Assembly (NCBI GenBank): GCA_013153845.1
Contig: JAADDS010000011.1
Coordinates: forward strand, 1-56,339
DNA length: 56,339 bases
Direction of reading: 5' to 3'
From: Methanococci archaeon
Lineage (GTDB): Archaea; AGJL01; Methanococci; Methanococcales; Methanocaldococcaceae
The stretch's first letter is position 1; every line of letters begins with the position of its first letter. The position numbers and the translations under genes are program-made. Positions 1 to 56,339 of the stretch are shown in pieces. The notes below the pieces were generated by a model. The model did not search any database and had not been told where the DNA came from. It worked only from the letters and a program-made list of their open reading frames with translations.

Positions 1-662
1 TAGAATCCGTAAGTAGTGTAAGTGTGCTCTGGAGCTCTTTCAAAAGAAAAGGTTCCATCTCCAAAACTCCACATACAAAATATTATATTTTTATTAGTTG
101 AAAAATTAAATCTAACTGTATCTCCTTCTACAATTTCATCTTTGCTAACATTTACAGTTATTGGTGTAGTATCTACCCTCAAACCGTAAAAATTAACGTT
201 GATTGGTGTTGCAGAGTAGTATTTTATTATGACAGTATTACTGCTACTGTTATATGAAACATCCCAGTTTGTTTTTGAATTCGAAGAACTACCATTAAAT
301 ATATACGTAGTTCCAGAAACATTTCCTACAATAATCCAGTTATAAGTTAATGACTTTGGATAGAACGTATTATTTAGATAACCACACCATGCTACTGGAT
401 AAGGAAAAGGGAAATCATAGGTGTGAGTTATTGAGACGGGGGCGTTATAATCTGTTTCAGTTAGATCTCCAAAATCCCATTTTATATGCCCATTGGTTAA
501 GATTTCATTTGAAAGTGTATCAAACCCTAACGCAGTAAATTTAAATGTAAAATTCCCTTCTTGTGTTATATTCATCGCATTGGGGTGGATGTAGATCTCT
601 CCATTGATCTTACACATAAATCCTATTAAAATAAGGAAGAGTAGTATCCTAATGAGTTTCAT
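1..662 (-). CDS. Secreted PKD-domain surface protein (C-terminus beyond window edge)
   Basis: This minus-strand reading frame starts with ATG at 662 behind a GGTGAGG ribosome binding site and stays open to the window edge, so only the first ~220 residues are present. The N-terminus ([21 protein letters not shown]) is a Sec-type signal peptide. The body holds two PKD-like beta-sandwich signatures: a [21 protein letters not shown] stretch near residues 60-80, and [21 protein letters not shown] at the truncated end. Asn-rich NxS/T sequons suggest an N-glycosylated extracellular protein. PKD domains usually mediate protein-protein or polysaccharide contacts on archaeal surfaces. It lies next to pilin-like genes and may share their surface role. 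The exact function is unknown. Confidence 0.8.
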
Positions 663-741
663 AAATCCTCACCATTTCGTATATTGATAAAATATATAAC
701 TGCTTTTTTTAATTGTCTGTCAGATTATCTTTTTACTTGAT

Positions 742-1188
742 TTATTTTATATTTATTAACGTGTTTTTTGATAATGTAATGTTATTTTTACCAACATTTG
801 CAATTAATTCAATTTTATTACCTACATCAACACTTGTGTTTACTACATCTCTTCCTTCTATTTTAACTCCATCCTTCTCTGGGTAGAAGATCACATACGT
901 CTCTCGGGAAACATTTATCAGTTTAGTGGAAGCCCTTATAGTATAAGATATGTCTCCAACGGGCTTTAAAGTTAGCAAGAGAGTTTCATTCTCCGAATAG
1001 GATAGCATTGCATAGTTTTCAAAAGTATCTACAACAGCGTAGAGTTTATTTGCAATTATTGCATTGGTTGAGTCGCTTGTAAATGTTAACTCACTTTCAT
1101 ATAGGAATAGAGAAACAATCATCAAGAACATGAAAGCCAATATAAAATCAACAGAGATCTGTCCTTTTTTTCTTTTGATGAGATACAT
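742..1188 (-). CDS. Class III signal peptide (type IV pilin-like) protein, QxSxD variant
   Basis: A 148-residue protein with a short basic leader (MYLIKRKKG), then QISVDF and a hydrophobic helix FILAFMFLMIVSLFLY. This is the layout of an archaeal type IV pilin-like precursor cut after the Gly by an EppA/PibD-type prepilin peptidase. The +5 position of the mature form is Asp where most methanogen members have Glu (QxSxE). The remaining ~115 residues are predicted beta-rich and extracellular. The ATG at 1188 is preceded by GGTGTG. It is divergent from the two larger class III proteins starting at 1514 and 2468. A minor pilin or membrane-anchored surface protein is likely; no specific function can be named. 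Confidence 0.75.
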   Translation of the reverse strand: MYLIKRKKGQISVDFILAFMFLMIVSLFLYESELTFTSDSTNAIIANKLYAVVDTFENYAMLSYSENETLLLTLKPVGDISYTIRASTKLINVSRETYVIFYPEKDGVKIEGRDVVNTSVDVGNKIELIANVGKNNITLSKNTLINIK

Positions 1189-1513
1189 TTCTACACACCG
1201 CGGATTGAATGGTTATTTCTTCATATTTTGGCTATTTAACTATACTCATAAGATCTCTATCTCTCATTTTATATATCAATTTCTATATATTTATATTTTA
1301 TACATCTCAACATGATAACTCAAACTTAATTTTTACTTAATTTTATTTTAATTCTTAGTTAAGAGTTATTGGAGATTTCTATATTCCAACCTTTAAGATA
1401 GATGTTGTTTCTTTGTAGTTTATAGATAGTATAATAATTTATGAGTGTTAAAACATATAATTATTATTGTATTATTAAGCCCCAAATATTTATGCATATA
1501 TATTGGTGGAAAT
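1189..1513. other. AT-rich divergent intergenic region without a gene
   Basis: These 325 bases separate two divergent class III signal peptide genes. The stretch is very AT-rich and has several TATA-like runs, for example around 1270-1300 (usable on the minus strand) and around 1486-1502 (plus strand). I see no coding frame, guide RNA boxes or clear hairpin. An in-frame GTG at 1445 would extend the downstream gene, but it lacks a ribosome binding site. Confidence 0.5.
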
Positions 1514-2362
1514 ATGAGAAAAGCTCAGCTATCTTTGGAATTAATCTTACTGATCTTTGGAATAATCGTTTCAGGAATAGTGATTTCCTATTATTTAATA
1601 GATGTTTCCAATAAACAGCAAGATCTTGGAGATACCACACAACATACAAAACAAATAACTTACAATTTATTTGGATCAATAAATGGAACTAACAAAACCA
1701 CATCTCCGCCCTCCTCAATCACAAACAGCAGTGAAAATACAAGTGAATCAACAACATCTAACGAAACCGAGGGTTATGCAAAAATAACTTTTGTTGGTGA
1801 ATCACAACCATCAACAGAATACACCACCTATGATGGAATTGGTTATACACCAAATTTAAACGTAATAATTAGTGGAAGAAGAACTGTTGTAATAAGGCCA
1901 AAAGGAAGCCCTAATGAAGAATATATACTCTACCCAATAAATGGAACGCTCACTTATTCAAACATTGAATTTTGGGCTCAGGGAAATCATATATTGAATA
2001 TTTATAATGTAAAGGAGGTTCCAAGTGATTTATACGTTGATTTTATTATAAAAGGAGCTCCTATTCCTCAAATCATACTATTAAAAGATGTAAAAATTGC
2101 TGGAGGAGTTAGTGTAGATTTTGAGATATATGGCGGAGGAAATAAGACAGATGCAGAGGTTGATATAGTTAACACAACAATAAATAGTTTAGATTTAAAC
2201 AATATAAGAAGAACTTCTGGAACTATCTACATAAATATTGAGGGGAGTAATATATCAAACCTGAATGAAGATTACAGGGGAAGAAATACCATATATTTAA
2301 CTATTTCGAATAGTTGGATCGACGGAAAGTATATTTCACACTATACTAAAAAGATTGAATAA
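1514..2362 (+). CDS. Class III signal peptide surface protein (DUF361-type, pilin-like)
   Basis: The ATG at 1514 follows GGTGG at 1505 and gives a 282-residue protein beginning MRKAQLSLELILLIFG. This is a canonical QxSxE class III signal peptide for the prepilin peptidase EppA, with a ~25-residue hydrophobic helix. An in-frame GTG 23 codons earlier would put a second hydrophobic stretch in front of the leader and is rejected. Residues ~55-85 form a Ser/Thr/Asn-rich linker with many NxS/T sequons. The rest is beta-rich and ends in loosely repeated 20-23-residue units (around RTSGTIYINIEGSNISNLN and RNTIYLTISNSWIDGKYIS), suggesting a small beta-solenoid. The tail resembles that of the next gene, so the two are probably paralogues. 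A pilus subunit, tip protein or adhesin is inferred. Confidence 0.8.
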   Translation: MRKAQLSLELILLIFGIIVSGIVISYYLIDVSNKQQDLGDTTQHTKQITYNLFGSINGTNKTTSPPSSITNSSENTSESTTSNETEGYAKITFVGESQPSTEYTTYDGIGYTPNLNVIISGRRTVVIRPKGSPNEEYILYPINGTLTYSNIEFWAQGNHILNIYNVKEVPSDLYVDFIIKGAPIPQIILLKDVKIAGGVSVDFEIYGGGNKTDAEVDIVNTTINSLDLNNIRRTSGTIYINIEGSNISNLNEDYRGRNTIYLTISNSWIDGKYISHYTKKIE

Positions 2363-2393
2363 TTCCACTTTTTATAAATTATCTCGAATTTCG

Positions 2394-2412
2394 TGGAAAA
2401 AGGTATATATAT
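2394..2412 (+). promoter_or_regulatory. Probable TATA/BRE promoter for the 2468 gene
   Basis: An A-rich BRE-like run followed by GGTATATATATT lies ~55-70 bases before the start codon at 2468. A very similar AAAGGTATATATAA sits before the 4203 gene. Just upstream, TTCCAC (2373) and GTGGAA (2392) form inverted repeats that could make a hairpin ending the preceding gene. Confidence 0.5.
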
Positions 2413-2467
2413 TGGTTAGGATATATATAACAATATGGGTAATGTCTAACAAAGGGGGTGATAGGTT

Positions 2468-4009
2468 ATGCCCATCCTTAAAAAAAGAGGTCAACTTTCT
2501 TTAGAGTTTGTATTACTACTTTTTGGAGTTATTGTAGCAGGAACTTTCGTAGCTGTAAATTTAGCTGATCAAAATCCTGCTTATCTTGGAGATAGTGCAT
2601 CAAAGATTAAAAAAGAATCATTAGGTTTATTTATCGGAAAAGGTGTGAATTTTAGCTCAACAACTACTGTAAACAGTTCGGGATATGATAAAAATAGCAG
2701 CTCAAATATAACAACAAATATAACAATAAACGAAACTGAAAACATAACAACTGAAATAAATAATAGCATAACTAACGATACAAGTCAGAATATAAGCACA
2801 GATAATAATACAAATGAAAACCTAACAACAAACGAAACCATTAAACTTCCAAACTTATTCATAGAAAACTTATCTGTGGTAGAGAACGGTAGCGTGATCG
2901 CCTGCCATTGCTTCAGAGAACGAGTTCAAAATAATGGAGAAGACACAAACTTACAAAACCGATTCCAACACAGATGCGGAAAATGTAAAAATGGAACAAA
3001 TGTGGATATAGTGGCAGTTATTGGAAATAACGGAACAGCAAACTGCAATTCGTTCCAAGTGGTAATGTATGACAATGATGTTCAAATATATAACAACACT
3101 TTCCAAAACCTTAATGTTAATGAGACCCTAACAATAACTGTTCCATATGAAATATCCACATCAAAAGGTTGCAAACATCAAAATAAAGGAGAAAGTCAGC
3201 AAAACCAATATAGAGGATGCTGTTGCGAGAGAGTATTTAACCACACAATTACTGTAAAGGTTATTGCAACCAACGATTCAAATCCAGATGATAACTCAGC
3301 AAGCGTTGTAATATCAATAGAGAAAGAAAATGGATGTAATAATTGTAATGGTAAAGATAATGAAAATACTACTATAAATAATACATCAACAAACATTGCC
3401 AGCGAAGGAAGTGTTGCTGATTATTTATATATAAAATTCAATGGAAATAGTAATGGAATCATAACCTCTGATATAATTCCAGATGGACAGCCAATATTCG
3501 GAGATTTTGGAACTATTAGAATTAAAGGAAAACATGTTGGTAAATATAATGCAAATGGCGAAATATCTGGAAAAATAATAATAAATGGAAATGGACTACT
3601 TTACTTAGGAAATTTAAGCACAATATATAAACTTGAATTAAAACTCAATGGAAACTCAGATAATGATGTTGATTATACACTAAAAGTTCCAGAAATTGTA
3701 TATTTAGATGCCGGAGTTATAAATGGTAATGCAGAACTTAACTTAGATGGTATAACTATCGATAGCATGTATGTAGAAAGAGTTAACGGTAATGCAAACT
3801 TAGACCTATCAAATGGCCATATAACAGTTTTAGAAATCGACAAAATAAACAGTAATGCAAATGTAAAAATTGAAAATATGAAGATTGACGATCTTAGTAT
3901 TGAAAAAATAATGGGAAGTGGAGAGGTTATTATAACAAACTCTGAAATAAATGGGATATATTACAACTACTTAAAGATAGACAAATACAATTACGAAGAT
4001 TGGAGCTAA
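2468..4009 (+). CDS. Large class III signal peptide protein: glycosylated linker, Cys-rich CARDB-like domain, beta-solenoid tail
   Basis: A 513-residue pilin-like precursor whose ATG follows GGGGGTGAT. Residues 1-8 are the basic leader, and QLSLEFVLLLFGVIVAGTF at 9-27 is the QxSxE site plus hydrophobic helix. Residues ~60-125 are an Asn/Thr/Ser linker packed with NxS/T sequons. Residues ~128-285 resemble a CARDB beta-sandwich (IVAVIGNNGTANCNSFQVV, NDSNPDDNSASVVISI), but with unusual cysteine-bearing inserts. The eleven cysteines are at 146, 148, 170, 173, 193, 235, 251-253, 290 and 293, including CxC, two CxxC and a CCC. Residues ~320-500 hold 20-22-residue repeats (VNGNANLDLSNGHITVLEI and similar), fitting a beta-solenoid. 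The mature protein should be extracellular. The cysteines could form disulfides or bind metal; no heme CxxCH motif is present. Confidence 0.8.
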   Translation: MPILKKRGQLSLEFVLLLFGVIVAGTFVAVNLADQNPAYLGDSASKIKKESLGLFIGKGVNFSSTTTVNSSGYDKNSSSNITTNITINETENITTEINNSITNDTSQNISTDNNTNENLTTNETIKLPNLFIENLSVVENGSVIACHCFRERVQNNGEDTNLQNRFQHRCGKCKNGTNVDIVAVIGNNGTANCNSFQVVMYDNDVQIYNNTFQNLNVNETLTITVPYEISTSKGCKHQNKGESQQNQYRGCCCERVFNHTITVKVIATNDSNPDDNSASVVISIEKENGCNNCNGKDNENTTINNTSTNIASEGSVADYLYIKFNGNSNGIITSDIIPDGQPIFGDFGTIRIKGKHVGKYNANGEISGKIIINGNGLLYLGNLSTIYKLELKLNGNSDNDVDYTLKVPEIVYLDAGVINGNAELNLDGITIDSMYVERVNGNANLDLSNGHITVLEIDKINSNANVKIENMKIDDLSIEKIMGSGEVIITNSEINGIYYNYLKIDKYNYEDWS

Positions 4010-4070
4010 TAACCTCTCTATTTTTATTTTTTTATTAAGAGGGAGTATTAATATATATAAATTAACAGTT

Positions 4071-4086
4071 AGAAAGGTATATATAA
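4071..4086 (+). promoter_or_regulatory. Probable TATA/BRE promoter for the 4203 gene
   Basis: AGAAAGGTATATATAA repeats the arrangement seen before the 2468 gene. A transcript start ~25 bases downstream would leave a leader of about 90 bases. Confidence 0.45.
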
Positions 4087-4202
4087 TTTCTCTTTTCATA
4101 TATCTCTTATTATTTGATAATATTTGATTATTTTTTATTGTTGTTTTTTTATTATATGTTAAAAATATTCAAAATTTTTTGCGTAGATTAAAGGTGATCT
4201 AT

Positions 4203-5294
4203 ATGCGTGTTGGAATTATTGGAGCAGGTTTATCGGGATCTATCTTTTATAATCTAATGTCAAGTAATGGCTTCAATATCGATATATACGATCCATCATT
4301 AGCACGGGGGTGTAAAAGCGTAAATTTTATATTTTCAGATAAAAGGGACTTTTTAATTGTGAAAAAAGTATTAAAAGTGGCAAATTTGGATATAAACGAT
4401 TATATTGTTAAAGAAATAAAAAAGGTTAATGTTGATGGAGACAATTATCGTATATCTAAGAAGGTATTTGTGATTAATAAATTAAAATTAATAGAAGATT
4501 TAACACCAAGAACTGCAATCATAAACAGGGAATTCAACCCAGTTTTAAGGAGATTCACAACAAAAGTTATCGACAGTGGAGCTGTTGTTAAAGAATTCAC
4601 TACTGATGCCGAAACAAAATTTTATGATCTAATAGTCGATGCATCGGGTTGTGCAAAAGTTCTTCAAATGTCCAATGAGTCCCAGAAATACAAAAATGAC
4701 ATAAGAACTTGCCAGTTTTTAATATCTTGCAATGATAAAGATGGAGTGGATAAATTTTTTATCGATGAAATAAAAATACAGAAAGGAAAACCTATGATTG
4801 GCTATACTTGGGTAAATCCAATTGGAGATAATTTATATCACGTTGGATGTGCATACTATAAAAACGATTATGAGCTTTGGAATTACTTAACGAATTATGC
4901 AAAAAAGTTTTTTAGTGGAAAATGTAATCGAGTATGCAGCTGCACATCCAAAATAAATGGCAATCTAATATCTGAAAGTTTTATAGGAGGAGTTTATGAA
5001 AAAAGATGCTTAGTAGGGATAGGAGAGAGTATTGGTTTAACATCTCCAGTTGGTCAGGGAAATGTTTATGCAGTATACTCTGCATATATACTTTCAAAAC
5101 TATTAAAAAAATATGATGTCGATGAAGCAATTATTAAATACAAAAATCATATCATAAAAAACTTTTCCGAATTAGATACCTATAAAAAGTCCGTAAAAAA
5201 TTTTAACATATTAGGAATATCCAAATTTCTAAAAACACTTTATAATGTACCAACAACAAAATTTATGAAAATACTTATAAAATCAAAATTTTAA
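4203..5294 (+). CDS. FAD-dependent oxidoreductase, geranylgeranyl reductase-like
   Basis: The start is ATG 4203, behind AGGTGATCT, giving 363 residues; an earlier in-frame start has no such site. The N-terminus MRVGIIGAGLSG is a GxGxxG dinucleotide-binding fold. The segment VGIGESIGLTSPVGQGNVYAVYSAYILSKLL near residue 280 matches the second FAD-binding region of the geranylgeranyl reductase/p-hydroxybenzoate hydroxylase superfamily (usual form GDAAG..P..GEGI), with E in place of D. Such enzymes saturate isoprenoid chains in archaeal lipids, but this one is divergent and its substrate cannot be read. Cysteines at CNRVCSC are notable. It is 43 bases from the next gene and may be co-transcribed. 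Confidence 0.7.
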   Translation: MRVGIIGAGLSGSIFYNLMSSNGFNIDIYDPSLARGCKSVNFIFSDKRDFLIVKKVLKVANLDINDYIVKEIKKVNVDGDNYRISKKVFVINKLKLIEDLTPRTAIINREFNPVLRRFTTKVIDSGAVVKEFTTDAETKFYDLIVDASGCAKVLQMSNESQKYKNDIRTCQFLISCNDKDGVDKFFIDEIKIQKGKPMIGYTWVNPIGDNLYHVGCAYYKNDYELWNYLTNYAKKFFSGKCNRVCSCTSKINGNLISESFIGGVYEKRCLVGIGESIGLTSPVGQGNVYAVYSAYILSKLLKKYDVDEAIIKYKNHIIKNFSELDTYKKSVKNFNILGISKFLKTLYNVPTTKFMKILIKSKF

Positions 5295-5337
5295 ATAAAA
5301 TAAATTTAAAATATAAAATTAATAGGGAGGGATAATT

Positions 5338-5814
5338 TTGCCATTAAAATTGCTAAAAGAGGAAGAAGGATTATCTCCAATGCTTAGAGAATTTAGGAGT
5401 ATAGTTGATAAAGAGAGAATAAATAGTGTTGTATTTATTGGATCTGTTGGAGTTTGTCAGCCCTTTGCTGAATTGTTTTATTACGCTATAAGAGACAAAG
5501 ACGGATATTTTATTCCAAACGGGGATTTATCAAAAGTTAAAAAACTTATAGTTGATGATAGCGGAGTATCAATGAAAAAAATCAAAGAAATCCAAAATAC
5601 TGATGCGGTTGTATTGTTTGGGGGTTTAGCGATGCCGAGATATGGTGTTGATGTTGAAAAAATCAAAAACGTGCTTAATCTATTATCTCCGAAGTGTGTT
5701 ATTGGTATTTGTTTTATGAGCATATTCCAAAAGTCAGATTGGGATAAAAAAATAAACTTTGATTATCTTATAGATGGGTATATAAGAGCCAAAGTATATA
5801 CAAAAGAGAAATAA
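5338..5814 (+). CDS. DUF2124-like conserved archaeal protein
   Basis: A 158-residue protein starting at TTG 5338 behind a strong GGGAGGGAT site. The sequence (VVFIGSVGVCQPFAELFYYAIRD, DAVVLFGGLAMPRYG, CVIGICFMSIFQKSDW) has alternating strands and helices consistent with a Rossmann-like fold. I recognise it as a methanogen DUF2124-type protein. No catalytic function is established to my knowledge. Its stop codon adjoins the riboflavin synthase leader, and the two are almost certainly in one operon. There is no signal peptide or membrane helix. Confidence 0.65.
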   Translation: MPLKLLKEEEGLSPMLREFRSIVDKERINSVVFIGSVGVCQPFAELFYYAIRDKDGYFIPNGDLSKVKKLIVDDSGVSMKKIKEIQNTDAVVLFGGLAMPRYGVDVEKIKNVLNLLSPKCVIGICFMSIFQKSDWDKKINFDYLIDGYIRAKVYTKEK

Positions 5815-6297
<483 letters not shown>

Positions 6298-6305
6298 AAA
6301 ATTGC

Positions 6306-8171
6306 TTAAAGTTTCCAGTCAATATTTAAGAGATCTGAATATCTTTCAAGAACTCTTTTTACATATTCATCTACACATTCCCTATTTTCAAACTTTTTAG
6401 TCCAATATTCGTTATTAAATTCTTTTGCAAGAGCAATTATCAAATCTTTAACTCTTTCACTTTCTATTTTTGCAGGGTATCCAATTTTTTTATTATAATT
6501 GCAGATCTCTCCATATAACTTCACAGTTTCCTCAACAATATCCTCTATTCCTAAAAGTTCTCTAACTAAATCCTTTAAAACTGGCTTTAACCACTTTCTA
6601 TGGAATCTACAAATTCCAAGATTTTCTACCGTGAGTTCTAATTTTATACTATCAACAACTAAATCCGCTAATTTTTCAGGATCGTTAAATTCTGGCTTGT
6701 AGTATGTTAAATACCTCCCCTGAATTACAAATGGCATAAAAAATCCGGGAGTCCAGTAAAGGTTTGGAGCAATTTCTCCCCAGTCCCCAAATGGAACATA
6801 AACTGCCACATCATTAAATTTCTTTCCAATCTTAGCAGTTCTATTTTTAAATTTCTCGTTTAATATTTTTGAAGCTTTTCTCTTTCCAAGGGAGAGTATT
6901 TTATATAGTTCATTCGAGTTCTCTGCCAATTTGTACATAAATGCTATTGCCTGATCGGCGTTATGCTTCGCTATTTCTTTTATTTCCCCATTCTCCCCTT
7001 CTATAATTCTTTTATGATCAAAAATTGGCTTTTTTATACCAAGTTCCTCTTCATTCAGTAGTTGTAAATCCAATAGTTCAAAGATCCATGCAGTTAGATT
7101 TCCGATCTCGATCGCATCAAATCCGAGTGCATCTGCTGTTTTAACAACCCGATCTGCTTCATAAAGGTCAAAAATCCCCAATAAAGTTCCATTTGCCGAA
7201 TATGGTTCGTAATCCATTTTATTTTTATTCCTGTATTTTTTACACAAAACAGGACATGGCTCTCCACAGTTTGCCCATTTTTTTGGTTCTATTGCCTCTT
7301 TATTAAATGTTTCAAGATAAAATTTCAATATTTTTTCCAAAATTTTCTTTCTGTCCTCTACACTTATGTATGGCATCCTCCAATTGAATATTGGAACTTT
7401 TTCTTTATATAAAATCCAATTGTTCCCAAAAGTTCCCCCTGTCCCTGTTTTTTCATCATATCTGTATTTACTTGTATGTTCTAAAATCACTTTACTCATT
7501 GGCTTTTTATAATAGTTTTCCACGATTTCTTTTGCTTTATCTTTATCTTCCTTGTTCTCATCTTGATTTCCAAAAAATACGATTCCCATTATGTTATGTG
7601 CCCTATAAAGAACTGATCCTCCCCCTCCTCTCGCAGCCCAGTCCTCCGATCCTTCTACAAACTTTCCTCCCCTAACGGTCTGTGAAAACAATCCGCCCAT
7701 ATTCGTTCTTTTTGACGCCTCTCCAACAACTACGCTTCTTAGGTTTTTATCTTTAAAAAGGTTTAATATGTATTCACTAACATCATATACAGTTTTAAGT
7801 TCCTCCTTCACTTCTATAAAATCAATTCTCAAATTTTCTTCATTTTCTATAACCATTATTGATGGCTTTTCACATCTTCCAATGATCGCTACATTATTCA
7901 ACCCAGTGCTTTTAAATTGATAGCCAGCTCCTCCCATGGATGAGAAGTAAAATCCATCCCAAAGTGGAGATCTAAATGAAAATATCAATCTATGTCCCCC
8001 AACAACTGGAAGAACTCCACGTCCAAAACAAAAGACATTTTTTTCATCGTAAGGATCGTATTTCCACGTTTCAAATTTATTGTGCCAGTAAAGTCCCCAA
8101 CTTATGGGCAAAAAAGTTTTTTCTATAATTTCAAATTTTTTCGTTGTTGCGTTTATTAAAACATTTTTCAT
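6306..8171 (-). CDS. Tungsten aldehyde ferredoxin oxidoreductase family protein
   Basis: A 621-residue AOR-family enzyme, normally a tungstopterin and 4Fe-4S enzyme oxidising aldehydes to acids with ferredoxin. Residues 79-100 (MGGAGYQFKSTGLNNVAIIGRC) and 175-190 (EDWAARGGGGSVLYR) match the pterin-binding N-terminal domain. Cysteines 302, 306, 310 and 521 (CGEPCPVLC and GICRFHRKW) fit the Fe-S ligands, with CX3CX3C spacing as in formaldehyde-type members. Length is normal and no signal peptide is seen. The physiological aldehyde cannot be told from sequence. It is transcribed divergently from the tungstate-binding protein gene at 8352, which fits a tungsten cofactor. Start ATG 8171 follows GGGTTGTGA. 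Confidence 0.9.
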   Translation of the reverse strand: MKNVLINATTKKFEIIEKTFLPISWGLYWHNKFETWKYDPYDEKNVFCFGRGVLPVVGGHRLIFSFRSPLWDGFYFSSMGGAGYQFKSTGLNNVAIIGRCEKPSIMVIENEENLRIDFIEVKEELKTVYDVSEYILNLFKDKNLRSVVVGEASKRTNMGGLFSQTVRGGKFVEGSEDWAARGGGGSVLYRAHNIMGIVFFGNQDENKEDKDKAKEIVENYYKKPMSKVILEHTSKYRYDEKTGTGGTFGNNWILYKEKVPIFNWRMPYISVEDRKKILEKILKFYLETFNKEAIEPKKWANCGEPCPVLCKKYRNKNKMDYEPYSANGTLLGIFDLYEADRVVKTADALGFDAIEIGNLTAWIFELLDLQLLNEEELGIKKPIFDHKRIIEGENGEIKEIAKHNADQAIAFMYKLAENSNELYKILSLGKRKASKILNEKFKNRTAKIGKKFNDVAVYVPFGDWGEIAPNLYWTPGFFMPFVIQGRYLTYYKPEFNDPEKLADLVVDSIKLELTVENLGICRFHRKWLKPVLKDLVRELLGIEDIVEETVKLYGEICNYNKKIGYPAKIESERVKDLIIALAKEFNNEYWTKKFENRECVDEYVKRVLERYSDLLNIDWKL

Positions 8172-8274
8172 AGTTTCACAACCCTTTATTTTTTACTATT
8201 TTTTATATTGGGTTATTTTTTCATTTTTATAGCCCTAAATTTTATTTTTGAAGTTTTAGTATTTTATAAGTTTT

Positions 8275-8294
8275 GTTAACCAATAACGGTAAAC
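8275..8294. promoter_or_regulatory. Inverted repeat, candidate operator between AOR and wtpA
   Basis: GTTAACC-AATAAC-GGTAAAC is an imperfect dyad (six of seven positions per arm). It lies immediately upstream of the TATA-like TTTAAATAT that precedes wtpA and ~100 bases before the AOR start. Its position in the only shared intergenic region of a tungstoenzyme and a tungstate-uptake gene suggests an oxyanion-responsive regulator site. That role is inferred. Confidence 0.4.
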
Positions 8295-8295
8295 A

Positions 8296-8310
8296 TAATA
8301 TTTAAATATG
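8296..8310 (+). promoter_or_regulatory. TATA-like promoter of wtpA
   Basis: ATAATATTTAAATAT sits ~45 bases before the ATG at 8352, leaving room for transcription to start near 8330 and a short leader carrying GGAGGGA. Confidence 0.45.
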
Positions 8311-8333
8311 AAATCATAACACATTTCATCTGA

Positions 8334-9377
<1,044 letters not shown>

Positions 9378-9466
9378 ATTGTTTAAAATTGCTTATATTT
9401 TTTATTTTTCTGTTTTTTCTTTTTTATTTGTTATTTTATTTGTTATTCTTATCCATTTAAGAATCA

Positions 9467-10276
9467 TTAAATCATATTTTCCAAAAACTCCACATCTTTT
9501 ATTAGTTCATCTATTTTCTCTTCTTTTGTAATTTCTTTTTTTCCCAATCTTCTATCGTCAATTTCCAAATTAAACATTCCTCTATATCCACTATCTATAA
9601 GAGTTCTTACGTGTTTGGAAAAATCAATTTCCGATTTTCTCAGTGGAAAGTGATCCTTTTTATTAACAACCCCAGAGATGTGAGTATGTTTTATATATTC
9701 GAGAGTTCTTTCAAAAAACTCATCTATGTAGTGTTTAGCATGTGCAAAATCCAGGGTCATATTCAATAATGGCTCATATTTTTTTAAGATCCACTCCACT
9801 TCTTTCGGATTCCAACCGATTCTATTAATCCTCTCTGGCATGTTTTCAAGACAAATTGTAATGTTTTTATTTGTTGCAGTTTCTAATATTTTATCCAGAT
9901 ATTTAAAAAATGCTTCAAATTCCTCATCTGTTGGTGCTCTGCTTGTTGGTCTTCTTCCGGGGTGTATAGTTATTAACTCACATCTATAAAATTTTGCCAA
10001 TTCAATACTCCAAAGTGTTTCTTTTAAAATCGCTTCTCTAATGTAGGGGTTTATAGATGAAGGATTTAACTCGATATGAGGATTATGTAAAGCAACATCA
10101 AACTTCAAAAATTCTTTTTTTAAATCAGCAATATAGTCAAGATCGAATCTATTATCCCAAAAATCCGGATTTTCAGGAAAAAATTCAATACATTTAAGCC
10201 CAATATCTCGAAGTATGTCAAAAATCTCAATCATAGGATAATCCCAAAAAAACAGGGTTGAAACACCTATCCTCAT
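9467..10276 (-). CDS. Sugar phosphate isomerase/epimerase-like TIM barrel protein (AP endonuclease 2 family)
   Basis: A 269-residue protein starting at ATG 10276 behind GGTGGGAG. Segments MRIGVSTLFFWDY, CIEFFPENPDFW, LITIHPGRRP, ICLENMPERIN, NMTLDFAHAKHY, IKHTHISG and MFNLEIDDRR mark the successive strands of a xylose isomerase-like TIM barrel, with the His, Glu and Asp residues that bind metals in this family. The family covers endonuclease IV, sugar isomerases and epimerases. The substrate is not evident; endonuclease IV itself is less likely because its full metal-site signature is not seen. It is a single gene in its orientation. Confidence 0.75.
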   Translation of the reverse strand: MRIGVSTLFFWDYPMIEIFDILRDIGLKCIEFFPENPDFWDNRFDLDYIADLKKEFLKFDVALHNPHIELNPSSINPYIREAILKETLWSIELAKFYRCELITIHPGRRPTSRAPTDEEFEAFFKYLDKILETATNKNITICLENMPERINRIGWNPKEVEWILKKYEPLLNMTLDFAHAKHYIDEFFERTLEYIKHTHISGVVNKKDHFPLRKSEIDFSKHVRTLIDSGYRGMFNLEIDDRRLGKKEITKEEKIDELIKDVEFLENMI

Positions 10277-10413
10277 ACTCCCACCATCAAATTTTTATAC
10301 TTAATAACTCATTTTAAACTTCTACATATTTTAACCTTCCCAAACATTTTTAAAATCTCAAATTGAAAAAATTAAAAATAAAAATTGAAAATTAAGCAGT
10401 TGGTGATTGAAAT

Positions 10414-11016
10414 ATGAGATTTGAGGTTATTGATAGAGGATATATGGATTTGATAATCGTTAAAGATTTTTTAAAATATACTGGGAAAGAAATAGAGCCA
10501 TTATGGGCATTTAAAAACTTCAATGTCCAAAAAGATAATATAGTTGCTTTTAGAGGGAAAATTGAAGTAGATCAGGAGCATATGAAAGACCTAAAGGATG
10601 TTAAAAGGGAACAACATATAAAAACCCCAATAAAATCTGATGATTCTATAAATTTTATAGTTGAACATTTCGATATTATTGATCTAAAAACTACTTACTT
10701 ACGGCAACGACTTCTGATCTGTATTGCCAAAGAGATTATAGAGAGGGAGTGTAATAAAAAATTAAAAAGAGATGGGGATGATCTATACTACAACAACAAA
10801 AAACTATCCGTTTCTATTGCATGTAAAGGAATTATCTCTTCAAAGATCCATTTGGGAATAAACGTTAAATCAAAAGGAGTTGAACATGTAGAGATCATCG
10901 GTCTTGAAGATTTAGGAGTTGAAAATATAAAAGAGATTATGATAAAAATTGCCCTCTCATATATTGATGAGATCAATAAAATTGAAAAAGATATTAGAAA
11001 AACGCTTCCAATTTAA
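10414..11016 (+). CDS. DUF366-like conserved archaeal protein
   Basis: A 200-residue protein with ATG 10414 behind GGTGAT. The order of motifs (DRGYMDLIIVKDFLKYTGKEI, INFIVEHFDIIDLKTTYLRQR, VSIACKGIISSKIHLGINV) matches my memory of the archaeal DUF366 family, which is reported to have a fold related to lipoate/biotin protein ligases; I am not certain of that fold. There are no membrane helices or signal. It is convergent with comD (gap 34 bases). No function is assigned. Confidence 0.55.
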   Translation: MRFEVIDRGYMDLIIVKDFLKYTGKEIEPLWAFKNFNVQKDNIVAFRGKIEVDQEHMKDLKDVKREQHIKTPIKSDDSINFIVEHFDIIDLKTTYLRQRLLICIAKEIIERECNKKLKRDGDDLYYNNKKLSVSIACKGIISSKIHLGINVKSKGVEHVEIIGLEDLGVENIKEIMIKIALSYIDEINKIEKDIRKTLPI

Positions 11017-11050
11017 AAGTTAGGTTTATAAATTTAATTTATTTTTGTTT

Positions 11051-11563
11051 TTATTTTTCTTGATCGAATTCCCAGTATAAAGCATCAAAAAGCAGTGCGA
11101 CAGGATAAGAAATTCTTTCCATATAATCTGATGCATAAGTTATAATTTTATAGGCCTCCTCTGGAGTTTTTGGTTTGTATGTTGGAATCTCGCATACATC
11201 TAACAATTTTTCTATCCACCTACCCATCGGTATCTGAGCAGGAATTTTCTCTTTAAGCTCTCCTCTATGGCTTATTATTAACAACGTTGGAATTTGAAAC
11301 GTCTTATATAATGAAGCAATAGCATTTATCGAGTTTCCAATTCCTGAGTTTTGCATCAATATGGCAGTTTTTTTTCCAGCCAAGTGAGCTCCTGCACATA
11401 TTCCAAATGCTTCCTCTTCTCTTGTAGCTTTTATATGAGTAAAAGCATCTTTATTCTTATCTATCAGATTTAACAAATTTTTTAGATTCGCACATGGAAC
11501 AGAACAGATAAATTCTATTCCAGAGTCCTTTAACGCGTTGTATATTGCCAAGCTACCTTTCAT
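11051..11563 (-). CDS. comD: Sulfopyruvate decarboxylase subunit alpha (ComD)
   Basis: A 170-residue protein matching ComD, the pyrimidine-binding half of the thiamine-diphosphate enzyme that decarboxylates sulfopyruvate to sulfoacetaldehyde in coenzyme M biosynthesis. Conserved segments are FICSVPCANLKNLL, THIKATREEEAFGICAGAHLAGKKTA with the activating Glu, ILMQNSGIGNSINAI, and ISHRGELKEKIPAQIPMGRW. The start ATG follows GGTGAAAGG. The TPP-binding beta subunit ComE, normally encoded beside or fused to ComD, is not adjacent: the next downstream gene is an unrelated convergent one. comA lies divergently 200 bases away, so two coenzyme M genes share one intergenic region. Confidence 0.92.
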   Translation of the reverse strand: MKGSLAIYNALKDSGIEFICSVPCANLKNLLNLIDKNKDAFTHIKATREEEAFGICAGAHLAGKKTAILMQNSGIGNSINAIASLYKTFQIPTLLIISHRGELKEKIPAQIPMGRWIEKLLDVCEIPTYKPKTPEEAYKIITYASDYMERISYPVALLFDALYWEFDQEK

Positions 11564-11639
11564 AACCTTTCACCCAAAACACCTTTTCTTTCTACTTGCC
11601 CTTATATATCTATTTTTCCATTTTTCTTTTTTGAAATAG

Positions 11640-11663
11640 ATCGTAATTAATATATATCACGAT
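11640..11663. promoter_or_regulatory. Near-palindrome in the comD/comA intergenic region, candidate operator
   Basis: ATCGT (11640-11644) and ACGAT (11659-11663) are perfect inverted arms of a 24-base imperfect palindrome with an AT core. It lies midway between the divergent comD and comA genes. The TATA-like TTTTTATATTATAA near 11694 would serve comA, and a TATATAAGG-type box around 11600 (minus strand) would serve comD. Confidence 0.35.
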
Positions 11664-11762
11664 ACTATACTCATTTTTATAATTTTACCAAATTTTTATA
11701 TTATAAGATATTAAAAGAGAGTTAATTTTCTTATAAGAAAAGTAGATATTGGAGGTGTAGAA

Positions 11763-12533
11763 ATGAAGGCATTCGAATTTTTAAGAGAAAACAACCACGA
11801 GGGTTTAACGGTTGTATTAGATAAAGGCCTACCCCCAAAATTTGTGGAGGATTATTTAAAGATCTGTGGGGATTATATTGATTTTGTTAAATTTGGATGG
11901 GGAACATCAGCAGTTATAGATAGGGATGTAGTTAAAGAAAAAATTAATTATTACAAAGATTGGGATATAAAAGTTTATCCTGGAGGGACACTATTTGAAT
12001 ATGCCTATGCGAAAGGTAAGTTTGAGGAGTTTTTAGACGAATGCCACAATTTGAAATTTGATGCAGTGGAAATCTCTGACGGTTCTTCAGATATTCCATT
12101 GGAAGATAGAAAAAAAGCGATAGAAAAAGCGAAAGATTTTGGTTTTACTGTTTTAACAGAAGTTGGTAAAAAGATGCCTGAAAAAGATAAAAAATTAACA
12201 ATATGCGATAGAATAAACTTAATAAATTTTGATTTAAATTCTGGAGCAGATTATGTGATAATTGAAGGAAGAGAGAGTGGAAAAGGTATTGGGTTATATG
12301 ATGGAGAAGGAAAAGTTAAAGAAAGTGAATTAGAAGAATTAGCAAGAAGAGTTAATGTTAAAAAAGTTATATTTGAGGCCCCACAAAAAAGTCAGCAAGT
12401 ATTTTTTATTTTAAAATTTGGAAACTCAGTTAACTTAGCAAATATCGCTTTTGATGATGTTATTAGTTTAGAAACGTTAAGAAGAGGACTCAGAGGAGAC
12501 ACTTTCAATAAAATTAGCTCAATTTCTAAATAA
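11763..12533 (+). CDS. comA: Phosphosulfolactate synthase (ComA)
   Basis: A 256-residue enzyme that adds sulfite to phosphoenolpyruvate to give phosphosulfolactate, the first step of coenzyme M synthesis in methanogens. It is a TIM barrel needing Mg2+. Segments GLTVVLDKGLPPKFVEDYL, YIDFVKFGWGTSAVI, VYPGGTLFEYAYAKGK, AVEISDGSSDIPLEDR and VIIEGRESGKGIGLYD are characteristic of the family and almost the same as the M. jannaschii enzyme. ATG 11763 follows GGAGGTG. Length is as expected. Divergent pairing with comD suggests coordinated control. Confidence 0.95.
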   Translation: MKAFEFLRENNHEGLTVVLDKGLPPKFVEDYLKICGDYIDFVKFGWGTSAVIDRDVVKEKINYYKDWDIKVYPGGTLFEYAYAKGKFEEFLDECHNLKFDAVEISDGSSDIPLEDRKKAIEKAKDFGFTVLTEVGKKMPEKDKKLTICDRINLINFDLNSGADYVIIEGRESGKGIGLYDGEGKVKESELEELARRVNVKKVIFEAPQKSQQVFFILKFGNSVNLANIAFDDVISLETLRRGLRGDTFNKISSISK

Positions 12534-12561
12534 ATAATAATAAATAATCAAAATAAAAAGT

Positions 12562-12619
12562 GGCGTCAGTTCGCCCATCAATCATCACAGATCAGCAGCT
12601 ACTCCGTTCATCATCCGCC
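12562..12619 (-). ncRNA. C/D box guide sRNA (sRNA 1)
   Basis: Read on the minus strand: closing stem GGCG/CGCC, C box GATGATGA, guide ACGGAGTAGCTG, D' CTGA, C' TGATGA, guide TTGATGGGCGAA, D CTGA. All four boxes and a terminal stem are present in 58 bases, which is the textbook archaeal size. The D guide is complementary (12 positions, one G-U) to UUCGCCCAUUAA, a sequence I recall as conserved in archaeal 23S rRNA just after the A-loop. By the N+5 rule the C in UUCGC would be 2'-O-methylated. The D' target is unknown. Confidence 0.9.
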
Positions 12620-12637
12620 AAAAATATTATAGGACAA

Positions 12638-12656
12638 CATAATATATATGCTTTTT
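12638..12656 (-). promoter_or_regulatory. Dedicated promoter for sRNA 1
   Basis: On the minus strand AAAAAAGCATATATATTATG places a BRE/TATA ~25 bases before the 5' end of the guide RNA, the expected archaeal spacing. Confidence 0.55.
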
Positions 12657-12909
12657 TAAAATATAAAAATAACACCATACCTAACAACGCTGATAATCCC
12701 CTATCAAAAATAGCAATATTGACAAAAAATTATCATCTGGATTCTTGTTTTTATCAATTTTTAAAACATTCATATTTTTATCTAATATGTCTTTAATTTA
12801 ATATAAATTTGATATAATTTAATTTTTATAATTTTAGTTTTAGTTAACGTGTTTCTAAATTAATTTCATTTACAGATTAATTGTTAATATTAATATCCAA
12901 GGTGAAAAA

Positions 12910-14043
12910 ATGAATATCGAAGAAATAGAGAAATATCTTGAAGAGAATTTTGATAAACTTCCAGAAGGTTGTAGACAGTGCGTTAAAGGAGAAAAATTGG
13001 TCTTATTTATTACAGGAATCTGCAATAACAACTGCTATTACTGCCCCCTATCTAAAAAAAGGAAGAATAAAGATGTTATATATGCGAACGAGAGATTGAT
13101 AACCACTGTCGAAGAGGCAGTAGAAGAAGCAAAACTATGCAGTAGCAGAGGGGTCGGAATAACAGGAGGAAACCCACTACTAAAAATAAACAGGACAGTA
13201 AAATTCTTAAAAGCATTAAAAAAAGAGTTTGATGATTTTCACGCTCATCTATACACAACGCCAGAAACAATAAACAGAGAAAACCTAAAACTATTAAAAG
13301 AGGCAGATTTGGATGAAATAAGATTGCATCCTACAAAAATATTTAATGAGGGCTATGATGAACAATATGTAAAAGAGTTATGCGATAAACTAAACCTATG
13401 CAGAAAATACATCCCACACGTAGGGGTTGAGATTCCTGCAATCCCCAAAATGGAGAATGAAATTTTAAAGTTAGCTGAAGCGATAGATGGAGTAGCTGAG
13501 TTTATGAATATAAATGAGCTCGAATTTTCAGAAGAAAACTACAACGAATTAGAGAAAAGGGGCTTTCTACCGAAGGACGATATAAGTAATGCAATTGCGG
13601 GAAGCGAAGAAACGGCTTTAAAGGTTATGAAAGAATTTAAAGGAGATTTATTTATTAATTACTGTCCATCCATATTAAAAGATGCCATACAGATGAGAAA
13701 TCGGCTGATAAATAGGGCTAAAAATGTGGCTAAACCCTACGAAGTTATAACCGAGGATGGATTGCTGTTAAGAGGGATAATGATCTTTGAAAATGAGGAT
13801 GAATTAAAGGAAATGGCCGAGATTTTAAATGAAAATGGAATTGAGTTTGATATTTTTGATAATCAGATATTTTTAAACCCTTTCATATTAGAGGATATTA
13901 TAGAAGAGATGAAAAAACAGAACTTTCCAATAACCTTCTCCGCTTACATCTCAGAACTCTACCCCACATCAGATCATTTGGAAGTAGAAAGAATCCCGCT
14001 AATAACTAAAAAGATAAGATTTAGAAGGAGAAGAAGGAAATAA
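12910..14043 (+). CDS. Uncharacterised radical SAM protein
   Basis: A 377-residue protein with ATG behind AAGGTGA. Cysteines 38, 42 and 45 (GICNNNCYYC) form the canonical CX3CX2C radical SAM cluster site, followed by GVGITGGNPLL as the GGE-like SAM-binding strand. An extra pair C21/C24 (CRQC) precedes the site. A TIM-barrel portion extends to about residue 270, and the C-terminus ends in an arginine-rich tail (RFRRRRRK) that could bind RNA. M. jannaschii has, as I recall, the same gene next to cbiD. The 18-base gap to cbiD implies co-transcription. The substrate is unknown; a role near cobamide synthesis is only contextual. Confidence 0.8.
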   Translation: MNIEEIEKYLEENFDKLPEGCRQCVKGEKLVLFITGICNNNCYYCPLSKKRKNKDVIYANERLITTVEEAVEEAKLCSSRGVGITGGNPLLKINRTVKFLKALKKEFDDFHAHLYTTPETINRENLKLLKEADLDEIRLHPTKIFNEGYDEQYVKELCDKLNLCRKYIPHVGVEIPAIPKMENEILKLAEAIDGVAEFMNINELEFSEENYNELEKRGFLPKDDISNAIAGSEETALKVMKEFKGDLFINYCPSILKDAIQMRNRLINRAKNVAKPYEVITEDGLLLRGIMIFENEDELKEMAEILNENGIEFDIFDNQIFLNPFILEDIIEEMKKQNFPITFSAYISELYPTSDHLEVERIPLITKKIRFRRRRRK

Positions 14044-14061
14044 ACATAAGATTGGGAGAGT

Positions 14062-15165
14062 ATGATATACGATTTTAGAAAAAAGTCAAAATTTGGATAC
14101 ACAACCGGCTCCTGTGCTGCTGCGGGGGCTTACTCCGCTCTCTACTATTTAAAATTTGGAGAAAAATTAAGTTATGTTGAAATAGAAAATTTGAAAGGAG
14201 ATAAATTAATCATTCCAATAGAGAAGATTGAGAAAATTGGAAATAAAGTTAGGGCTGTTGTTATCAAAGATGCTGGAGAGGATATTGATATAACCAACGG
14301 AATCGAAATATTTGTAGATGTTGAACTAAAAAAATTAGATACCTCAGAAAAAAAAGTTATAATAAAAGGAGGAAAAGGTGTTGGAATCGTTACAAAGGAT
14401 GGCTTACAAGTGAAAAAAGGAGAACCAGCGATAAATCCAAAACCCAAAGAGATGATAAAAAATAACCTTTTAAAATTATTAGACGATGGAGAAATTGCAG
14501 AAGTCGTTATTTCAATTCCAAAAGGAGAAGAGTTAGCTAAAAAAACCCTAAATCCAAAACTTGGAATTGTTGGGGGGTTATCTATATTGGGAACGACTGG
14601 AATTGTTAGACCGATGTCAAATGAGGCATATATGAACTCCTTAGTCCCCCAAATAGACGTTGCATTAGCCAACGGTTATAAAAAGTTGATCTTTGTCCCT
14701 GGGAATATTGGAACAAGATATGCCAAAAAACTTTTAAATGCTGAAGATGATGAGATCATTGAGGTTTCAAACTTCTGGGGATTTATGCTCGATAAAGCAA
14801 AAGAAAAAGGAGTTAAAGAAATTTTGGTCTTTGGACATGCTGGAAAAATAATTAAGTTGGCTGGGGGAATATATAACACCCACTCAAAGATCGCTGATTG
14901 TAGAAATGAGATATTAACTGCTTACTCTGCCTTATTTATAGATGATAAAGATATAATAAAAAAAATCTTATATTCAAATACAACAGAAGAAGTTATTAAA
15001 ATTTTAAAAGAGAAGGGGGTTTTAGAAGAGGTTTTTAATTGTATAGCCAAGAGGGTAGTTGAACGTCTAAGTGAGAGATGGCAAGGGATAAAATTTGAGT
15101 GCATAATTATAGATATGAAAGGAAACATCTTAGGAAAATCCACTAATGACAAATTAGGTAATTAA
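14062..15165 (+). CDS. cbiD: Cobalt-precorrin-5B C1-methyltransferase (CbiD)
   Basis: A 367-residue CbiD, which methylates C1 of cobalt-precorrin-5B with SAM in the anaerobic cobamide pathway, whose products serve methyltransferases of methanogenesis. The N-terminal GYTTGSCAAAGAYSALYYL motif, VSIPKGEELAKKTLNPKLGIVGGLSILGTTGIVRPMS, IFVPGNIGTRYAKKLL and FGHAGKIIKLAGGIYNTHSK are family hallmarks. Start ATG follows GGGAG. Length is normal. It sits in a likely two-gene operon after a radical SAM gene. Confidence 0.95.
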   Translation: MIYDFRKKSKFGYTTGSCAAAGAYSALYYLKFGEKLSYVEIENLKGDKLIIPIEKIEKIGNKVRAVVIKDAGEDIDITNGIEIFVDVELKKLDTSEKKVIIKGGKGVGIVTKDGLQVKKGEPAINPKPKEMIKNNLLKLLDDGEIAEVVISIPKGEELAKKTLNPKLGIVGGLSILGTTGIVRPMSNEAYMNSLVPQIDVALANGYKKLIFVPGNIGTRYAKKLLNAEDDEIIEVSNFWGFMLDKAKEKGVKEILVFGHAGKIIKLAGGIYNTHSKIADCRNEILTAYSALFIDDKDIIKKILYSNTTEEVIKILKEKGVLEEVFNCIAKRVVERLSERWQGIKFECIIIDMKGNILGKSTNDKLGN

Positions 15166-15277
15166 GTATAAAATAAGCATAACCCCATAAAGTATAATAA
15201 ACTTAAATATTAGATATAACTATTAAATATAACAAGATTATAAGTTGAAAATAATGTAAAACTAATAGGGTTGGACT

Positions 15278-15727
15278 ATGGAAAGCAGTAAATTATTTGA
15301 ATACAAGACACGCAAAGCTGTGGGATTGATTATAGCGATCTTAACATTTCTTTATGGATTTTTTATTATCCTCTATATTAAAGCAGTGTTTAACCTCAAT
15401 GAAGAATATTTTTTGGTTATAATATTTTGTTATTTCATAGTTGCAACCATATTCTCCTACCACATCTTAAAGCCCAAAAATTTAGAAGTTTATAATGATG
15501 GATTAAAAATAGGAGAAGATTTTTATAAATGGAATGAGGTAGTTGAGTTCTTTCCAACTCTAAATTCAATTCAGATTGTTGTTAAAAACAAGAAGGAAGA
15601 GACATTTAACTGGGAAACCCCAGGATTGTTTAAATACAGACCACAAGTTGAATACCTTATTAAAAAAGACCACAAACTCCTGGAATTTTTAAGGGAGAAA
15701 ATAGGAGATAAAGAAAGAAAAAAATAA
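15278..15727 (+). CDS. Small two-helix membrane protein with a cytoplasmic beta domain
   Basis: 149 residues. Two hydrophobic segments, about 14-34 (VGLIIAILTFLYGFFIILYI) and 44-64 (FLVIIFCYFIVATIFSYHIL), precede a soluble part. In that part LEVYNDGLKIGEDFYKWNEVVEF and IQIVVKNKKEETF alternate like the strands of bacterial PH-like domains that follow paired membrane helices. I do not recognise a named family. ATG 15278 follows GGGTTGG. It is followed by a lipoprotein gene 67 bases on. Confidence 0.6.
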   Translation: MESSKLFEYKTRKAVGLIIAILTFLYGFFIILYIKAVFNLNEEYFLVIIFCYFIVATIFSYHILKPKNLEVYNDGLKIGEDFYKWNEVVEFFPTLNSIQIVVKNKKEETFNWETPGLFKYRPQVEYLIKKDHKLLEFLREKIGDKERKK

Positions 15728-15794
15728 AAAATTATATTAAAAAAATTTTAAAATTAAAATTAAAAATTATACTAAAAACGTTCGAGTGATAAGA

Positions 15795-16370
15795 ATGAAA
15801 AAACTAACCATTATACTGGCAGTTATCTTAACTGTATCACTCTGCGGGTGTGAACACTCGTCAAATACAAAAAATATAACTTCACAAATAGAAAAAACAA
15901 ACAACTCTCTGCTTTTAACTTACAACAAAACCAATACAACTGCTCCAAAAAACCACTTAAATAATAGCAACATTAGCAAGATAACTTACGATTTCTCAAA
16001 AAAAGTAGAACTTAATAGTATGTTCCTAAATTTATCATACGATAATGAAATAACATTAGATAACAAAATAATAAAGAAATATAAAAATATCACGTTTGTG
16101 GTGAGCTCCACTCCTCTCGATATGTCCTCAGCATACCTATACAACGATGTGGAAAAATGCCCAGAGAGAGATAAGTTTGGCATCTACACGTATTACAAAT
16201 TCACTCCAAAAAACTCAAACTTATCTGTTAGCTATTGTTATTATAGAAAGATCGGAAACTACTACATACTAATTCAAACAAACCATTTAAATTCTAATGT
16301 TAACCACCTGTGGGAGGACTGGACAAAACATATCCTCTCCCTATTTGAAGAATGCAATAATACACAATAA
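15795..16370 (+). CDS. Predicted lipoprotein of unknown function
   Basis: ATG 15795 behind GAGTGAT gives 191 residues starting MKKLTIILAVILTVSLCGC, a lipoprotein signal with an LCGC lipobox. The mature part begins with an Asn/Thr/Ser-rich stretch rich in NxS/T sequons, then a ~120-residue globular segment (KYKNITFVVSSTPLDMSSAYLY, GIYTYYKFTPKN, YCYYRKIGNYYILIQTN). Three more cysteines lie in the mature chain. Surface location is expected. No family recognised. Confidence 0.65.
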   Translation: MKKLTIILAVILTVSLCGCEHSSNTKNITSQIEKTNNSLLLTYNKTNTTAPKNHLNNSNISKITYDFSKKVELNSMFLNLSYDNEITLDNKIIKKYKNITFVVSSTPLDMSSAYLYNDVEKCPERDKFGIYTYYKFTPKNSNLSVSYCYYRKIGNYYILIQTNHLNSNVNHLWEDWTKHILSLFEECNNTQ

Positions 16371-16446
16371 ATTTTAGATATAAAGTTGTTGCATCAAAAA
16401 ATCAATATAAAATAAAAATAAAATAAAAAATATATAAAAATAAAAT

Positions 16447-16510
16447 CCCCTCAGAGCTCATACGGCTCATCACAATTAAAATAATCAGCAGATCAAATTC
16501 ATCATCAGGG
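16447..16510 (-). ncRNA. C/D box guide sRNA (sRNA 2), overlapping the leader of the next gene in antisense
   Basis: Minus strand: stem CCC/GGG, C box TGATGATGA, guide ATTTGATCTG, D' CTGA, a 10-base spacer, C' TGATGA, guide GCCGTATGAGCT, D CTGA. About 64 bases. Targets would be CAGAUCAAAU (D') and AGCUCAUACGGC (D); I cannot place either from memory. Its 5' end is only six bases from the plus-strand start codon at 16517, and it covers that gene's putative ribosome binding site in antisense. Confidence 0.85.
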
Positions 16511-16516
16511 ATCTTC

Positions 16517-18061
16517 ATGATAGAAAAGGCATTAATAATCGATGGATACACAGATGAACCCGCAGGACTTGGAGTTCCACCATATCTCGGAACCTATCCA
16601 AGATATGCATATGGAACATTATCCCTCCATAAAGTTAGGACAAACTACATAACAATAGATGAATTTAGAAAGATAAGAGGAAAGATCGATCTAAATAAAT
16701 ATGATGCAGTGATTTGCATATGTGGATTTCATACGCCCGGAAAGTATTTAAATGCTGAGCCCGCAACATTAAGAGAATTTGCCTCAATACTATATAAATA
16801 TGACGGAATAAAAATATTGGGAGGGCCTGCTGCAACAAAATACGGATCTTCACAGATTGGAGGGAAGATAGAAGATGAAACCAAATATAAAAAATTTTTT
16901 GATGTGGTTATAGAGGGAGATATTGATGCTGTTTTAAACGATCTTTTGACTGAAAAAAGTATTGAAAAAATAGACCCCAAAAGATATAGAAGTAGTTATG
17001 AAGAGTTGAAAGATATAGCAATTAGAGGAGCAAAGTTAGTAAAACAACATCCAAAATATCCGAACATAATTGTAGAAGTAGAAACATATAGAGGATGTTC
17101 AAGAGTTTTAAGTGGGGGATGTAGTTTTTGCACCGAACCAAGAAGATTCGGCTCTCCAAAATTTAGAAATGAAGAAGATATCGTAAAAGAAATCCATGCC
17201 TTGTGGAATGAAGGAATTAACTATTTTAGAATAGGAAGGCAACCATGTATCTTTTCATATAAAGCAGTGGATTCTGAAAAAGAAGAAGTTCCTACTCCAA
17301 ATGTTGGAGCAATTGAAAAACTGTTTAAAGGAATTAGAAACGTGTCAGATCCAAAGGTCTTGCATGTAGATAACGCTAACCCTGCAGTTATTGCAAGACA
17401 TGAGGAAGAAAGCAGAGAAGTTGCTAAGATATTGGTCAAATACTGCACATCCGGCAATGTTGCTGCCTTTGGGGTGGAGAGTTTTGATGAAAAAGTTATT
17501 AAAGTCAACAACCTATTAACTACACCAGAGGATGTTTTAAAAGCAGTGGAGATCATCAACAAAATTGGAGGACATAGAGGAGAAAGTGGGCTTCCCTATT
17601 TACTACCAGGAATAAATCTTTTATTTGGATTAAAAGGAGAAAGAAAAGAGACATTTCAAATAAACTTTGAATATCTTAAAAAAATTTACGATATGGGCTT
17701 TATGTTAAGAAGAATCAATATAAGACAAGTGGTTCCTTTTTTTGGAACTGAAATTACAGTAAAAGATGTAAAAAAAGCTGAAAAAAGAAAAAAACTATTT
17801 TTATGGTTCAAAGAGAAAGTCAGAGAGGAGATAGATAATAGAATGTTAAAAAGAGTAGCTCCAAAAGGAGTAATTTTAAGGGATGTGTTAGTTGAAGTTA
17901 AAGAAAGAGAAGGACTGTATTTTGGAAGACAGTTTGGAAGTTATCCCTTATTGATTGGAATTCTTGAAAAAAATTTGGAAGTTGGAACGTTTGTAGATGT
18001 GAAAGTTGTTGACTATGGGAGGAGATCAATAACAGGAGTTGTAGTTAAAAACAATAAATAA
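16517..18061 (+). CDS. Radical SAM protein with an atypical cysteine motif and a C-terminal TRAM-like domain
   Basis: 514 residues. The N-terminal ~180 residues resemble a cobalamin-binding-type Rossmann domain (ICICGFHTPGKYLNAEPATL, IKILGGPAATKYGS). The cluster motif is YRGCSRVLSGGCSFC, that is CX7CX2C instead of CX3CX2C, followed by a radical SAM barrel (FRIGRQPCIF, AAFGVESFDEKVIKVNN, PGINLLFGLKGERKETF). The last ~60 residues (GVILRDVLVEVKEREGLYFGRQFGSYP, VGTFVDVKVVDYGRRSITGVV) look like a TRAM RNA-binding domain, as in methylthiotransferases. A role in tRNA or rRNA modification is a reasonable inference. The ATG at 16517 is close to GGGAT; its leader overlaps the antisense guide sRNA 2. 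Confidence 0.75.
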   Translation: MIEKALIIDGYTDEPAGLGVPPYLGTYPRYAYGTLSLHKVRTNYITIDEFRKIRGKIDLNKYDAVICICGFHTPGKYLNAEPATLREFASILYKYDGIKILGGPAATKYGSSQIGGKIEDETKYKKFFDVVIEGDIDAVLNDLLTEKSIEKIDPKRYRSSYEELKDIAIRGAKLVKQHPKYPNIIVEVETYRGCSRVLSGGCSFCTEPRRFGSPKFRNEEDIVKEIHALWNEGINYFRIGRQPCIFSYKAVDSEKEEVPTPNVGAIEKLFKGIRNVSDPKVLHVDNANPAVIARHEEESREVAKILVKYCTSGNVAAFGVESFDEKVIKVNNLLTTPEDVLKAVEIINKIGGHRGESGLPYLLPGINLLFGLKGERKETFQINFEYLKKIYDMGFMLRRINIRQVVPFFGTEITVKDVKKAEKRKKLFLWFKEKVREEIDNRMLKRVAPKGVILRDVLVEVKEREGLYFGRQFGSYPLLIGILEKNLEVGTFVDVKVVDYGRRSITGVVVKNNK

Positions 18062-18106
18062 AAAAGAATATATCCTTTTTTTCAAATTTATTTAAAGTTA
18101 AGATGT

Positions 18107-18172
18107 TCCCCCCATATCCTACCCTCTCTCATCCTTGGCTCCGCCACGTCGAGAGCGTGGGCCGTGGGGGGA
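18107..18172 (-). ncRNA. GC-rich folded element, candidate ncRNA (H/ACA-like on the minus strand)
   Basis: A 66-base GC-rich island in AT-rich DNA, between the convergent radical SAM and EF-2 genes. An 8-bp closing stem (18107-18114 with 18165-18172, six G-C pairs) encloses a hairpin CCACG/CGTGG (18144-18148, 18156-18160), extended by GGC/GCC. The loop GAGAG can pair with CTCTC at 18124-18130, giving a possible pseudoknot. On the minus strand ACA follows the closing stem directly, as in H/ACA guides, but no clear kink-turn was found. A terminator or processing structure for either gene is the alternative; the strand is uncertain. Confidence 0.45.
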
Positions 18173-18236
18173 TAAAAATAGTTTGAATTTTTAAATAATA
18201 AATAATAAATAAGGATAGAATAAAAGTTTAAGGAAT

Positions 18237-20417
18237 TTATTCTAATTTAAGCCCTTTTCTCTCTCTAATTTGCTTAATTAATTGCTCTTGCATGTCTCTT
18301 GGAACTTTTTCATAACCAGCAAACTCAATACTCCAGAGACATCTACCCTGTGTAGCCCCTCTAATAGCTCCAGCAAATCCGAACATCTCTGAAACAGGAC
18401 ATTTCGCTTTTATAATTGCCATATCTCCCTCTTGCTCCATATCTAAAATTTGTCCTCTTCTGTTGCTGATCTCTCTCATCGCTGCTCCCATGAAGTCCTG
18501 TGGAGTGTTGATATAGACGAATTGCATTGGCTCTAATAACACAGGTTTTGCCTGCATCATTGCATCTCTAACCCCAAACCTTGCAGCTGGGATCATTTGT
18601 GCTGGCCCTCTGTGAATTGCATCCTCGTGTAAGACAGCATCCATTAACTTAACTTTAACTCCCTGACACTTCTCTGCTGCCAATGGACCGTTTTTCATTG
18701 CCTCCTTAAACCCTTGTATAATCAATTCTTTAACTTCATCTAAATGGACAATACCTCTTGTCATATTAACTAAAACGTTTCCTTCATAGATACACATTAC
18801 TCTCTTTGCCTCTTCTGGATCCATTCCTGCCTTAATTAATTCTTGGACAATCTTGTCATCTAATTTTCTCTTTGTATCAACATCTGGGATTTTACCCTCT
18901 TTATATGCCTTTAAAACACCTTCTTCTAATGGTTCAACTACAAAGTAGAGTTTGTTGTGCTTGTTTGGTGATTTACTCTCAACTACTGGGGACTGTCCTG
19001 TTACTGTCTCTCTATAAACAACTATTGGTTGTCCCACTTCAACTGGAATTCCTGCATCCCTCTCAATCTTTAACTTTGTTATGATCTCAATGTGCAACTC
19101 TCCCATTCCACTTAATAAGTGTTCTCCTGTCTCTTCGTTAATCTCAACTTTGACTGTTGGATCTTCTCTTGCTACCTGTCTTAAAATTTCAATTAATTTC
19201 GGTAGATCCTTGGTGTTCTTTGCCTCGATAGCAACTGTAATAACCGGCTCGCTGATGTGAGTTATTGCTTCAAATGGCTCGATTATCTTATCTGGAGAAC
19301 AGATTGTTTCTCCTGCTGACGCTTCTTTCAAACCAACTAATGCACAGATGTTTCCTGCTGAAATGCTATCTACTGGAATTCTCTCTGGACCCATGAAGAC
19401 AGATACCTGCTGAATCTTTGCCTTTTGCTGGTTAGTAACCATATAAACCTCGTCTCCCTGTTTAATTCTACCACTAAACAACCTACATACAGAAACAGCT
19501 CCAGCGTGTTTATCTACGATGATCTTGGTTATAACTCCTGCTAATGGTCCGTTTGGATCACAGTTAAGCATTGCCTTCCCAACGTCTGATTCCAAGTCCC
19601 CCTTCCATAGATGTGGAATTCTGTATTTTTGTGCTTCTGGTGGGCTTGGCAAGTGTTTAATAACCATATCTAAAACAACTTCATGTAATGGAGCTCTATC
19701 AGCCAACTCATCCTGTCTATCCTCTTCACAGTATTGAATAATATCTTTGAATGTAATTCCACTTTTCTTCATGAATGGGACTGAAATTGCCCAGTTGTTG
19801 TAAGCGGAACCAAATGCAACACTTCCATCTTCTACTTTAACTAACCATTCATCTTTAAATTCTTCAGGAGCCATCTTTCTAATTAAGTTGTTTATATCAT
19901 TGATTATTTTAACGAATCTATTCATTAACTCCTCTGGTGTTAATTTTAATTCGTTGATTAATCTATCTACCTTGTTGATGAAGAGAACTGGTTTAACTCT
20001 CTCCTTTAATGCTTGTCTTAAAACGGTCTCTGTTTGAGGCATAACTCCTTCAACTGCACATACAACAACTATTGCCCCATCAATAGCTCTCATTGCTCTT
20101 GTAACGTCTCCTCCAAAGTCAACGTGTCCAGGAGTGTCAATTAAGTTAATTAAATATTCCTCTCCTTCATAGTTGTGAACCATTGAAACGTTTGCAGCGA
20201 AGATTGTAATTCCTCTTTGTGCTTCTTCTTCATCGAAGTCAAGAGCTAACTGCTCTCCAGCTAATTCTTTTGAAATCATCCCTGCTCCAGCTAATAGGTT
20301 GTCTGATAATGTTGTTTTTCCGTGATCAATGTGAGCACAAATCCCTATATTTCTTATTTTGTCATATTTCTCCATCAACTCTTTAATTTTAGCTATCATT
20401 TTTGCCCTTTTTCCCAT
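18237..20417 (-). CDS. fusA: Translation elongation factor 2
   Basis: A 726-residue archaeal EF-2, the GTPase that translocates tRNA and mRNA on the ribosome. G1 is [10 protein letters not shown]3 DTPGH and G4 NKVD. Domain IV has the diphthamide loop, with the modified His in [22 protein letters not shown] chose ATG 20417 (MGKRAKM), preceded by GGTGA at proper spacing; an in-frame GTG three codons earlier overlaps that site. It is the last gene of the minus-strand translation cluster after S7, with a ~194-base gap that includes a TTTATATA-type box near 20600, so it may have its own promoter. Confidence 0.97.
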
Positions 20418-20611
20418 ATTCTTCACCTTTATTTATATTTATGTTATTTCTTATTCTTTTATTTCTTATTTCATTAATCTTCCTATTTTGGTCTTTAATC
20501 TTTAATGGGTTTTATTAATTTTTTAATTTTTAGACAAATTAAAGTTTTAGATATTAATTTGAGGATATTTCAAAATACATAAAAATAATTTTGGAAAAGT
20601 ATATAAAAATT

Positions 20612-21187
20612 TTATCTTGCTGACTGAGCAACTCTCTCTGTTTCTTCTTTCTTTCTAACTGCATAACTTTTCTGCATGTCTCCTCTTGAAGCAGCAATTA
20701 TCTCTTCAGCTAAGGCCTCTTCAATTGGTTTCTTGCTTTTGTGAGCGGACATATAAGCTCCAATAGCAATATTTCTTAAAGCAATGTCAATTCTTCTTAA
20801 TGATGATGAATCAACGGATTGTAAATAAACGATTCCCCCATAGGAGATTCTTGTTGTATCTTCTCTTGGTCCAGCGTTTTCAATCGCATCCACTAAAACC
20901 TGTATTGGATTTTGTTTTGTTCTCTTTTCTATAATTTCAAATGCCTCTTCAACGATTTTTAATGCCTTTAATTTTTTACCCGTATTTTCTTCTCTTCTCA
21001 TGACTTTATTTACTAATCTCTCAACGATGTTCATTTTTGCCTTTTCAAATTGTCTCTTTGTGTATCTTCCTGCTGTGTGTGGAACATAGATTGGTGTTAA
21101 GTTTATGTAGTTTCTTAAACCTGGGTCTTTAACAACAACATCCTTTGTGCTCCATCTTCCAAATATTTTAATTTCGTCGAGTTCCAA
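20612..21187 (-). CDS. rps7: Small ribosomal subunit protein S7 (uS7)
   Basis: A 191-residue archaeal S7, a primary 16S rRNA binder that organises the 30S head. Segments [69 protein letters not shown] and [31 protein letters not shown] are diagnostic. ATG 21187 fits the S12 spacing of ~70 bases. It lies in the conserved archaeal order L30e-NusA-S12-S7-EF-2. Confidence 0.97.
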
Positions 21188-21260
21188 ATTACCACCTCAT
21201 CTTTAACTCATTTTTAACTAATTAAAAAGGAAAAAATATATTTGGAAATATATGGGAGAT

Positions 21261-21707
21261 TTATCTTTTGATTTTCTCTTGTCTTCCTCTAACTAATTCT
21301 CTTAATGAGTTTCTACCAACCATTATAACCTTATACTTAACTCCTGGAATGTCCCCCTTAGCTCTTGGCCCTTTAGGTCCTCCAATACCTTCAATGATAA
21401 CTTCATCGTGCTCATCAATGAAGTTTATAGCATGGTTTCCTGGACAGAAGGCAGTGACAACTCTACCGTTTTTAATTAACTGAACTCTGACACACTTCCT
21501 AATAGCAGAGTTTGGCTGCTTTGCCTCTAAACCAACCTTTTCAATAACAATTCCTCTTGCCATTGGTGCTCCTTCTAATGGGTCATACTTTTGCTTTAAT
21601 TTTAAGACCCTCCTAACATAGTTGTAATCGTGCCATCTACACCATTTTCTTTTCAATCTCAACTTTCTACCAGCAAATTCTCCTCTTGGTGATTTACTTC
21701 CACTCAT
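21261..21707 (-). CDS. rps12: Small ribosomal subunit protein S12 (uS12)
   Basis: 148 residues from ATG 21707 ([11 protein letters not shown]), which follows GGTGGAGGT; three extra in-frame codons upstream overlap that site. The decoding-centre loops [20 protein letters not shown] and [21 protein letters not shown] are intact. S12 monitors codon-anticodon pairing in the 30S A site. It sits in the same transcription unit as NusA and S7. Confidence 0.97.
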
Positions 21708-21822
21708 AACCTCCACCTTTTCTTTTTATTTTCGCTTTATTTCTTATTTATTTTATTTTTTAATCATAATCATTAATATCTTACTATCATTTTTAATCCA
21801 TCATTTTTAATTTTTACGTTAA

Positions 21823-22365
21823 TTATTGTTCTGTTTCTCCTATCTCATTTTGTCCATCTGCTTCGATTTTTTCTTGTGTTTCTTCTTTTTGTTCTTTAAA
21901 AGATCTTCTTGGTCTTCTTTTTTTAGGTCTTGGTTTCTCAACTATTACTTTTATTTTTGTAATTTTTGTGTGTCTTTTTAAAATTTCTAATGCTCTTTCC
22001 AAGTTTTTCCCTTTTTCTCCAAAAATTGCTTTTCTTGATCTTGGACTAACTTTTATAAAGGCAACAACATCTTTTCCAACCCTCTTAACCCAAACATCTT
22101 CTAAGTGTATGGGAGCAAAGATGTTTCTTATAAATTTTCTCCAATCATCCGAGTACTCAATGATGTCAACCTTTTTTCCAAATTTCTCCTCAGCTGTTTT
22201 AACGTTCTCTCCCCCTTTCCCAATTGCCGCTCCTACATCACCCTCCTTTACAATAAAAGCAACTCTTTCATCATTTAATACACAGTCAAGTATTGGAACG
22301 TTAGCAATTTTTTCAAAAAATCCGATCTTCATAATTTCTTCTGTTGTTAATCTTACCTTAGCCAT
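21823..22365 (-). CDS. nusA: NusA-like transcription/RNA-binding protein, archaeal two-KH form
   Basis: A 180-residue archaeal NusA homologue with only the two KH domains: GxxG loops at GAAIGKGGENVKTAEEKFG and AIFGEKGKNLERALEIL. It lacks the bacterial N-terminal polymerase-binding and S1 domains. The C-terminus is highly charged (KPRPKKRRPRRSFKEQKE). It is thought to act in transcription or RNA processing. Its ATG overlaps the L30e stop in TAATG, indicating translational coupling. Confidence 0.93.
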   Translation of the reverse strand: MAKVRLTTEEIMKIGFFEKIANVPILDCVLNDERVAFIVKEGDVGAAIGKGGENVKTAEEKFGKKVDIIEYSDDWRKFIRNIFAPIHLEDVWVKRVGKDVVAFIKVSPRSRKAIFGEKGKNLERALEILKRHTKITKIKVIVEKPRPKKRRPRRSFKEQKEETQEKIEADGQNEIGETEQ

Positions 22366-22679
22366 TATTCACCACCTTCCTTCTTCTCTACCAGCTCCAT
22401 AATATTCGAGAGCCCCTCATCTAAAACCAAAAGAGCAGCAACTGGGAAAGGTTTTCCACAAACCGCCCCTAATTCTAATGATGTTATTTTGTGTTGATAA
22501 ACAGGAATGTTTGATAACTTAGCGTAGTATTTAACATCTTCCTCTATTTCATTCGGAATATTGCTGGCTAAGACCACTAATTTTCCTTCTCCGTGTTTAA
22601 CAAATTTTACTGTTCTTTTAGAACCTAATACAACTTTACCTGTATCTACCGCAGTTCTGATTGCTTTATTCACATCCAT
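22365..22679 (-). CDS. rpl30e: Large ribosomal subunit protein L30e (eL30)
   Basis: A 104-residue L30e/L7Ae-family protein with the conserved NKAIRTAVDTGKVVLGSKRTVKFVKHG and LASNIPNEIEEDVKYYAKLSNIPVY segments. The family binds kink-turn RNA; L30 in yeast represses its own mRNA this way. ATG 22679 follows GGAGGGAG. A folded leader lies immediately upstream (22705-22770). It starts a transcription unit continuing into NusA, S12 and S7. Confidence 0.95.
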   Translation of the reverse strand: MDVNKAIRTAVDTGKVVLGSKRTVKFVKHGEGKLVVLASNIPNEIEEDVKYYAKLSNIPVYQHKITSLELGAVCGKPFPVAALLVLDEGLSNIMELVEKKEGGE

Positions 22680-22704
22680 ATTTCTCCCTCCTTCTCATTT
22701 TTTA

Positions 22705-22770
22705 CTCCGGAGGGCTTTAAGGACTTCCGCATTTTTCGTGAAGCGAAAGTCCAAAAATATCCCTACCGGT
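22705..22770 (-). promoter_or_regulatory. Folded 5' leader of the L30e-NusA-S12-S7 unit
   Basis: On the minus strand two stacked helices form: outer CCGG-UA-GGG with CCC-U-CCGG, and inner GGACUUUCGC with GCGGAAGUCC (10 pairs including one U-G) closed by a 12-base loop. The structure ends ~25 bases before the L30e start codon. The promoter candidate at 22805-22824 would place all of it inside the transcript. A regulatory or processing role is inferred. Confidence 0.5.
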
Positions 22771-22804
22771 AATTACATTATTTGGTTTTCGATAATAGTT
22801 ATTC

Positions 22805-22824
22805 GATATTTATATACTTTTTGG
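22805..22824 (-). promoter_or_regulatory. Promoter candidate for the L30e unit
   Basis: Minus strand CCAAAAAGTATATAAATATC has an A-rich BRE and TATATAAA. A start near 22788 would give a leader of about 110 bases that includes the folded element. Confidence 0.5.
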
Positions 22825-22905
22825 ACAGTTGAGTTAAAATTGATTTAAAAATACCAAACCCTTTTTATGCTCTAAAACGTTTTAGTTTTAAATTTTAAAA
22901 GATTC

Positions 22906-22958
22906 GGTCAGAGGGTAATTTTTCATCATAACTCAGCACATCGATGTCTCATCATCCC
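22906..22958 (-). ncRNA. C/D box guide sRNA (sRNA 3), between rpoA2 and the L30e unit
   Basis: Minus strand: C box GATGATGA, guide GACATCGATGTG, D' CTGA, C' ATGATGA, guide AAAATTACCCT, D CTGA, ending CC against a 5' GG. About 53 bases. The D' guide target would be CACAUCGAUGUC, which differs at one position from the CACCUCGAUGUC that I recall at the peptidyl-transferase centre of 23S rRNA. The D target is unknown. It is on the same strand as both neighbouring genes and may be processed from the polymerase transcript. Confidence 0.85.
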
Positions 22959-22959
22959 T

Positions 22960-23025
22960 TAAAAATAGTGAGGGGGTTCAAAAGATACTCTCCCTAAAAT
23001 CTTATCATCTTTTAATATAAAAACT
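22960..23025 (-). promoter_or_regulatory. Spacer after rpoA2 with a TATA-like box for sRNA 3
   Basis: The minus strand GTTTTTATATTAAAAG around 23008-23020 could promote sRNA 3, though the distance (~50 bases) is longer than usual. A run CCCCCTCACTATTTTT follows and could equally end the rpoA2 transcript. Confidence 0.25.
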
Positions 23026-25425
23026 TTACTCTTCCTCTTTATTTTTGCCTTCTTCATAGTCCCTGTCTATCATTAAATCAACACATCCTGTTCCTAAATA
23101 TATCGGTTTTCCGACAATAACGTTTTCTATAACTCCTTTTAACTTATCCACATCTCCTCTTTCAGCTGATGCGTAGAGATGTTTAACTGTCTCTTCAAAA
23201 GCAGCCCTTGCTAAGACAGAACCTTTCTCTCCAGCAACTCCATGTCTTCCTATTGGTTTAACCTCTCCGTCAGCAGTCATAATATCTGCAACCAACATTA
23301 AGTGCCTTACATCTACCTCTAAACCCTGCTGCTCTAATGTGTTTCTCATCTCATTAATTATAGCATTTCTCGCTGCCTCTATACCCAATACTTCCTGAAT
23401 TTCAATAATATTGTTTGTTGTGGTTCTTGTTGTATCTACTCCTTCAATTTTAAAGACCTCTCTCAAATTAGATCCCTGGGAATATAAAACATACTCTTCT
23501 TTGCCATCTCTCTCCTCTTTTTTAACCAAGACCCTCTCGATTCCAGGAATTCCTTTTAATTGTATGTTTTTGATCTTTGGAATCCTCTTTCTAAGTGCCT
23601 TTATTGATGGTGTTTTTATCTTCAAGTATAAGGTGGATCCTTCAACGTCAATCTTAACTTTTAGTTTTTTCTTAATCGCTTCTACAACATTTTCAACAGT
23701 TAAGCCCCTATCAGCCAATCTTTCTTCATCTAACTCAACTTTTATTGATTGAGTCCAAAGATCTATACTTATACTTTCAGCAATATTTCCTAAGGTTAAA
23801 CTTTCAATTTCTTTCGCTATTTGTTCAGCTTTTTCTCTATTGTTATATTCTTCTTTTAGATGTATAGTCATAATTGGTGTTGATGGCTCTTTTCTTGCGT
23901 CAACTATCTCTATCATTCTCGGCAAACCTAAGGTAACGTTAATCTCCGCAACCCCTGCATAGTGGAAGGTTCTCATTGTGTTGTGAGTTAAAATCCCTTC
24001 AAAGGTTGTAAATGTTTCTAATCCCTCAACACTTATGTCATAAACATATTTTTTATCATAAATTATCTCTTCAATCTCAACAATCTCATCCCAGACAACA
24101 TCGCTTTCAACTGCCTTCTTTAATAGCCAATATTCCTTTAAGGTTAGTATATCCATTCCCTTCTTGGTTGCTAATGCCTTAATTTGTTTTAAATGTTTCA
24201 ATAATCTATCTCTTCCAATATTTTGTGATCTTTCAAATTTCTTTAAAATTATTTCTGGATAATTAACCTTTTCCCCTAACTTAGTTAGTGCATTTCCAAT
24301 TGAAGGGATCATATCTGTTGAATCATGAATATATTTTTTATTATCTAATTTATTTATCAACTGGCTTAATTCATTATTTTTCTCTTCATCTGAAAATCCA
24401 ATTTCTTCATAAAACTTTTTTATATAAGGTTTTGGTATTTCAACGATAAACTCTTCTTTTTTACTGTCGGATTTTTTATGTCTTTTTATAGTATATATGG
24501 CAAATCTCGCTAACAATAATGAGATTCCATTAGCAAACTCTTTTGAATCTGAAGAAATCATTATTTTTCCTAATTTAGTGTCTACAATTGCATTTTCATC
24601 AAAATATCCTTTAAGCAACCCTCTAACAAAGTCCCTGTTGCCCCCAAGTGCAAAGTCGGGTATCTTTTTAGATTGTGAAGCGAAGTAAGACATAATTGCA
24701 CTATTATCCAACTTGTTCTTGGCTAAACAAACACCTATGTGGTATCCAAGATTATAATCTAAGATTATTGTTGAATTATTCTTAATATCTGATTCGTATA
24801 GATCTATTGCTTCAACACAGTTTGCTGGAACATGTTTTACGACCGGAAGTTTATCTCCAACTTTCAACTCGCTTCCTTTAACTGGAATTATCTTGTTGTC
24901 TTTCCTTATAACAAATGAATGATAAGGTGTTGCAGTTATCTCCCTACCTGATTTTGTCTTTATTTTAACCAATTTTCCATTATGTTTATGTCTTATACAG
25001 CTTATTACTCTCTTCCAGTGAACTTTTTCATCTTGATCTAAGCTTAGGGCATATATATCAACGGGCAAATCACAAACCTCACTTTCTCCAAACTTTTCAA
25101 ATCCAAACTTTTCAATCATATCTTCAACTAATTTTCCAATTTCAACCGCTCTAATATAATCCCCTTCTTTGATTATAATCTTCTCTTCATAAGGTAGAGA
25201 CATCTGTGTTCCCGGTTCTCCAATGGATTGAGCGGCAACGATTCCCACTGCTTCATATGGCTCAACTAAGGCATTTTCATAGGCCTTAACTACTTCATAT
25301 ATAATTTCTTCTACCATTTCATCCGTTATTTCCTTATCTTTTGAAAGTTTTTCAAACAATTCATCTTTTAAGGATTTTGGCAGATTTAAACTGTCTATTT
25401 TCTTTCTGAGTGCTTCGATGTCCAT
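23026..25425 (-). CDS. rpoA2: RNA polymerase subunit A'' with in-frame intein
   Basis: The precursor is 799 residues from ATG 25425 (MDIEALRKK, after GGTGAGG); the mature A'' would be ~392. Exteins are the N-terminal ~75 residues ending SIGEPGTQM and the part resuming at TMRTFHYAGVAEINVTLGLPRMIEIVDARK. Together they form the C-terminal piece of the largest polymerase subunit, with the trigger-loop and jaw regions (VRHLMLVADIMTADGEVKPIGRHGVAGEKGSVLARAAFEET). The intein at 23980-25200 interrupts the highly conserved GTQM/TMRTFH junction, so splicing is required for function. It is downstream of A' in the polymerase cluster. Confidence 0.97.
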   Translation of the reverse strand: MDIEALRKKIDSLNLPKSLKDELFEKLSKDKEITDEMVEEIIYEVVKAYENALVEPYEAVGIVAAQSIGEPGTQMSLPYEEKIIIKEGDYIRAVEIGKLVEDMIEKFGFEKFGESEVCDLPVDIYALSLDQDEKVHWKRVISCIRHKHNGKLVKIKTKSGREITATPYHSFVIRKDNKIIPVKGSELKVGDKLPVVKHVPANCVEAIDLYESDIKNNSTIILDYNLGYHIGVCLAKNKLDNSAIMSYFASQSKKIPDFALGGNRDFVRGLLKGYFDENAIVDTKLGKIMISSDSKEFANGISLLLARFAIYTIKRHKKSDSKKEEFIVEIPKPYIKKFYEEIGFSDEEKNNELSQLINKLDNKKYIHDSTDMIPSIGNALTKLGEKVNYPEIILKKFERSQNIGRDRLLKHLKQIKALATKKGMDILTLKEYWLLKKAVESDVVWDEIVEIEEIIYDKKYVYDISVEGLETFTTFEGILTHNTMRTFHYAGVAEINVTLGLPRMIEIVDARKEPSTPIMTIHLKEEYNNREKAEQIAKEIESLTLGNIAESISIDLWTQSIKVELDEERLADRGLTVENVVEAIKKKLKVKIDVEGSTLYLKIKTPSIKALRKRIPKIKNIQLKGIPGIERVLVKKEERDGKEEYVLYSQGSNLREVFKIEGVDTTRTTTNNIIEIQEVLGIEAARNAIINEMRNTLEQQGLEVDVRHLMLVADIMTADGEVKPIGRHGVAGEKGSVLARAAFEETVKHLYASAERGDVDKLKGVIENVIVGKPIYLGTGCVDLMIDRDYEEGKNKEEE
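23980..25200 (-). mobile_element. Intein in RpoA'' (407 residues, degenerate endonuclease)
   Basis: The intein begins with Ser (SLPYEEKIII after GTQM) and ends ILTHN, followed by extein Thr: N-nucleophile Ser, penultimate His, terminal Asn and a +1 Thr, all competent for splicing. Block B contains TATPYHSF. The homing-endonuclease-like centre has LGYHIGVCLAKNK and RGLLKGYFDENA in place of LAGLIDADG motifs. The expected acidic residue after CLA is Lys-Asn, so nuclease activity is probably lost. I recall a longer intein at the same site in M. jannaschii. Confidence 0.93.
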
Positions 25426-25552
25426 GTGCCTCACCTGTTTTCAAGATCAAGTTTTTATCAAGTTTTATAAAATTTATGGTCATTAAAAAAGTTTTAAAAA
25501 TAAAATTTAAAAATTGAGAGGTTTTTTTACTTTTTATAATTTTTTTATTTTT

Positions 25553-28500
25553 TTATTTATTGTATCTCATTTTAACCTTATCAATTATCCTGTTTATGTT
25601 AACTGCTTTTCCTCTATCCGCAAGTGTTGGATCCACTCCATCCTCTCCATATTTAAATTGAATCATGATTCCTCTTGAATCCCTAACGGTCTCATCAAAC
25701 TCTGTTTTTAAGTCCTGTAGGGCGTTAATTAGTCGTCTCTGCATATACCCTGACTGAGCAGTTCTGACTGCCTGATCGACTAAACCTTCTCTTCCCCCCA
25801 TAGCATGGAAGAAAAACTCTGTTGGACTTAACCCTTTCTTATAACTACTCCTAACAAATCCGTGAGATCTTGCTCCTAAGTCCCCTTTTTCAAAGTGAGG
25901 TAGAACTCTTCCTCTGTATCCCCTAAATATCCTTCTTCCTCTAACTGACTGCTGACCTAAACATGCAGCCATCTGTGTTAAGTTTAAAATATTACCTCTT
26001 GCCCCGGTAAGTGCCATAATAACTGCATGGTTGTCCATCCCCAAGTGTTTTTCAGCTATTTTTCCTGCCTTATCTCTTGCCTCTCTTAAAACATTGTTTA
26101 TGTGTGCCTCTCTTGATTCCTCCAAGTCAAGACCTGGAAGTAATTCAAGTTCCCCTCTTTTGTATTTTTCAATTATCTCATTAACTTTCTCTTCCGCCTC
26201 ATCTAAAACTTTTTCAATTTCTTTTAATGCCTCTTCTGGCAGATCCTCATCATCAATGCCTGTTGTAAATCCTCTTAACATTATTGCCCTTATTGCCATC
26301 TTTGTAGATGAATCAAGGAATTTCCTTCCAGCTTCTGGACCAAATTCTTTAACGATCGTATGCAATATCAAACCTGCCTCTGATCCATAACCGTTTTTAT
26401 CGATAACTCCTTTAATTAACTCTCCATCTTTTATTACAACATAGGCATCATATTCGCAGTTTTCTTTTTTACAGACATCACATTTTTTACAGATCTTTGC
26501 CTTATACCTCAAATTCAGCCCTTTTGGTAGTGCTTTGCTGAATATCTTCTTACCCGAATATAATGGAACCCCATCCTCCACCTTATCTGGCTCCCATAAT
26601 TCATCCTTTATTCCTCCACTTCTTAAAATTAAAGTTGCTTCATCCTTTGTAAAGTAGTTTGAAGTTAGAAGATAAGCTCCTGAGATGAAGTCGTGTATAG
26701 CTCCAATTATTGGCCCTCCGAATCTTGGAGAGAGGATGTGTTTTTCAACAAGCATTAATGCCTCTGCCTCTGCTCTTGCCTCTTCTGACTGTGGAACGTG
26801 TAAGTTCATCTCATCTCCGTCGAAGTCAGCGTTGTAGGGGGGGCAATTTCCTGTTAAAAAGCCGTTTGCAATGAAATTGTGTGTCTCTGAAGTTGTAGTT
26901 ATGTCATAGACATAATCTACTTTTGTTTCTTCAATACTTACAATTTTTTCTTTTACAAATCCATTTTTAAGACATTTTTCTTTTATAAACTCATCAAAGG
27001 TAATAAATTTGGTGTTATTTTCTAACTTCTTAATGTTTCTGTCTTTTAGATATTTCTCTTTTGTAAGGAGGTATTCATAGGCATATCTTGCTAATGTTTC
27101 TTTTTTGTTAGCGTAGGTATAGCCAATTCTTCCAAAGAATTCTTTATGGTTGTATATTGAAGCGACATAAACTTTTGTTTTATATCCATCTTTTCTTACA
27201 TTGCCTTCTTCAACTCTAACTCTCAACTCAATACCAAATTCTTTTAGCATCTCTTTAATGTCTTTAATGAATCTATCTTCATCAAATATCTCCTCAATTT
27301 TAGCTATTTTAAATGTTAGCTCTTTAAATGAAGTTCCATGATTTCTAATTTTTGGAGTTGTTAATTCAGAACCGAAGTAGGCAGATAAAAACTCTTTCTT
27401 TATATACTTTGGAGCAGTTTTAATCCAATTTGGAATGCCATACATCTTTTTAGTTTTATCTCCATCTACACAACCAAGTGCTTTTAATAGTATGCATAAC
27501 GATTTTTTCCTAACTTCAAAGCTATAACCTTTACCTTTAATTATTCTTTTTTTGCCGTTGTAATCTGTTATTTCAGTTTCTCCTTCATGTAATTTTATCT
27601 CCTCTCCATCATAACCCAATTCTTTTAAGTCCTCTTTTATTGTTTTTAAATCCTCAATATCTCCTCTAAATGCAACTCTTGAATTTTTATTGTTTATTAT
27701 TAAAGAACCATCTCCCATTACATGCCCAACAATCCTTGCCAATATTGATGCCTTCTGGTCATTGTATGTCAAAGGAATTAACTTCCTATCTTTTAGCTCA
27801 TTAATAACTTTATTTTTGTAAGTTCCTCCAATGTCATCAATTACCTTCTTAATTTTTTCTTCATCAACTATTACTCTATTGTCATCTTCAAACATTGGGA
27901 AGTCGTTTGGATAGATTATAAGTTCATCATCAACTTTTAAATCCCCACATCTCTTTTTGCCATTTGTTGTATAGAATGGATGGTCTTCTGTTGCTACAAT
28001 CTCTCTTTCAAGTTCTGTTTTTATTTTGTAAATCTTCTTTCCGTATTCATCTGCTTTCAATTTCCAATAGTTACTTAACGCTGTTAATTTTGGATTTAAA
28101 CCATCTGAAGTTAAAACTTTGACATCTTTCCATTTATCTTCTAAGTCCTTAATTTTAATTAATTTTCCATCTAACAACACAGTAGTGTCTCCATCAACAC
28201 ATACACAGAGATTGTGTCTAAATGTTCTGTATGGAAGAACTCTGACTCTATGGGCCATAATGGACATTCTGTGTAGAGATGGCTGTCTGTTGTATAGGAC
28301 AATATCTCCATCCATTAAATGCCTTTCAACTATATCTCCTTCTTTTATGTTTTCAGCCCAGAATTCTTTATTTCCTTCTGTTACTTTGACTTTATACTCT
28401 TGTTCTGTTCCATCCCTACCGATCATTTTTCTTATAACATAATTAACTCCTGGATGTTTCTCTGATCCATTTCTAAGGAGTTTTCTAATTCTCTCAATGT

Positions 28501-29578
28501 TGTATTTTGTTACTTTCTCTGGAACAGTTAATTCTTTTGCAATTATTTCAGGAACCCCAACTTCGTTAACACTGAGACATGGATCTGGAGATATAACAGT
28601 TCTTGATGAAAAGTTAACCCTCTTACCTGCTAAGTTGTATCTAAATCTTCCTTCTTTACCTTTCAATCTCTGAGCTAAGGTTTTTAATGGCCTTCCGCTT
28701 CTGTGTTTGGCTGGTGGTATTCCGGGAGCTTCGTTGTCAAAGTACGTGTTAATGTGATACTGCAAAAGATTCCACAAGTCCTCAATAATCAAATTCGGAG
28801 CTCCTCCTTCGATATTTTCTTCTAATCTATTATTTATCCTAATAATATCTACTAACTTGTGTGTTAAATCATCTTCACTCCTCTCCCCTGTATCTAAGGT
28901 TATAGATGGCCTTACAGTGACAGGAGGAACTGGTAAAACTGTGAGAACCATCCACTCTGGTCTTGCAACCTCTGGATTTATCCCAAGTAGAATACAGTCC
29001 TCATCTGGGATTTTTTCTAATATCTCCCTTACATCTGAAGGGGTTAGTGTTTTTTCTTCATTTCCGTCTATTTTATAGTATGTTGTTGGCTTTTCAAATT
29101 TTATATCATATTTCATCTCTCCACAGTGAGGGCAGACGGTTATTTTTGATGCCTCTTTATAAACCTCTTCACAGACCTCCCACTTATTCCCACCATCTCT
29201 CTCTAATTTTTCCATCTTTTCCAAAATCTCTTTTCTTTTTGTTTCGCTTATTGCAACTCTTCCACAGTGTGGACAAACTGCCTTTAATATTTTATAAATT
29301 GTTTTAGCAAATCCTATATGTATGACTGGCTTAGCCAACTCTATATGCCCAAAATGTCCAGGACACTCTCCAATTCTTCCTCCACATGTTTTACACACTA
29401 AACCAGGATCTATAACTCCCAATCGTGGATCCATAAGCCCCCCATCTATTGGATAACCATCCTCATCGTAGGTATCTGGTGTAACGATCTTTGCAACAGA
29501 CATTTGTCTAATGTAATCTGGAGATAATAGCCCGAACATCATCTCTCCGATCTCTTTAGGAATTTCATATTTCTCCAT
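25553..29578 (-). CDS. rpoA1: RNA polymerase subunit A' with in-frame intein
   Basis: A 1341-residue precursor from ATG 29578 (MEKYEIPKEIGE) behind GGTGATGAT; a GTG and an ATG just upstream in frame overlap that site. The mature chain is ~889 residues. It shows the clamp Zn site CKTCGGRIGECPGHFGH, paired CPHCG motifs, the bridge region and the catalytic NADFDGDEMN that holds the Mg2+ aspartates. The intein lies directly before CPPYNADFDGD. It is the N-terminal piece of the largest subunit and pairs with A''. It is 158 bases downstream of B' in the same orientation. Confidence 0.97.
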   Translation of the reverse strand: MEKYEIPKEIGEMMFGLLSPDYIRQMSVAKIVTPDTYDEDGYPIDGGLMDPRLGVIDPGLVCKTCGGRIGECPGHFGHIELAKPVIHIGFAKTIYKILKAVCPHCGRVAISETKRKEILEKMEKLERDGGNKWEVCEEVYKEASKITVCPHCGEMKYDIKFEKPTTYYKIDGNEEKTLTPSDVREILEKIPDEDCILLGINPEVARPEWMVLTVLPVPPVTVRPSITLDTGERSEDDLTHKLVDIIRINNRLEENIEGGAPNLIIEDLWNLLQYHINTYFDNEAPGIPPAKHRSGRPLKTLAQRLKGKEGRFRYNLAGKRVNFSSRTVISPDPCLSVNEVGVPEIIAKELTVPEKVTKYNIERIRKLLRNGSEKHPGVNYVIRKMIGRDGTEQEYKVKVTEGNKEFWAENIKEGDIVERHLMDGDIVLYNRQPSLHRMSIMAHRVRVLPYRTFRHNLCVCVDGDTTVLLDGKLIKIKDLEDKWKDVKVLTSDGLNPKLTALSNYWKLKADEYGKKIYKIKTELEREIVATEDHPFYTTNGKKRCGDLKVDDELIIYPNDFPMFEDDNRVIVDEEKIKKVIDDIGGTYKNKVINELKDRKLIPLTYNDQKASILARIVGHVMGDGSLIINNKNSRVAFRGDIEDLKTIKEDLKELGYDGEEIKLHEGETEITDYNGKKRIIKGKGYSFEVRKKSLCILLKALGCVDGDKTKKMYGIPNWIKTAPKYIKKEFLSAYFGSELTTPKIRNHGTSFKELTFKIAKIEEIFDEDRFIKDIKEMLKEFGIELRVRVEEGNVRKDGYKTKVYVASIYNHKEFFGRIGYTYANKKETLARYAYEYLLTKEKYLKDRNIKKLENNTKFITFDEFIKEKCLKNGFVKEKIVSIEETKVDYVYDITTTSETHNFIANGFLTGNCPPYNADFDGDEMNLHVPQSEEARAEAEALMLVEKHILSPRFGGPIIGAIHDFISGAYLLTSNYFTKDEATLILRSGGIKDELWEPDKVEDGVPLYSGKKIFSKALPKGLNLRYKAKICKKCDVCKKENCEYDAYVVIKDGELIKGVIDKNGYGSEAGLILHTIVKEFGPEAGRKFLDSSTKMAIRAIMLRGFTTGIDDEDLPEEALKEIEKVLDEAEEKVNEIIEKYKRGELELLPGLDLEESREAHINNVLREARDKAGKIAEKHLGMDNHAVIMALTGARGNILNLTQMAACLGQQSVRGRRIFRGYRGRVLPHFEKGDLGARSHGFVRSSYKKGLSPTEFFFHAMGGREGLVDQAVRTAQSGYMQRRLINALQDLKTEFDETVRDSRGIMIQFKYGEDGVDPTLADRGKAVNINRIIDKVKMRYNK
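26846..28201 (-). mobile_element. Intein in RpoA' (452 residues) at the catalytic NADFDGD site
   Basis: It starts with Cys (CVDGDTTVLLDGKLIKIKDLE after LCV) and ends FLTGN before extein CPPYNADFDGD. Block A has a Cys nucleophile, block B has TEDHPFYT, and the C-terminal block VYDITTTSETHNFIANGFLTGN has Gly-Asn in place of the usual His-Asn. A DOD endonuclease region is present: LARIVGHVMGDGSLI keeps the G-D-G of the first motif, while the second (FLSAYFGSELTTP) is divergent. The size equals that which I recall for M. jannaschii. Confidence 0.95.
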
Positions 29579-29736
29579 AATCATCACCAGGCCTTAATTT
29601 TCACTTATAAATTTATTTATTAACTTATTGATTTATGATTAATTTATGATTTGCATGATTTAACCTGTGAGAATTTGAAATTCAAATAAAAGTTATAAGG
29701 TAGAAATAAAGATCATTACTTGCTTATTGCTTGTTA

Positions 29737-31656
29737 TTATTTATTTTCTTCTTTAATCTCGCTCTTTTTTTCTTTTTCTTTTTCTAATTTATTAATAAAG
29801 TCCTCAAAATCCTCTAATTCTACTTTATCCTTGACTTTCATTCGAGGAAGTATACACATACTTTTTAATTCATCCAATAGCAACTTAAACGCGTAAGGTA
29901 TCCTGACAAATGGAATTTTCTTTGAATTGTAAAGATTTTCAATCTCACCACAGATTGGACAATATTTTAACCCTCTTCTATAATCTAAGATTGCAAAATC
30001 CCCACATTTAGAACATATACAAATATCATATGGATCTGATTCATCCATAAGCCGTTCTTTTAATAGCATAGCCGCTCCGTGTCCTATCAGAACATCTCTC
30101 TCCATCTCTCCAAACCTTAATCCTCCTTCTCTCGCTCTTCCCTCTGTTGGTTGTCTTGTTAACACTTGGACAGGCCCTCTACTTCTTGCATGTATCTTTC
30201 CAGCAACTAAGTGATGTAGTTTCTGATAGTAAGCCACACCAATGTAGATTTCAACTTCAAACTTCTTTCCAGTTTTTCCGTCATACATTACCTCTTTACC
30301 ATGAGATTCAAATCCTAATGCTTCCAACGCCTTTCTTAAATCCCACTCTGTTTCTCCTGTAAAGATCGTTCCATCAATTCTTCTTCCTTCTAACGATCCA
30401 ACTTTTCCTCCGAGCATTTCCAATAACTGCCCGACAGTCATTCTTGATGGAATTGCGTGTGGGTTTATAATAATGTCAGGGACAATTCCGCTTTCTGTAA
30501 ATGGGAGATCTTCCTGTGGAACGGTAAGTCCAATAACCCCCTTCTGCCCGTGTCTGGAAGCAAACTTATCTCCTAACTCTGGAACTCTGAGATCTCTAAC
30601 TTTAACCTTAACTAACCTATTTCCTTCCTTTGTTTCTGTTAATATTACTTTATCTACATACCCTTCTTCTCCATGTCTAACAACAATCGACGAGTCCCTT
30701 CTTTGTGGTTTTACTTGTATTGTTATTTCGTGCTCTTCCAAGAACCTTGGAGGAGAGGTTTTACCAACGATCACATCTCCTCCTTTTACATGTGATTCAA
30801 CTGCAACAATCCCATCTTCTTCTAAATGCCTATAACATTCCTCAGATCTGTATCCTCTAACTCCCTTATCTGGAACTTCGAATCTATCCATCTGTCCTCC
30901 GGGGTATCTTCTCTCACAGGTATCATAGGTTCTAAAAAACGTGCTTCTACCTAAACCTCTATCAATTGCTGATTTATTGAAGATTATTGCATCTTCCATA
31001 TTGTACCCTTCATAGCTCATAATGGCTACAACAAAGTTCTGTCCTGCTGGTCTTTTATCAAAACCTAAGATTTCTTGATGTTTAGTTCTAACAATTGGCA
31101 CTTGTGGGTAGTGGAGATAATGTCCTCTTGTGTCTAATCTCCACTTTATATTACTCATTGGTATTCCTAATGATTGTTTACCCATTGCCGCAGCCATCGT
31201 AATTCTTGGAGCAGAGTTATGCTCTGGATAAGGAGCAACCCCCGCACCAATACCTAATATGGTTAGTGGATCTATCTCTAAGTGAGTATGCTTTTCTGTT
31301 AATTCTTCTTCTGAAAGTGCAATGTATGCATTCTCCTCTTCTTCTGCATCTAAATATTCTATAACCCCTTCCTCAACCAAGTCAGAAAACGATATTTCCC
31401 CTTTCTTTAATTTTTCGATATGATCTTGTGTTAGTTTTGGCTTTCCATTCTCTACGACAATTAGCGGTCTAACGATTCTTCCCGCATCCGTGTTTATGTG
31501 TATATCGTTGCTTTCTTCGTTATATGCAACGGTTGTGTTTGGTGGCAATTCTCCTTGCCTTCTCTTTTCTCTCAAATGGTTTACGAGTTCTTCTGGTTTT
31601 TCGGTAGTTCCAACTAATTTACCATTAACATAGATATTAGCTTCCCTTGATACCAA
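29737..31656 (-). CDS. rpoB1: RNA polymerase subunit B' (C-terminal half of the beta-like subunit)
   Basis: I prefer TTG 31656 ([13 protein letters not shown], 639 residues), which follows AGGTGA by five bases; the in-frame GTG three codons earlier is inside that site. The polymerase core motifs are [59 protein letters not shown] and [13 protein letters not shown]-terminal Zn ribbon ([15 protein letters not shown]) is present. The tail is Lys/Glu-rich. With B'' it forms the second-largest subunit, split as in other methanogens. Confidence 0.97.
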
Positions 31657-31785
31657 GTTTTTCACCTAAAAATTTTATTTCTGGGGTGCAATAAATGATC
31701 TAATGAATGATCAAATAATCAATCGAATAACCTCATGGATCGAATATATAACCCTATGAATAATAACACATCTAAAAAATATTTT

Positions 31786-33273
31786 TTATGAAATCTTTGC
31801 TCCAAAGGATTTTAGGAGGTCTATAATTTTGCTATCATCTTCTTCCCTTGTAACTTTACACATTATTGCAAAGTTTTTGACAAGACCACAGTTTGGACCT
31901 TCTGGTGTCTCTGAAGGACATATCTTACCCCAGTGAGTTCCGTGCAGTTCTCTTGCTTCGAAGTGTGGTTGAGATCGTGAGAGTGGAGATACGATTCTTC
32001 TTAGTTGAGAGTTTGTTGCTAAATAACTTGTTCTATCTAACAGTTGGCTAACTCCTGTCTTTCCTCCAACCCATGTTCCTGTTGCCATAGCATGTTTTAT
32101 TCTTTCAGTAAGTATATCACTCCTTACAGCAGCTTGAATTGATGGGGTCTTGTTTCTTAACGTTTGTCTCTCTAACTGATATTTTATATCTTTAACAAGT
32201 TGGCTGAATGCATATCTAAAGAGATCTTCCATTAAGTCCCCTGCTAATTTGGCTCTTTTATAGGCATAGTGATCTTTGTCATCTTCTTTTCTGTATCCGA
32301 AATATAGTTCTAATGCGTTTCTTGCCATTATTCCTAAGAATTTTATCTTCTTTGGGAAGTCCTCTTTGTTAACTCCTAAGTGAGGAAGTAGGTAATTGCA
32401 TAATATCGTTTCTGCCCTTTTTATTCTATAATCTTTCGCTTGTCCTGGAGCAACTCTCTTTCCAATAAATTCTAATGCATCTTCTGGTGTGTTTATATTA
32501 TGCTCTTCTCTTATCTCTTGAATATTTAAAACAATTTCCATAAAGAACCTTTCATCATCTATTGCATCCATTATGTCTTTATCTGTCTCAGCTCCAAGTG
32601 CTTTCATCAATACAATAAATGGTAGTTGTCCCGGCATTCCCGGAAATGTAGTATAAAGTAATCCATCTGGATGTCTTTCAACGGTGCATAAAGCCCTAAA
32701 TCCGTGCCTTGTTGAAAAAACCTTTGCAACATCCACTATCTTCCCGCTTCTTTCTGCTTTTTCACATAAAATTCTGTTTGGAATTAGATCTTCCTGTGTT
32801 ATTAAAACCTTCTCAGTTCCATTTATTATAAAGTATCCAAGTGGATCTTCTGGATCTTCTCCCATGTCTATGAGTTCTTCTCTTGATTTTCCATACAAGT
32901 GGCAGATTTTAGAGCCGAGCATTACTGGAAGCTCTCCGATATATACTTCAACAACATCTCCTTCTCTTTCTTCTTCTCCTTCTCCAATTATTGGAATCAT
33001 CTCTAAATATAAAGGGACAGAATATGTTAAATCCCTAATTCTCGCTTCCATTGGAGTTATCTTCCTTGAAGATCCATCTGCCTCTTTTATAACTGGCTTA
33101 CCTATCTTTATTTTTCCCAATTTTACTTTATATCCTCCAGAGATTTCTGTTTCGATGTAGCCAACTTCATCTATAATGCTCTGTAATCTATTTTCTACAA
33201 AATCGTTGTATGACTCGATCTGATGATCTATTAATCCGTGCTCTTTAAAATAAGCGTCTATCATTTCTCTCAT
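31786..33273 (-). CDS. rpoB2: RNA polymerase subunit B'' (N-terminal half of the beta-like subunit)
   Basis: 495 residues from ATG 33273 (MREMIDAYFKEHG), behind AAGGTGG; a GTG three codons earlier overlaps the site. The motifs MLGSKICHLYG, DPLGYFIINGTEKVLITQEDLIPNR, TRHGFRALCTVERHPDG and SRSQPHFEARELHGTHWGKICPSETPEGPNCGLVKN, where the fork loops lie, are typical. The split before B' is the usual methanogen arrangement. A TATA-like box at 33350-33367 suggests its own promoter in addition to readthrough from rpoH. Confidence 0.97.
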   Translation of the reverse strand: MREMIDAYFKEHGLIDHQIESYNDFVENRLQSIIDEVGYIETEISGGYKVKLGKIKIGKPVIKEADGSSRKITPMEARIRDLTYSVPLYLEMIPIIGEGEEEREGDVVEVYIGELPVMLGSKICHLYGKSREELIDMGEDPEDPLGYFIINGTEKVLITQEDLIPNRILCEKAERSGKIVDVAKVFSTRHGFRALCTVERHPDGLLYTTFPGMPGQLPFIVLMKALGAETDKDIMDAIDDERFFMEIVLNIQEIREEHNINTPEDALEFIGKRVAPGQAKDYRIKRAETILCNYLLPHLGVNKEDFPKKIKFLGIMARNALELYFGYRKEDDKDHYAYKRAKLAGDLMEDLFRYAFSQLVKDIKYQLERQTLRNKTPSIQAAVRSDILTERIKHAMATGTWVGGKTGVSQLLDRTSYLATNSQLRRIVSPLSRSQPHFEARELHGTHWGKICPSETPEGPNCGLVKNFAIMCKVTREEDDSKIIDLLKSFGAKIS

Positions 33274-33349
33274 GATTGCCACCTTTAAAACATGAACAGT
33301 CGAATATTTAAATAGATGACGATACTTATCTTACCATACCTATTAACCC

Positions 33350-33367
33350 TACATTTATATACTTGCC
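33350..33367 (-). promoter_or_regulatory. Promoter candidate upstream of rpoB2
   Basis: Minus strand GGCAAGTATATAAATGTA resembles the box before L30e. It lies in the 189-base gap between rpoH and rpoB2, ~80 bases before the B'' start. Confidence 0.4.
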
Positions 33368-33462
33368 ATATTGAATATACTATTTGGACTATCTTAAATT
33401 ATAACTAATTGCAAATTGCCCAAACTAGCTTTGAACCAATCAAGGGCTGAGTAGATTAATTT

Positions 33463-33699
33463 TTAAACAATTCTCTTAATAACAAGACGATAAGCAACGC
33501 TAATACCTGCCGTTGGACTGTTTCTTGTTATCTTAATGACATCACCCTCCTTAGCCCCTATTTCTTGTATTACAGGATCGTCTTCATATATTTTAGGTAA
33601 TTGCTGGATTTTTATGTTATACTTCCTTAAAATCTCATCTACCTCCTCCTTTGGAACGATCTCATGCTTTGGAACCAAGATGTGGCTTGTTACCTTCAA
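33463..33699 (-). CDS. rpoH: RNA polymerase subunit H (Rpb5-like)
   Basis: 78 residues, the archaeal Rpb5 C-terminal domain alone: VTSHILVPKHEIVPKEEVDEILRKYNIKIQQLPKI and DPVIQEIGAKEGDVIKITRNSPTAG. The start is TTG 33699, directly after GGGAGGA, which gives the usual family length; the longer open frame upstream would add a hydrophobic extension not found in RpoH. It is the first gene of the polymerase cluster rpoH-B''-B'-A'-A''. Confidence 0.95.
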   Translation of the reverse strand: MKVTSHILVPKHEIVPKEEVDEILRKYNIKIQQLPKIYEDDPVIQEIGAKEGDVIKITRNSPTAGISVAYRLVIKRIV

Positions 33700-33968
33700 G
33701 ATTATTCCTCCCTCTACGTTGTTAAAGAATAAGCAATACATTGAAGATGATGAAAATTTAAAATCAGAAAAAAGACAAACTTATACGATAAATGTGATGC
33801 ATCCTTAAAAATATTTTGTTCTCATATTTATTTTTTACTTTTATATATTATTCAACATATTTGCATGTGTGAGTGTTTTTATGGCATGTGGATTTGATTA
33901 ATATTATGAATATACATTAGTATTTATATATTTTTATACTTTGTTGAAAGGTATTTATAATTTTATTT

Positions 33969-35138
33969 TTATAACTTCCTTATTTTTAAATAAGCCAGAG
34001 ATCCCACGATCAGTGAAAACAATGCTGAAAATCTATACATGTTTGCAATTCCCAAAATATCTGCTAAAAATCCAAATGAAACAGCACCTATAAACATCCC
34101 TATATTCATGCTTGTAGTAAACAGTCCCATCGCTTCTCCCTTTCTTTGAACAGGAATATCTCGAACTGCTAAAGATAAAGTAGATGTGGATGATGCTGAA
34201 CTACCAATTGCTACGACCGTTAAAGAGATCAGCATACTTAAAAAGGTCGTAGATTTTGAAAGAGAAAACATCCCAAGGGAAATTATCAAAACCCCGAATA
34301 TAATCATAACACTTCCAAATTTGTCAAATAATTTCCCAACTTTTCTTTGAAATATTGCCATTAAAATGTTTGTAGATGCAATCATGAATCCAACTTGTCC
34401 TAATGAAATTCCGTAGTTAATTGCATAGAGGGAGAGGTATGCATAAATTCCTGCATTTATCATAACGTTAGAAACATTTACAATAAACGAATAAAAAAAT
34501 TTCTTATCTTTTAAAAACTCAAATGAAAATAATTTATATAAGCTTAACTCCCTCAATTTACAATTTTTCCCAAATTTTATATCCTCTAATTTAAAATAGC
34601 TTATAATTGCCGCTAAAATTCCTAACATCCCACAAAAATAAAATGGAGTTTTTATCCCATAAATGTCTGCAAGAGCCCCTCCAATAAAAGGCCCTATCCC
34701 AAAACCCAAAGTTATTGCTGAATTAAACACCCCCATATATTCTCCCAATCTTGTCTTTGGAGCTATCGATGCAATGTATGATCCCGCTACAGGAGTTACA
34801 AACGCAGAAAACACTCCTGTAAGTATTCTAACTATTAAAAATCCCAAAACACTTTCTACAAAACTATACATCAAAGTAAATACCCCATAAAAAAGCGTTC
34901 CCATAACAATAAATATCTTTTTTCCATAGATGTCTGATAGTACACCTACTGGAATCTGAGCGAGTGTTCTTGCAAATGCAAAAGAACCAAATATCAAACC
35001 GATCTCTAAATTAGTAGCTCCCAATGTTTTAGCATAGACCGCAAGTATTGGAGCAATAAATCCAACCCCCAGCATTGTCGTAAAGGTCGTAATCCAGATT
35101 ATTAAGATATTTCTCTCTAATTTAAACCCTCCCATCAT
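33969..35138 (-). CDS. Major facilitator superfamily transporter
   Basis: 389 residues with about 12 hydrophobic helices. The MFS loop 2-3 motif is GVLSDIYGKKIFIVMG (GxxaDrxGrk type), repeated in weaker form at GKLFDKFGSVM, and motif-C-like glycines lie in GVFNSAITLGFGIGPFIGGALADIYG. It resembles drug/H+ antiporters, but the substrate cannot be inferred. ATG 35138 follows GGTGAT. It is divergent from the HisA/HisF-like gene. Confidence 0.85.
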   Translation of the reverse strand: MMGGFKLERNILIIWITTFTTMLGVGFIAPILAVYAKTLGATNLEIGLIFGSFAFARTLAQIPVGVLSDIYGKKIFIVMGTLFYGVFTLMYSFVESVLGFLIVRILTGVFSAFVTPVAGSYIASIAPKTRLGEYMGVFNSAITLGFGIGPFIGGALADIYGIKTPFYFCGMLGILAAIISYFKLEDIKFGKNCKLRELSLYKLFSFEFLKDKKFFYSFIVNVSNVMINAGIYAYLSLYAINYGISLGQVGFMIASTNILMAIFQRKVGKLFDKFGSVMIIFGVLIISLGMFSLSKSTTFLSMLISLTVVAIGSSASSTSTLSLAVRDIPVQRKGEAMGLFTTSMNIGMFIGAVSFGFLADILGIANMYRFSALFSLIVGSLAYLKIRKL

Positions 35139-35244
35139 AAAATCACCAAACTTACAAATGCTTAAAATGATATTTACAAAAGCATTTAAAAACCTTCTCC
35201 CAATGTGATTTTAGTTATTTAATTTAAATCAAGTTGGTGAGATC

Positions 35245-35949
35245 ATGGAAAAAAAGAAAATGCATATAATTCCTGTGATGGATTTAAAGGAAGGCATGGT
35301 AGTGCATGGAAAGAGCGGAATGAGGAATAAATATCAACCATTAAAATCAGTTATATGTGAAACACCAGATCCTATTTGTTTAGCAAAAGAATATAAAAAA
35401 AGAGGGAGTGGGAAGATTTATATAGCTGATCTGGATGCGATATGTGGAGAAGGAGATAATCTCAATTTAATAAAAAATATCGATTTTATAAATAAAATTG
35501 TTGATGCTGGAATAAAAACAGGAGAGGATTTAGATAGGGTTAGGGAATATTTAAATAAAAACGATAAAGCAATAATCGCAACAGAAACGTTGATAGATAA
35601 AGAGTTAATATCTGAGAAGAATATAATTGTAAGTTTGGATTTTAAAGATGGAAAACTTTTAAACTATACTGTGGAAGAAGTGCTTAACCTTGTTAGAAAA
35701 GATACGCCTTTAATAATATTAGATATATCGTCAGTAGGAACTGGAAGAGGAATTAATATGAAGTTGATAAATGAAGTATTAAACTTAAATAAAGGAAAAA
35801 ATCCCATATACGTTGGAGGAGGAGTAAAAGATATAGTTGATATTGAAAAATGCTATGCTTTGGGAATAGATGGAGTTTTAGTAGGGACTGCAATCCATCG
35901 CGGAGTTATCGATCTTGAAAAGGTTATAAAAACGTTTGAGAAATTTTAA
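35245..35949 (+). CDS. HisA/HisF-family TIM barrel protein (methanogen paralogue)
   Basis: 234 residues with the HisA/HisF half-barrel repeat: IIPVMDLKEGMVVHGKSG at the start, KIYIADLDAICGEGDNL, VSLDFKDGKLL and the phosphate-binding PIYVGGGVKDIVDIEKCYALGIDGVLVGTAIHRG. It is too divergent for the true HisA of histidine synthesis and matches the paralogous archaeal family known as hisA/hisF-related. Some members of this broad group act in methanogen cofactor pathways, but no reaction can be given here. ATG 35245 follows GGTGAG. Confidence 0.75.
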   Translation: MEKKKMHIIPVMDLKEGMVVHGKSGMRNKYQPLKSVICETPDPICLAKEYKKRGSGKIYIADLDAICGEGDNLNLIKNIDFINKIVDAGIKTGEDLDRVREYLNKNDKAIIATETLIDKELISEKNIIVSLDFKDGKLLNYTVEEVLNLVRKDTPLIILDISSVGTGRGINMKLINEVLNLNKGKNPIYVGGGVKDIVDIEKCYALGIDGVLVGTAIHRGVIDLEKVIKTFEKF

Positions 35950-36008
35950 TGAATTTTTTAATAAAATATTTTTAAAATATTTTAACAACCATAAAATTTT
36001 TATCTTGT

Positions 36009-38303
36009 TTATTTATACTGTTTAGCTTTTGGTTTCATGTTTTTAATAATCTCTATAAACCTCCCTATCACTTTATCTCTCAACCCTTCAACAAACTTTA
36101 AGCTACCTGCACACTCATGCCCTCCTCCATCCAAAGATGCCTCTGGAATTTCCTCCATTAATTGCTCAACGATCAAATTCAGATTAAAGTCATATATCTC
36201 ATTAACAGCGTCTGTTGCTCTAACAACTCCAAAGTCAGGGCCGTAGGAGAGGGTTATAATTGGCTTATCCTCCCCATACTTTTGAACAATATAATCGTGA
36301 GCAAATCCAGTTGTTTTTCCTGGGGCTGGGAACGTGAACTTGTGAGCATATTTCTCAACATCTAAGGTATTTAATATAATTCCATTCTCTAAAAACTCTG
36401 TCTTTAAAGCTGGAATAACAGCTCTCATCTGCCTTTCAACCATCTTCATTGCTTGTTCGTATAGTATATCTATTAAGTTCTCATGCCTTCCAAATTCGTT
36501 GATGTTTGTTGCCAATATATCATCAACTATCCCCTTACCATCCATAAATCTCAAATAAAATGCCTCAAAATCCATACATAAAGCTATTTTCTCTAAATAC
36601 TCTCTATCATAAGTTCTTCCTTTACCATACTTCTTACTAAGTTCATTTAATCTTTCAATAGATATTTTAACATACTGATCTGCTTCATCCCCTTTTGCGT
36701 GATCTCCAACAATTGCAATTCCAGGAATGTGTTTTATAAACTCCTCAACCTCAGGATTGATCATTCTCGCTATTTCAGTTCCTAAAACACCAGCGGTTAA
36801 GTTGCTATCTCCTCCAACCAAATAAGGGTTTACGTGGGCATCCACATAATCGTCAACTTCAACCTTTCCATCCACAACCTCTCCAGGGAAGTGGTGATCT
36901 ATAACAATAACCTCTATGCCGTAAGCTTTTGCTTTTGATATTGCTGGAATATCCTCATCAGTACTTCCATTATCAATTAAAACAATTAAAGGTAGTTTTT
37001 GCCCAAATTTTAATGCATCCTCTATGGAAAATACCAAATCTTTCGTTACATCCTCTAATTCATAGAAGGGAGCTTTTGATGGCCTCCTTTTAAAGAAGTG
37101 CCATATTGCATCTACATCTATTGCAAACTTATCAATTATTGGCAATATTGCCTTTTCTAATGCAATTCCTCCACAATAACCATCAGTATCTGCATGATGT
37201 CTAACTATGATCGGTCTTCCGTCTAACACTGCCTTTCTAATTCTCTTAGCAACATCTATCATTTTAGGTCTTAACTTCTCTAAAACCTCACTTTTAACTA
37301 AAAATGGAATATCCTTTGCTGGCTCTGCTCTTCTATCGATCTCTTCTTCTATCTTTTTTCTGATTTCTTCTGCCTCCTCTCCTTCCAATTTTTGAAGCTT
37401 TATCCTCTCAATCTGCAATCTTCCGTCTCTTATTGTTACTCTTCCAATAACATCAACAATATCTCCTACCTTAACTTCGGGATGTGCTCTCAAACCTGCT
37501 ATTTCTAAGGCAGCAACCCAAGCAAAGTCGGTTCCGTCTGTTATTGTAAATACAGTAGGCCCCGGTGTCTGAACTATTTGGACAACCTCTCCTCTTAAAT
37601 GCACCACTTGATCTCTCATTTCGATTAAATTTTGTGATATATCTTTTATTGTAGTTAAAGGAACCTCTTTTTCAAATTCTACTAAATCGTATGTAGATAA
37701 TGGAATATATTTAAAGTCAATTTCTCTTTTTTCTGGCCTAACATCCATTGCTTGAACTATGATTTCATCACCAACGTTCAAGTTTTCAAGTCGTAAACTT
37801 ATCATATCTCTTGGCCTTAAAAGCCCTCTAACTTGATCGTTTAGGTTGATAAAAGCACCATATTTTTCAATTCTCGTAACAGTTCCTTTATAAAACTTCC
37901 CTGGCTCAACATCATAGATTGTGGCTAATTCATCAAACACATACACATTTCTAAGACCTTTTTTCCTTTCTTCCTCTTCTTTCAAACACTTATCACATAA
38001 TGTCCTATCTTTAAAGTCAGGATACTTTCCAATTATCGCTCCGCATCTATCACATTTGACAACCTTTCCGCTTCCACCACAAAAGTCGCATTTCTCATAT
38101 ATTGGTATTTTCCCTGTTCCTTTACATTTTGGACATGGAATTTCACCATAATCAAGATCATAATTGGCTCTTTTAGAAACTCTTTTCATATGTTGCTTTG
38201 GTGAAAATTCATCTATAAACCCAGTTCCTTCACAAACAGGGCAAGTTTTATATCTAACAACTTTCTTTCCAGTTCCTTCACAAATTGGACATTTCACTAT
38301 CAT
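36009..38303 (-). CDS. RecJ-like DHH phosphoesterase with DnaJ-type zinc finger, S1 and OB domains
   Basis: About 764 residues from ATG 38303 (MIVKCPICEG), behind GGGGGAG. Residues ~5-90 carry four CxxCxGxG repeats like the DnaJ zinc finger, plus a further CDRCG/CDKC pair. Residues ~140-205 are an S1 RNA-binding domain (GKFYKGTVTRIEKYGAFINL). Residues ~235-310 are an OB nucleic-acid-binding domain. From ~365 is the DHH phosphoesterase core: RHHADTDG, VLIDNGSTDED, VIDHHFPGE, VGDHAKGDE, then DHHA1 GGGHECAG near the C-terminus. All catalytic Asp/His residues are present. Archaeal homologues act as single-strand nucleases in replication, repair or RNA decay; which applies is not evident. Confidence 0.88.
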   Translation of the reverse strand: MIVKCPICEGTGKKVVRYKTCPVCEGTGFIDEFSPKQHMKRVSKRANYDLDYGEIPCPKCKGTGKIPIYEKCDFCGGSGKVVKCDRCGAIIGKYPDFKDRTLCDKCLKEEEERKKGLRNVYVFDELATIYDVEPGKFYKGTVTRIEKYGAFINLNDQVRGLLRPRDMISLRLENLNVGDEIIVQAMDVRPEKREIDFKYIPLSTYDLVEFEKEVPLTTIKDISQNLIEMRDQVVHLRGEVVQIVQTPGPTVFTITDGTDFAWVAALEIAGLRAHPEVKVGDIVDVIGRVTIRDGRLQIERIKLQKLEGEEAEEIRKKIEEEIDRRAEPAKDIPFLVKSEVLEKLRPKMIDVAKRIRKAVLDGRPIIVRHHADTDGYCGGIALEKAILPIIDKFAIDVDAIWHFFKRRPSKAPFYELEDVTKDLVFSIEDALKFGQKLPLIVLIDNGSTDEDIPAISKAKAYGIEVIVIDHHFPGEVVDGKVEVDDYVDAHVNPYLVGGDSNLTAGVLGTEIARMINPEVEEFIKHIPGIAIVGDHAKGDEADQYVKISIERLNELSKKYGKGRTYDREYLEKIALCMDFEAFYLRFMDGKGIVDDILATNINEFGRHENLIDILYEQAMKMVERQMRAVIPALKTEFLENGIILNTLDVEKYAHKFTFPAPGKTTGFAHDYIVQKYGEDKPIITLSYGPDFGVVRATDAVNEIYDFNLNLIVEQLMEEIPEASLDGGGHECAGSLKFVEGLRDKVIGRFIEIIKNMKPKAKQYK

Positions 38304-38554
38304 GTTCTCCCCCAAAATAATTATAAAAAAAGTTCTTTAAATTTGGACTGTATTTTTATTGAGTGCATCAAAAATTAAAATAGATTGCAATGTATATTTA
38401 ACATTTTAACAACAATTTGATAATTCTTTAATAGATATTCTGATAAGCAATATAATGTTTTGATCACATATATCGGTTGTTATTTATCGATCGTTGTTTA
38501 TATAGTTTTCGTCCAAAGTTCGTTAAAAATAGTTAAAAGTAAGAAATTTACACT

Positions 38555-40417
38555 TTAATGGAATTTTGGCTGTGAAGAACATAGCATAGGAAGAGGTAGT
38601 GGCTTAATTGGATAACCTTCTATTTCTTTCTGTATTAACTTTATTAACTCCTCTAAACCCATTTTTTCTTTGTGAGGTTTTTTTAGTGTTGATTTTTTTC
38701 TAACAGTTACTGTTAATTTATCTGATTCCATTTCCTCATCTCCAATAACTACAACATAAGGAATCCAGTCCCTTCCTGCATTTCTAATCTTTTTACTTAC
38801 ACTATCTTCCCTGTCATCAACATCAACTCTAATGTTGTTTTCTCTCAACTTCTCAGCAACTTTTAAAGCATAGTCATAGTGTCTCTCAGCTATTGGAATA
38901 ACTCTAACCTGTATCGGAGAAAGCCAGACAGGCAACATTGGAGCGTTTCCTCTTTCTGCTTCTATTGCAGCTTTTTCAAGCAAACCGCATAAAACCCTCT
39001 CGATTGAGCCAGTTGGAGAGCAGTGCAGTATTATTGGATAAATCTCTCCTTCATTTGTATGCACTTTTATATTAAATCTTTTAGCACTCTCTACATCAAT
39101 CTGAACTGTTGGATTTTCAATAGGTCTTCCTAAGCTGTCTATTACAGCAATATCTACCTTACCAACCCAGTAATGTTTTCTTTTTGGTAAAATTTCCAAT
39201 ATAATGTCTTTTCCAGTTTTTGATTTATACTCCTTTGCTATCTTGAAAAACCAGTCCCTATGCTCATCAAAGAAGTCCTTTGTGAATCTAAAAATTACAG
39301 AATAGCTTAGATTTAAATCATCTCCTGTCTTTAAACATTCCCAAAATTGCTTTTCAAACTCTTCCATTGCTTGCTTTAAATCTAAGCAGACAGTATGCAT
39401 ATCTGGCATTGTAAAGCATCTTAATCTTTTTAACCCAACTAACTCTCCTCTCTGCTCATATCTAAAACTGTAAGTTGATAACTCATAGAGTTTTAAAGGC
39501 AAATATCTTGGCAACAAATACATATCTTTTTTCATCATAAACTGTCCAAAACATGCTGCAAATCTCAACATTAACTCTTTATTTCCCTGCCTAAACCTAT
39601 ACTGCCTCTCTCCAAATTTGTCAGCATGTTCTCTAATAGCTTTATTACCTAAATCATACATAATTGGTGTCTCTACTGGCATAGCTCCCATATCAACAAC
39701 TAAGTTATAGACATAGTCAGCCAATAGATCTCTAATTAACTTACCTTTTGGATACCATCTAAAATGCCCGGGGTCTGATGCTTCTTCATAACTGCATATA
39801 TCTTTTTCTTTGATAAACTTTACATGTGGTGGTTCATCATGCTCTTTATGTTCTTTTATTCCCAACTCATGTTTAGCCAGTGCTAAGAGTTCTTCATCTT
39901 TAATTATATCTATATTTTCTTCGTTCAATTCAACTATCTCCTCTGTTTCAGGATTCAAAAGGTAAAATTTTGATTCTTCTCCTTTTTCTTTTTTCTCTTC
40001 CTTAGCAATAATCTTTCTCGATAGCTCACTCAAAGGATGTCCTTTACAGCTAATTTTAAATGCCTTATACCATCCGAATGGTGCTCTTAAAACGTTATAG
40101 CCCCTTTCTTTTAAAATGCTTTCAATATCTTTTAAAACCTTTACTGCTGTTTCTGGAGAGGATAAGTCGCTTGATAAATGAGCATAAGGATAAACAACTA
40201 TATTATTTACTTTTAACTGATTAGCTACCTTTTCAATCTCTTCAACCGCTCCTATAACAGATCCTTCCGGGTTGTTTTCATCCTCTATCTCTACCGCAAT
40301 AAAACAAGCCAAACACTCATCCAACTTGCCTTTTAAGTTTTCTGTTTCTTCTGCAATCTTTGTTTTTTGTTTTGCCTCAAATTCTAAGTAATCAGAGTGG
40401 ATTAATAGCATCTTCAT
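38555..40417 (-). CDS. thrS: Threonyl-tRNA synthetase, archaeal type
   Basis: 620 residues from ATG 40417 (MKMLLIHSDYLEFEAK), after GAGGGAT. The first ~145 residues are the archaeal D-aminoacyl-tRNA-deacylase-like editing domain that removes Ser from tRNA-Thr. The class II core follows: FRYEQRGELVGLKRLRCFTMPDMHT (motif 2), DVESAKRFNIKVH and HCSPTGSIERVLCGLLEK (motif 3), then an anticodon-binding domain (QVRVIPIAERHYDYALKVAEKL). The C-terminus has a short PLPLP tail. It is divergent from the permease gene. Confidence 0.96.
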   Translation of the reverse strand: MKMLLIHSDYLEFEAKQKTKIAEETENLKGKLDECLACFIAVEIEDENNPEGSVIGAVEEIEKVANQLKVNNIVVYPYAHLSSDLSSPETAVKVLKDIESILKERGYNVLRAPFGWYKAFKISCKGHPLSELSRKIIAKEEKKEKGEESKFYLLNPETEEIVELNEENIDIIKDEELLALAKHELGIKEHKEHDEPPHVKFIKEKDICSYEEASDPGHFRWYPKGKLIRDLLADYVYNLVVDMGAMPVETPIMYDLGNKAIREHADKFGERQYRFRQGNKELMLRFAACFGQFMMKKDMYLLPRYLPLKLYELSTYSFRYEQRGELVGLKRLRCFTMPDMHTVCLDLKQAMEEFEKQFWECLKTGDDLNLSYSVIFRFTKDFFDEHRDWFFKIAKEYKSKTGKDIILEILPKRKHYWVGKVDIAVIDSLGRPIENPTVQIDVESAKRFNIKVHTNEGEIYPIILHCSPTGSIERVLCGLLEKAAIEAERGNAPMLPVWLSPIQVRVIPIAERHYDYALKVAEKLRENNIRVDVDDREDSVSKKIRNAGRDWIPYVVVIGDEEMESDKLTVTVRKKSTLKKPHKEKMGLEELIKLIQKEIEGYPIKPLPLPMLCSSQPKFH

Positions 40418-40682
40418 ATTATCCCTCAATTAACGTTAATTTATTTTTTATTTTTAGTATTATTTGTTTTATTTTTTAATGTAAGGATAAATATATACGT
40501 AAATTCCAAATAAGTAAGTTCTACCCTTTGTTTAATATACTGTCTTTTTAATCATTTTATTTCTTTACATCCCTTCATATTTTATTTGTGATCTATTTAT
40601 ATTATTTTTGTTGCAATTATTAAACAGAAATATTTCTTCAAAAACTAATTATAACTTAACTATTTCAAAATAGGTGTTAACA

Positions 40683-41786
40683 ATGGGACATCTAACACTC
40701 AAAGATGCGGTATTTTTAACAATAACCTCCATTGTTGGTGGGGGGATTTTTGTCCTATCTCCGCTAACATATCTGTTATTTGGAAAATCAATAATATGGG
40801 GTTGGATTTTGTTGATATTTATATCTTTAATTATGGCTTCTCCCTTTGCATATGCAACAACCAAAATAAGTGAGAGTGGAGGTGTCTACAAGTTTGTAAT
40901 GAAGATTCTTGGAAGAAGAATAGGAACATTTTCAGCATATATTCTTTGGTTATCTGGAGTTTTCGCTCTTTCTGGAGTTGTATCTTTTTTTGAAATAGTT
41001 TTTAATACAAAATTTAATGTTCCCCATGTTGGATTTTGTTTAATAATTACTCTAACATTGTTAATCCTTGCCGGAATTAAGATCGTTGGCAATTTTGTTA
41101 GGATATTTGGGGTTCTTACAATATCTATAATTTTATATATAGTATTTCAAAATGGCATCGATCTCAATTGCATATATCCTTTTAACTTAAAAACTGCAAT
41201 TTTAACAATATACTTCGGTCTTTGGACATCCACAGGTTGGGAAGGAATAACAATGCCATTATCTGCTTTTAAAGACCAAAAGACAATCGCTTACGGTCTT
41301 TTAATTGGAACACTAATCATAGGAATACTTTACTTCCTCTTTGCCCTCACAGTTATTTCTCTAAATGTAAATACAAGCAACATAACCGAGATATTAAAGT
41401 GTATAATTGGAAATAATTCCTTTTTATTAATAGGAATGCTGACTATAATTTCAAGTTGTGCTTTTAGTGTTCTATTCACTTTATCATATATGCCCTACGG
41501 AATGGGAAAAGATAGGATCTTTCCAAATATCTTTATAAAAATAAAAAAAGGAATTCCAACAAGAGGAGTTTTGTTGAACTCACTGCTTGTGATGTTATTG
41601 CTTATCTTCAATGCAAAAACCCTCGTAGATATGAGCATGTTTCTAACATTAATTGCTTATTTTTTGCTCTATCTCTCAGTTTTTAAAGAATCATCTGGCA
41701 AAATAAAAGCAATATCTCTCGTCTCAATGTTAATTTCTGGATCATTGGTTGTGTTTAGAATTTACTCCTATATATCTCCACATTAA
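40683..41786 (+). CDS. APC-superfamily amino acid permease
   Basis: 367 residues with roughly ten hydrophobic helices, from ATG 40683 behind AGGTG. The first helix has the unwound substrate-binding signature SIVGGGIFVLSPL, and a second conserved block is STGWEGITMPLSAFKDQKT. It is shorter than the usual 12-helix APC protein. Substrate unknown; cationic or neutral amino acids are typical for related methanogen proteins. As in M. jannaschii, as I recall, it neighbours thrS. Confidence 0.8.
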   Translation: MGHLTLKDAVFLTITSIVGGGIFVLSPLTYLLFGKSIIWGWILLIFISLIMASPFAYATTKISESGGVYKFVMKILGRRIGTFSAYILWLSGVFALSGVVSFFEIVFNTKFNVPHVGFCLIITLTLLILAGIKIVGNFVRIFGVLTISIILYIVFQNGIDLNCIYPFNLKTAILTIYFGLWTSTGWEGITMPLSAFKDQKTIAYGLLIGTLIIGILYFLFALTVISLNVNTSNITEILKCIIGNNSFLLIGMLTIISSCAFSVLFTLSYMPYGMGKDRIFPNIFIKIKKGIPTRGVLLNSLLVMLLLIFNAKTLVDMSMFLTLIAYFLLYLSVFKESSGKIKAISLVSMLISGSLVVFRIYSYISPH

Positions 41787-41935
41787 TAAAAGAATTATTA
41801 AATATATACATTTACATACGTGTTTATCAAAGATTATTAAAGAGATAATAAAAAAGAAATAAAAAATTAAAAATTAAGTTAAGAGATTAAAATAAACAAT
41901 AAACGAGGCAACAAAAAAGAAAAAAGAGGGAAAAC

Positions 41936-43264
41936 ATGGTTGTAAATTATGAAATATTAAAAAAATATCCTCTCTGCAATAGATGTTTTGGAAGATTGTA
42001 TGCAAAACTCCTCCACACGACAAATGAGGAAAGAGGGAAGGCGTTAAAACTTTTCAAATTATTAGAACTTGAAGCAAAAATAAAAAAAGCAAAAGAAGAA
42101 AACAAATCCTACGATGAGGAATTAAAATTTCTTAAATGCATAGTAAAAAGTGGAATTGAAAAGACAAGGTTGTTGAATGAAATTAAAGAGAAAGATATAA
42201 AAAAAGAGATCTGCCCTTGGTGTAGGGATATATTTAATAAAGAGAAGATGGAAAAGATACTAAAAAAAGTAGAAGATCTTCTAAAAAACTACGAATTTGA
42301 AACATTTTTAATTGGCACCCATCTTCCACAAGAGATCAAGGACTTAGAAAAAGAAATTGAAACGGAATTTATGGAAAGTATAAAACAGGAATTTGGAAGA
42401 GAATTTGGTAAAATGTTAGCACTTAAATTAAACAAATCTCCAGATAAAGAATATCCAGATGTTGTTATTCATATAAATCCATACAGCGAGGATATTTACT
42501 TACAAATCAATCCATTATTTATTAAGGGAAGATATAGAAAATTAGTTAGAGGGATCCCTCAAACACGGTGGGTTTGTGGAAAATGTAGAGGAAAAGGTTG
42601 CGAGCTCTGCAACTATACTGGCAAAAAATACCCCACATCAGTGGAGGAGATCATTGCCAAGCCGTTTTTAGAGGCAACAGGAGGGATTGATGAAAAGTTC
42701 CACGGTGCGGGAAGGGAAGATATAGACGTTAGAATGTTAGGAGACGGTAGACCTTTTGTTTTAGAGATTAAGGAGCCAAAAATAAGGAAAATCGATTTAG
42801 AAAAAATTGCAGAAGAGATCAATAAAGACGGAAGAGTTGAAGTTCTAAATTTAGAGTTTGGAGTTAGAAAAGACAAAGTTTTCTTTAAAAACACCCCACA
42901 TAGAAAAACATACAGAGCATTGGTTGAATGTTCTGAAAAAATATCTGATGAGGAGTTAAAACTTCTCGAAAAAGAACTTGAAAACAGAACTATATACCAA
43001 AAAACCCCAAAAAGGGTTTTACACAGAAGAGCTGATTTAGAGAGAATCCGTAAGGTATATAAAGTTAAAACAAGTAAAGTAGATGACACTCATTTTGAGA
43101 TGATCATATATTGTGATGGAGGACTGTATATAAAAGAATTAATTAGTGGAGATGATGGGAGAACAAACCCATCCGTCTCATCCATATTAAACAAGAACTG
43201 CATCTGTAAGGAGTTAGATGTTTTAAAAATACATGATAACGACCTTTTAGAAAAAGATCAATAA
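41936..43264 (+). CDS. pus10: tRNA pseudouridine synthase Pus10
   Basis: 442 residues. Archaeal Pus10 makes pseudouridine 55 (and 54) in the tRNA T arm, replacing bacterial TruB. The N-terminal zinc site (CNRCF at 14-17, later CPWC) and THUMP-like region are followed by the RluD-like catalytic core with the catalytic Asp in HGAGREDIDVRMLGDGRPF. A second Cys cluster CGKCRGKGCELC is in the middle. Substrate contacts include HRKTYRALVE and RRADLERIRKVY. It heads a run with L21e, RpoF and a DUF655 protein. Confidence 0.95.
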   Translation: MVVNYEILKKYPLCNRCFGRLYAKLLHTTNEERGKALKLFKLLELEAKIKKAKEENKSYDEELKFLKCIVKSGIEKTRLLNEIKEKDIKKEICPWCRDIFNKEKMEKILKKVEDLLKNYEFETFLIGTHLPQEIKDLEKEIETEFMESIKQEFGREFGKMLALKLNKSPDKEYPDVVIHINPYSEDIYLQINPLFIKGRYRKLVRGIPQTRWVCGKCRGKGCELCNYTGKKYPTSVEEIIAKPFLEATGGIDEKFHGAGREDIDVRMLGDGRPFVLEIKEPKIRKIDLEKIAEEINKDGRVEVLNLEFGVRKDKVFFKNTPHRKTYRALVECSEKISDEELKLLEKELENRTIYQKTPKRVLHRRADLERIRKVYKVKTSKVDDTHFEMIIYCDGGLYIKELISGDDGRTNPSVSSILNKNCICKELDVLKIHDNDLLEKDQ

Positions 43265-43352
43265 AACAGCAAAAAACAGAATGCATATAAATAGAAAATT
43301 TAAAAAAACTTTAAAAAACTTGTAAAAACCCTGTTAAAAAAGGTGAGTGTAT

Positions 43353-43646
43353 ATGGTTCAGATGAGTGAAGGATTCAGAAGAAAAACAAGAAAAAAATTA
43401 ACAAAACACCCAAGAGAAAGAGGAATGTGTCCGATAACAAGAGCATTAAGAGAGTTTAAAGAAGGGGAGTATGTTCACATTGTAATAGATCCATCTGTTC
43501 ACAAGGGAATGCCTCATCCAAGATACCACGGAAGGACAGGAATTGTAGTTGGTAAACAGGGAAGAGCATTTATTGTCAAAATCAGAGATGGAGGAAAATA
43601 TAAAAATATAATTGCCTATCCACAACACTTAAAGCCAACCGCTTAA
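43353..43646 (+). CDS. rpl21e: Large ribosomal subunit protein L21e (eL21)
   Basis: 97 residues from ATG 43353, after GGTGAG; a GTG two codons earlier lies in the site. [63 protein letters not shown] is the family signature, shown here only as landmarks [20 protein letters not shown] and [12 protein letters not shown] small SH3-like 50S protein next to pus10, as in related genomes. Confidence 0.95.
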
Positions 43647-43915
43647 ATTTGAAGTAAAAAATATAAAATAAAAAAATAAAAAAAGCAAACACTTAAACTA
43701 TCTTATTTTAACTTTTAGTTTTTCGTAAATCTTATTTTAATCCTAATTATTTGTTTTAATTAATTTTTCTAAAACTTTTTATTACAAAAAATATATATGA
43801 GTTATAGCAAATGATCTTTTTGCATGTATAATTACCTACCTCTCTATAATTATGCATTAAATACTGTGATTATATGGGAGAAGGGCCTATCAATAAATTT
43901 TTCAAGAGGGAAACG

Positions 43916-44239
43916 ATGATCGGAAAAAAAATAATCAACGAGAGGATAATTACCATCTCAGAAGCATCGGAAATCATGTATGAGAGAGCGAAAATTGGAG
44001 AGTTATCGTATGAGCAAGGGTGTGCATTAGATTACCTGCAGAAGTTTTCGAAATTAGATGCAAATGAGGCAAAAAAATTAGTAGAAGAGTTGAAATCACT
44101 TGGAGTTGATGAGAAAACCGCGGTTAAAATAGCAGATATTCTACCCGAGGATATTGACGATCTGAGGGCAATATACTACAAACGAGATCTACCTGAAAAT
44201 GCTGAAGAGATCTTAGATGTAGTTAGAAAATATATTTAA
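43916..44239 (+). CDS. rpoF: RNA polymerase subunit F (Rpb4-like)
   Basis: 107 residues starting ATG 43916 (MIGKKIINERI), which follows AGAGGG and matches family length; an in-frame ATG 14 codons earlier lacks support. Landmarks are ISEASEIMYERAKIGELSYEQGCALDYLQKF and VKIADILPEDIDDLRAIYYKRDLPE, the HRDC-like tip. RpoF pairs with RpoE to form the polymerase stalk. The gene order L21e-rpoF-DUF655 is conserved in archaea. Confidence 0.93.
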   Translation: MIGKKIINERIITISEASEIMYERAKIGELSYEQGCALDYLQKFSKLDANEAKKLVEELKSLGVDEKTAVKIADILPEDIDDLRAIYYKRDLPENAEEILDVVRKYI

Positions 44240-44290
44240 GTTTTTTATTAAACACTTAAATTTGTAGATTTAAATTAAGGGTGAAATTTT

Positions 44291-44950
44291 ATGGTTAGAG
44301 GGCAATATAAAACTAAAAAAAGACATGAAGAAGGAATCTCCTTTCCTAAAAAAAATAAACCGCAAAAATTTGAAAACTACGCTTGGGTATTAGATTACCT
44401 CCCCTATGGTTATACTGACAAGCCAAACGAGCCAATAGTCCAAGGACTCGGAGAATATCAGTTTCTACTAATGGAAATGAGTCCAAAACCAAATGTAGAG
44501 ATAGAATTAGGAGAAAGGGTCTACATCGGAAAAGGAAAAAGAGATAAGATAGATCATGTAATCAAAATGATAAAGTATGAGACACTAACATCAACTGCAA
44601 AATCAGAGTTAATATACAGTATAAGTGAAGCTGTAAAAATGCAGGAAGAAAGATTTATAAGATTTTTCAACGAATGCCCTCCAATAACTACTCGATTACA
44701 TACATTAGAACTCCTTCCAGAAATTAAGAAAAAATACATGTGGAAAATAATAGAAGAGAGAGAAATAAAAAAATTTGAAAGCTTTAAGGACTTTGAGGAA
44801 AGAATTGGAAAAAATCCAGTAAGAATTATTGCTAAAAGGGTTGAAAAAGAACTTTCAGATGATAAAAAAGACAAATACTACCTCTTCGTAAAATGGAAAA
44901 AAGGTATCATATTAAATGAAGAAGACATGGCATACTACTTAAAAGAGTAA
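44291..44950 (+). CDS. DUF655 RNA-binding-like protein
   Basis: 219 residues, ATG behind GGGTGA. KFENYAWVLDYLPYGYTD, VQGLGEYQFLLMEMSPKPNVEIELGERVYIGKGKRDKI and TRLHTLELLPEIKKKYMWKIIEEREIKKFESFKDFEERI fit the archaeal DUF655 family, with an N-terminal OB-like part and helix-hairpin-helix-like C-terminal region. Its persistent location after rpoF (and, elsewhere, before the rRNA dimethylase gene) suggests an RNA-related function, still unproven. Confidence 0.8.
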   Translation: MVRGQYKTKKRHEEGISFPKKNKPQKFENYAWVLDYLPYGYTDKPNEPIVQGLGEYQFLLMEMSPKPNVEIELGERVYIGKGKRDKIDHVIKMIKYETLTSTAKSELIYSISEAVKMQEERFIRFFNECPPITTRLHTLELLPEIKKKYMWKIIEEREIKKFESFKDFEERIGKNPVRIIAKRVEKELSDDKKDKYYLFVKWKKGIILNEEDMAYYLKE

Positions 44951-45021
44951 GATAAAATGGAACAAATAAAAAGAATAATAAATAAACAATAACAGGCAAG
45001 AATAGATAAAAATACGAAGTT

Positions 45022-45765
45022 CTACAACAGAAATTTAGAAAATTCTCGAATTTCTTTAAGTTTTCCAAAGTTAAGGAGGCCGATCTCAGTTATAGCAACA
45101 ACTTCCACATCTAAATAATTTTTTCGTATAATCTTTGAGGAAGGGGAATTGTTAATCAGATCATTTCCCGGAGATAAGGGATTAAATGCAGGTAATACAA
45201 CATATCCTTTTAGATTATTATCCTTTAAATCTTTTAAATCTTTATTTTCATAAATTAAATAAACCGGAAATTTAACAACAGCCCCAACTTCATCCCTAAG
45301 CTTAACAGAAGGATGCTCATGACCCAATATAAAAAAATCACTTTTGTTAATAACATCATCATCTAACATCCGATCTCCATGAAAAATTAAATATTTACCA
45401 AGTTTTAGATAATCAACCACATCTAACGGAAGAGAAGAATCATGATTTCCTCTTATTAATATTAAATCTACATAATCATTCAATATTGAGATAAACTCCT
45501 TTAAAAATTCTATCTCTCTTTTATATGGCATAAAATTATGTTTAATGTCTCCATTAATCACTAACTTATCTATCCTATATTTTTCAATAATGTTTAAAGC
45601 ATTTTTCACAACCTCATCCTTTTGCAAATTGGGAAAATTAGCCCCACCCTCTCCAAAAAGCACATCAAATCCAATATGTGTATCTGAGATTATCCCATAC
45701 TTCTTATAAATTAAGCATCTATCAATCGTTATATAAAAATCTCTAATTTTAATCTTATTCATCAT
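45022..45765 (-). CDS. Calcineurin-like metallophosphoesterase (SbcD-related archaeal family)
   Basis: 247 residues with the five metallophosphoesterase blocks: [38 protein letters not shown] and ILGHEHPSV. All metal-binding Asp/His/Asn residues are present. It lacks the nuclease capping domain and is much shorter than Mre11. Archaeal relatives form an SbcD-related group of unknown substrate. ATG 45765 (or the adjacent 45762) follows AAGGGAT. It is convergent with the DUF655 gene. Confidence 0.85.
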
Positions 45766-45965
45766 AACAATCCCTTACATGTTCCGATCAGCAGAAAATC
45801 AAACCTTCAATAAACTTTAAATGACATCAAAAATAAATCGAAATAAATAACAAAAATTAGAAATAAAATTTAAATAATCCAAAAATAACAAAAACAACAA
45901 ATAAACAACAAGAAAGTGGATATACAAAGTGCAAATAAAAATAAAAATTAAAGATTTTAGAGAAA

Positions 45966-46427
45966 TTATGCCTGCTCAACAAGCAATCTTGCAGTTTCTG
46001 GCGTGTATCTCCAATCAGCAGGTAGAACTCCCCTTCCTTTGTAGTATTTAACTAATCTTCTAATTTTTGATTCAATTAACTGTAAACCTCTCTTTGAGTG
46101 CAAATCCTTAGGATGTTGTTCTAAATGCTTTCTTAAATTAACCGCCCTTCTCATTAAATTTAAAAGATCCTCTGGGATTTTTGGATAGAGGTTATTTTCC
46201 TTCATTATCTTGCTTATCTTTTTTCCAGTAATTAACTTTACATCTGGAATTCCGTACGTGTCTCTTAATATCAAACCAATCTGTGCTGATTGATAACCTT
46301 TCTTAGCCAACTCGATAACTAACTCTTCTACCTGCTCCGGTGTATAGTTGACCCATTCAGGAACTTCCTCCCTGACAGGCCTCTTTGAACCGGAGCGACC
46401 TCTTTTTCTTGCATGCATTCTTGCCAT
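45966..46427 (-). CDS. rps15: Small ribosomal subunit protein S15 (uS15)
   Basis: 153 residues from ATG 46427 ([17 protein letters not shown]), preceded by AGGTGATATA; the longer frame from 46463 would begin inside the leader. [29 protein letters not shown] and [33 protein letters not shown] are diagnostic. It binds 16S helices 20-22. An inverted repeat (46452-46518) lies in or around its promoter/leader. It is divergent from sufC. Confidence 0.96.
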
Positions 46428-46451
46428 TATATCACCTCGATGGTCGCCAGT

Positions 46452-46518
46452 CCAAAGAGACATTTTTATTTTTTAATGTTTTTATTTGGAATTAATTTAT
46501 TTTTAGGTGTCTCTTTGG
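46452..46518. repeat. Perfect 11-base inverted repeat flanking the S15 leader
   Basis: CCAAAGAGACA (46452-46462) and TGTCTCTTTGG (46508-46518) are exact inverse complements separated by 45 AT-rich bases, extendable by CAG/CTG with one bulge. A second small hairpin ATCGC-TAC-GCGAT follows at 46547-46559. The arms lie in the S15-sufC intergenic region. Confidence 0.6.
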
Positions 46519-46649
46519 CTGTTTTGATAAGCTATTTTCTACTTTATCGCTACGCGATGGTAATCTTTTTATGCAGAAAATCCATTATAAAATATATCGC
46601 TTTTAATGAACATACATTATAGGGATATATATAGTTTTTGGTGATTACC

Positions 46650-47393
46650 ATGTTATTGAAAATCGAGAATTTACACGTATGTAGGGGAAAAAGAGAGATC
46701 TTAAAAGGGGTAAACTTAGATGTAAAAGAGAATGAAATTCATGCAATAATCGGGCCAAATGGAGCAGGAAAATCAACACTTGCTTATACGTTAATGGGAA
46801 TTTCTGACTATTCTCCAAGCAAGGGAAATATAATATTTAAAGGAGAGAGAATTAATGAAAAAAACATTACAGAAAGAGCAAGGATGGGAATGACCTTAGC
46901 ATGGCAAGAACCCGCGAGATTTGAAGGGATAAAGGTTAAAAATTATTTAACACTTGGAATGAAAGAAACATACAAAAAAGATAAAGAAACTATGGAAAAA
47001 AAGATCAGAGAGGCATTAAAATTGGTAAACTTAGATCCAGATAAGTATTTAGATAGATACGTTGATGAAACGTTAAGCGGTGGAGAAAGGAAAAGGATAG
47101 AATTGGCATCAATAGTTTGCATGGAGCCAGATCTTGCAATATTAGATGAGCCAGATAGTGGAATAGATATAGTTTCTTTTGATGAAATTAAGAGAGTTTT
47201 TGATTATCTAAAAGACAGAGGATGTTCCTTATTGGTAATAACGCATAGAGAGGAGTTAGCAGAACATGCCGATAGGGTCTCTTTAATATGTGCCGGAGAA
47301 GTTATAAAGAGTGGAGATCCGAAAGAAGTTGGAGAGTTTTATAAAAAAGAATGTGGAAAATGCTATAAAAAAGTTCCTGAGGAAAAGGAATGA
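46650..47393 (+). CDS. sufC: SufC-like ATPase of Fe-S cluster assembly
   Basis: 247 residues from ATG 46650 (MLLKIENLHVCRGKRE), with GGTGAT at 46640. Walker A is GPNGAGKST, the signature LSGGERKRIELA, Walker B DLAILDEPDSGID, and the switch His is in ITHRE. The SufC-type features are LAWQEPARFEGIKV and DSGIDIVSFD. SufC drives Fe-S cluster building on the SufB/D scaffold, whose gene follows. The last 36 coding bases and stop belong to a 45-base sequence repeated downstream (see repeat). Confidence 0.93.
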   Translation: MLLKIENLHVCRGKREILKGVNLDVKENEIHAIIGPNGAGKSTLAYTLMGISDYSPSKGNIIFKGERINEKNITERARMGMTLAWQEPARFEGIKVKNYLTLGMKETYKKDKETMEKKIREALKLVNLDPDKYLDRYVDETLSGGERKRIELASIVCMEPDLAILDEPDSGIDIVSFDEIKRVFDYLKDRGCSLLVITHREELAEHADRVSLICAGEVIKSGDPKEVGEFYKKECGKCYKKVPEEKE

Positions 47394-47512
47394 GTTAATT
47401 TACACCTCCGAGCGAAGCGAGGAAGGTGTTATAGGTATCGCAATAGGAGCTTCTCCTATGCTGGAGGAAATGCTATAAAAAAGTTCCTGAGGAAAAGGAA
47501 TGAGTTAATTTA
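47358..47512 (+). repeat. 45-bp direct duplication of the sufC 3' end flanking a 65-bp double-hairpin insert
   Basis: Bases 47358-47402 recur exactly at 47468-47512; the copy holds the last codons and stop of sufC (CYKKVPEEKE). Between them lies a 65-base GC-rich insert (47403-47467). It contains hairpin 1, CACCT/AGGTG around GAGCGAAGCGAG, hairpin 2, GC-A-ATAGGAG/CTCCTATGC with a CTT loop (47440-47461), and ends bounded by CCTCC and GGAGG. This looks like a small palindromic element inserted with, or followed by, duplication of its flank. sufC itself stays intact. Confidence 0.85.
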
Positions 47513-47584
47513 GAATATTATGTTAGAACATTAATAAATAAAAAATAATCATGATTATAAAAATCATTAGATAGACGTGAGAAA

Positions 47585-48535
47585 ATGAGCATCAAAGAGG
47601 AATTAATGGAGATAATTGAAGCGATTAAATATACATCTGAAAAACCCGAAGAGATCGTTCATGGGAAAGGGCCGAGAATCATCGTTAAGGAAAGTAAGAT
47701 AATAGACGTCCAAGGAGATGAAGGAATCATCTTAGAAGGAAAAGAAGAAAATGGAATTATAAAAACAAAAATAATAGTTAAAAAAGGTTATAAATTCAAA
47801 TATCCCATACATATGTGCTTTGGAATAACCGAGGAGAATATATCTCAAATAATAGACGTGGAGATTATTTTAGAAGAAGATAGTTCCATCTCATTAATGT
47901 CTCACTGTTCATTTCCGAAAGGAAAAGGAATTAAGCATATAATGAACGGCATTATAAAGATTGGGAAGAATGCAAGATTTTCCTACAACGAATTCCACTA
48001 TCATGGAGTAGATGGGGAGATCTTAGTTAAACCAAGTATGAAAGTGGAGATAGAAGAAGGAGGAATTTACATCTCAAACTTTACATTAACAAAAGGAAGA
48101 ATAGGAGTGTTGGATATTGATCAAGAAATTATTGCTGGAAAAGATGCCATAATTGACATAACAACAAGAACCTATGCAATAAAAGAAGATGTGGTCAAAG
48201 TAAATGAAGTTGTAAAACTAAATGGAGAGAATGCAAAATGTATCATAAAAAGTAGAGGAGCATCAATGGATAACGCAAAGATAAGCTTAAAATTAAAGAT
48301 AGAAGGAAACGCTCCATACAGTAAAGGGCATATCGATTGTGCTGAAATAGTTAAAGGAAACGCAGAAGTTGAATCAATTCCGATAGTTGTTGTTAGGGAT
48401 GATAGAGCAAGAATAACCCATGAAGCAGCAATTGGAAGTGTGGATAAAAAACAACTTGAGACCTTAATGGCAAAAGGGTTAGATGAAGATGAAGCAACAG
48501 AAATAATCGTTAAAGGAATGATCGGAGATCTCTAA
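47585..48535 (+). CDS. SufB/SufD-family Fe-S scaffold protein
   Basis: 316 residues, ATG after CGTGAG. The segment from DVEIILEEDSSISLMSHCSFPKGKGIKHIMNG to GENAKCIIKSRGASMDNAKISLKLKIEGNAPYSKGHIDCAEIVKG and ARITHEAAIGSVDKKQLETLMAKGLDEDEATEIIVKGMI is the SufBD core beta-helix and C-terminal helices. It is a short methanogen form, lacking the long N-terminal region of bacterial SufB. With SufC it would form a minimal SufBC-type machine. Cys in SHCSFP and HIDCAEIV are candidate ligands. Confidence 0.9.
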   Translation: MSIKEELMEIIEAIKYTSEKPEEIVHGKGPRIIVKESKIIDVQGDEGIILEGKEENGIIKTKIIVKKGYKFKYPIHMCFGITEENISQIIDVEIILEEDSSISLMSHCSFPKGKGIKHIMNGIIKIGKNARFSYNEFHYHGVDGEILVKPSMKVEIEEGGIYISNFTLTKGRIGVLDIDQEIIAGKDAIIDITTRTYAIKEDVVKVNEVVKLNGENAKCIIKSRGASMDNAKISLKLKIEGNAPYSKGHIDCAEIVKGNAEVESIPIVVVRDDRARITHEAAIGSVDKKQLETLMAKGLDEDEATEIIVKGMIGDL

Positions 48536-48562
48536 CTAAAAACAACTATCATTAACTAAATT

Positions 48563-48619
48563 CGGCGATGATGACAATTTCGCTATCTGAACGATGATGA
48601 CTACTCCCGCAACTGAGCC
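48563..48619 (+). ncRNA. C/D box guide sRNA (sRNA 4), double guide
   Basis: Plus strand: stem GGC/GCC, C box GATGATGA (48567), guide CAATTTCGCTAT, D' CTGA (48587), C' GATGATGA (48593), guide CTACTCCCGCAA, D CTGA (48613), then a T-run terminator. Perfect boxes. From memory of archaeal 23S rRNA, the D' guide pairs with GUAGCGAAAUU and the D guide with UUGCGGGAGUAA a few tens of bases earlier. Both sites are thus in one conserved 23S region, which strongly supports the call. It lies 28 bases after the sufB/D stop. Confidence 0.93.
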
Positions 48620-48730
48620 ACTTTTTATTTAACCCAATTAAAACCATAACTTCCCAACTATTTTATTAATTCTTCTTTTTTTATTTTTTATAGATTAATT
48701 TTGTTTTATCAACCTTTGGAGGTGCCTACC

Positions 48731-49321
48731 TTGATAAATGAAGTTATCATAACAACAAAAAAAGGAGAAAGAAATAATAAAGCACCAATAGGAGTTTATT
48801 TTAAAAATGGAGATGAAGAAGTTGTTATGCATCTTTTTTACGGATCTCATACCTTTGAAAATATGACAAAAGATGAGTATTTTGCAGTGAACATAACGCA
48901 TCCTCTTGAGATAGCAAGGGCTGTTTTAGATGATGAAGACGAATATGATCTCTTTAAAGGAATCCCCTACTTAAAAAAAGCCCAATGCGTAAAATTCTAT
49001 CGCGTTATTAATCGACAGCTGATTACTAAAAAAGATGAATTTGGAGAAAACAAACTTATGATAATTAAAGGAGAAAAAATAGGAGAAAAGATACTAAGTC
49101 GAGATCTATATATTTATAACAGGGCAGACGGGTTGTTAGTTGAAACTGCCATTCTATACTCACGACTAACCTCCAAACATATAAATATAGATAAAAACAA
49201 AAAAAATGAAATGATAAAAGAGATCTGCAAGTATTTCCAAATAATAAAAAAAGTAGGAAGTAAAGAGCACAAGGACATTGCAATAAAGATTATAGAGCAT
49301 CTAAAAGAAAAAAAGAAATAG
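48731..49321 (+). CDS. DUF447-like flavin-binding split-barrel protein
   Basis: 196 residues from TTG 48731, six bases after GGAGGTG; the upstream in-frame extension contains that site. INEVIITTKKGERNNKAPIGVYFKNGDEEVVMHLFYGSHTFENM and FAVNITHPLEIARAVLDD match the archaeal DUF447 family, predicted to have an FMN-binding split beta-barrel. No reaction known. The C-terminus is a Lys-rich helix. It precedes the phosphate-uptake pair but by ~97 bases. Confidence 0.75.
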   Translation: MINEVIITTKKGERNNKAPIGVYFKNGDEEVVMHLFYGSHTFENMTKDEYFAVNITHPLEIARAVLDDEDEYDLFKGIPYLKKAQCVKFYRVINRQLITKKDEFGENKLMIIKGEKIGEKILSRDLYIYNRADGLLVETAILYSRLTSKHINIDKNKKNEMIKEICKYFQIIKKVGSKEHKDIAIKIIEHLKEKKK

Positions 49322-49418
49322 AGGATGAACTTGAAATTTGATTACTAAATTAAAATAAACCAATCTGTAAAAATTATAAACAAATAAAAAATAAAAATAA
49401 AACCAATGCGTGATCACT

Positions 49419-50048
49419 ATGTCAATCTTTTTCTTTGAAAGAAACAGCGAAAAAAACATAATAAACAACCTGCGACTAATGATTCAAAAATCATTAAAAG
49501 GTCTTGAACTTTTAAAATACTATATGAAAACGAGGGATAAAAAAATACTTGCTGAAATTATAAAAATAGAAGAAGAAGGAGACGAAATTACCAAAACCAT
49601 AAGAATAAACTTAGAAGAGGCCTTTCTTCCAAATATGAGAAGAGAGTTATCAAGATCTGCTGAATTGCTGGATGAAACATTGGATAGTTTAAAACATGCC
49701 GCAATGCTTTACGAACTATTAAAAACGGACTTTGACGAATATCTAAATAATGAAATAAATATCATCCTCAAAATAACTGTGGAGATGTTCAAATATCTTG
49801 AAGAAGTGTTAAACATTATAGAACATGGAGGAACATTAGATCCAACAATAAAAGAGATTAAAGATCGAGAGAAATTTATAGATGACATATATCAAAACAG
49901 AATTTACAAATATCTAATAAATCTTGAAGTAAAATCATTCTGGGAAGGGAAGATCATATGTGATTTTATCGATAATGTGGTAAATATAAGCGATTATATT
50001 GAAGATGTAGCAGATGAGCTTCACATCATCTATCTACATATAAAATAA
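49419..50048 (+). CDS. DUF47/PhoU-like regulator of phosphate transport
   Basis: 209 residues from ATG 49419 (MSIFFFERNSEKN) after GCGTGAT. All-helical, with the two PhoU-like metal/phosphate motifs EEEGDEITKTI and DNVVNISDYIEDVADEL. DUF47 genes are nearly always upstream of PiT phosphate transporters, as here (60-base gap), and are thought to gate or regulate them. Confidence 0.88.
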   Translation: MSIFFFERNSEKNIINNLRLMIQKSLKGLELLKYYMKTRDKKILAEIIKIEEEGDEITKTIRINLEEAFLPNMRRELSRSAELLDETLDSLKHAAMLYELLKTDFDEYLNNEINIILKITVEMFKYLEEVLNIIEHGGTLDPTIKEIKDREKFIDDIYQNRIYKYLINLEVKSFWEGKIICDFIDNVVNISDYIEDVADELHIIYLHIK

Positions 50049-50107
50049 TCAAATAAACTGCAACAAATAAAAAAACAAATAAAAAAGAAACCTCAGAGAA
50101 AAACAGG

Positions 50108-50998
50108 GTGATTTTCATAGGAATAAATTTAGAAATGATCATTAGCTTTTACCTCCTCTTCATTCTTGGGGCAAACAACGTTGCTAATGCCATAGGAACA
50201 GCATACGCTTCAAGAGCAACATCCTATAGAAACTTGTTAATATTATTTAGCATTTCAGTAATAATAGGATCTCTCTGTGCCAAAAATGTAGGAGATACCG
50301 TTAACAGCTTATCCACAAATGCAACAATCGCCCTAACAATAACTGCAATAGTTATGACTCTATCCACCTATAAAAAAATTCCAATCTCCCTACACACAAT
50401 AATCATCTGCTCGTTGATAGGGCTCACATCTAACTACAATAACCTTCACAAATTTGGAGAGATACTGCTAAGTTGGATCATCTCCCCAATTATTGCCCTA
50501 ACAATAGCTTATCTTTTATATATAATTTATGAAAAGATAAACATTCCCACAATTAAAAAAATAAACATGACAAGGGTTTTATTACTACTCAGTGCGGCAA
50601 TAGTTGCATTTAACTTAGGAAGCAATGACCTCCCCACAATATTGGGAACATGGACAACTTCACAATCAATTTTTTTAATAGGAGCAATTTTTTTATGCTT
50701 AGGAGCTTGCCTTTATGGAAACAAGATCTCAGAAACCATCTCTACAATAACAAATCTAAGCGTTAGATCTGCTTTTATAGCACAACTCTCAGGAGGATTG
50801 GCAGTTACAATATTTACAGCACTTGGAATGCCTGTTTCAACAACCCAGGCAATAGTGGGGGGAATTTTAGGGGTTGGATTGACAAAGGGAATAAAAACCG
50901 TGCGTTGGAAAGTTTTAAAAAGGATAATATTTTGGTGGACAGTGGCTCCAATACTTGCATTGATCTTTGGATTTTTTGTTGGAAGGTTGATAAAATGA
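50108..50998 (+). CDS. PiT-family inorganic phosphate transporter
   Basis: About 296 residues, 8-10 hydrophobic helices and the duplicated PiT signature: FILGANNVANAIGTAYASRA near the N-terminus and NLGSNDLPTILGTWTT in the second half, followed by GGLAVTIFTALGMPVSTTQAIVGGILGVGL. PiT proteins move phosphate with Na+ or H+. The start is uncertain: the GTG at 50108 overlaps the best ribosome site (GGGTGAT), and the first ATG is at 50135. Its stop overlaps the next gene in ATGA. Confidence 0.9.
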   Translation: MIFIGINLEMIISFYLLFILGANNVANAIGTAYASRATSYRNLLILFSISVIIGSLCAKNVGDTVNSLSTNATIALTITAIVMTLSTYKKIPISLHTIIICSLIGLTSNYNNLHKFGEILLSWIISPIIALTIAYLLYIIYEKINIPTIKKINMTRVLLLLSAAIVAFNLGSNDLPTILGTWTTSQSIFLIGAIFLCLGACLYGNKISETISTITNLSVRSAFIAQLSGGLAVTIFTALGMPVSTTQAIVGGILGVGLTKGIKTVRWKVLKRIIFWWTVAPILALIFGFFVGRLIK

Positions 50999-51588
50999 AT
51001 AAAATAAATAATATTGAACAGGAACTTCTAAAGCAGTTAAAAAATTGTAGAAAACTTGTAGTGATAGGATTAGGAAACGAATTAAAGGGAGATGATTTTA
51101 TAGGAATATACATTATAAAAAAACTTGTTAACCACTACAACACAAATAAAGAAAAAAATAAAAAAAACGAAGAAAAAGACAGCGAATTTGAAGTATTCAA
51201 ATTAAGGAATTTATGTATCATAAATGCAGGAACAGTTCCTGATTTTTTTACAGATATAATAAAAGAAGAAAACCCCTCTCACTTATTAATAGTGGACTGT
51301 GCAATAATGGAAAAAAACCCCGGAGATGTTGAAATAATAGAAGAATATCGAATAAAAAACTTCAACCTATCCACTCACACCCTCCCAATAAACGTTATAA
51401 TCAAATATATAAAAAAATTTATTGATGTAAAAGTTATAATTCTTGGAATTCAGCCAAAAATAGTGGATTTTTGCCCAATGTCCAGTGAAGTTGAAGAAAC
51501 AGGTAAAAACCTCACAGAAATCCTTATCAAAATAATAGATAAACTAAACCTAACTGGTGTCAACCATGATCATAAAGATAAAAGTTAA
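50995..51588 (+). CDS. Hydrogenase maturation protease (HycI/HyaD family)
   Basis: 197 residues from ATG 50995, overlapping the transporter stop (ATGA) and preceded by GGAAGGTTGAT. LVVIGLGNELKGDDFIGIYIIKKL is the family N-terminus with the first metal ligand Glu; LLIVDCAIMEKNPGDVEII and STHTLPINVIIKYIKK contribute the second Asp and the His; VIILGIQPKIVDF follows. These endopeptidases cut the C-terminal tail of [NiFe]-hydrogenase large subunits after nickel insertion. A Lys/Asn/Glu-rich insertion (around residues 45-65) is unusual. It overlaps hypF by 23 bases, so the two maturation genes are coupled. Confidence 0.88.
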   Translation: MNKINNIEQELLKQLKNCRKLVVIGLGNELKGDDFIGIYIIKKLVNHYNTNKEKNKKNEEKDSEFEVFKLRNLCIINAGTVPDFFTDIIKEENPSHLLIVDCAIMEKNPGDVEIIEEYRIKNFNLSTHTLPINVIIKYIKKFIDVKVIILGIQPKIVDFCPMSSEVEETGKNLTEILIKIIDKLNLTGVNHDHKDKS

Positions 51589-53872
51589 AGGGATAGTTCA
51601 AGGAGTAGGTTTTCGTCCATTCGTTTATAGAATTGCTAAAAAAAATCAACTCACTGGCTATGTAAAAAATATGGGAAACTACGTTGAGATAGTAGTTGAA
51701 GGGAAAGAAGAAGATATTAAAAATTTTATCAACGAACTAAAAAACAAAAAACCACCACTATCAAAAATAGACGAACTTACAATAGAAAAACTCCATCAAA
51801 GTAGAAAAACATTTGAAAACTTTAAAATCATTAAAAGTGAGACGAACGAAGAAGAAGAGGAAGGAACAATCCCTGCAGATGTTGCCATTTGCGAAGATTG
51901 CTTAAAAGAAATGTTCGATAAAAAAGACAGAAGATACAGATACCCATTTATTGCATGCACGAATTGCGGAGCACGATTTACAATAGTAGAAAAACTTCCC
52001 TACGATAGAGAAAACACGTCAATGAAGGACTTTCCACTCTGCAATGCCTGCCTAAAAGAATACGAAGATCCAATGGATAGAAGATTTCATGCCCAAGCAA
52101 CTTGCTGTCCAGCATGCGGACCATACGTATACCTAACCGATGGAAAAGAGATAATCGCAGAAAAAGACGATGCAGTTAAAGAGGCGGTTAAACTACTTGA
52201 AGAAGGAAACATACTTGCAATAAAAGGTATTGGCGGAACACACCTCACTTGTAAAGTTGGAGATGATGAAACTGTCTTAGAACTAAGAAAAAGATTGGGA
52301 AGAGAGAGCCAACCATTTGCAGTTATGAGTAAAATAGAACATATCAAAAAATTTGCAGAACTTGAGGAGGATGAAAAAAAGGCACTAACCTCACCAAGAA
52401 GGCCAATAGTGGTTTTAAATAAAAATCAGAACTACGATAACTACTTCTCAAAATACGTATCAAACTTAGACACAATCGGAGTAATGCTTCCATATAGTGG
52501 GCTGCACTACCTCCTGTTTGATAACGAAATTGCATATGTAATGACCTCAGCAAACCTACCCGGGCTTCCAATGGTAAAAGACAACGATCAAATCCTAAAA
52601 AAACTTAACAACATTGCTGACTACTTTCTCCTACACAATCGAAGAATCGTAAACAGATGCGATGATAGCGTAGTTAAAAAAGTAGGGGATAATATAGTTT
52701 TCTTACGAAGATCGAGAGGGTATGCTCCAGAACCCATAAAGATCAATCTTGAAAATGAAAATACAAAAAATATACTCTGCGTTGGGGCTGAGTTAAATTC
52801 AACTGCCTGCCTCGTCAAAAAAAACAAACTATACTTAACCCAACATATAGGAAACACATCAAAGTATGAAACATTCAATTATTTAAAAGAGGCAATAAAC
52901 AGTATCCTAAAACTAACAAATACAAACAAGATCGATGCAATTGTTTGCGATCTTCATCCCCACTACAACTCAACAAAATTAGCAGAAGAACTCTCAAAAT
53001 CCCAAAACATAGATCTGATCAAAATACAACACCACTTCGCTCACGCATATGGGTTATTAGGAGACAACAACTTTTTTGAAGATGCAGTTATATTGGCAAT
53101 GGATGGTGTAGGGTATGGATTAGATGGAAACATTTGGGGAGGAGAAGTTATATTATTCAAAAATGGAAAAATGGAGAGGATAGGTCATTTAGAAGAGCAA
53201 TACCAATTAGGTGGGGACTTAGCTACAAAATATCCTTTAAGAATGCTACTCTCAATACTCTATAAAGCAATTGGAGACGATGCCTTTGAATATATAAAAA
53301 CATACAACTTCTTTTCTGAAAAAGAACTAAATATACTTAAATTTCAAATAAAGAAAAAAATAAACTGTCCAAAAACCACATCAACAGGGAGGGTTTTAGA
53401 TGCAATCTCCGCGCTACTAAACATCTGCCTAAAAAAAACCTACGATGGAGAACCAAGCATAAGATTAGAACCCCTCGCAACCCAATACAAAAAAAACATG
53501 ACAGGAGAAATAGAAACAATCCCTCCAAAAATAAAAAATAATATCTTAAATACCACATATCTAATAAAAAAATCTTATGAAATGCTACTAAACGGAGAAA
53601 ATAAAGAAAAAATAGCATATCTCGCTCACATATACATAGCCGAAGGAATGTTCAAAATTGCAGAAAAAATAGCGAAAAAATATGGTATAGAGAGCATAGG
53701 TATAACAGGAGGTGTTGCATACAACAGAATAATAACCGAACACATAATAAAAAATGCAAAAAAAGAAGGGTATAATTTTTTACAGCATAAAAGAGTTCCA
53801 AGCGGAGACGGAGGAATTAGCTTTGGACAGGGAATATCTTATCTATTAACCCAGCTATTCAATGAGGGATAA
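51566..53872 (+). CDS. hypF: Carbamoyltransferase HypF, [NiFe]-hydrogenase maturation
   Basis: 768 residues from ATG 51566 ([19 protein letters not shown]) after GGTGTC. Domains: acylphosphatase (residues ~1-90, VQGVGFRPF), two C4 zinc fingers (CEDC...CTNCG and CNAC...CCPACG, ~109-187), YrdC-like ATP-dependent domain (~200-390, [23 protein letters not shown]), and a Kae1/TobZ-like domain ([51 protein letters not shown]). HypF makes thiocyanate-bound carbamoyl for the cyanide ligands of the Fe site. Full length and intact. Confidence 0.96.
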
Positions 53873-53873
53873 A

Positions 53874-54881
53874 ATGTACATAACAACCCCAAGATACACC
53901 ATAATAGAAGACAACGCCATAGAAAAAATAGAAACAGTCCTTAACAAACTCAATTTAAAAAATCCAATAATTATAACTGGAAAAACTACAAAAAAATACT
54001 GCAAATTCAACTACGATATTGAATACTACAACGAAATACTAACCAACAATAAAATAGAACAAAAAAAATACTCAAACTACGACTGCGTAATTGGAGTGGG
54101 AGGAGGAAAAGCCATTGATGTAGGGAAATACCTCTCATACATATTAAAAGTTCCATTTATAAGTGTTCCAACCACCGCATCAAACGACGGTATCGCATCT
54201 CCAATAATATCAATAAAACAGCCCTCTTTTATGGCAGAGGCACCAATGGCAATAATCGCAGACACTCGAATAATAAAAAAATCTCCAAAAAGATTATTAA
54301 GTGCAGGGATGGGAGATATTGTTTCAAACATAACCGCAGTTTTGGATTGGAAACTTGCACATAAAGAAAAAGGGGAAAAATACAGTGAAAGCTCAGCCAT
54401 ATTTTCAAAAACAATAGCAAAAGAACTAATTACCTATGTAATAAATTCAGATCTCAGCGATTATGCAAACAAACTCGTTAAAGCATTAGTGGGAAGTGGA
54501 ATAGCAATAGCAATTGCAAACTCTTCAAGACCCGCATCAGGAAGCGAACATCTCTTCTCTCATGCAATAGATAAACTAAAAGAAGAATATAATCTGAATA
54601 TAAAATCATTACACGGAGAACAATGTGGAGTAGGAACAATAATAATGAGCCACCTACACGAAAAAGAGAACAAAAACCTAACAGGAACCTGCCAAATAAT
54701 AAAACAAGCACTAAAAAAAGTTAAAGCCCCTACAACTGCAAAAGAGCTTAAAATAGATGAAGACATTATAATAGAAGCACTTACAATTGCACACAAAATA
54801 AGAAACCGATGGACAATTCTAAGAAACGGAATAGATAGGAAAACTGCAATAGAAATATTAGAAGAAACCGAAGTGATTTAA
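53874..54881 (+). CDS. egsA: sn-Glycerol-1-phosphate dehydrogenase (EgsA)
   Basis: 335 residues from ATG 53874 after GAGGGAT, one base past the hypF stop. This enzyme makes the G1P backbone of archaeal lipids from dihydroxyacetone phosphate with NAD(P)H. The fold is that of iron/zinc alcohol dehydrogenases: [40 protein letters not shown], then metal ligands in [11 protein letters not shown] and [11 protein letters not shown]. Linked to hypF as in M. jannaschii, as I recall, apparently without a functional connection. Confidence 0.95.
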
Positions 54882-54917
54882 TAATAATCTAACTTAAATC
54901 GAACTTTAAAAATTTGA

Positions 54918-55880
54918 TTATCTTGATAATGCCAAAATAACCTCCAAAAGGATCAAAGCAACAATAGAACCCTCTAAAATAAATCCATAAAACTCAGTTA
55001 AAAACTGTCTAACCATCATATATATCTCACTGATCATTTCCATCTTCTTTTCAACCCTCTTAATCCACTCAGAAACATAGAAAATCTCACACAAACGCTC
55101 ATACAACTCAGCATAATACCTATCTCCATACAACATAAGAACATTCTCAATACTATCAAAATACGAAATATAACTTATTCTCTGTAAATACAAATCCTTA
55201 GAAAGCTTTTTTAACTTAAAATAACCCAATTTTTCCCAGTGTAATTTTGTAAGATACTGAATTGCCTCACTCAACATAACATCAAAAACCCTCAAATTCA
55301 AAACCCTAATACACGCAAGCTCAATAATATCCACTTCCTCCCAAAAATCTTCATTTTTATCCAAAATAATACCATTATCCCAATCCAAAATTATTAAATC
55401 CTTAGTAGAATACTTAATCTTCCCCTCCAACACCTCGTCAAAATACTCCTCAGGAACATCCTCATACTGATCCCTTAACAACTTAGCCAAAACATCCTTA
55501 TTTTCCCTAATAAACAAATCAGGATCAGAATAATCACTAAAACAGTATAAAGTATAACTCTCCAAAAACCGATCTGCTTCATACTCCTTAAGATACTTTA
55601 AAGCATCTTCAAATAAACTCTCCTTAATTTCAAACAACTCAACAACCGACTTATCCTTAAAATCTCTAACGATCTCTACAATAATATTCCTCTCATAAAC
55701 CTTTATATCAACTTCCTTATTCTCCTCAGTGATCCTCTCAATCAACGAATACGTCGGTAAAAACTCTTCATAACTACAAATACGCTTCACTCTTGGCCTC
55801 ATCATTTGTTCGGAATAAATACTTTCTTTTAAATAACCAACAACAATTTGAACAATTTTACCACTTAAAGCACCACTCAT
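54918..55880 (-). CDS. RMD1/DUF155-like protein with C-terminal membrane anchor
   Basis: 320 residues, ATG after GGGGGAAG. The C-terminal third (VLMLYGDRYYAELYERLCEIFYVSEWIKRVEKKMEMISEIYMM, then FILEGSIVALILLEVILAL) resembles the RMD1/YagE (DUF155) family, whose members end in a long amphipathic helix followed by a single membrane span. The N-terminal part is acidic and contains no recognised motif. Function unknown; some eukaryotic relatives support mitochondrial translation. The family call is by eye and moderate. It is immediately downstream of RNase P RNA, same strand. Confidence 0.5.
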   Translation of the reverse strand: MSGALSGKIVQIVVGYLKESIYSEQMMRPRVKRICSYEEFLPTYSLIERITEENKEVDIKVYERNIIVEIVRDFKDKSVVELFEIKESLFEDALKYLKEYEADRFLESYTLYCFSDYSDPDLFIRENKDVLAKLLRDQYEDVPEEYFDEVLEGKIKYSTKDLIILDWDNGIILDKNEDFWEEVDIIELACIRVLNLRVFDVMLSEAIQYLTKLHWEKLGYFKLKKLSKDLYLQRISYISYFDSIENVLMLYGDRYYAELYERLCEIFYVSEWIKRVEKKMEMISEIYMMVRQFLTEFYGFILEGSIVALILLEVILALSR

Positions 55881-55949
55881 CTTCCCCCAAATTTAAACTT
55901 TCAGAACGAACGATAATTAAAACAAAATAAAAATAAAAAAATAAAATAT

Positions 55950-56214
55950 GGCGGTATGGGGGCTATAGCCCGCCTTCTGTAATTTCGGTGGCATTCGGCT
56001 AAGCACCATCCGGCTTGCACCCCCGGCAGAGGAGACGCCCGTTTCACCGACTCTTCGGGAGTTCTCAACCTTTACAAGGTATCATCGTCATCTCTCCCGA
56101 AGCCGTGTCGTTTCTGTTGCGTCTCCCGCCCCTTCTCAGGGGACACTGCCGATAAACGGGGTGGGCGGAACTTCCTCCCCTTAAAAAGGGGACAGCCACC
56201 AGCCCCCTTACCGC
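55950..56214 (-). ncRNA. rnpB: RNase P RNA
   Basis: A 265-base GC-rich RNA on the minus strand. The ends pair as a long P1 helix (GGCGGUA/UACCGCC and AGGGGGCU/AGCCCCCA). Conserved elements are GGAAGUUCCGCCCACCCC near the 5' side (CR-I) and ACAGAAGGCGGGCUAUAGCC near the 3' end (CR-IV/V), with GGGCGUCUCCUCUGCCGGGGU in between. Together with its protein subunits it cleaves the 5' leaders of pre-tRNA. Size fits the reduced methanococcal (type M) form. Confidence 0.95.
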
Positions 56215-56225
56215 CAATTAAATTA

Positions 56226-56245
56226 AATCTTTGAATATATTTGAA
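56226..56245 (-). promoter_or_regulatory. Promoter candidate for RNase P RNA
   Basis: Minus strand TTTTCAAATATATTCAAAG places a TATA box ~22 bases before the first base of the P1 helix at 56214. It lies in the short AT-rich gap after the 5S rRNA gene. Confidence 0.5.
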
Positions 56246-56256
56246 AATAATAAAAA

Positions 56257-56339
56257 GTGGCCGGCGGCGTCGCCCCTTTCCCGCCAGAAGGCAGTACTCG
56301 GGGCATCGCTGGGGGACTTAACTTCCGAGTTCGGGATGG
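56257..56339 (-). rRNA. rrf: 5S ribosomal RNA, 3' portion (5' end beyond the window)
   Basis: The minus strand contains CCATCCCGAACTCGGAAGTTAAG, shown here in two parts (CCATCCCGAACUCGG and AAGUUAAG), then CCCCCAGCGAUGCCCCGAGUACUGC and the 3' arm GGCGACGCCGCCGGCCAC. This is unmistakable 5S rRNA loop B to helix I. About the first 35-40 bases lie outside the window. A T-run follows the 3' end. It is only ~43 bases before RNase P RNA. Confidence 0.95.

Follow-up and report, generated by a model that had tools for sequence, protein, structure and literature searches.

A 513-amino-acid open reading frame of Methanocaldococcus, located at positions 2468 to 4009 (+ strand, ATG start) of the window, the whole 56,339-nucleotide stretch of DNA analysed, encodes a class III signal protein whose C-terminal tail differs from that of its closest relative by an exchange of DNA. 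The tail swap relative to the sister species (genome G013; the window genome is G000), with a fossil C-terminus left behind in G013, is the new observation here, the modular pilin design being already known. The protein is probably a minor pilin of modular build, belonging to an archaeal type IV-like pilus, with a likely location at or near the tip and an exchangeable module at its distal end that would act as an adhesin.

Class III signal and sequon-rich linker

The features of the gene, in order along the window, were as follows.

2454-2462, + strand: SD-like GGGGGTGAT upstream of the ATG (direct reading of the sequence)
2468-4009, + strand: probable modular class III (type IV-like) minor pilin, 513 amino acids (open reading frame; PF04021, E = 2.2e-6; family in 14/14 genus genomes)
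2468-2557, + strand: class III signal, predicted to be cleaved after Gly8, and pilin helix at the N-terminus (Pfam; homologue alignment)
2642-2845, + strand: 68-residue linker with 13 N-glycosylation sequons (shuffle test; AglB/STT3 gene in the genome)
2849-3322, + strand: CARDB beta-sandwich with two loop insertions (PF07705, E = 7.7e-12, in the homologous domain of G001; fold match to 3idu/2kl6)
2894-2995, + strand: insertion 1 of the CARDB core, at residues ~143-176, with C146, C148, C170, C173 and a conserved QNxG...LxN...H motif (alignment)
3167-3235, + strand: insertion 2 of the CARDB core, at residues ~234-256, rich in Q, N and H and containing C235 and C251-C253 (alignment)
3335-3346, + strand: CxxC (290-293) just after the CARDB domain, where relatives have His-containing sequences (GHGHG, GHGHHGHE) (alignment)
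3378-3988, + strand: swapped cassette, DNA unrelated to that of the sister though the flanks are 92-96% identical (blastn breakpoints 3377/3989; dS)
3416-3967, + strand: beta-solenoid tail with a period of 21 residues (autocorrelation; AlphaFold)

The PF04021 class III signal was matched with 27.9 bits against a Pfam cut-off of 23.7. Residues G8, Q9, L10, L12 and E13 were invariant in 12 aligned homologues, as were L17 and G25, and the invariant G8|Q9...E13 constitutes the prepilin cleavage motif of the family, with Glu at mature position 5. These results agreed with the initial annotation, which had called the protein pilin-like with a class III signal. An EppA-type prepilin peptidase (PF06819, 4.4e-33; PF01478, 9.6e-14) is encoded on contig C12 of the same genome. 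The 513-residue protein had no match to PIP-CTERM (TIGR04173), and its TIGR04205 score of 12.5 bits fell short of the cut-off (65).

Class III signals are present also on archaeal surface proteins outside pili. The protein could be such a surface protein and no filament subunit, either S-layer-associated or a cell-anchored binding protein, and the large ectodomain and the separation of gene and pilus cluster in four genomes would suit this. We consider this doubtful, as the Glu at mature position 5 and the pilin helix are conserved and the gene, in most genomes, keeps its synteny with those for pilin, ArtD and DUF2341.

The linker (residues 59-126) contained 13 NxS/T sequons compared to 6.0 +/- 1.7 in composition shuffles (p ~ 1e-4). 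Its sequon density therefore exceeds what its N/T/S-rich composition yields, which confirms the sequon-dense linker seen at the outset. An AglB/STT3 gene is present in the genome on contig C30.

The CARDB domain and its cysteines

The CARDB-like sandwich that had been proposed for the middle of the protein was recovered by homology and by fold. Pfam did not call PF07705 in the window protein itself; the call was made in the orthologous domain of G001, which is 47% identical. The AlphaFold model of the CARDB region matched the CARDB structures of PF1109 (3idu/2kl6) with a TM score normalised to the target of 0.66-0.69, with RhoGDI and other sandwiches equalling the CARDB structures by E-value against the same model. 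Overall the models, which were built on two-sequence alignments, were of low confidence (mean pLDDT 52 and 61). The CARDB core reached a pLDDT of 71-83 and the cysteine loops remained below 50, so the model is uninformative on loop geometry. A PDB sequence search with the CARDB domain and the tail returned nothing meaningful.

The eleven cysteines of the protein (146, 148, 170, 173, 193, 235, 251-253, 290 and 293), including the CxC, the two CxxC and the CCC clusters noted originally, were all present. They span ~170 residues, in which 2.5 would be expected from the cysteine frequency of the window (1.46%; binomial p = 5e-5). Ten lie inside the insertions or just past the CARDB domain, and C193 lies in the core. 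A homologous cysteine-containing CARDB domain was found in six genomes of the genus and in G022, from another family of the same order. Neither insertion occurred in the four plain CARDB domains of G011. Among the seven cysteine-containing domains, C173 was kept in six, C146 in five, and C235 and C252 in four, and C193, C253, C290 and C293 occurred only in the window genome and its sister. The number of cysteines per homologue across the 14 genus genomes was 11, 11, 10, 9, 6, 3, 3, 2, 2, 2, 1, 0, 0 and 0, one of the homologues with none being a protein truncated by a contig end; the complete set of 11 was shared with the sister species only. The better-kept feature of insertion 1 was the QNxG...L...H pattern. 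Judged from the alignment, the two C/H- and Q/N-rich loop insertions are retained more widely than the full cysteine set, and the cysteine clusters are not supported as a conserved feature of the family. The initial annotation had named cysteines that vary among homologues as the finding that would speak against it; they were kept between the closest relatives and lost genus-wide across the 14 genomes. An origin of the insertions as a DNA-level mobile element was rejected, as they lacked a strong hairpin and the significant matches of an insertion 1 query were only in this kind of protein.

Binding of transition metals (Zn, Fe, Cu, Ni) or of vent sulfide-mineral surfaces by the Cys/His loops, with the tail secondary, would fit 11 cysteines against 2.5 expected in a strict anaerobe. 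Cysteine and histidine also occur at the same places in relatives, with C290 replaced by His in G001 and G007 and C235 by His in G008, where the alignment is loose; the G007 domain holds 6 cysteines and 12 histidines, and the title of 3idu, a CARDB crystal structure that the model matched, names a di-metal complex. We nevertheless judge this explanation unlikely. Most cysteine positions vary or are lost, the loops of G022 contain one of the two cysteines of its domain, and loop-free plain CARDB domains serve in G011. The alignment of C and H within gapped low-complexity loops is weak evidence, and the metal site of 3idu may lie elsewhere than in equivalent loops. As a general explanation, a conserved metal site was rejected once the homologues were aligned.

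The cysteines may instead have no special chemistry and be paired in structural disulfides, either inside the domain or linking subunits, which would stabilise an extracellular protein of a hyperthermophile; this would be compatible with a minor pilin. Thermophilic archaeal proteins generally are documented to use disulfides (PMC3177088), and the cysteine pairs are located in two loops of one domain. This can be held only tentatively, because the odd cysteine counts (11, 7 and 3 in the domain, by species) leave at least one cysteine unpaired or intermolecular, and the adjacent cysteines of CCC are awkward for simple disulfides. The clusters caution against inferring chemistry before relatives are checked.

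Tail exchange and ectodomain turnover

The hydrophobic autocorrelation of the tail peaked at 21 and 42 residues, and AlphaFold modelled the tail as a beta-solenoid with pLDDT ~80-87 in the last coils, in agreement with the solenoid of 20-22-residue repeats described beforehand. Comparison of the tail structure to the PDB gave no significant match, the best being the tapirin adhesin domain 6n2b (E = 0.04, TM 0.3), and a library of viral structures gave no match at E <= 0.001. The tail resembles the tapirin C-terminal domain and bacterial solenoid adhesins in being a beta-solenoid, and no sequence relation to them was found. Pfam searches with nine tails yielded a single weak match each to DUF4097 and bactofilin, which were not used for classification.

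The window and G013 were 92% identical in DNA over positions 1-3377 (blastn), with ~97% inside the pilin gene that ran up to residue 303, and 96% identical over 3989-9396. Between these flanks, 611 bp of the window and ~696 bp of G013 did not align as recently shared sequence. Protein identity to G013 was 100% over the N-terminal 50 residues and 94% in the CARDB domain, compared to 37% in the tail. Likewise, dS was 0.08-0.11 in the shared part of the pilin gene and 0.08-0.36 in seven neighbouring genes, and rose to 1.24 in the tail. The G013 tail was 55% identical to that of G008 versus 37% to the window tail, and the N-termini and CARDB domains of G013 and G008 were 37% and 45% identical, respectively. 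Downstream, a geranylgeranyl-reductase-like gene (window 4203-5291) had a dS of 0.36 to the sister, exceeding the values of its neighbours by a factor of roughly two to four, and a separate recombination is possible there.

In G013, the stop codon of the pilin gene is followed immediately by TACAAAGATTGGAGCTAA (L028 8371-8394). Inspected by eye, this sequence encodes YKDWS-stop out of frame, and 17 of 18 bases agree with those that end the window gene (YEDWS-stop). The homologue of G004 ends in YKKWS. This fossil indicates that the window tail type is probably older at the locus and that G013 probably acquired a different tail, which brought its own stop codon. No tail copies beyond the gene itself were found in G000 (87% complete) or G013 (99%), so the donor of the G013 tail was probably another lineage. 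The same search argued against antigenic variation by silent cassettes of the pilS type. An assembly chimera is also unlikely to account for the difference in tails, as the reading frame is intact, the flanks are continuous on the 56-kb contig, and the fossil lies in the near-complete G013.

The swap is documented for one species pair and as one event, and ectodomain turnover across the genus points the same way. The pilin gene is a single-copy member of a family that was matched in all 14 Methanocaldococcus genomes; a further scan of contigs for homologues added two MAG loci only, both copies of genomes already in the set. Across the genus the prepilin N-terminus is conserved and the ectodomain is not. 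The ectodomain combined a cysteine-containing CARDB domain with a solenoid in G000, G013, G001, G007, G008 and G003, and consisted of a solenoid only in G004, G012, G005 and G006, of a PKD domain in G002, and of four plain CARDB domains without cysteine in G011 (PF07705, E = 1.1e-53); G009 and G010 had other kinds. Where the pilin gene adjoins gatE, GatE identity was 90-97% (75-76% with the divergent G012), compared to mostly 24-36% for the ectodomains, which were often of different kinds. The close pairs G001/G007 and G005/G006 were exceptions to this divergence. In G003, an A24 (preflagellin-type) peptidase gene lies ~3 kb from the pilin orthologue (L032 3678-4379).

A broader reading, to which we give less than even weight, is that recombination with other lineages exchanges the entire receptor-binding end of a pilus-tip locus, with the inserted Cys/His loops of a CARDB platform forming an additional metal- or mineral-binding surface in some species. 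Such replacement in Methanocaldococcus may be likened to PilY1 or tail-fibre module exchange and, if true, would be an archaeal case of tip-adhesin diversification driven by viruses or surfaces.

The locus and probable assignment as a minor pilin

Upstream of the pilin gene, the window contains three further genes for surface or pilin-like proteins.

3-662, - strand: PKD-repeat protein, N-terminal part (PKD match; its C-terminus on contig C21 is PIP-CTERM, TIGR04173, E = 3.3e-15)
742-1188, - strand: small pilin-like protein with the N-terminus GQISVDF, a syntenic neighbour in relatives (open reading frame and synteny; no Pfam match)
1514-2362, + strand: second class III protein with a sequon-rich linker and a solenoid-like C-terminus (PF04021, E = 2.1e-6; match to the pilin N-terminal region)

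The class III protein at 1514-2362 is likely a paralogue of the 513-residue pilin. In the same genome, contig C21 aligns colinearly to G013 at 94-97%, matching the region left of the window, and carries the remainder of the PKD/PIP-CTERM gene, a 72-residue class III pilin (TIGR04205), archaeosortase D and two DUF2341 proteins. C21 would thus adjoin the window, whose left edge appears to cut the PKD/PIP-CTERM gene. The archaeosortase D gene (TIGR04175, 2.5e-68; L079 1263-1766) lies beside the TIGR04205 pilin and the two DUF2341 genes. The check for adjacent secretion genes suggested at the outset thus points, by synteny through C21, to pilin, archaeosortase D, PIP-CTERM and DUF2341 genes next door. 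ArtD was found in 13 of 14 genus genomes, and the pilin gene was linked to artD in the window genome (judged by synteny through C21) and eight others and unlinked in G002, G003, G004 and G008. EppA and further class III proteins are encoded on C12, and assembly ATPases (T2SSE) and T2SSF/TadC-like proteins on C33 and C64. On C64, the type II/IV secretion ATPase (L067 7438-9537) has an internal intein domain and is followed by a T2SSF protein. RNAs in the window include an archaeal RNase P RNA (55954-56211) and the C/D-box RNAs sR39 (48564-48618) and sR2 (12564-12618).

This neighbourhood also bears on whether the protein is a DNA-uptake pilin of a competence pilus, like the type IV-like pilus for transformation in M. 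maripaludis. For transformation, M. maripaludis depends on artE, an archaeosortase homologue, and on a DUF2341 gene as well as on pilus genes (PMC10133366), and DUF2341 and archaeosortase D genes are present in the neighbouring cluster. This role is nonetheless very improbable: the archaeosortase is ArtD and not ArtE, the EppA locus is on a different contig (C12), and a rapidly exchanged ectodomain suits target binding better than DNA binding.

The protein can be compared to several known systems. The grafting of adhesive modules onto pilins is an established design in bacteria, with S. sanguinis PilB as the worked example, for which a tip location was proposed and adhesion was shown (PMC8179133). 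In the Methanocaldococcus protein, too, a pilin N-terminus is joined through a linker to a non-pilin module. Like the bacterial modular type IV pilins (Streptococcus sanguinis PilB/PilC, CofB and TcpB), the family has a short pilin N-terminus, a linker, a bulky non-pilin module and many architectures. It differs from them in its class III signal, in modules that are CARDB, PKD or solenoid, in a long, sequon-rich linker directly after the helix, and in the sister-species cassette swap. Among archaea, it resembles the minor pilins and DUF2341 proteins of clade 1 type IV pili from Methanococci (PMC4858521) as a non-major-pilin class III protein in genomes and loci with DUF2341 and EppA, whereas its gene lies outside the EppA and ATPase loci of its own genome. 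DUF2341 proteins have been proposed as PilY-like tip adhesins of these pili, and the terms CARDB, solenoid and PKD are absent from that paper (PMC4858521). Neighbouring genes belong to the archaeosortase D/PIP-CTERM system (TIGR04175, TIGR04173, TIGR04205), whereas the pilin itself is without PIP-CTERM and below the TIGR04205 cut-off, and its gene can sit elsewhere. Finally, the domain shares its fold with CARDB (PF07705; PF1109 structures 3idu and 2kl6) and homology through relatives, and departs from it in the two Cys/His- and Gln/Asn-rich loop insertions and the 11 cysteines.

A conserved filament end, a flexible glycosylatable linker and a changing outward end together lead to the modular minor pilin reading, from which we infer filament incorporation, tip position, adhesion, glycosylation and metal or disulfide chemistry. 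The prepilin peptidase would cut the class III signal after Gly8, and the helix at the N-terminus, in which Glu occupies mature position 5, would pack into the filament. The glycosylated flexible linker would keep the ectodomain at a distance from it. With its loops rich in Cys/His and Gln/Asn, the CARDB domain may serve as a spacer or binding platform stabilised via disulfides or bound metal, and the distal beta-solenoid would be an exchangeable adhesin module that touches the target. Counting against this reading are the location of the gene away from the ArtD cluster in four genomes, the tail being without a significant structural match, the low confidence of the overall models and the restriction of the swap to a single species pair. 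Of the specialised appendage tip envisaged in the initial annotation, a tip-type appendage protein that is modular and encoded at a pilus-related locus stands as the best reading, and the cysteines as its conserved feature do not. Sequence comparison suggests that the outer end is an attachment tip in rapid change and not a metal-binding device kept by conservation.

Archaeal minor pilins have been catalogued mostly by their signal peptides. A filament end that is kept, an outward cassette that is swapped and a fossil that can still be read show which part of the protein is pressed to change.
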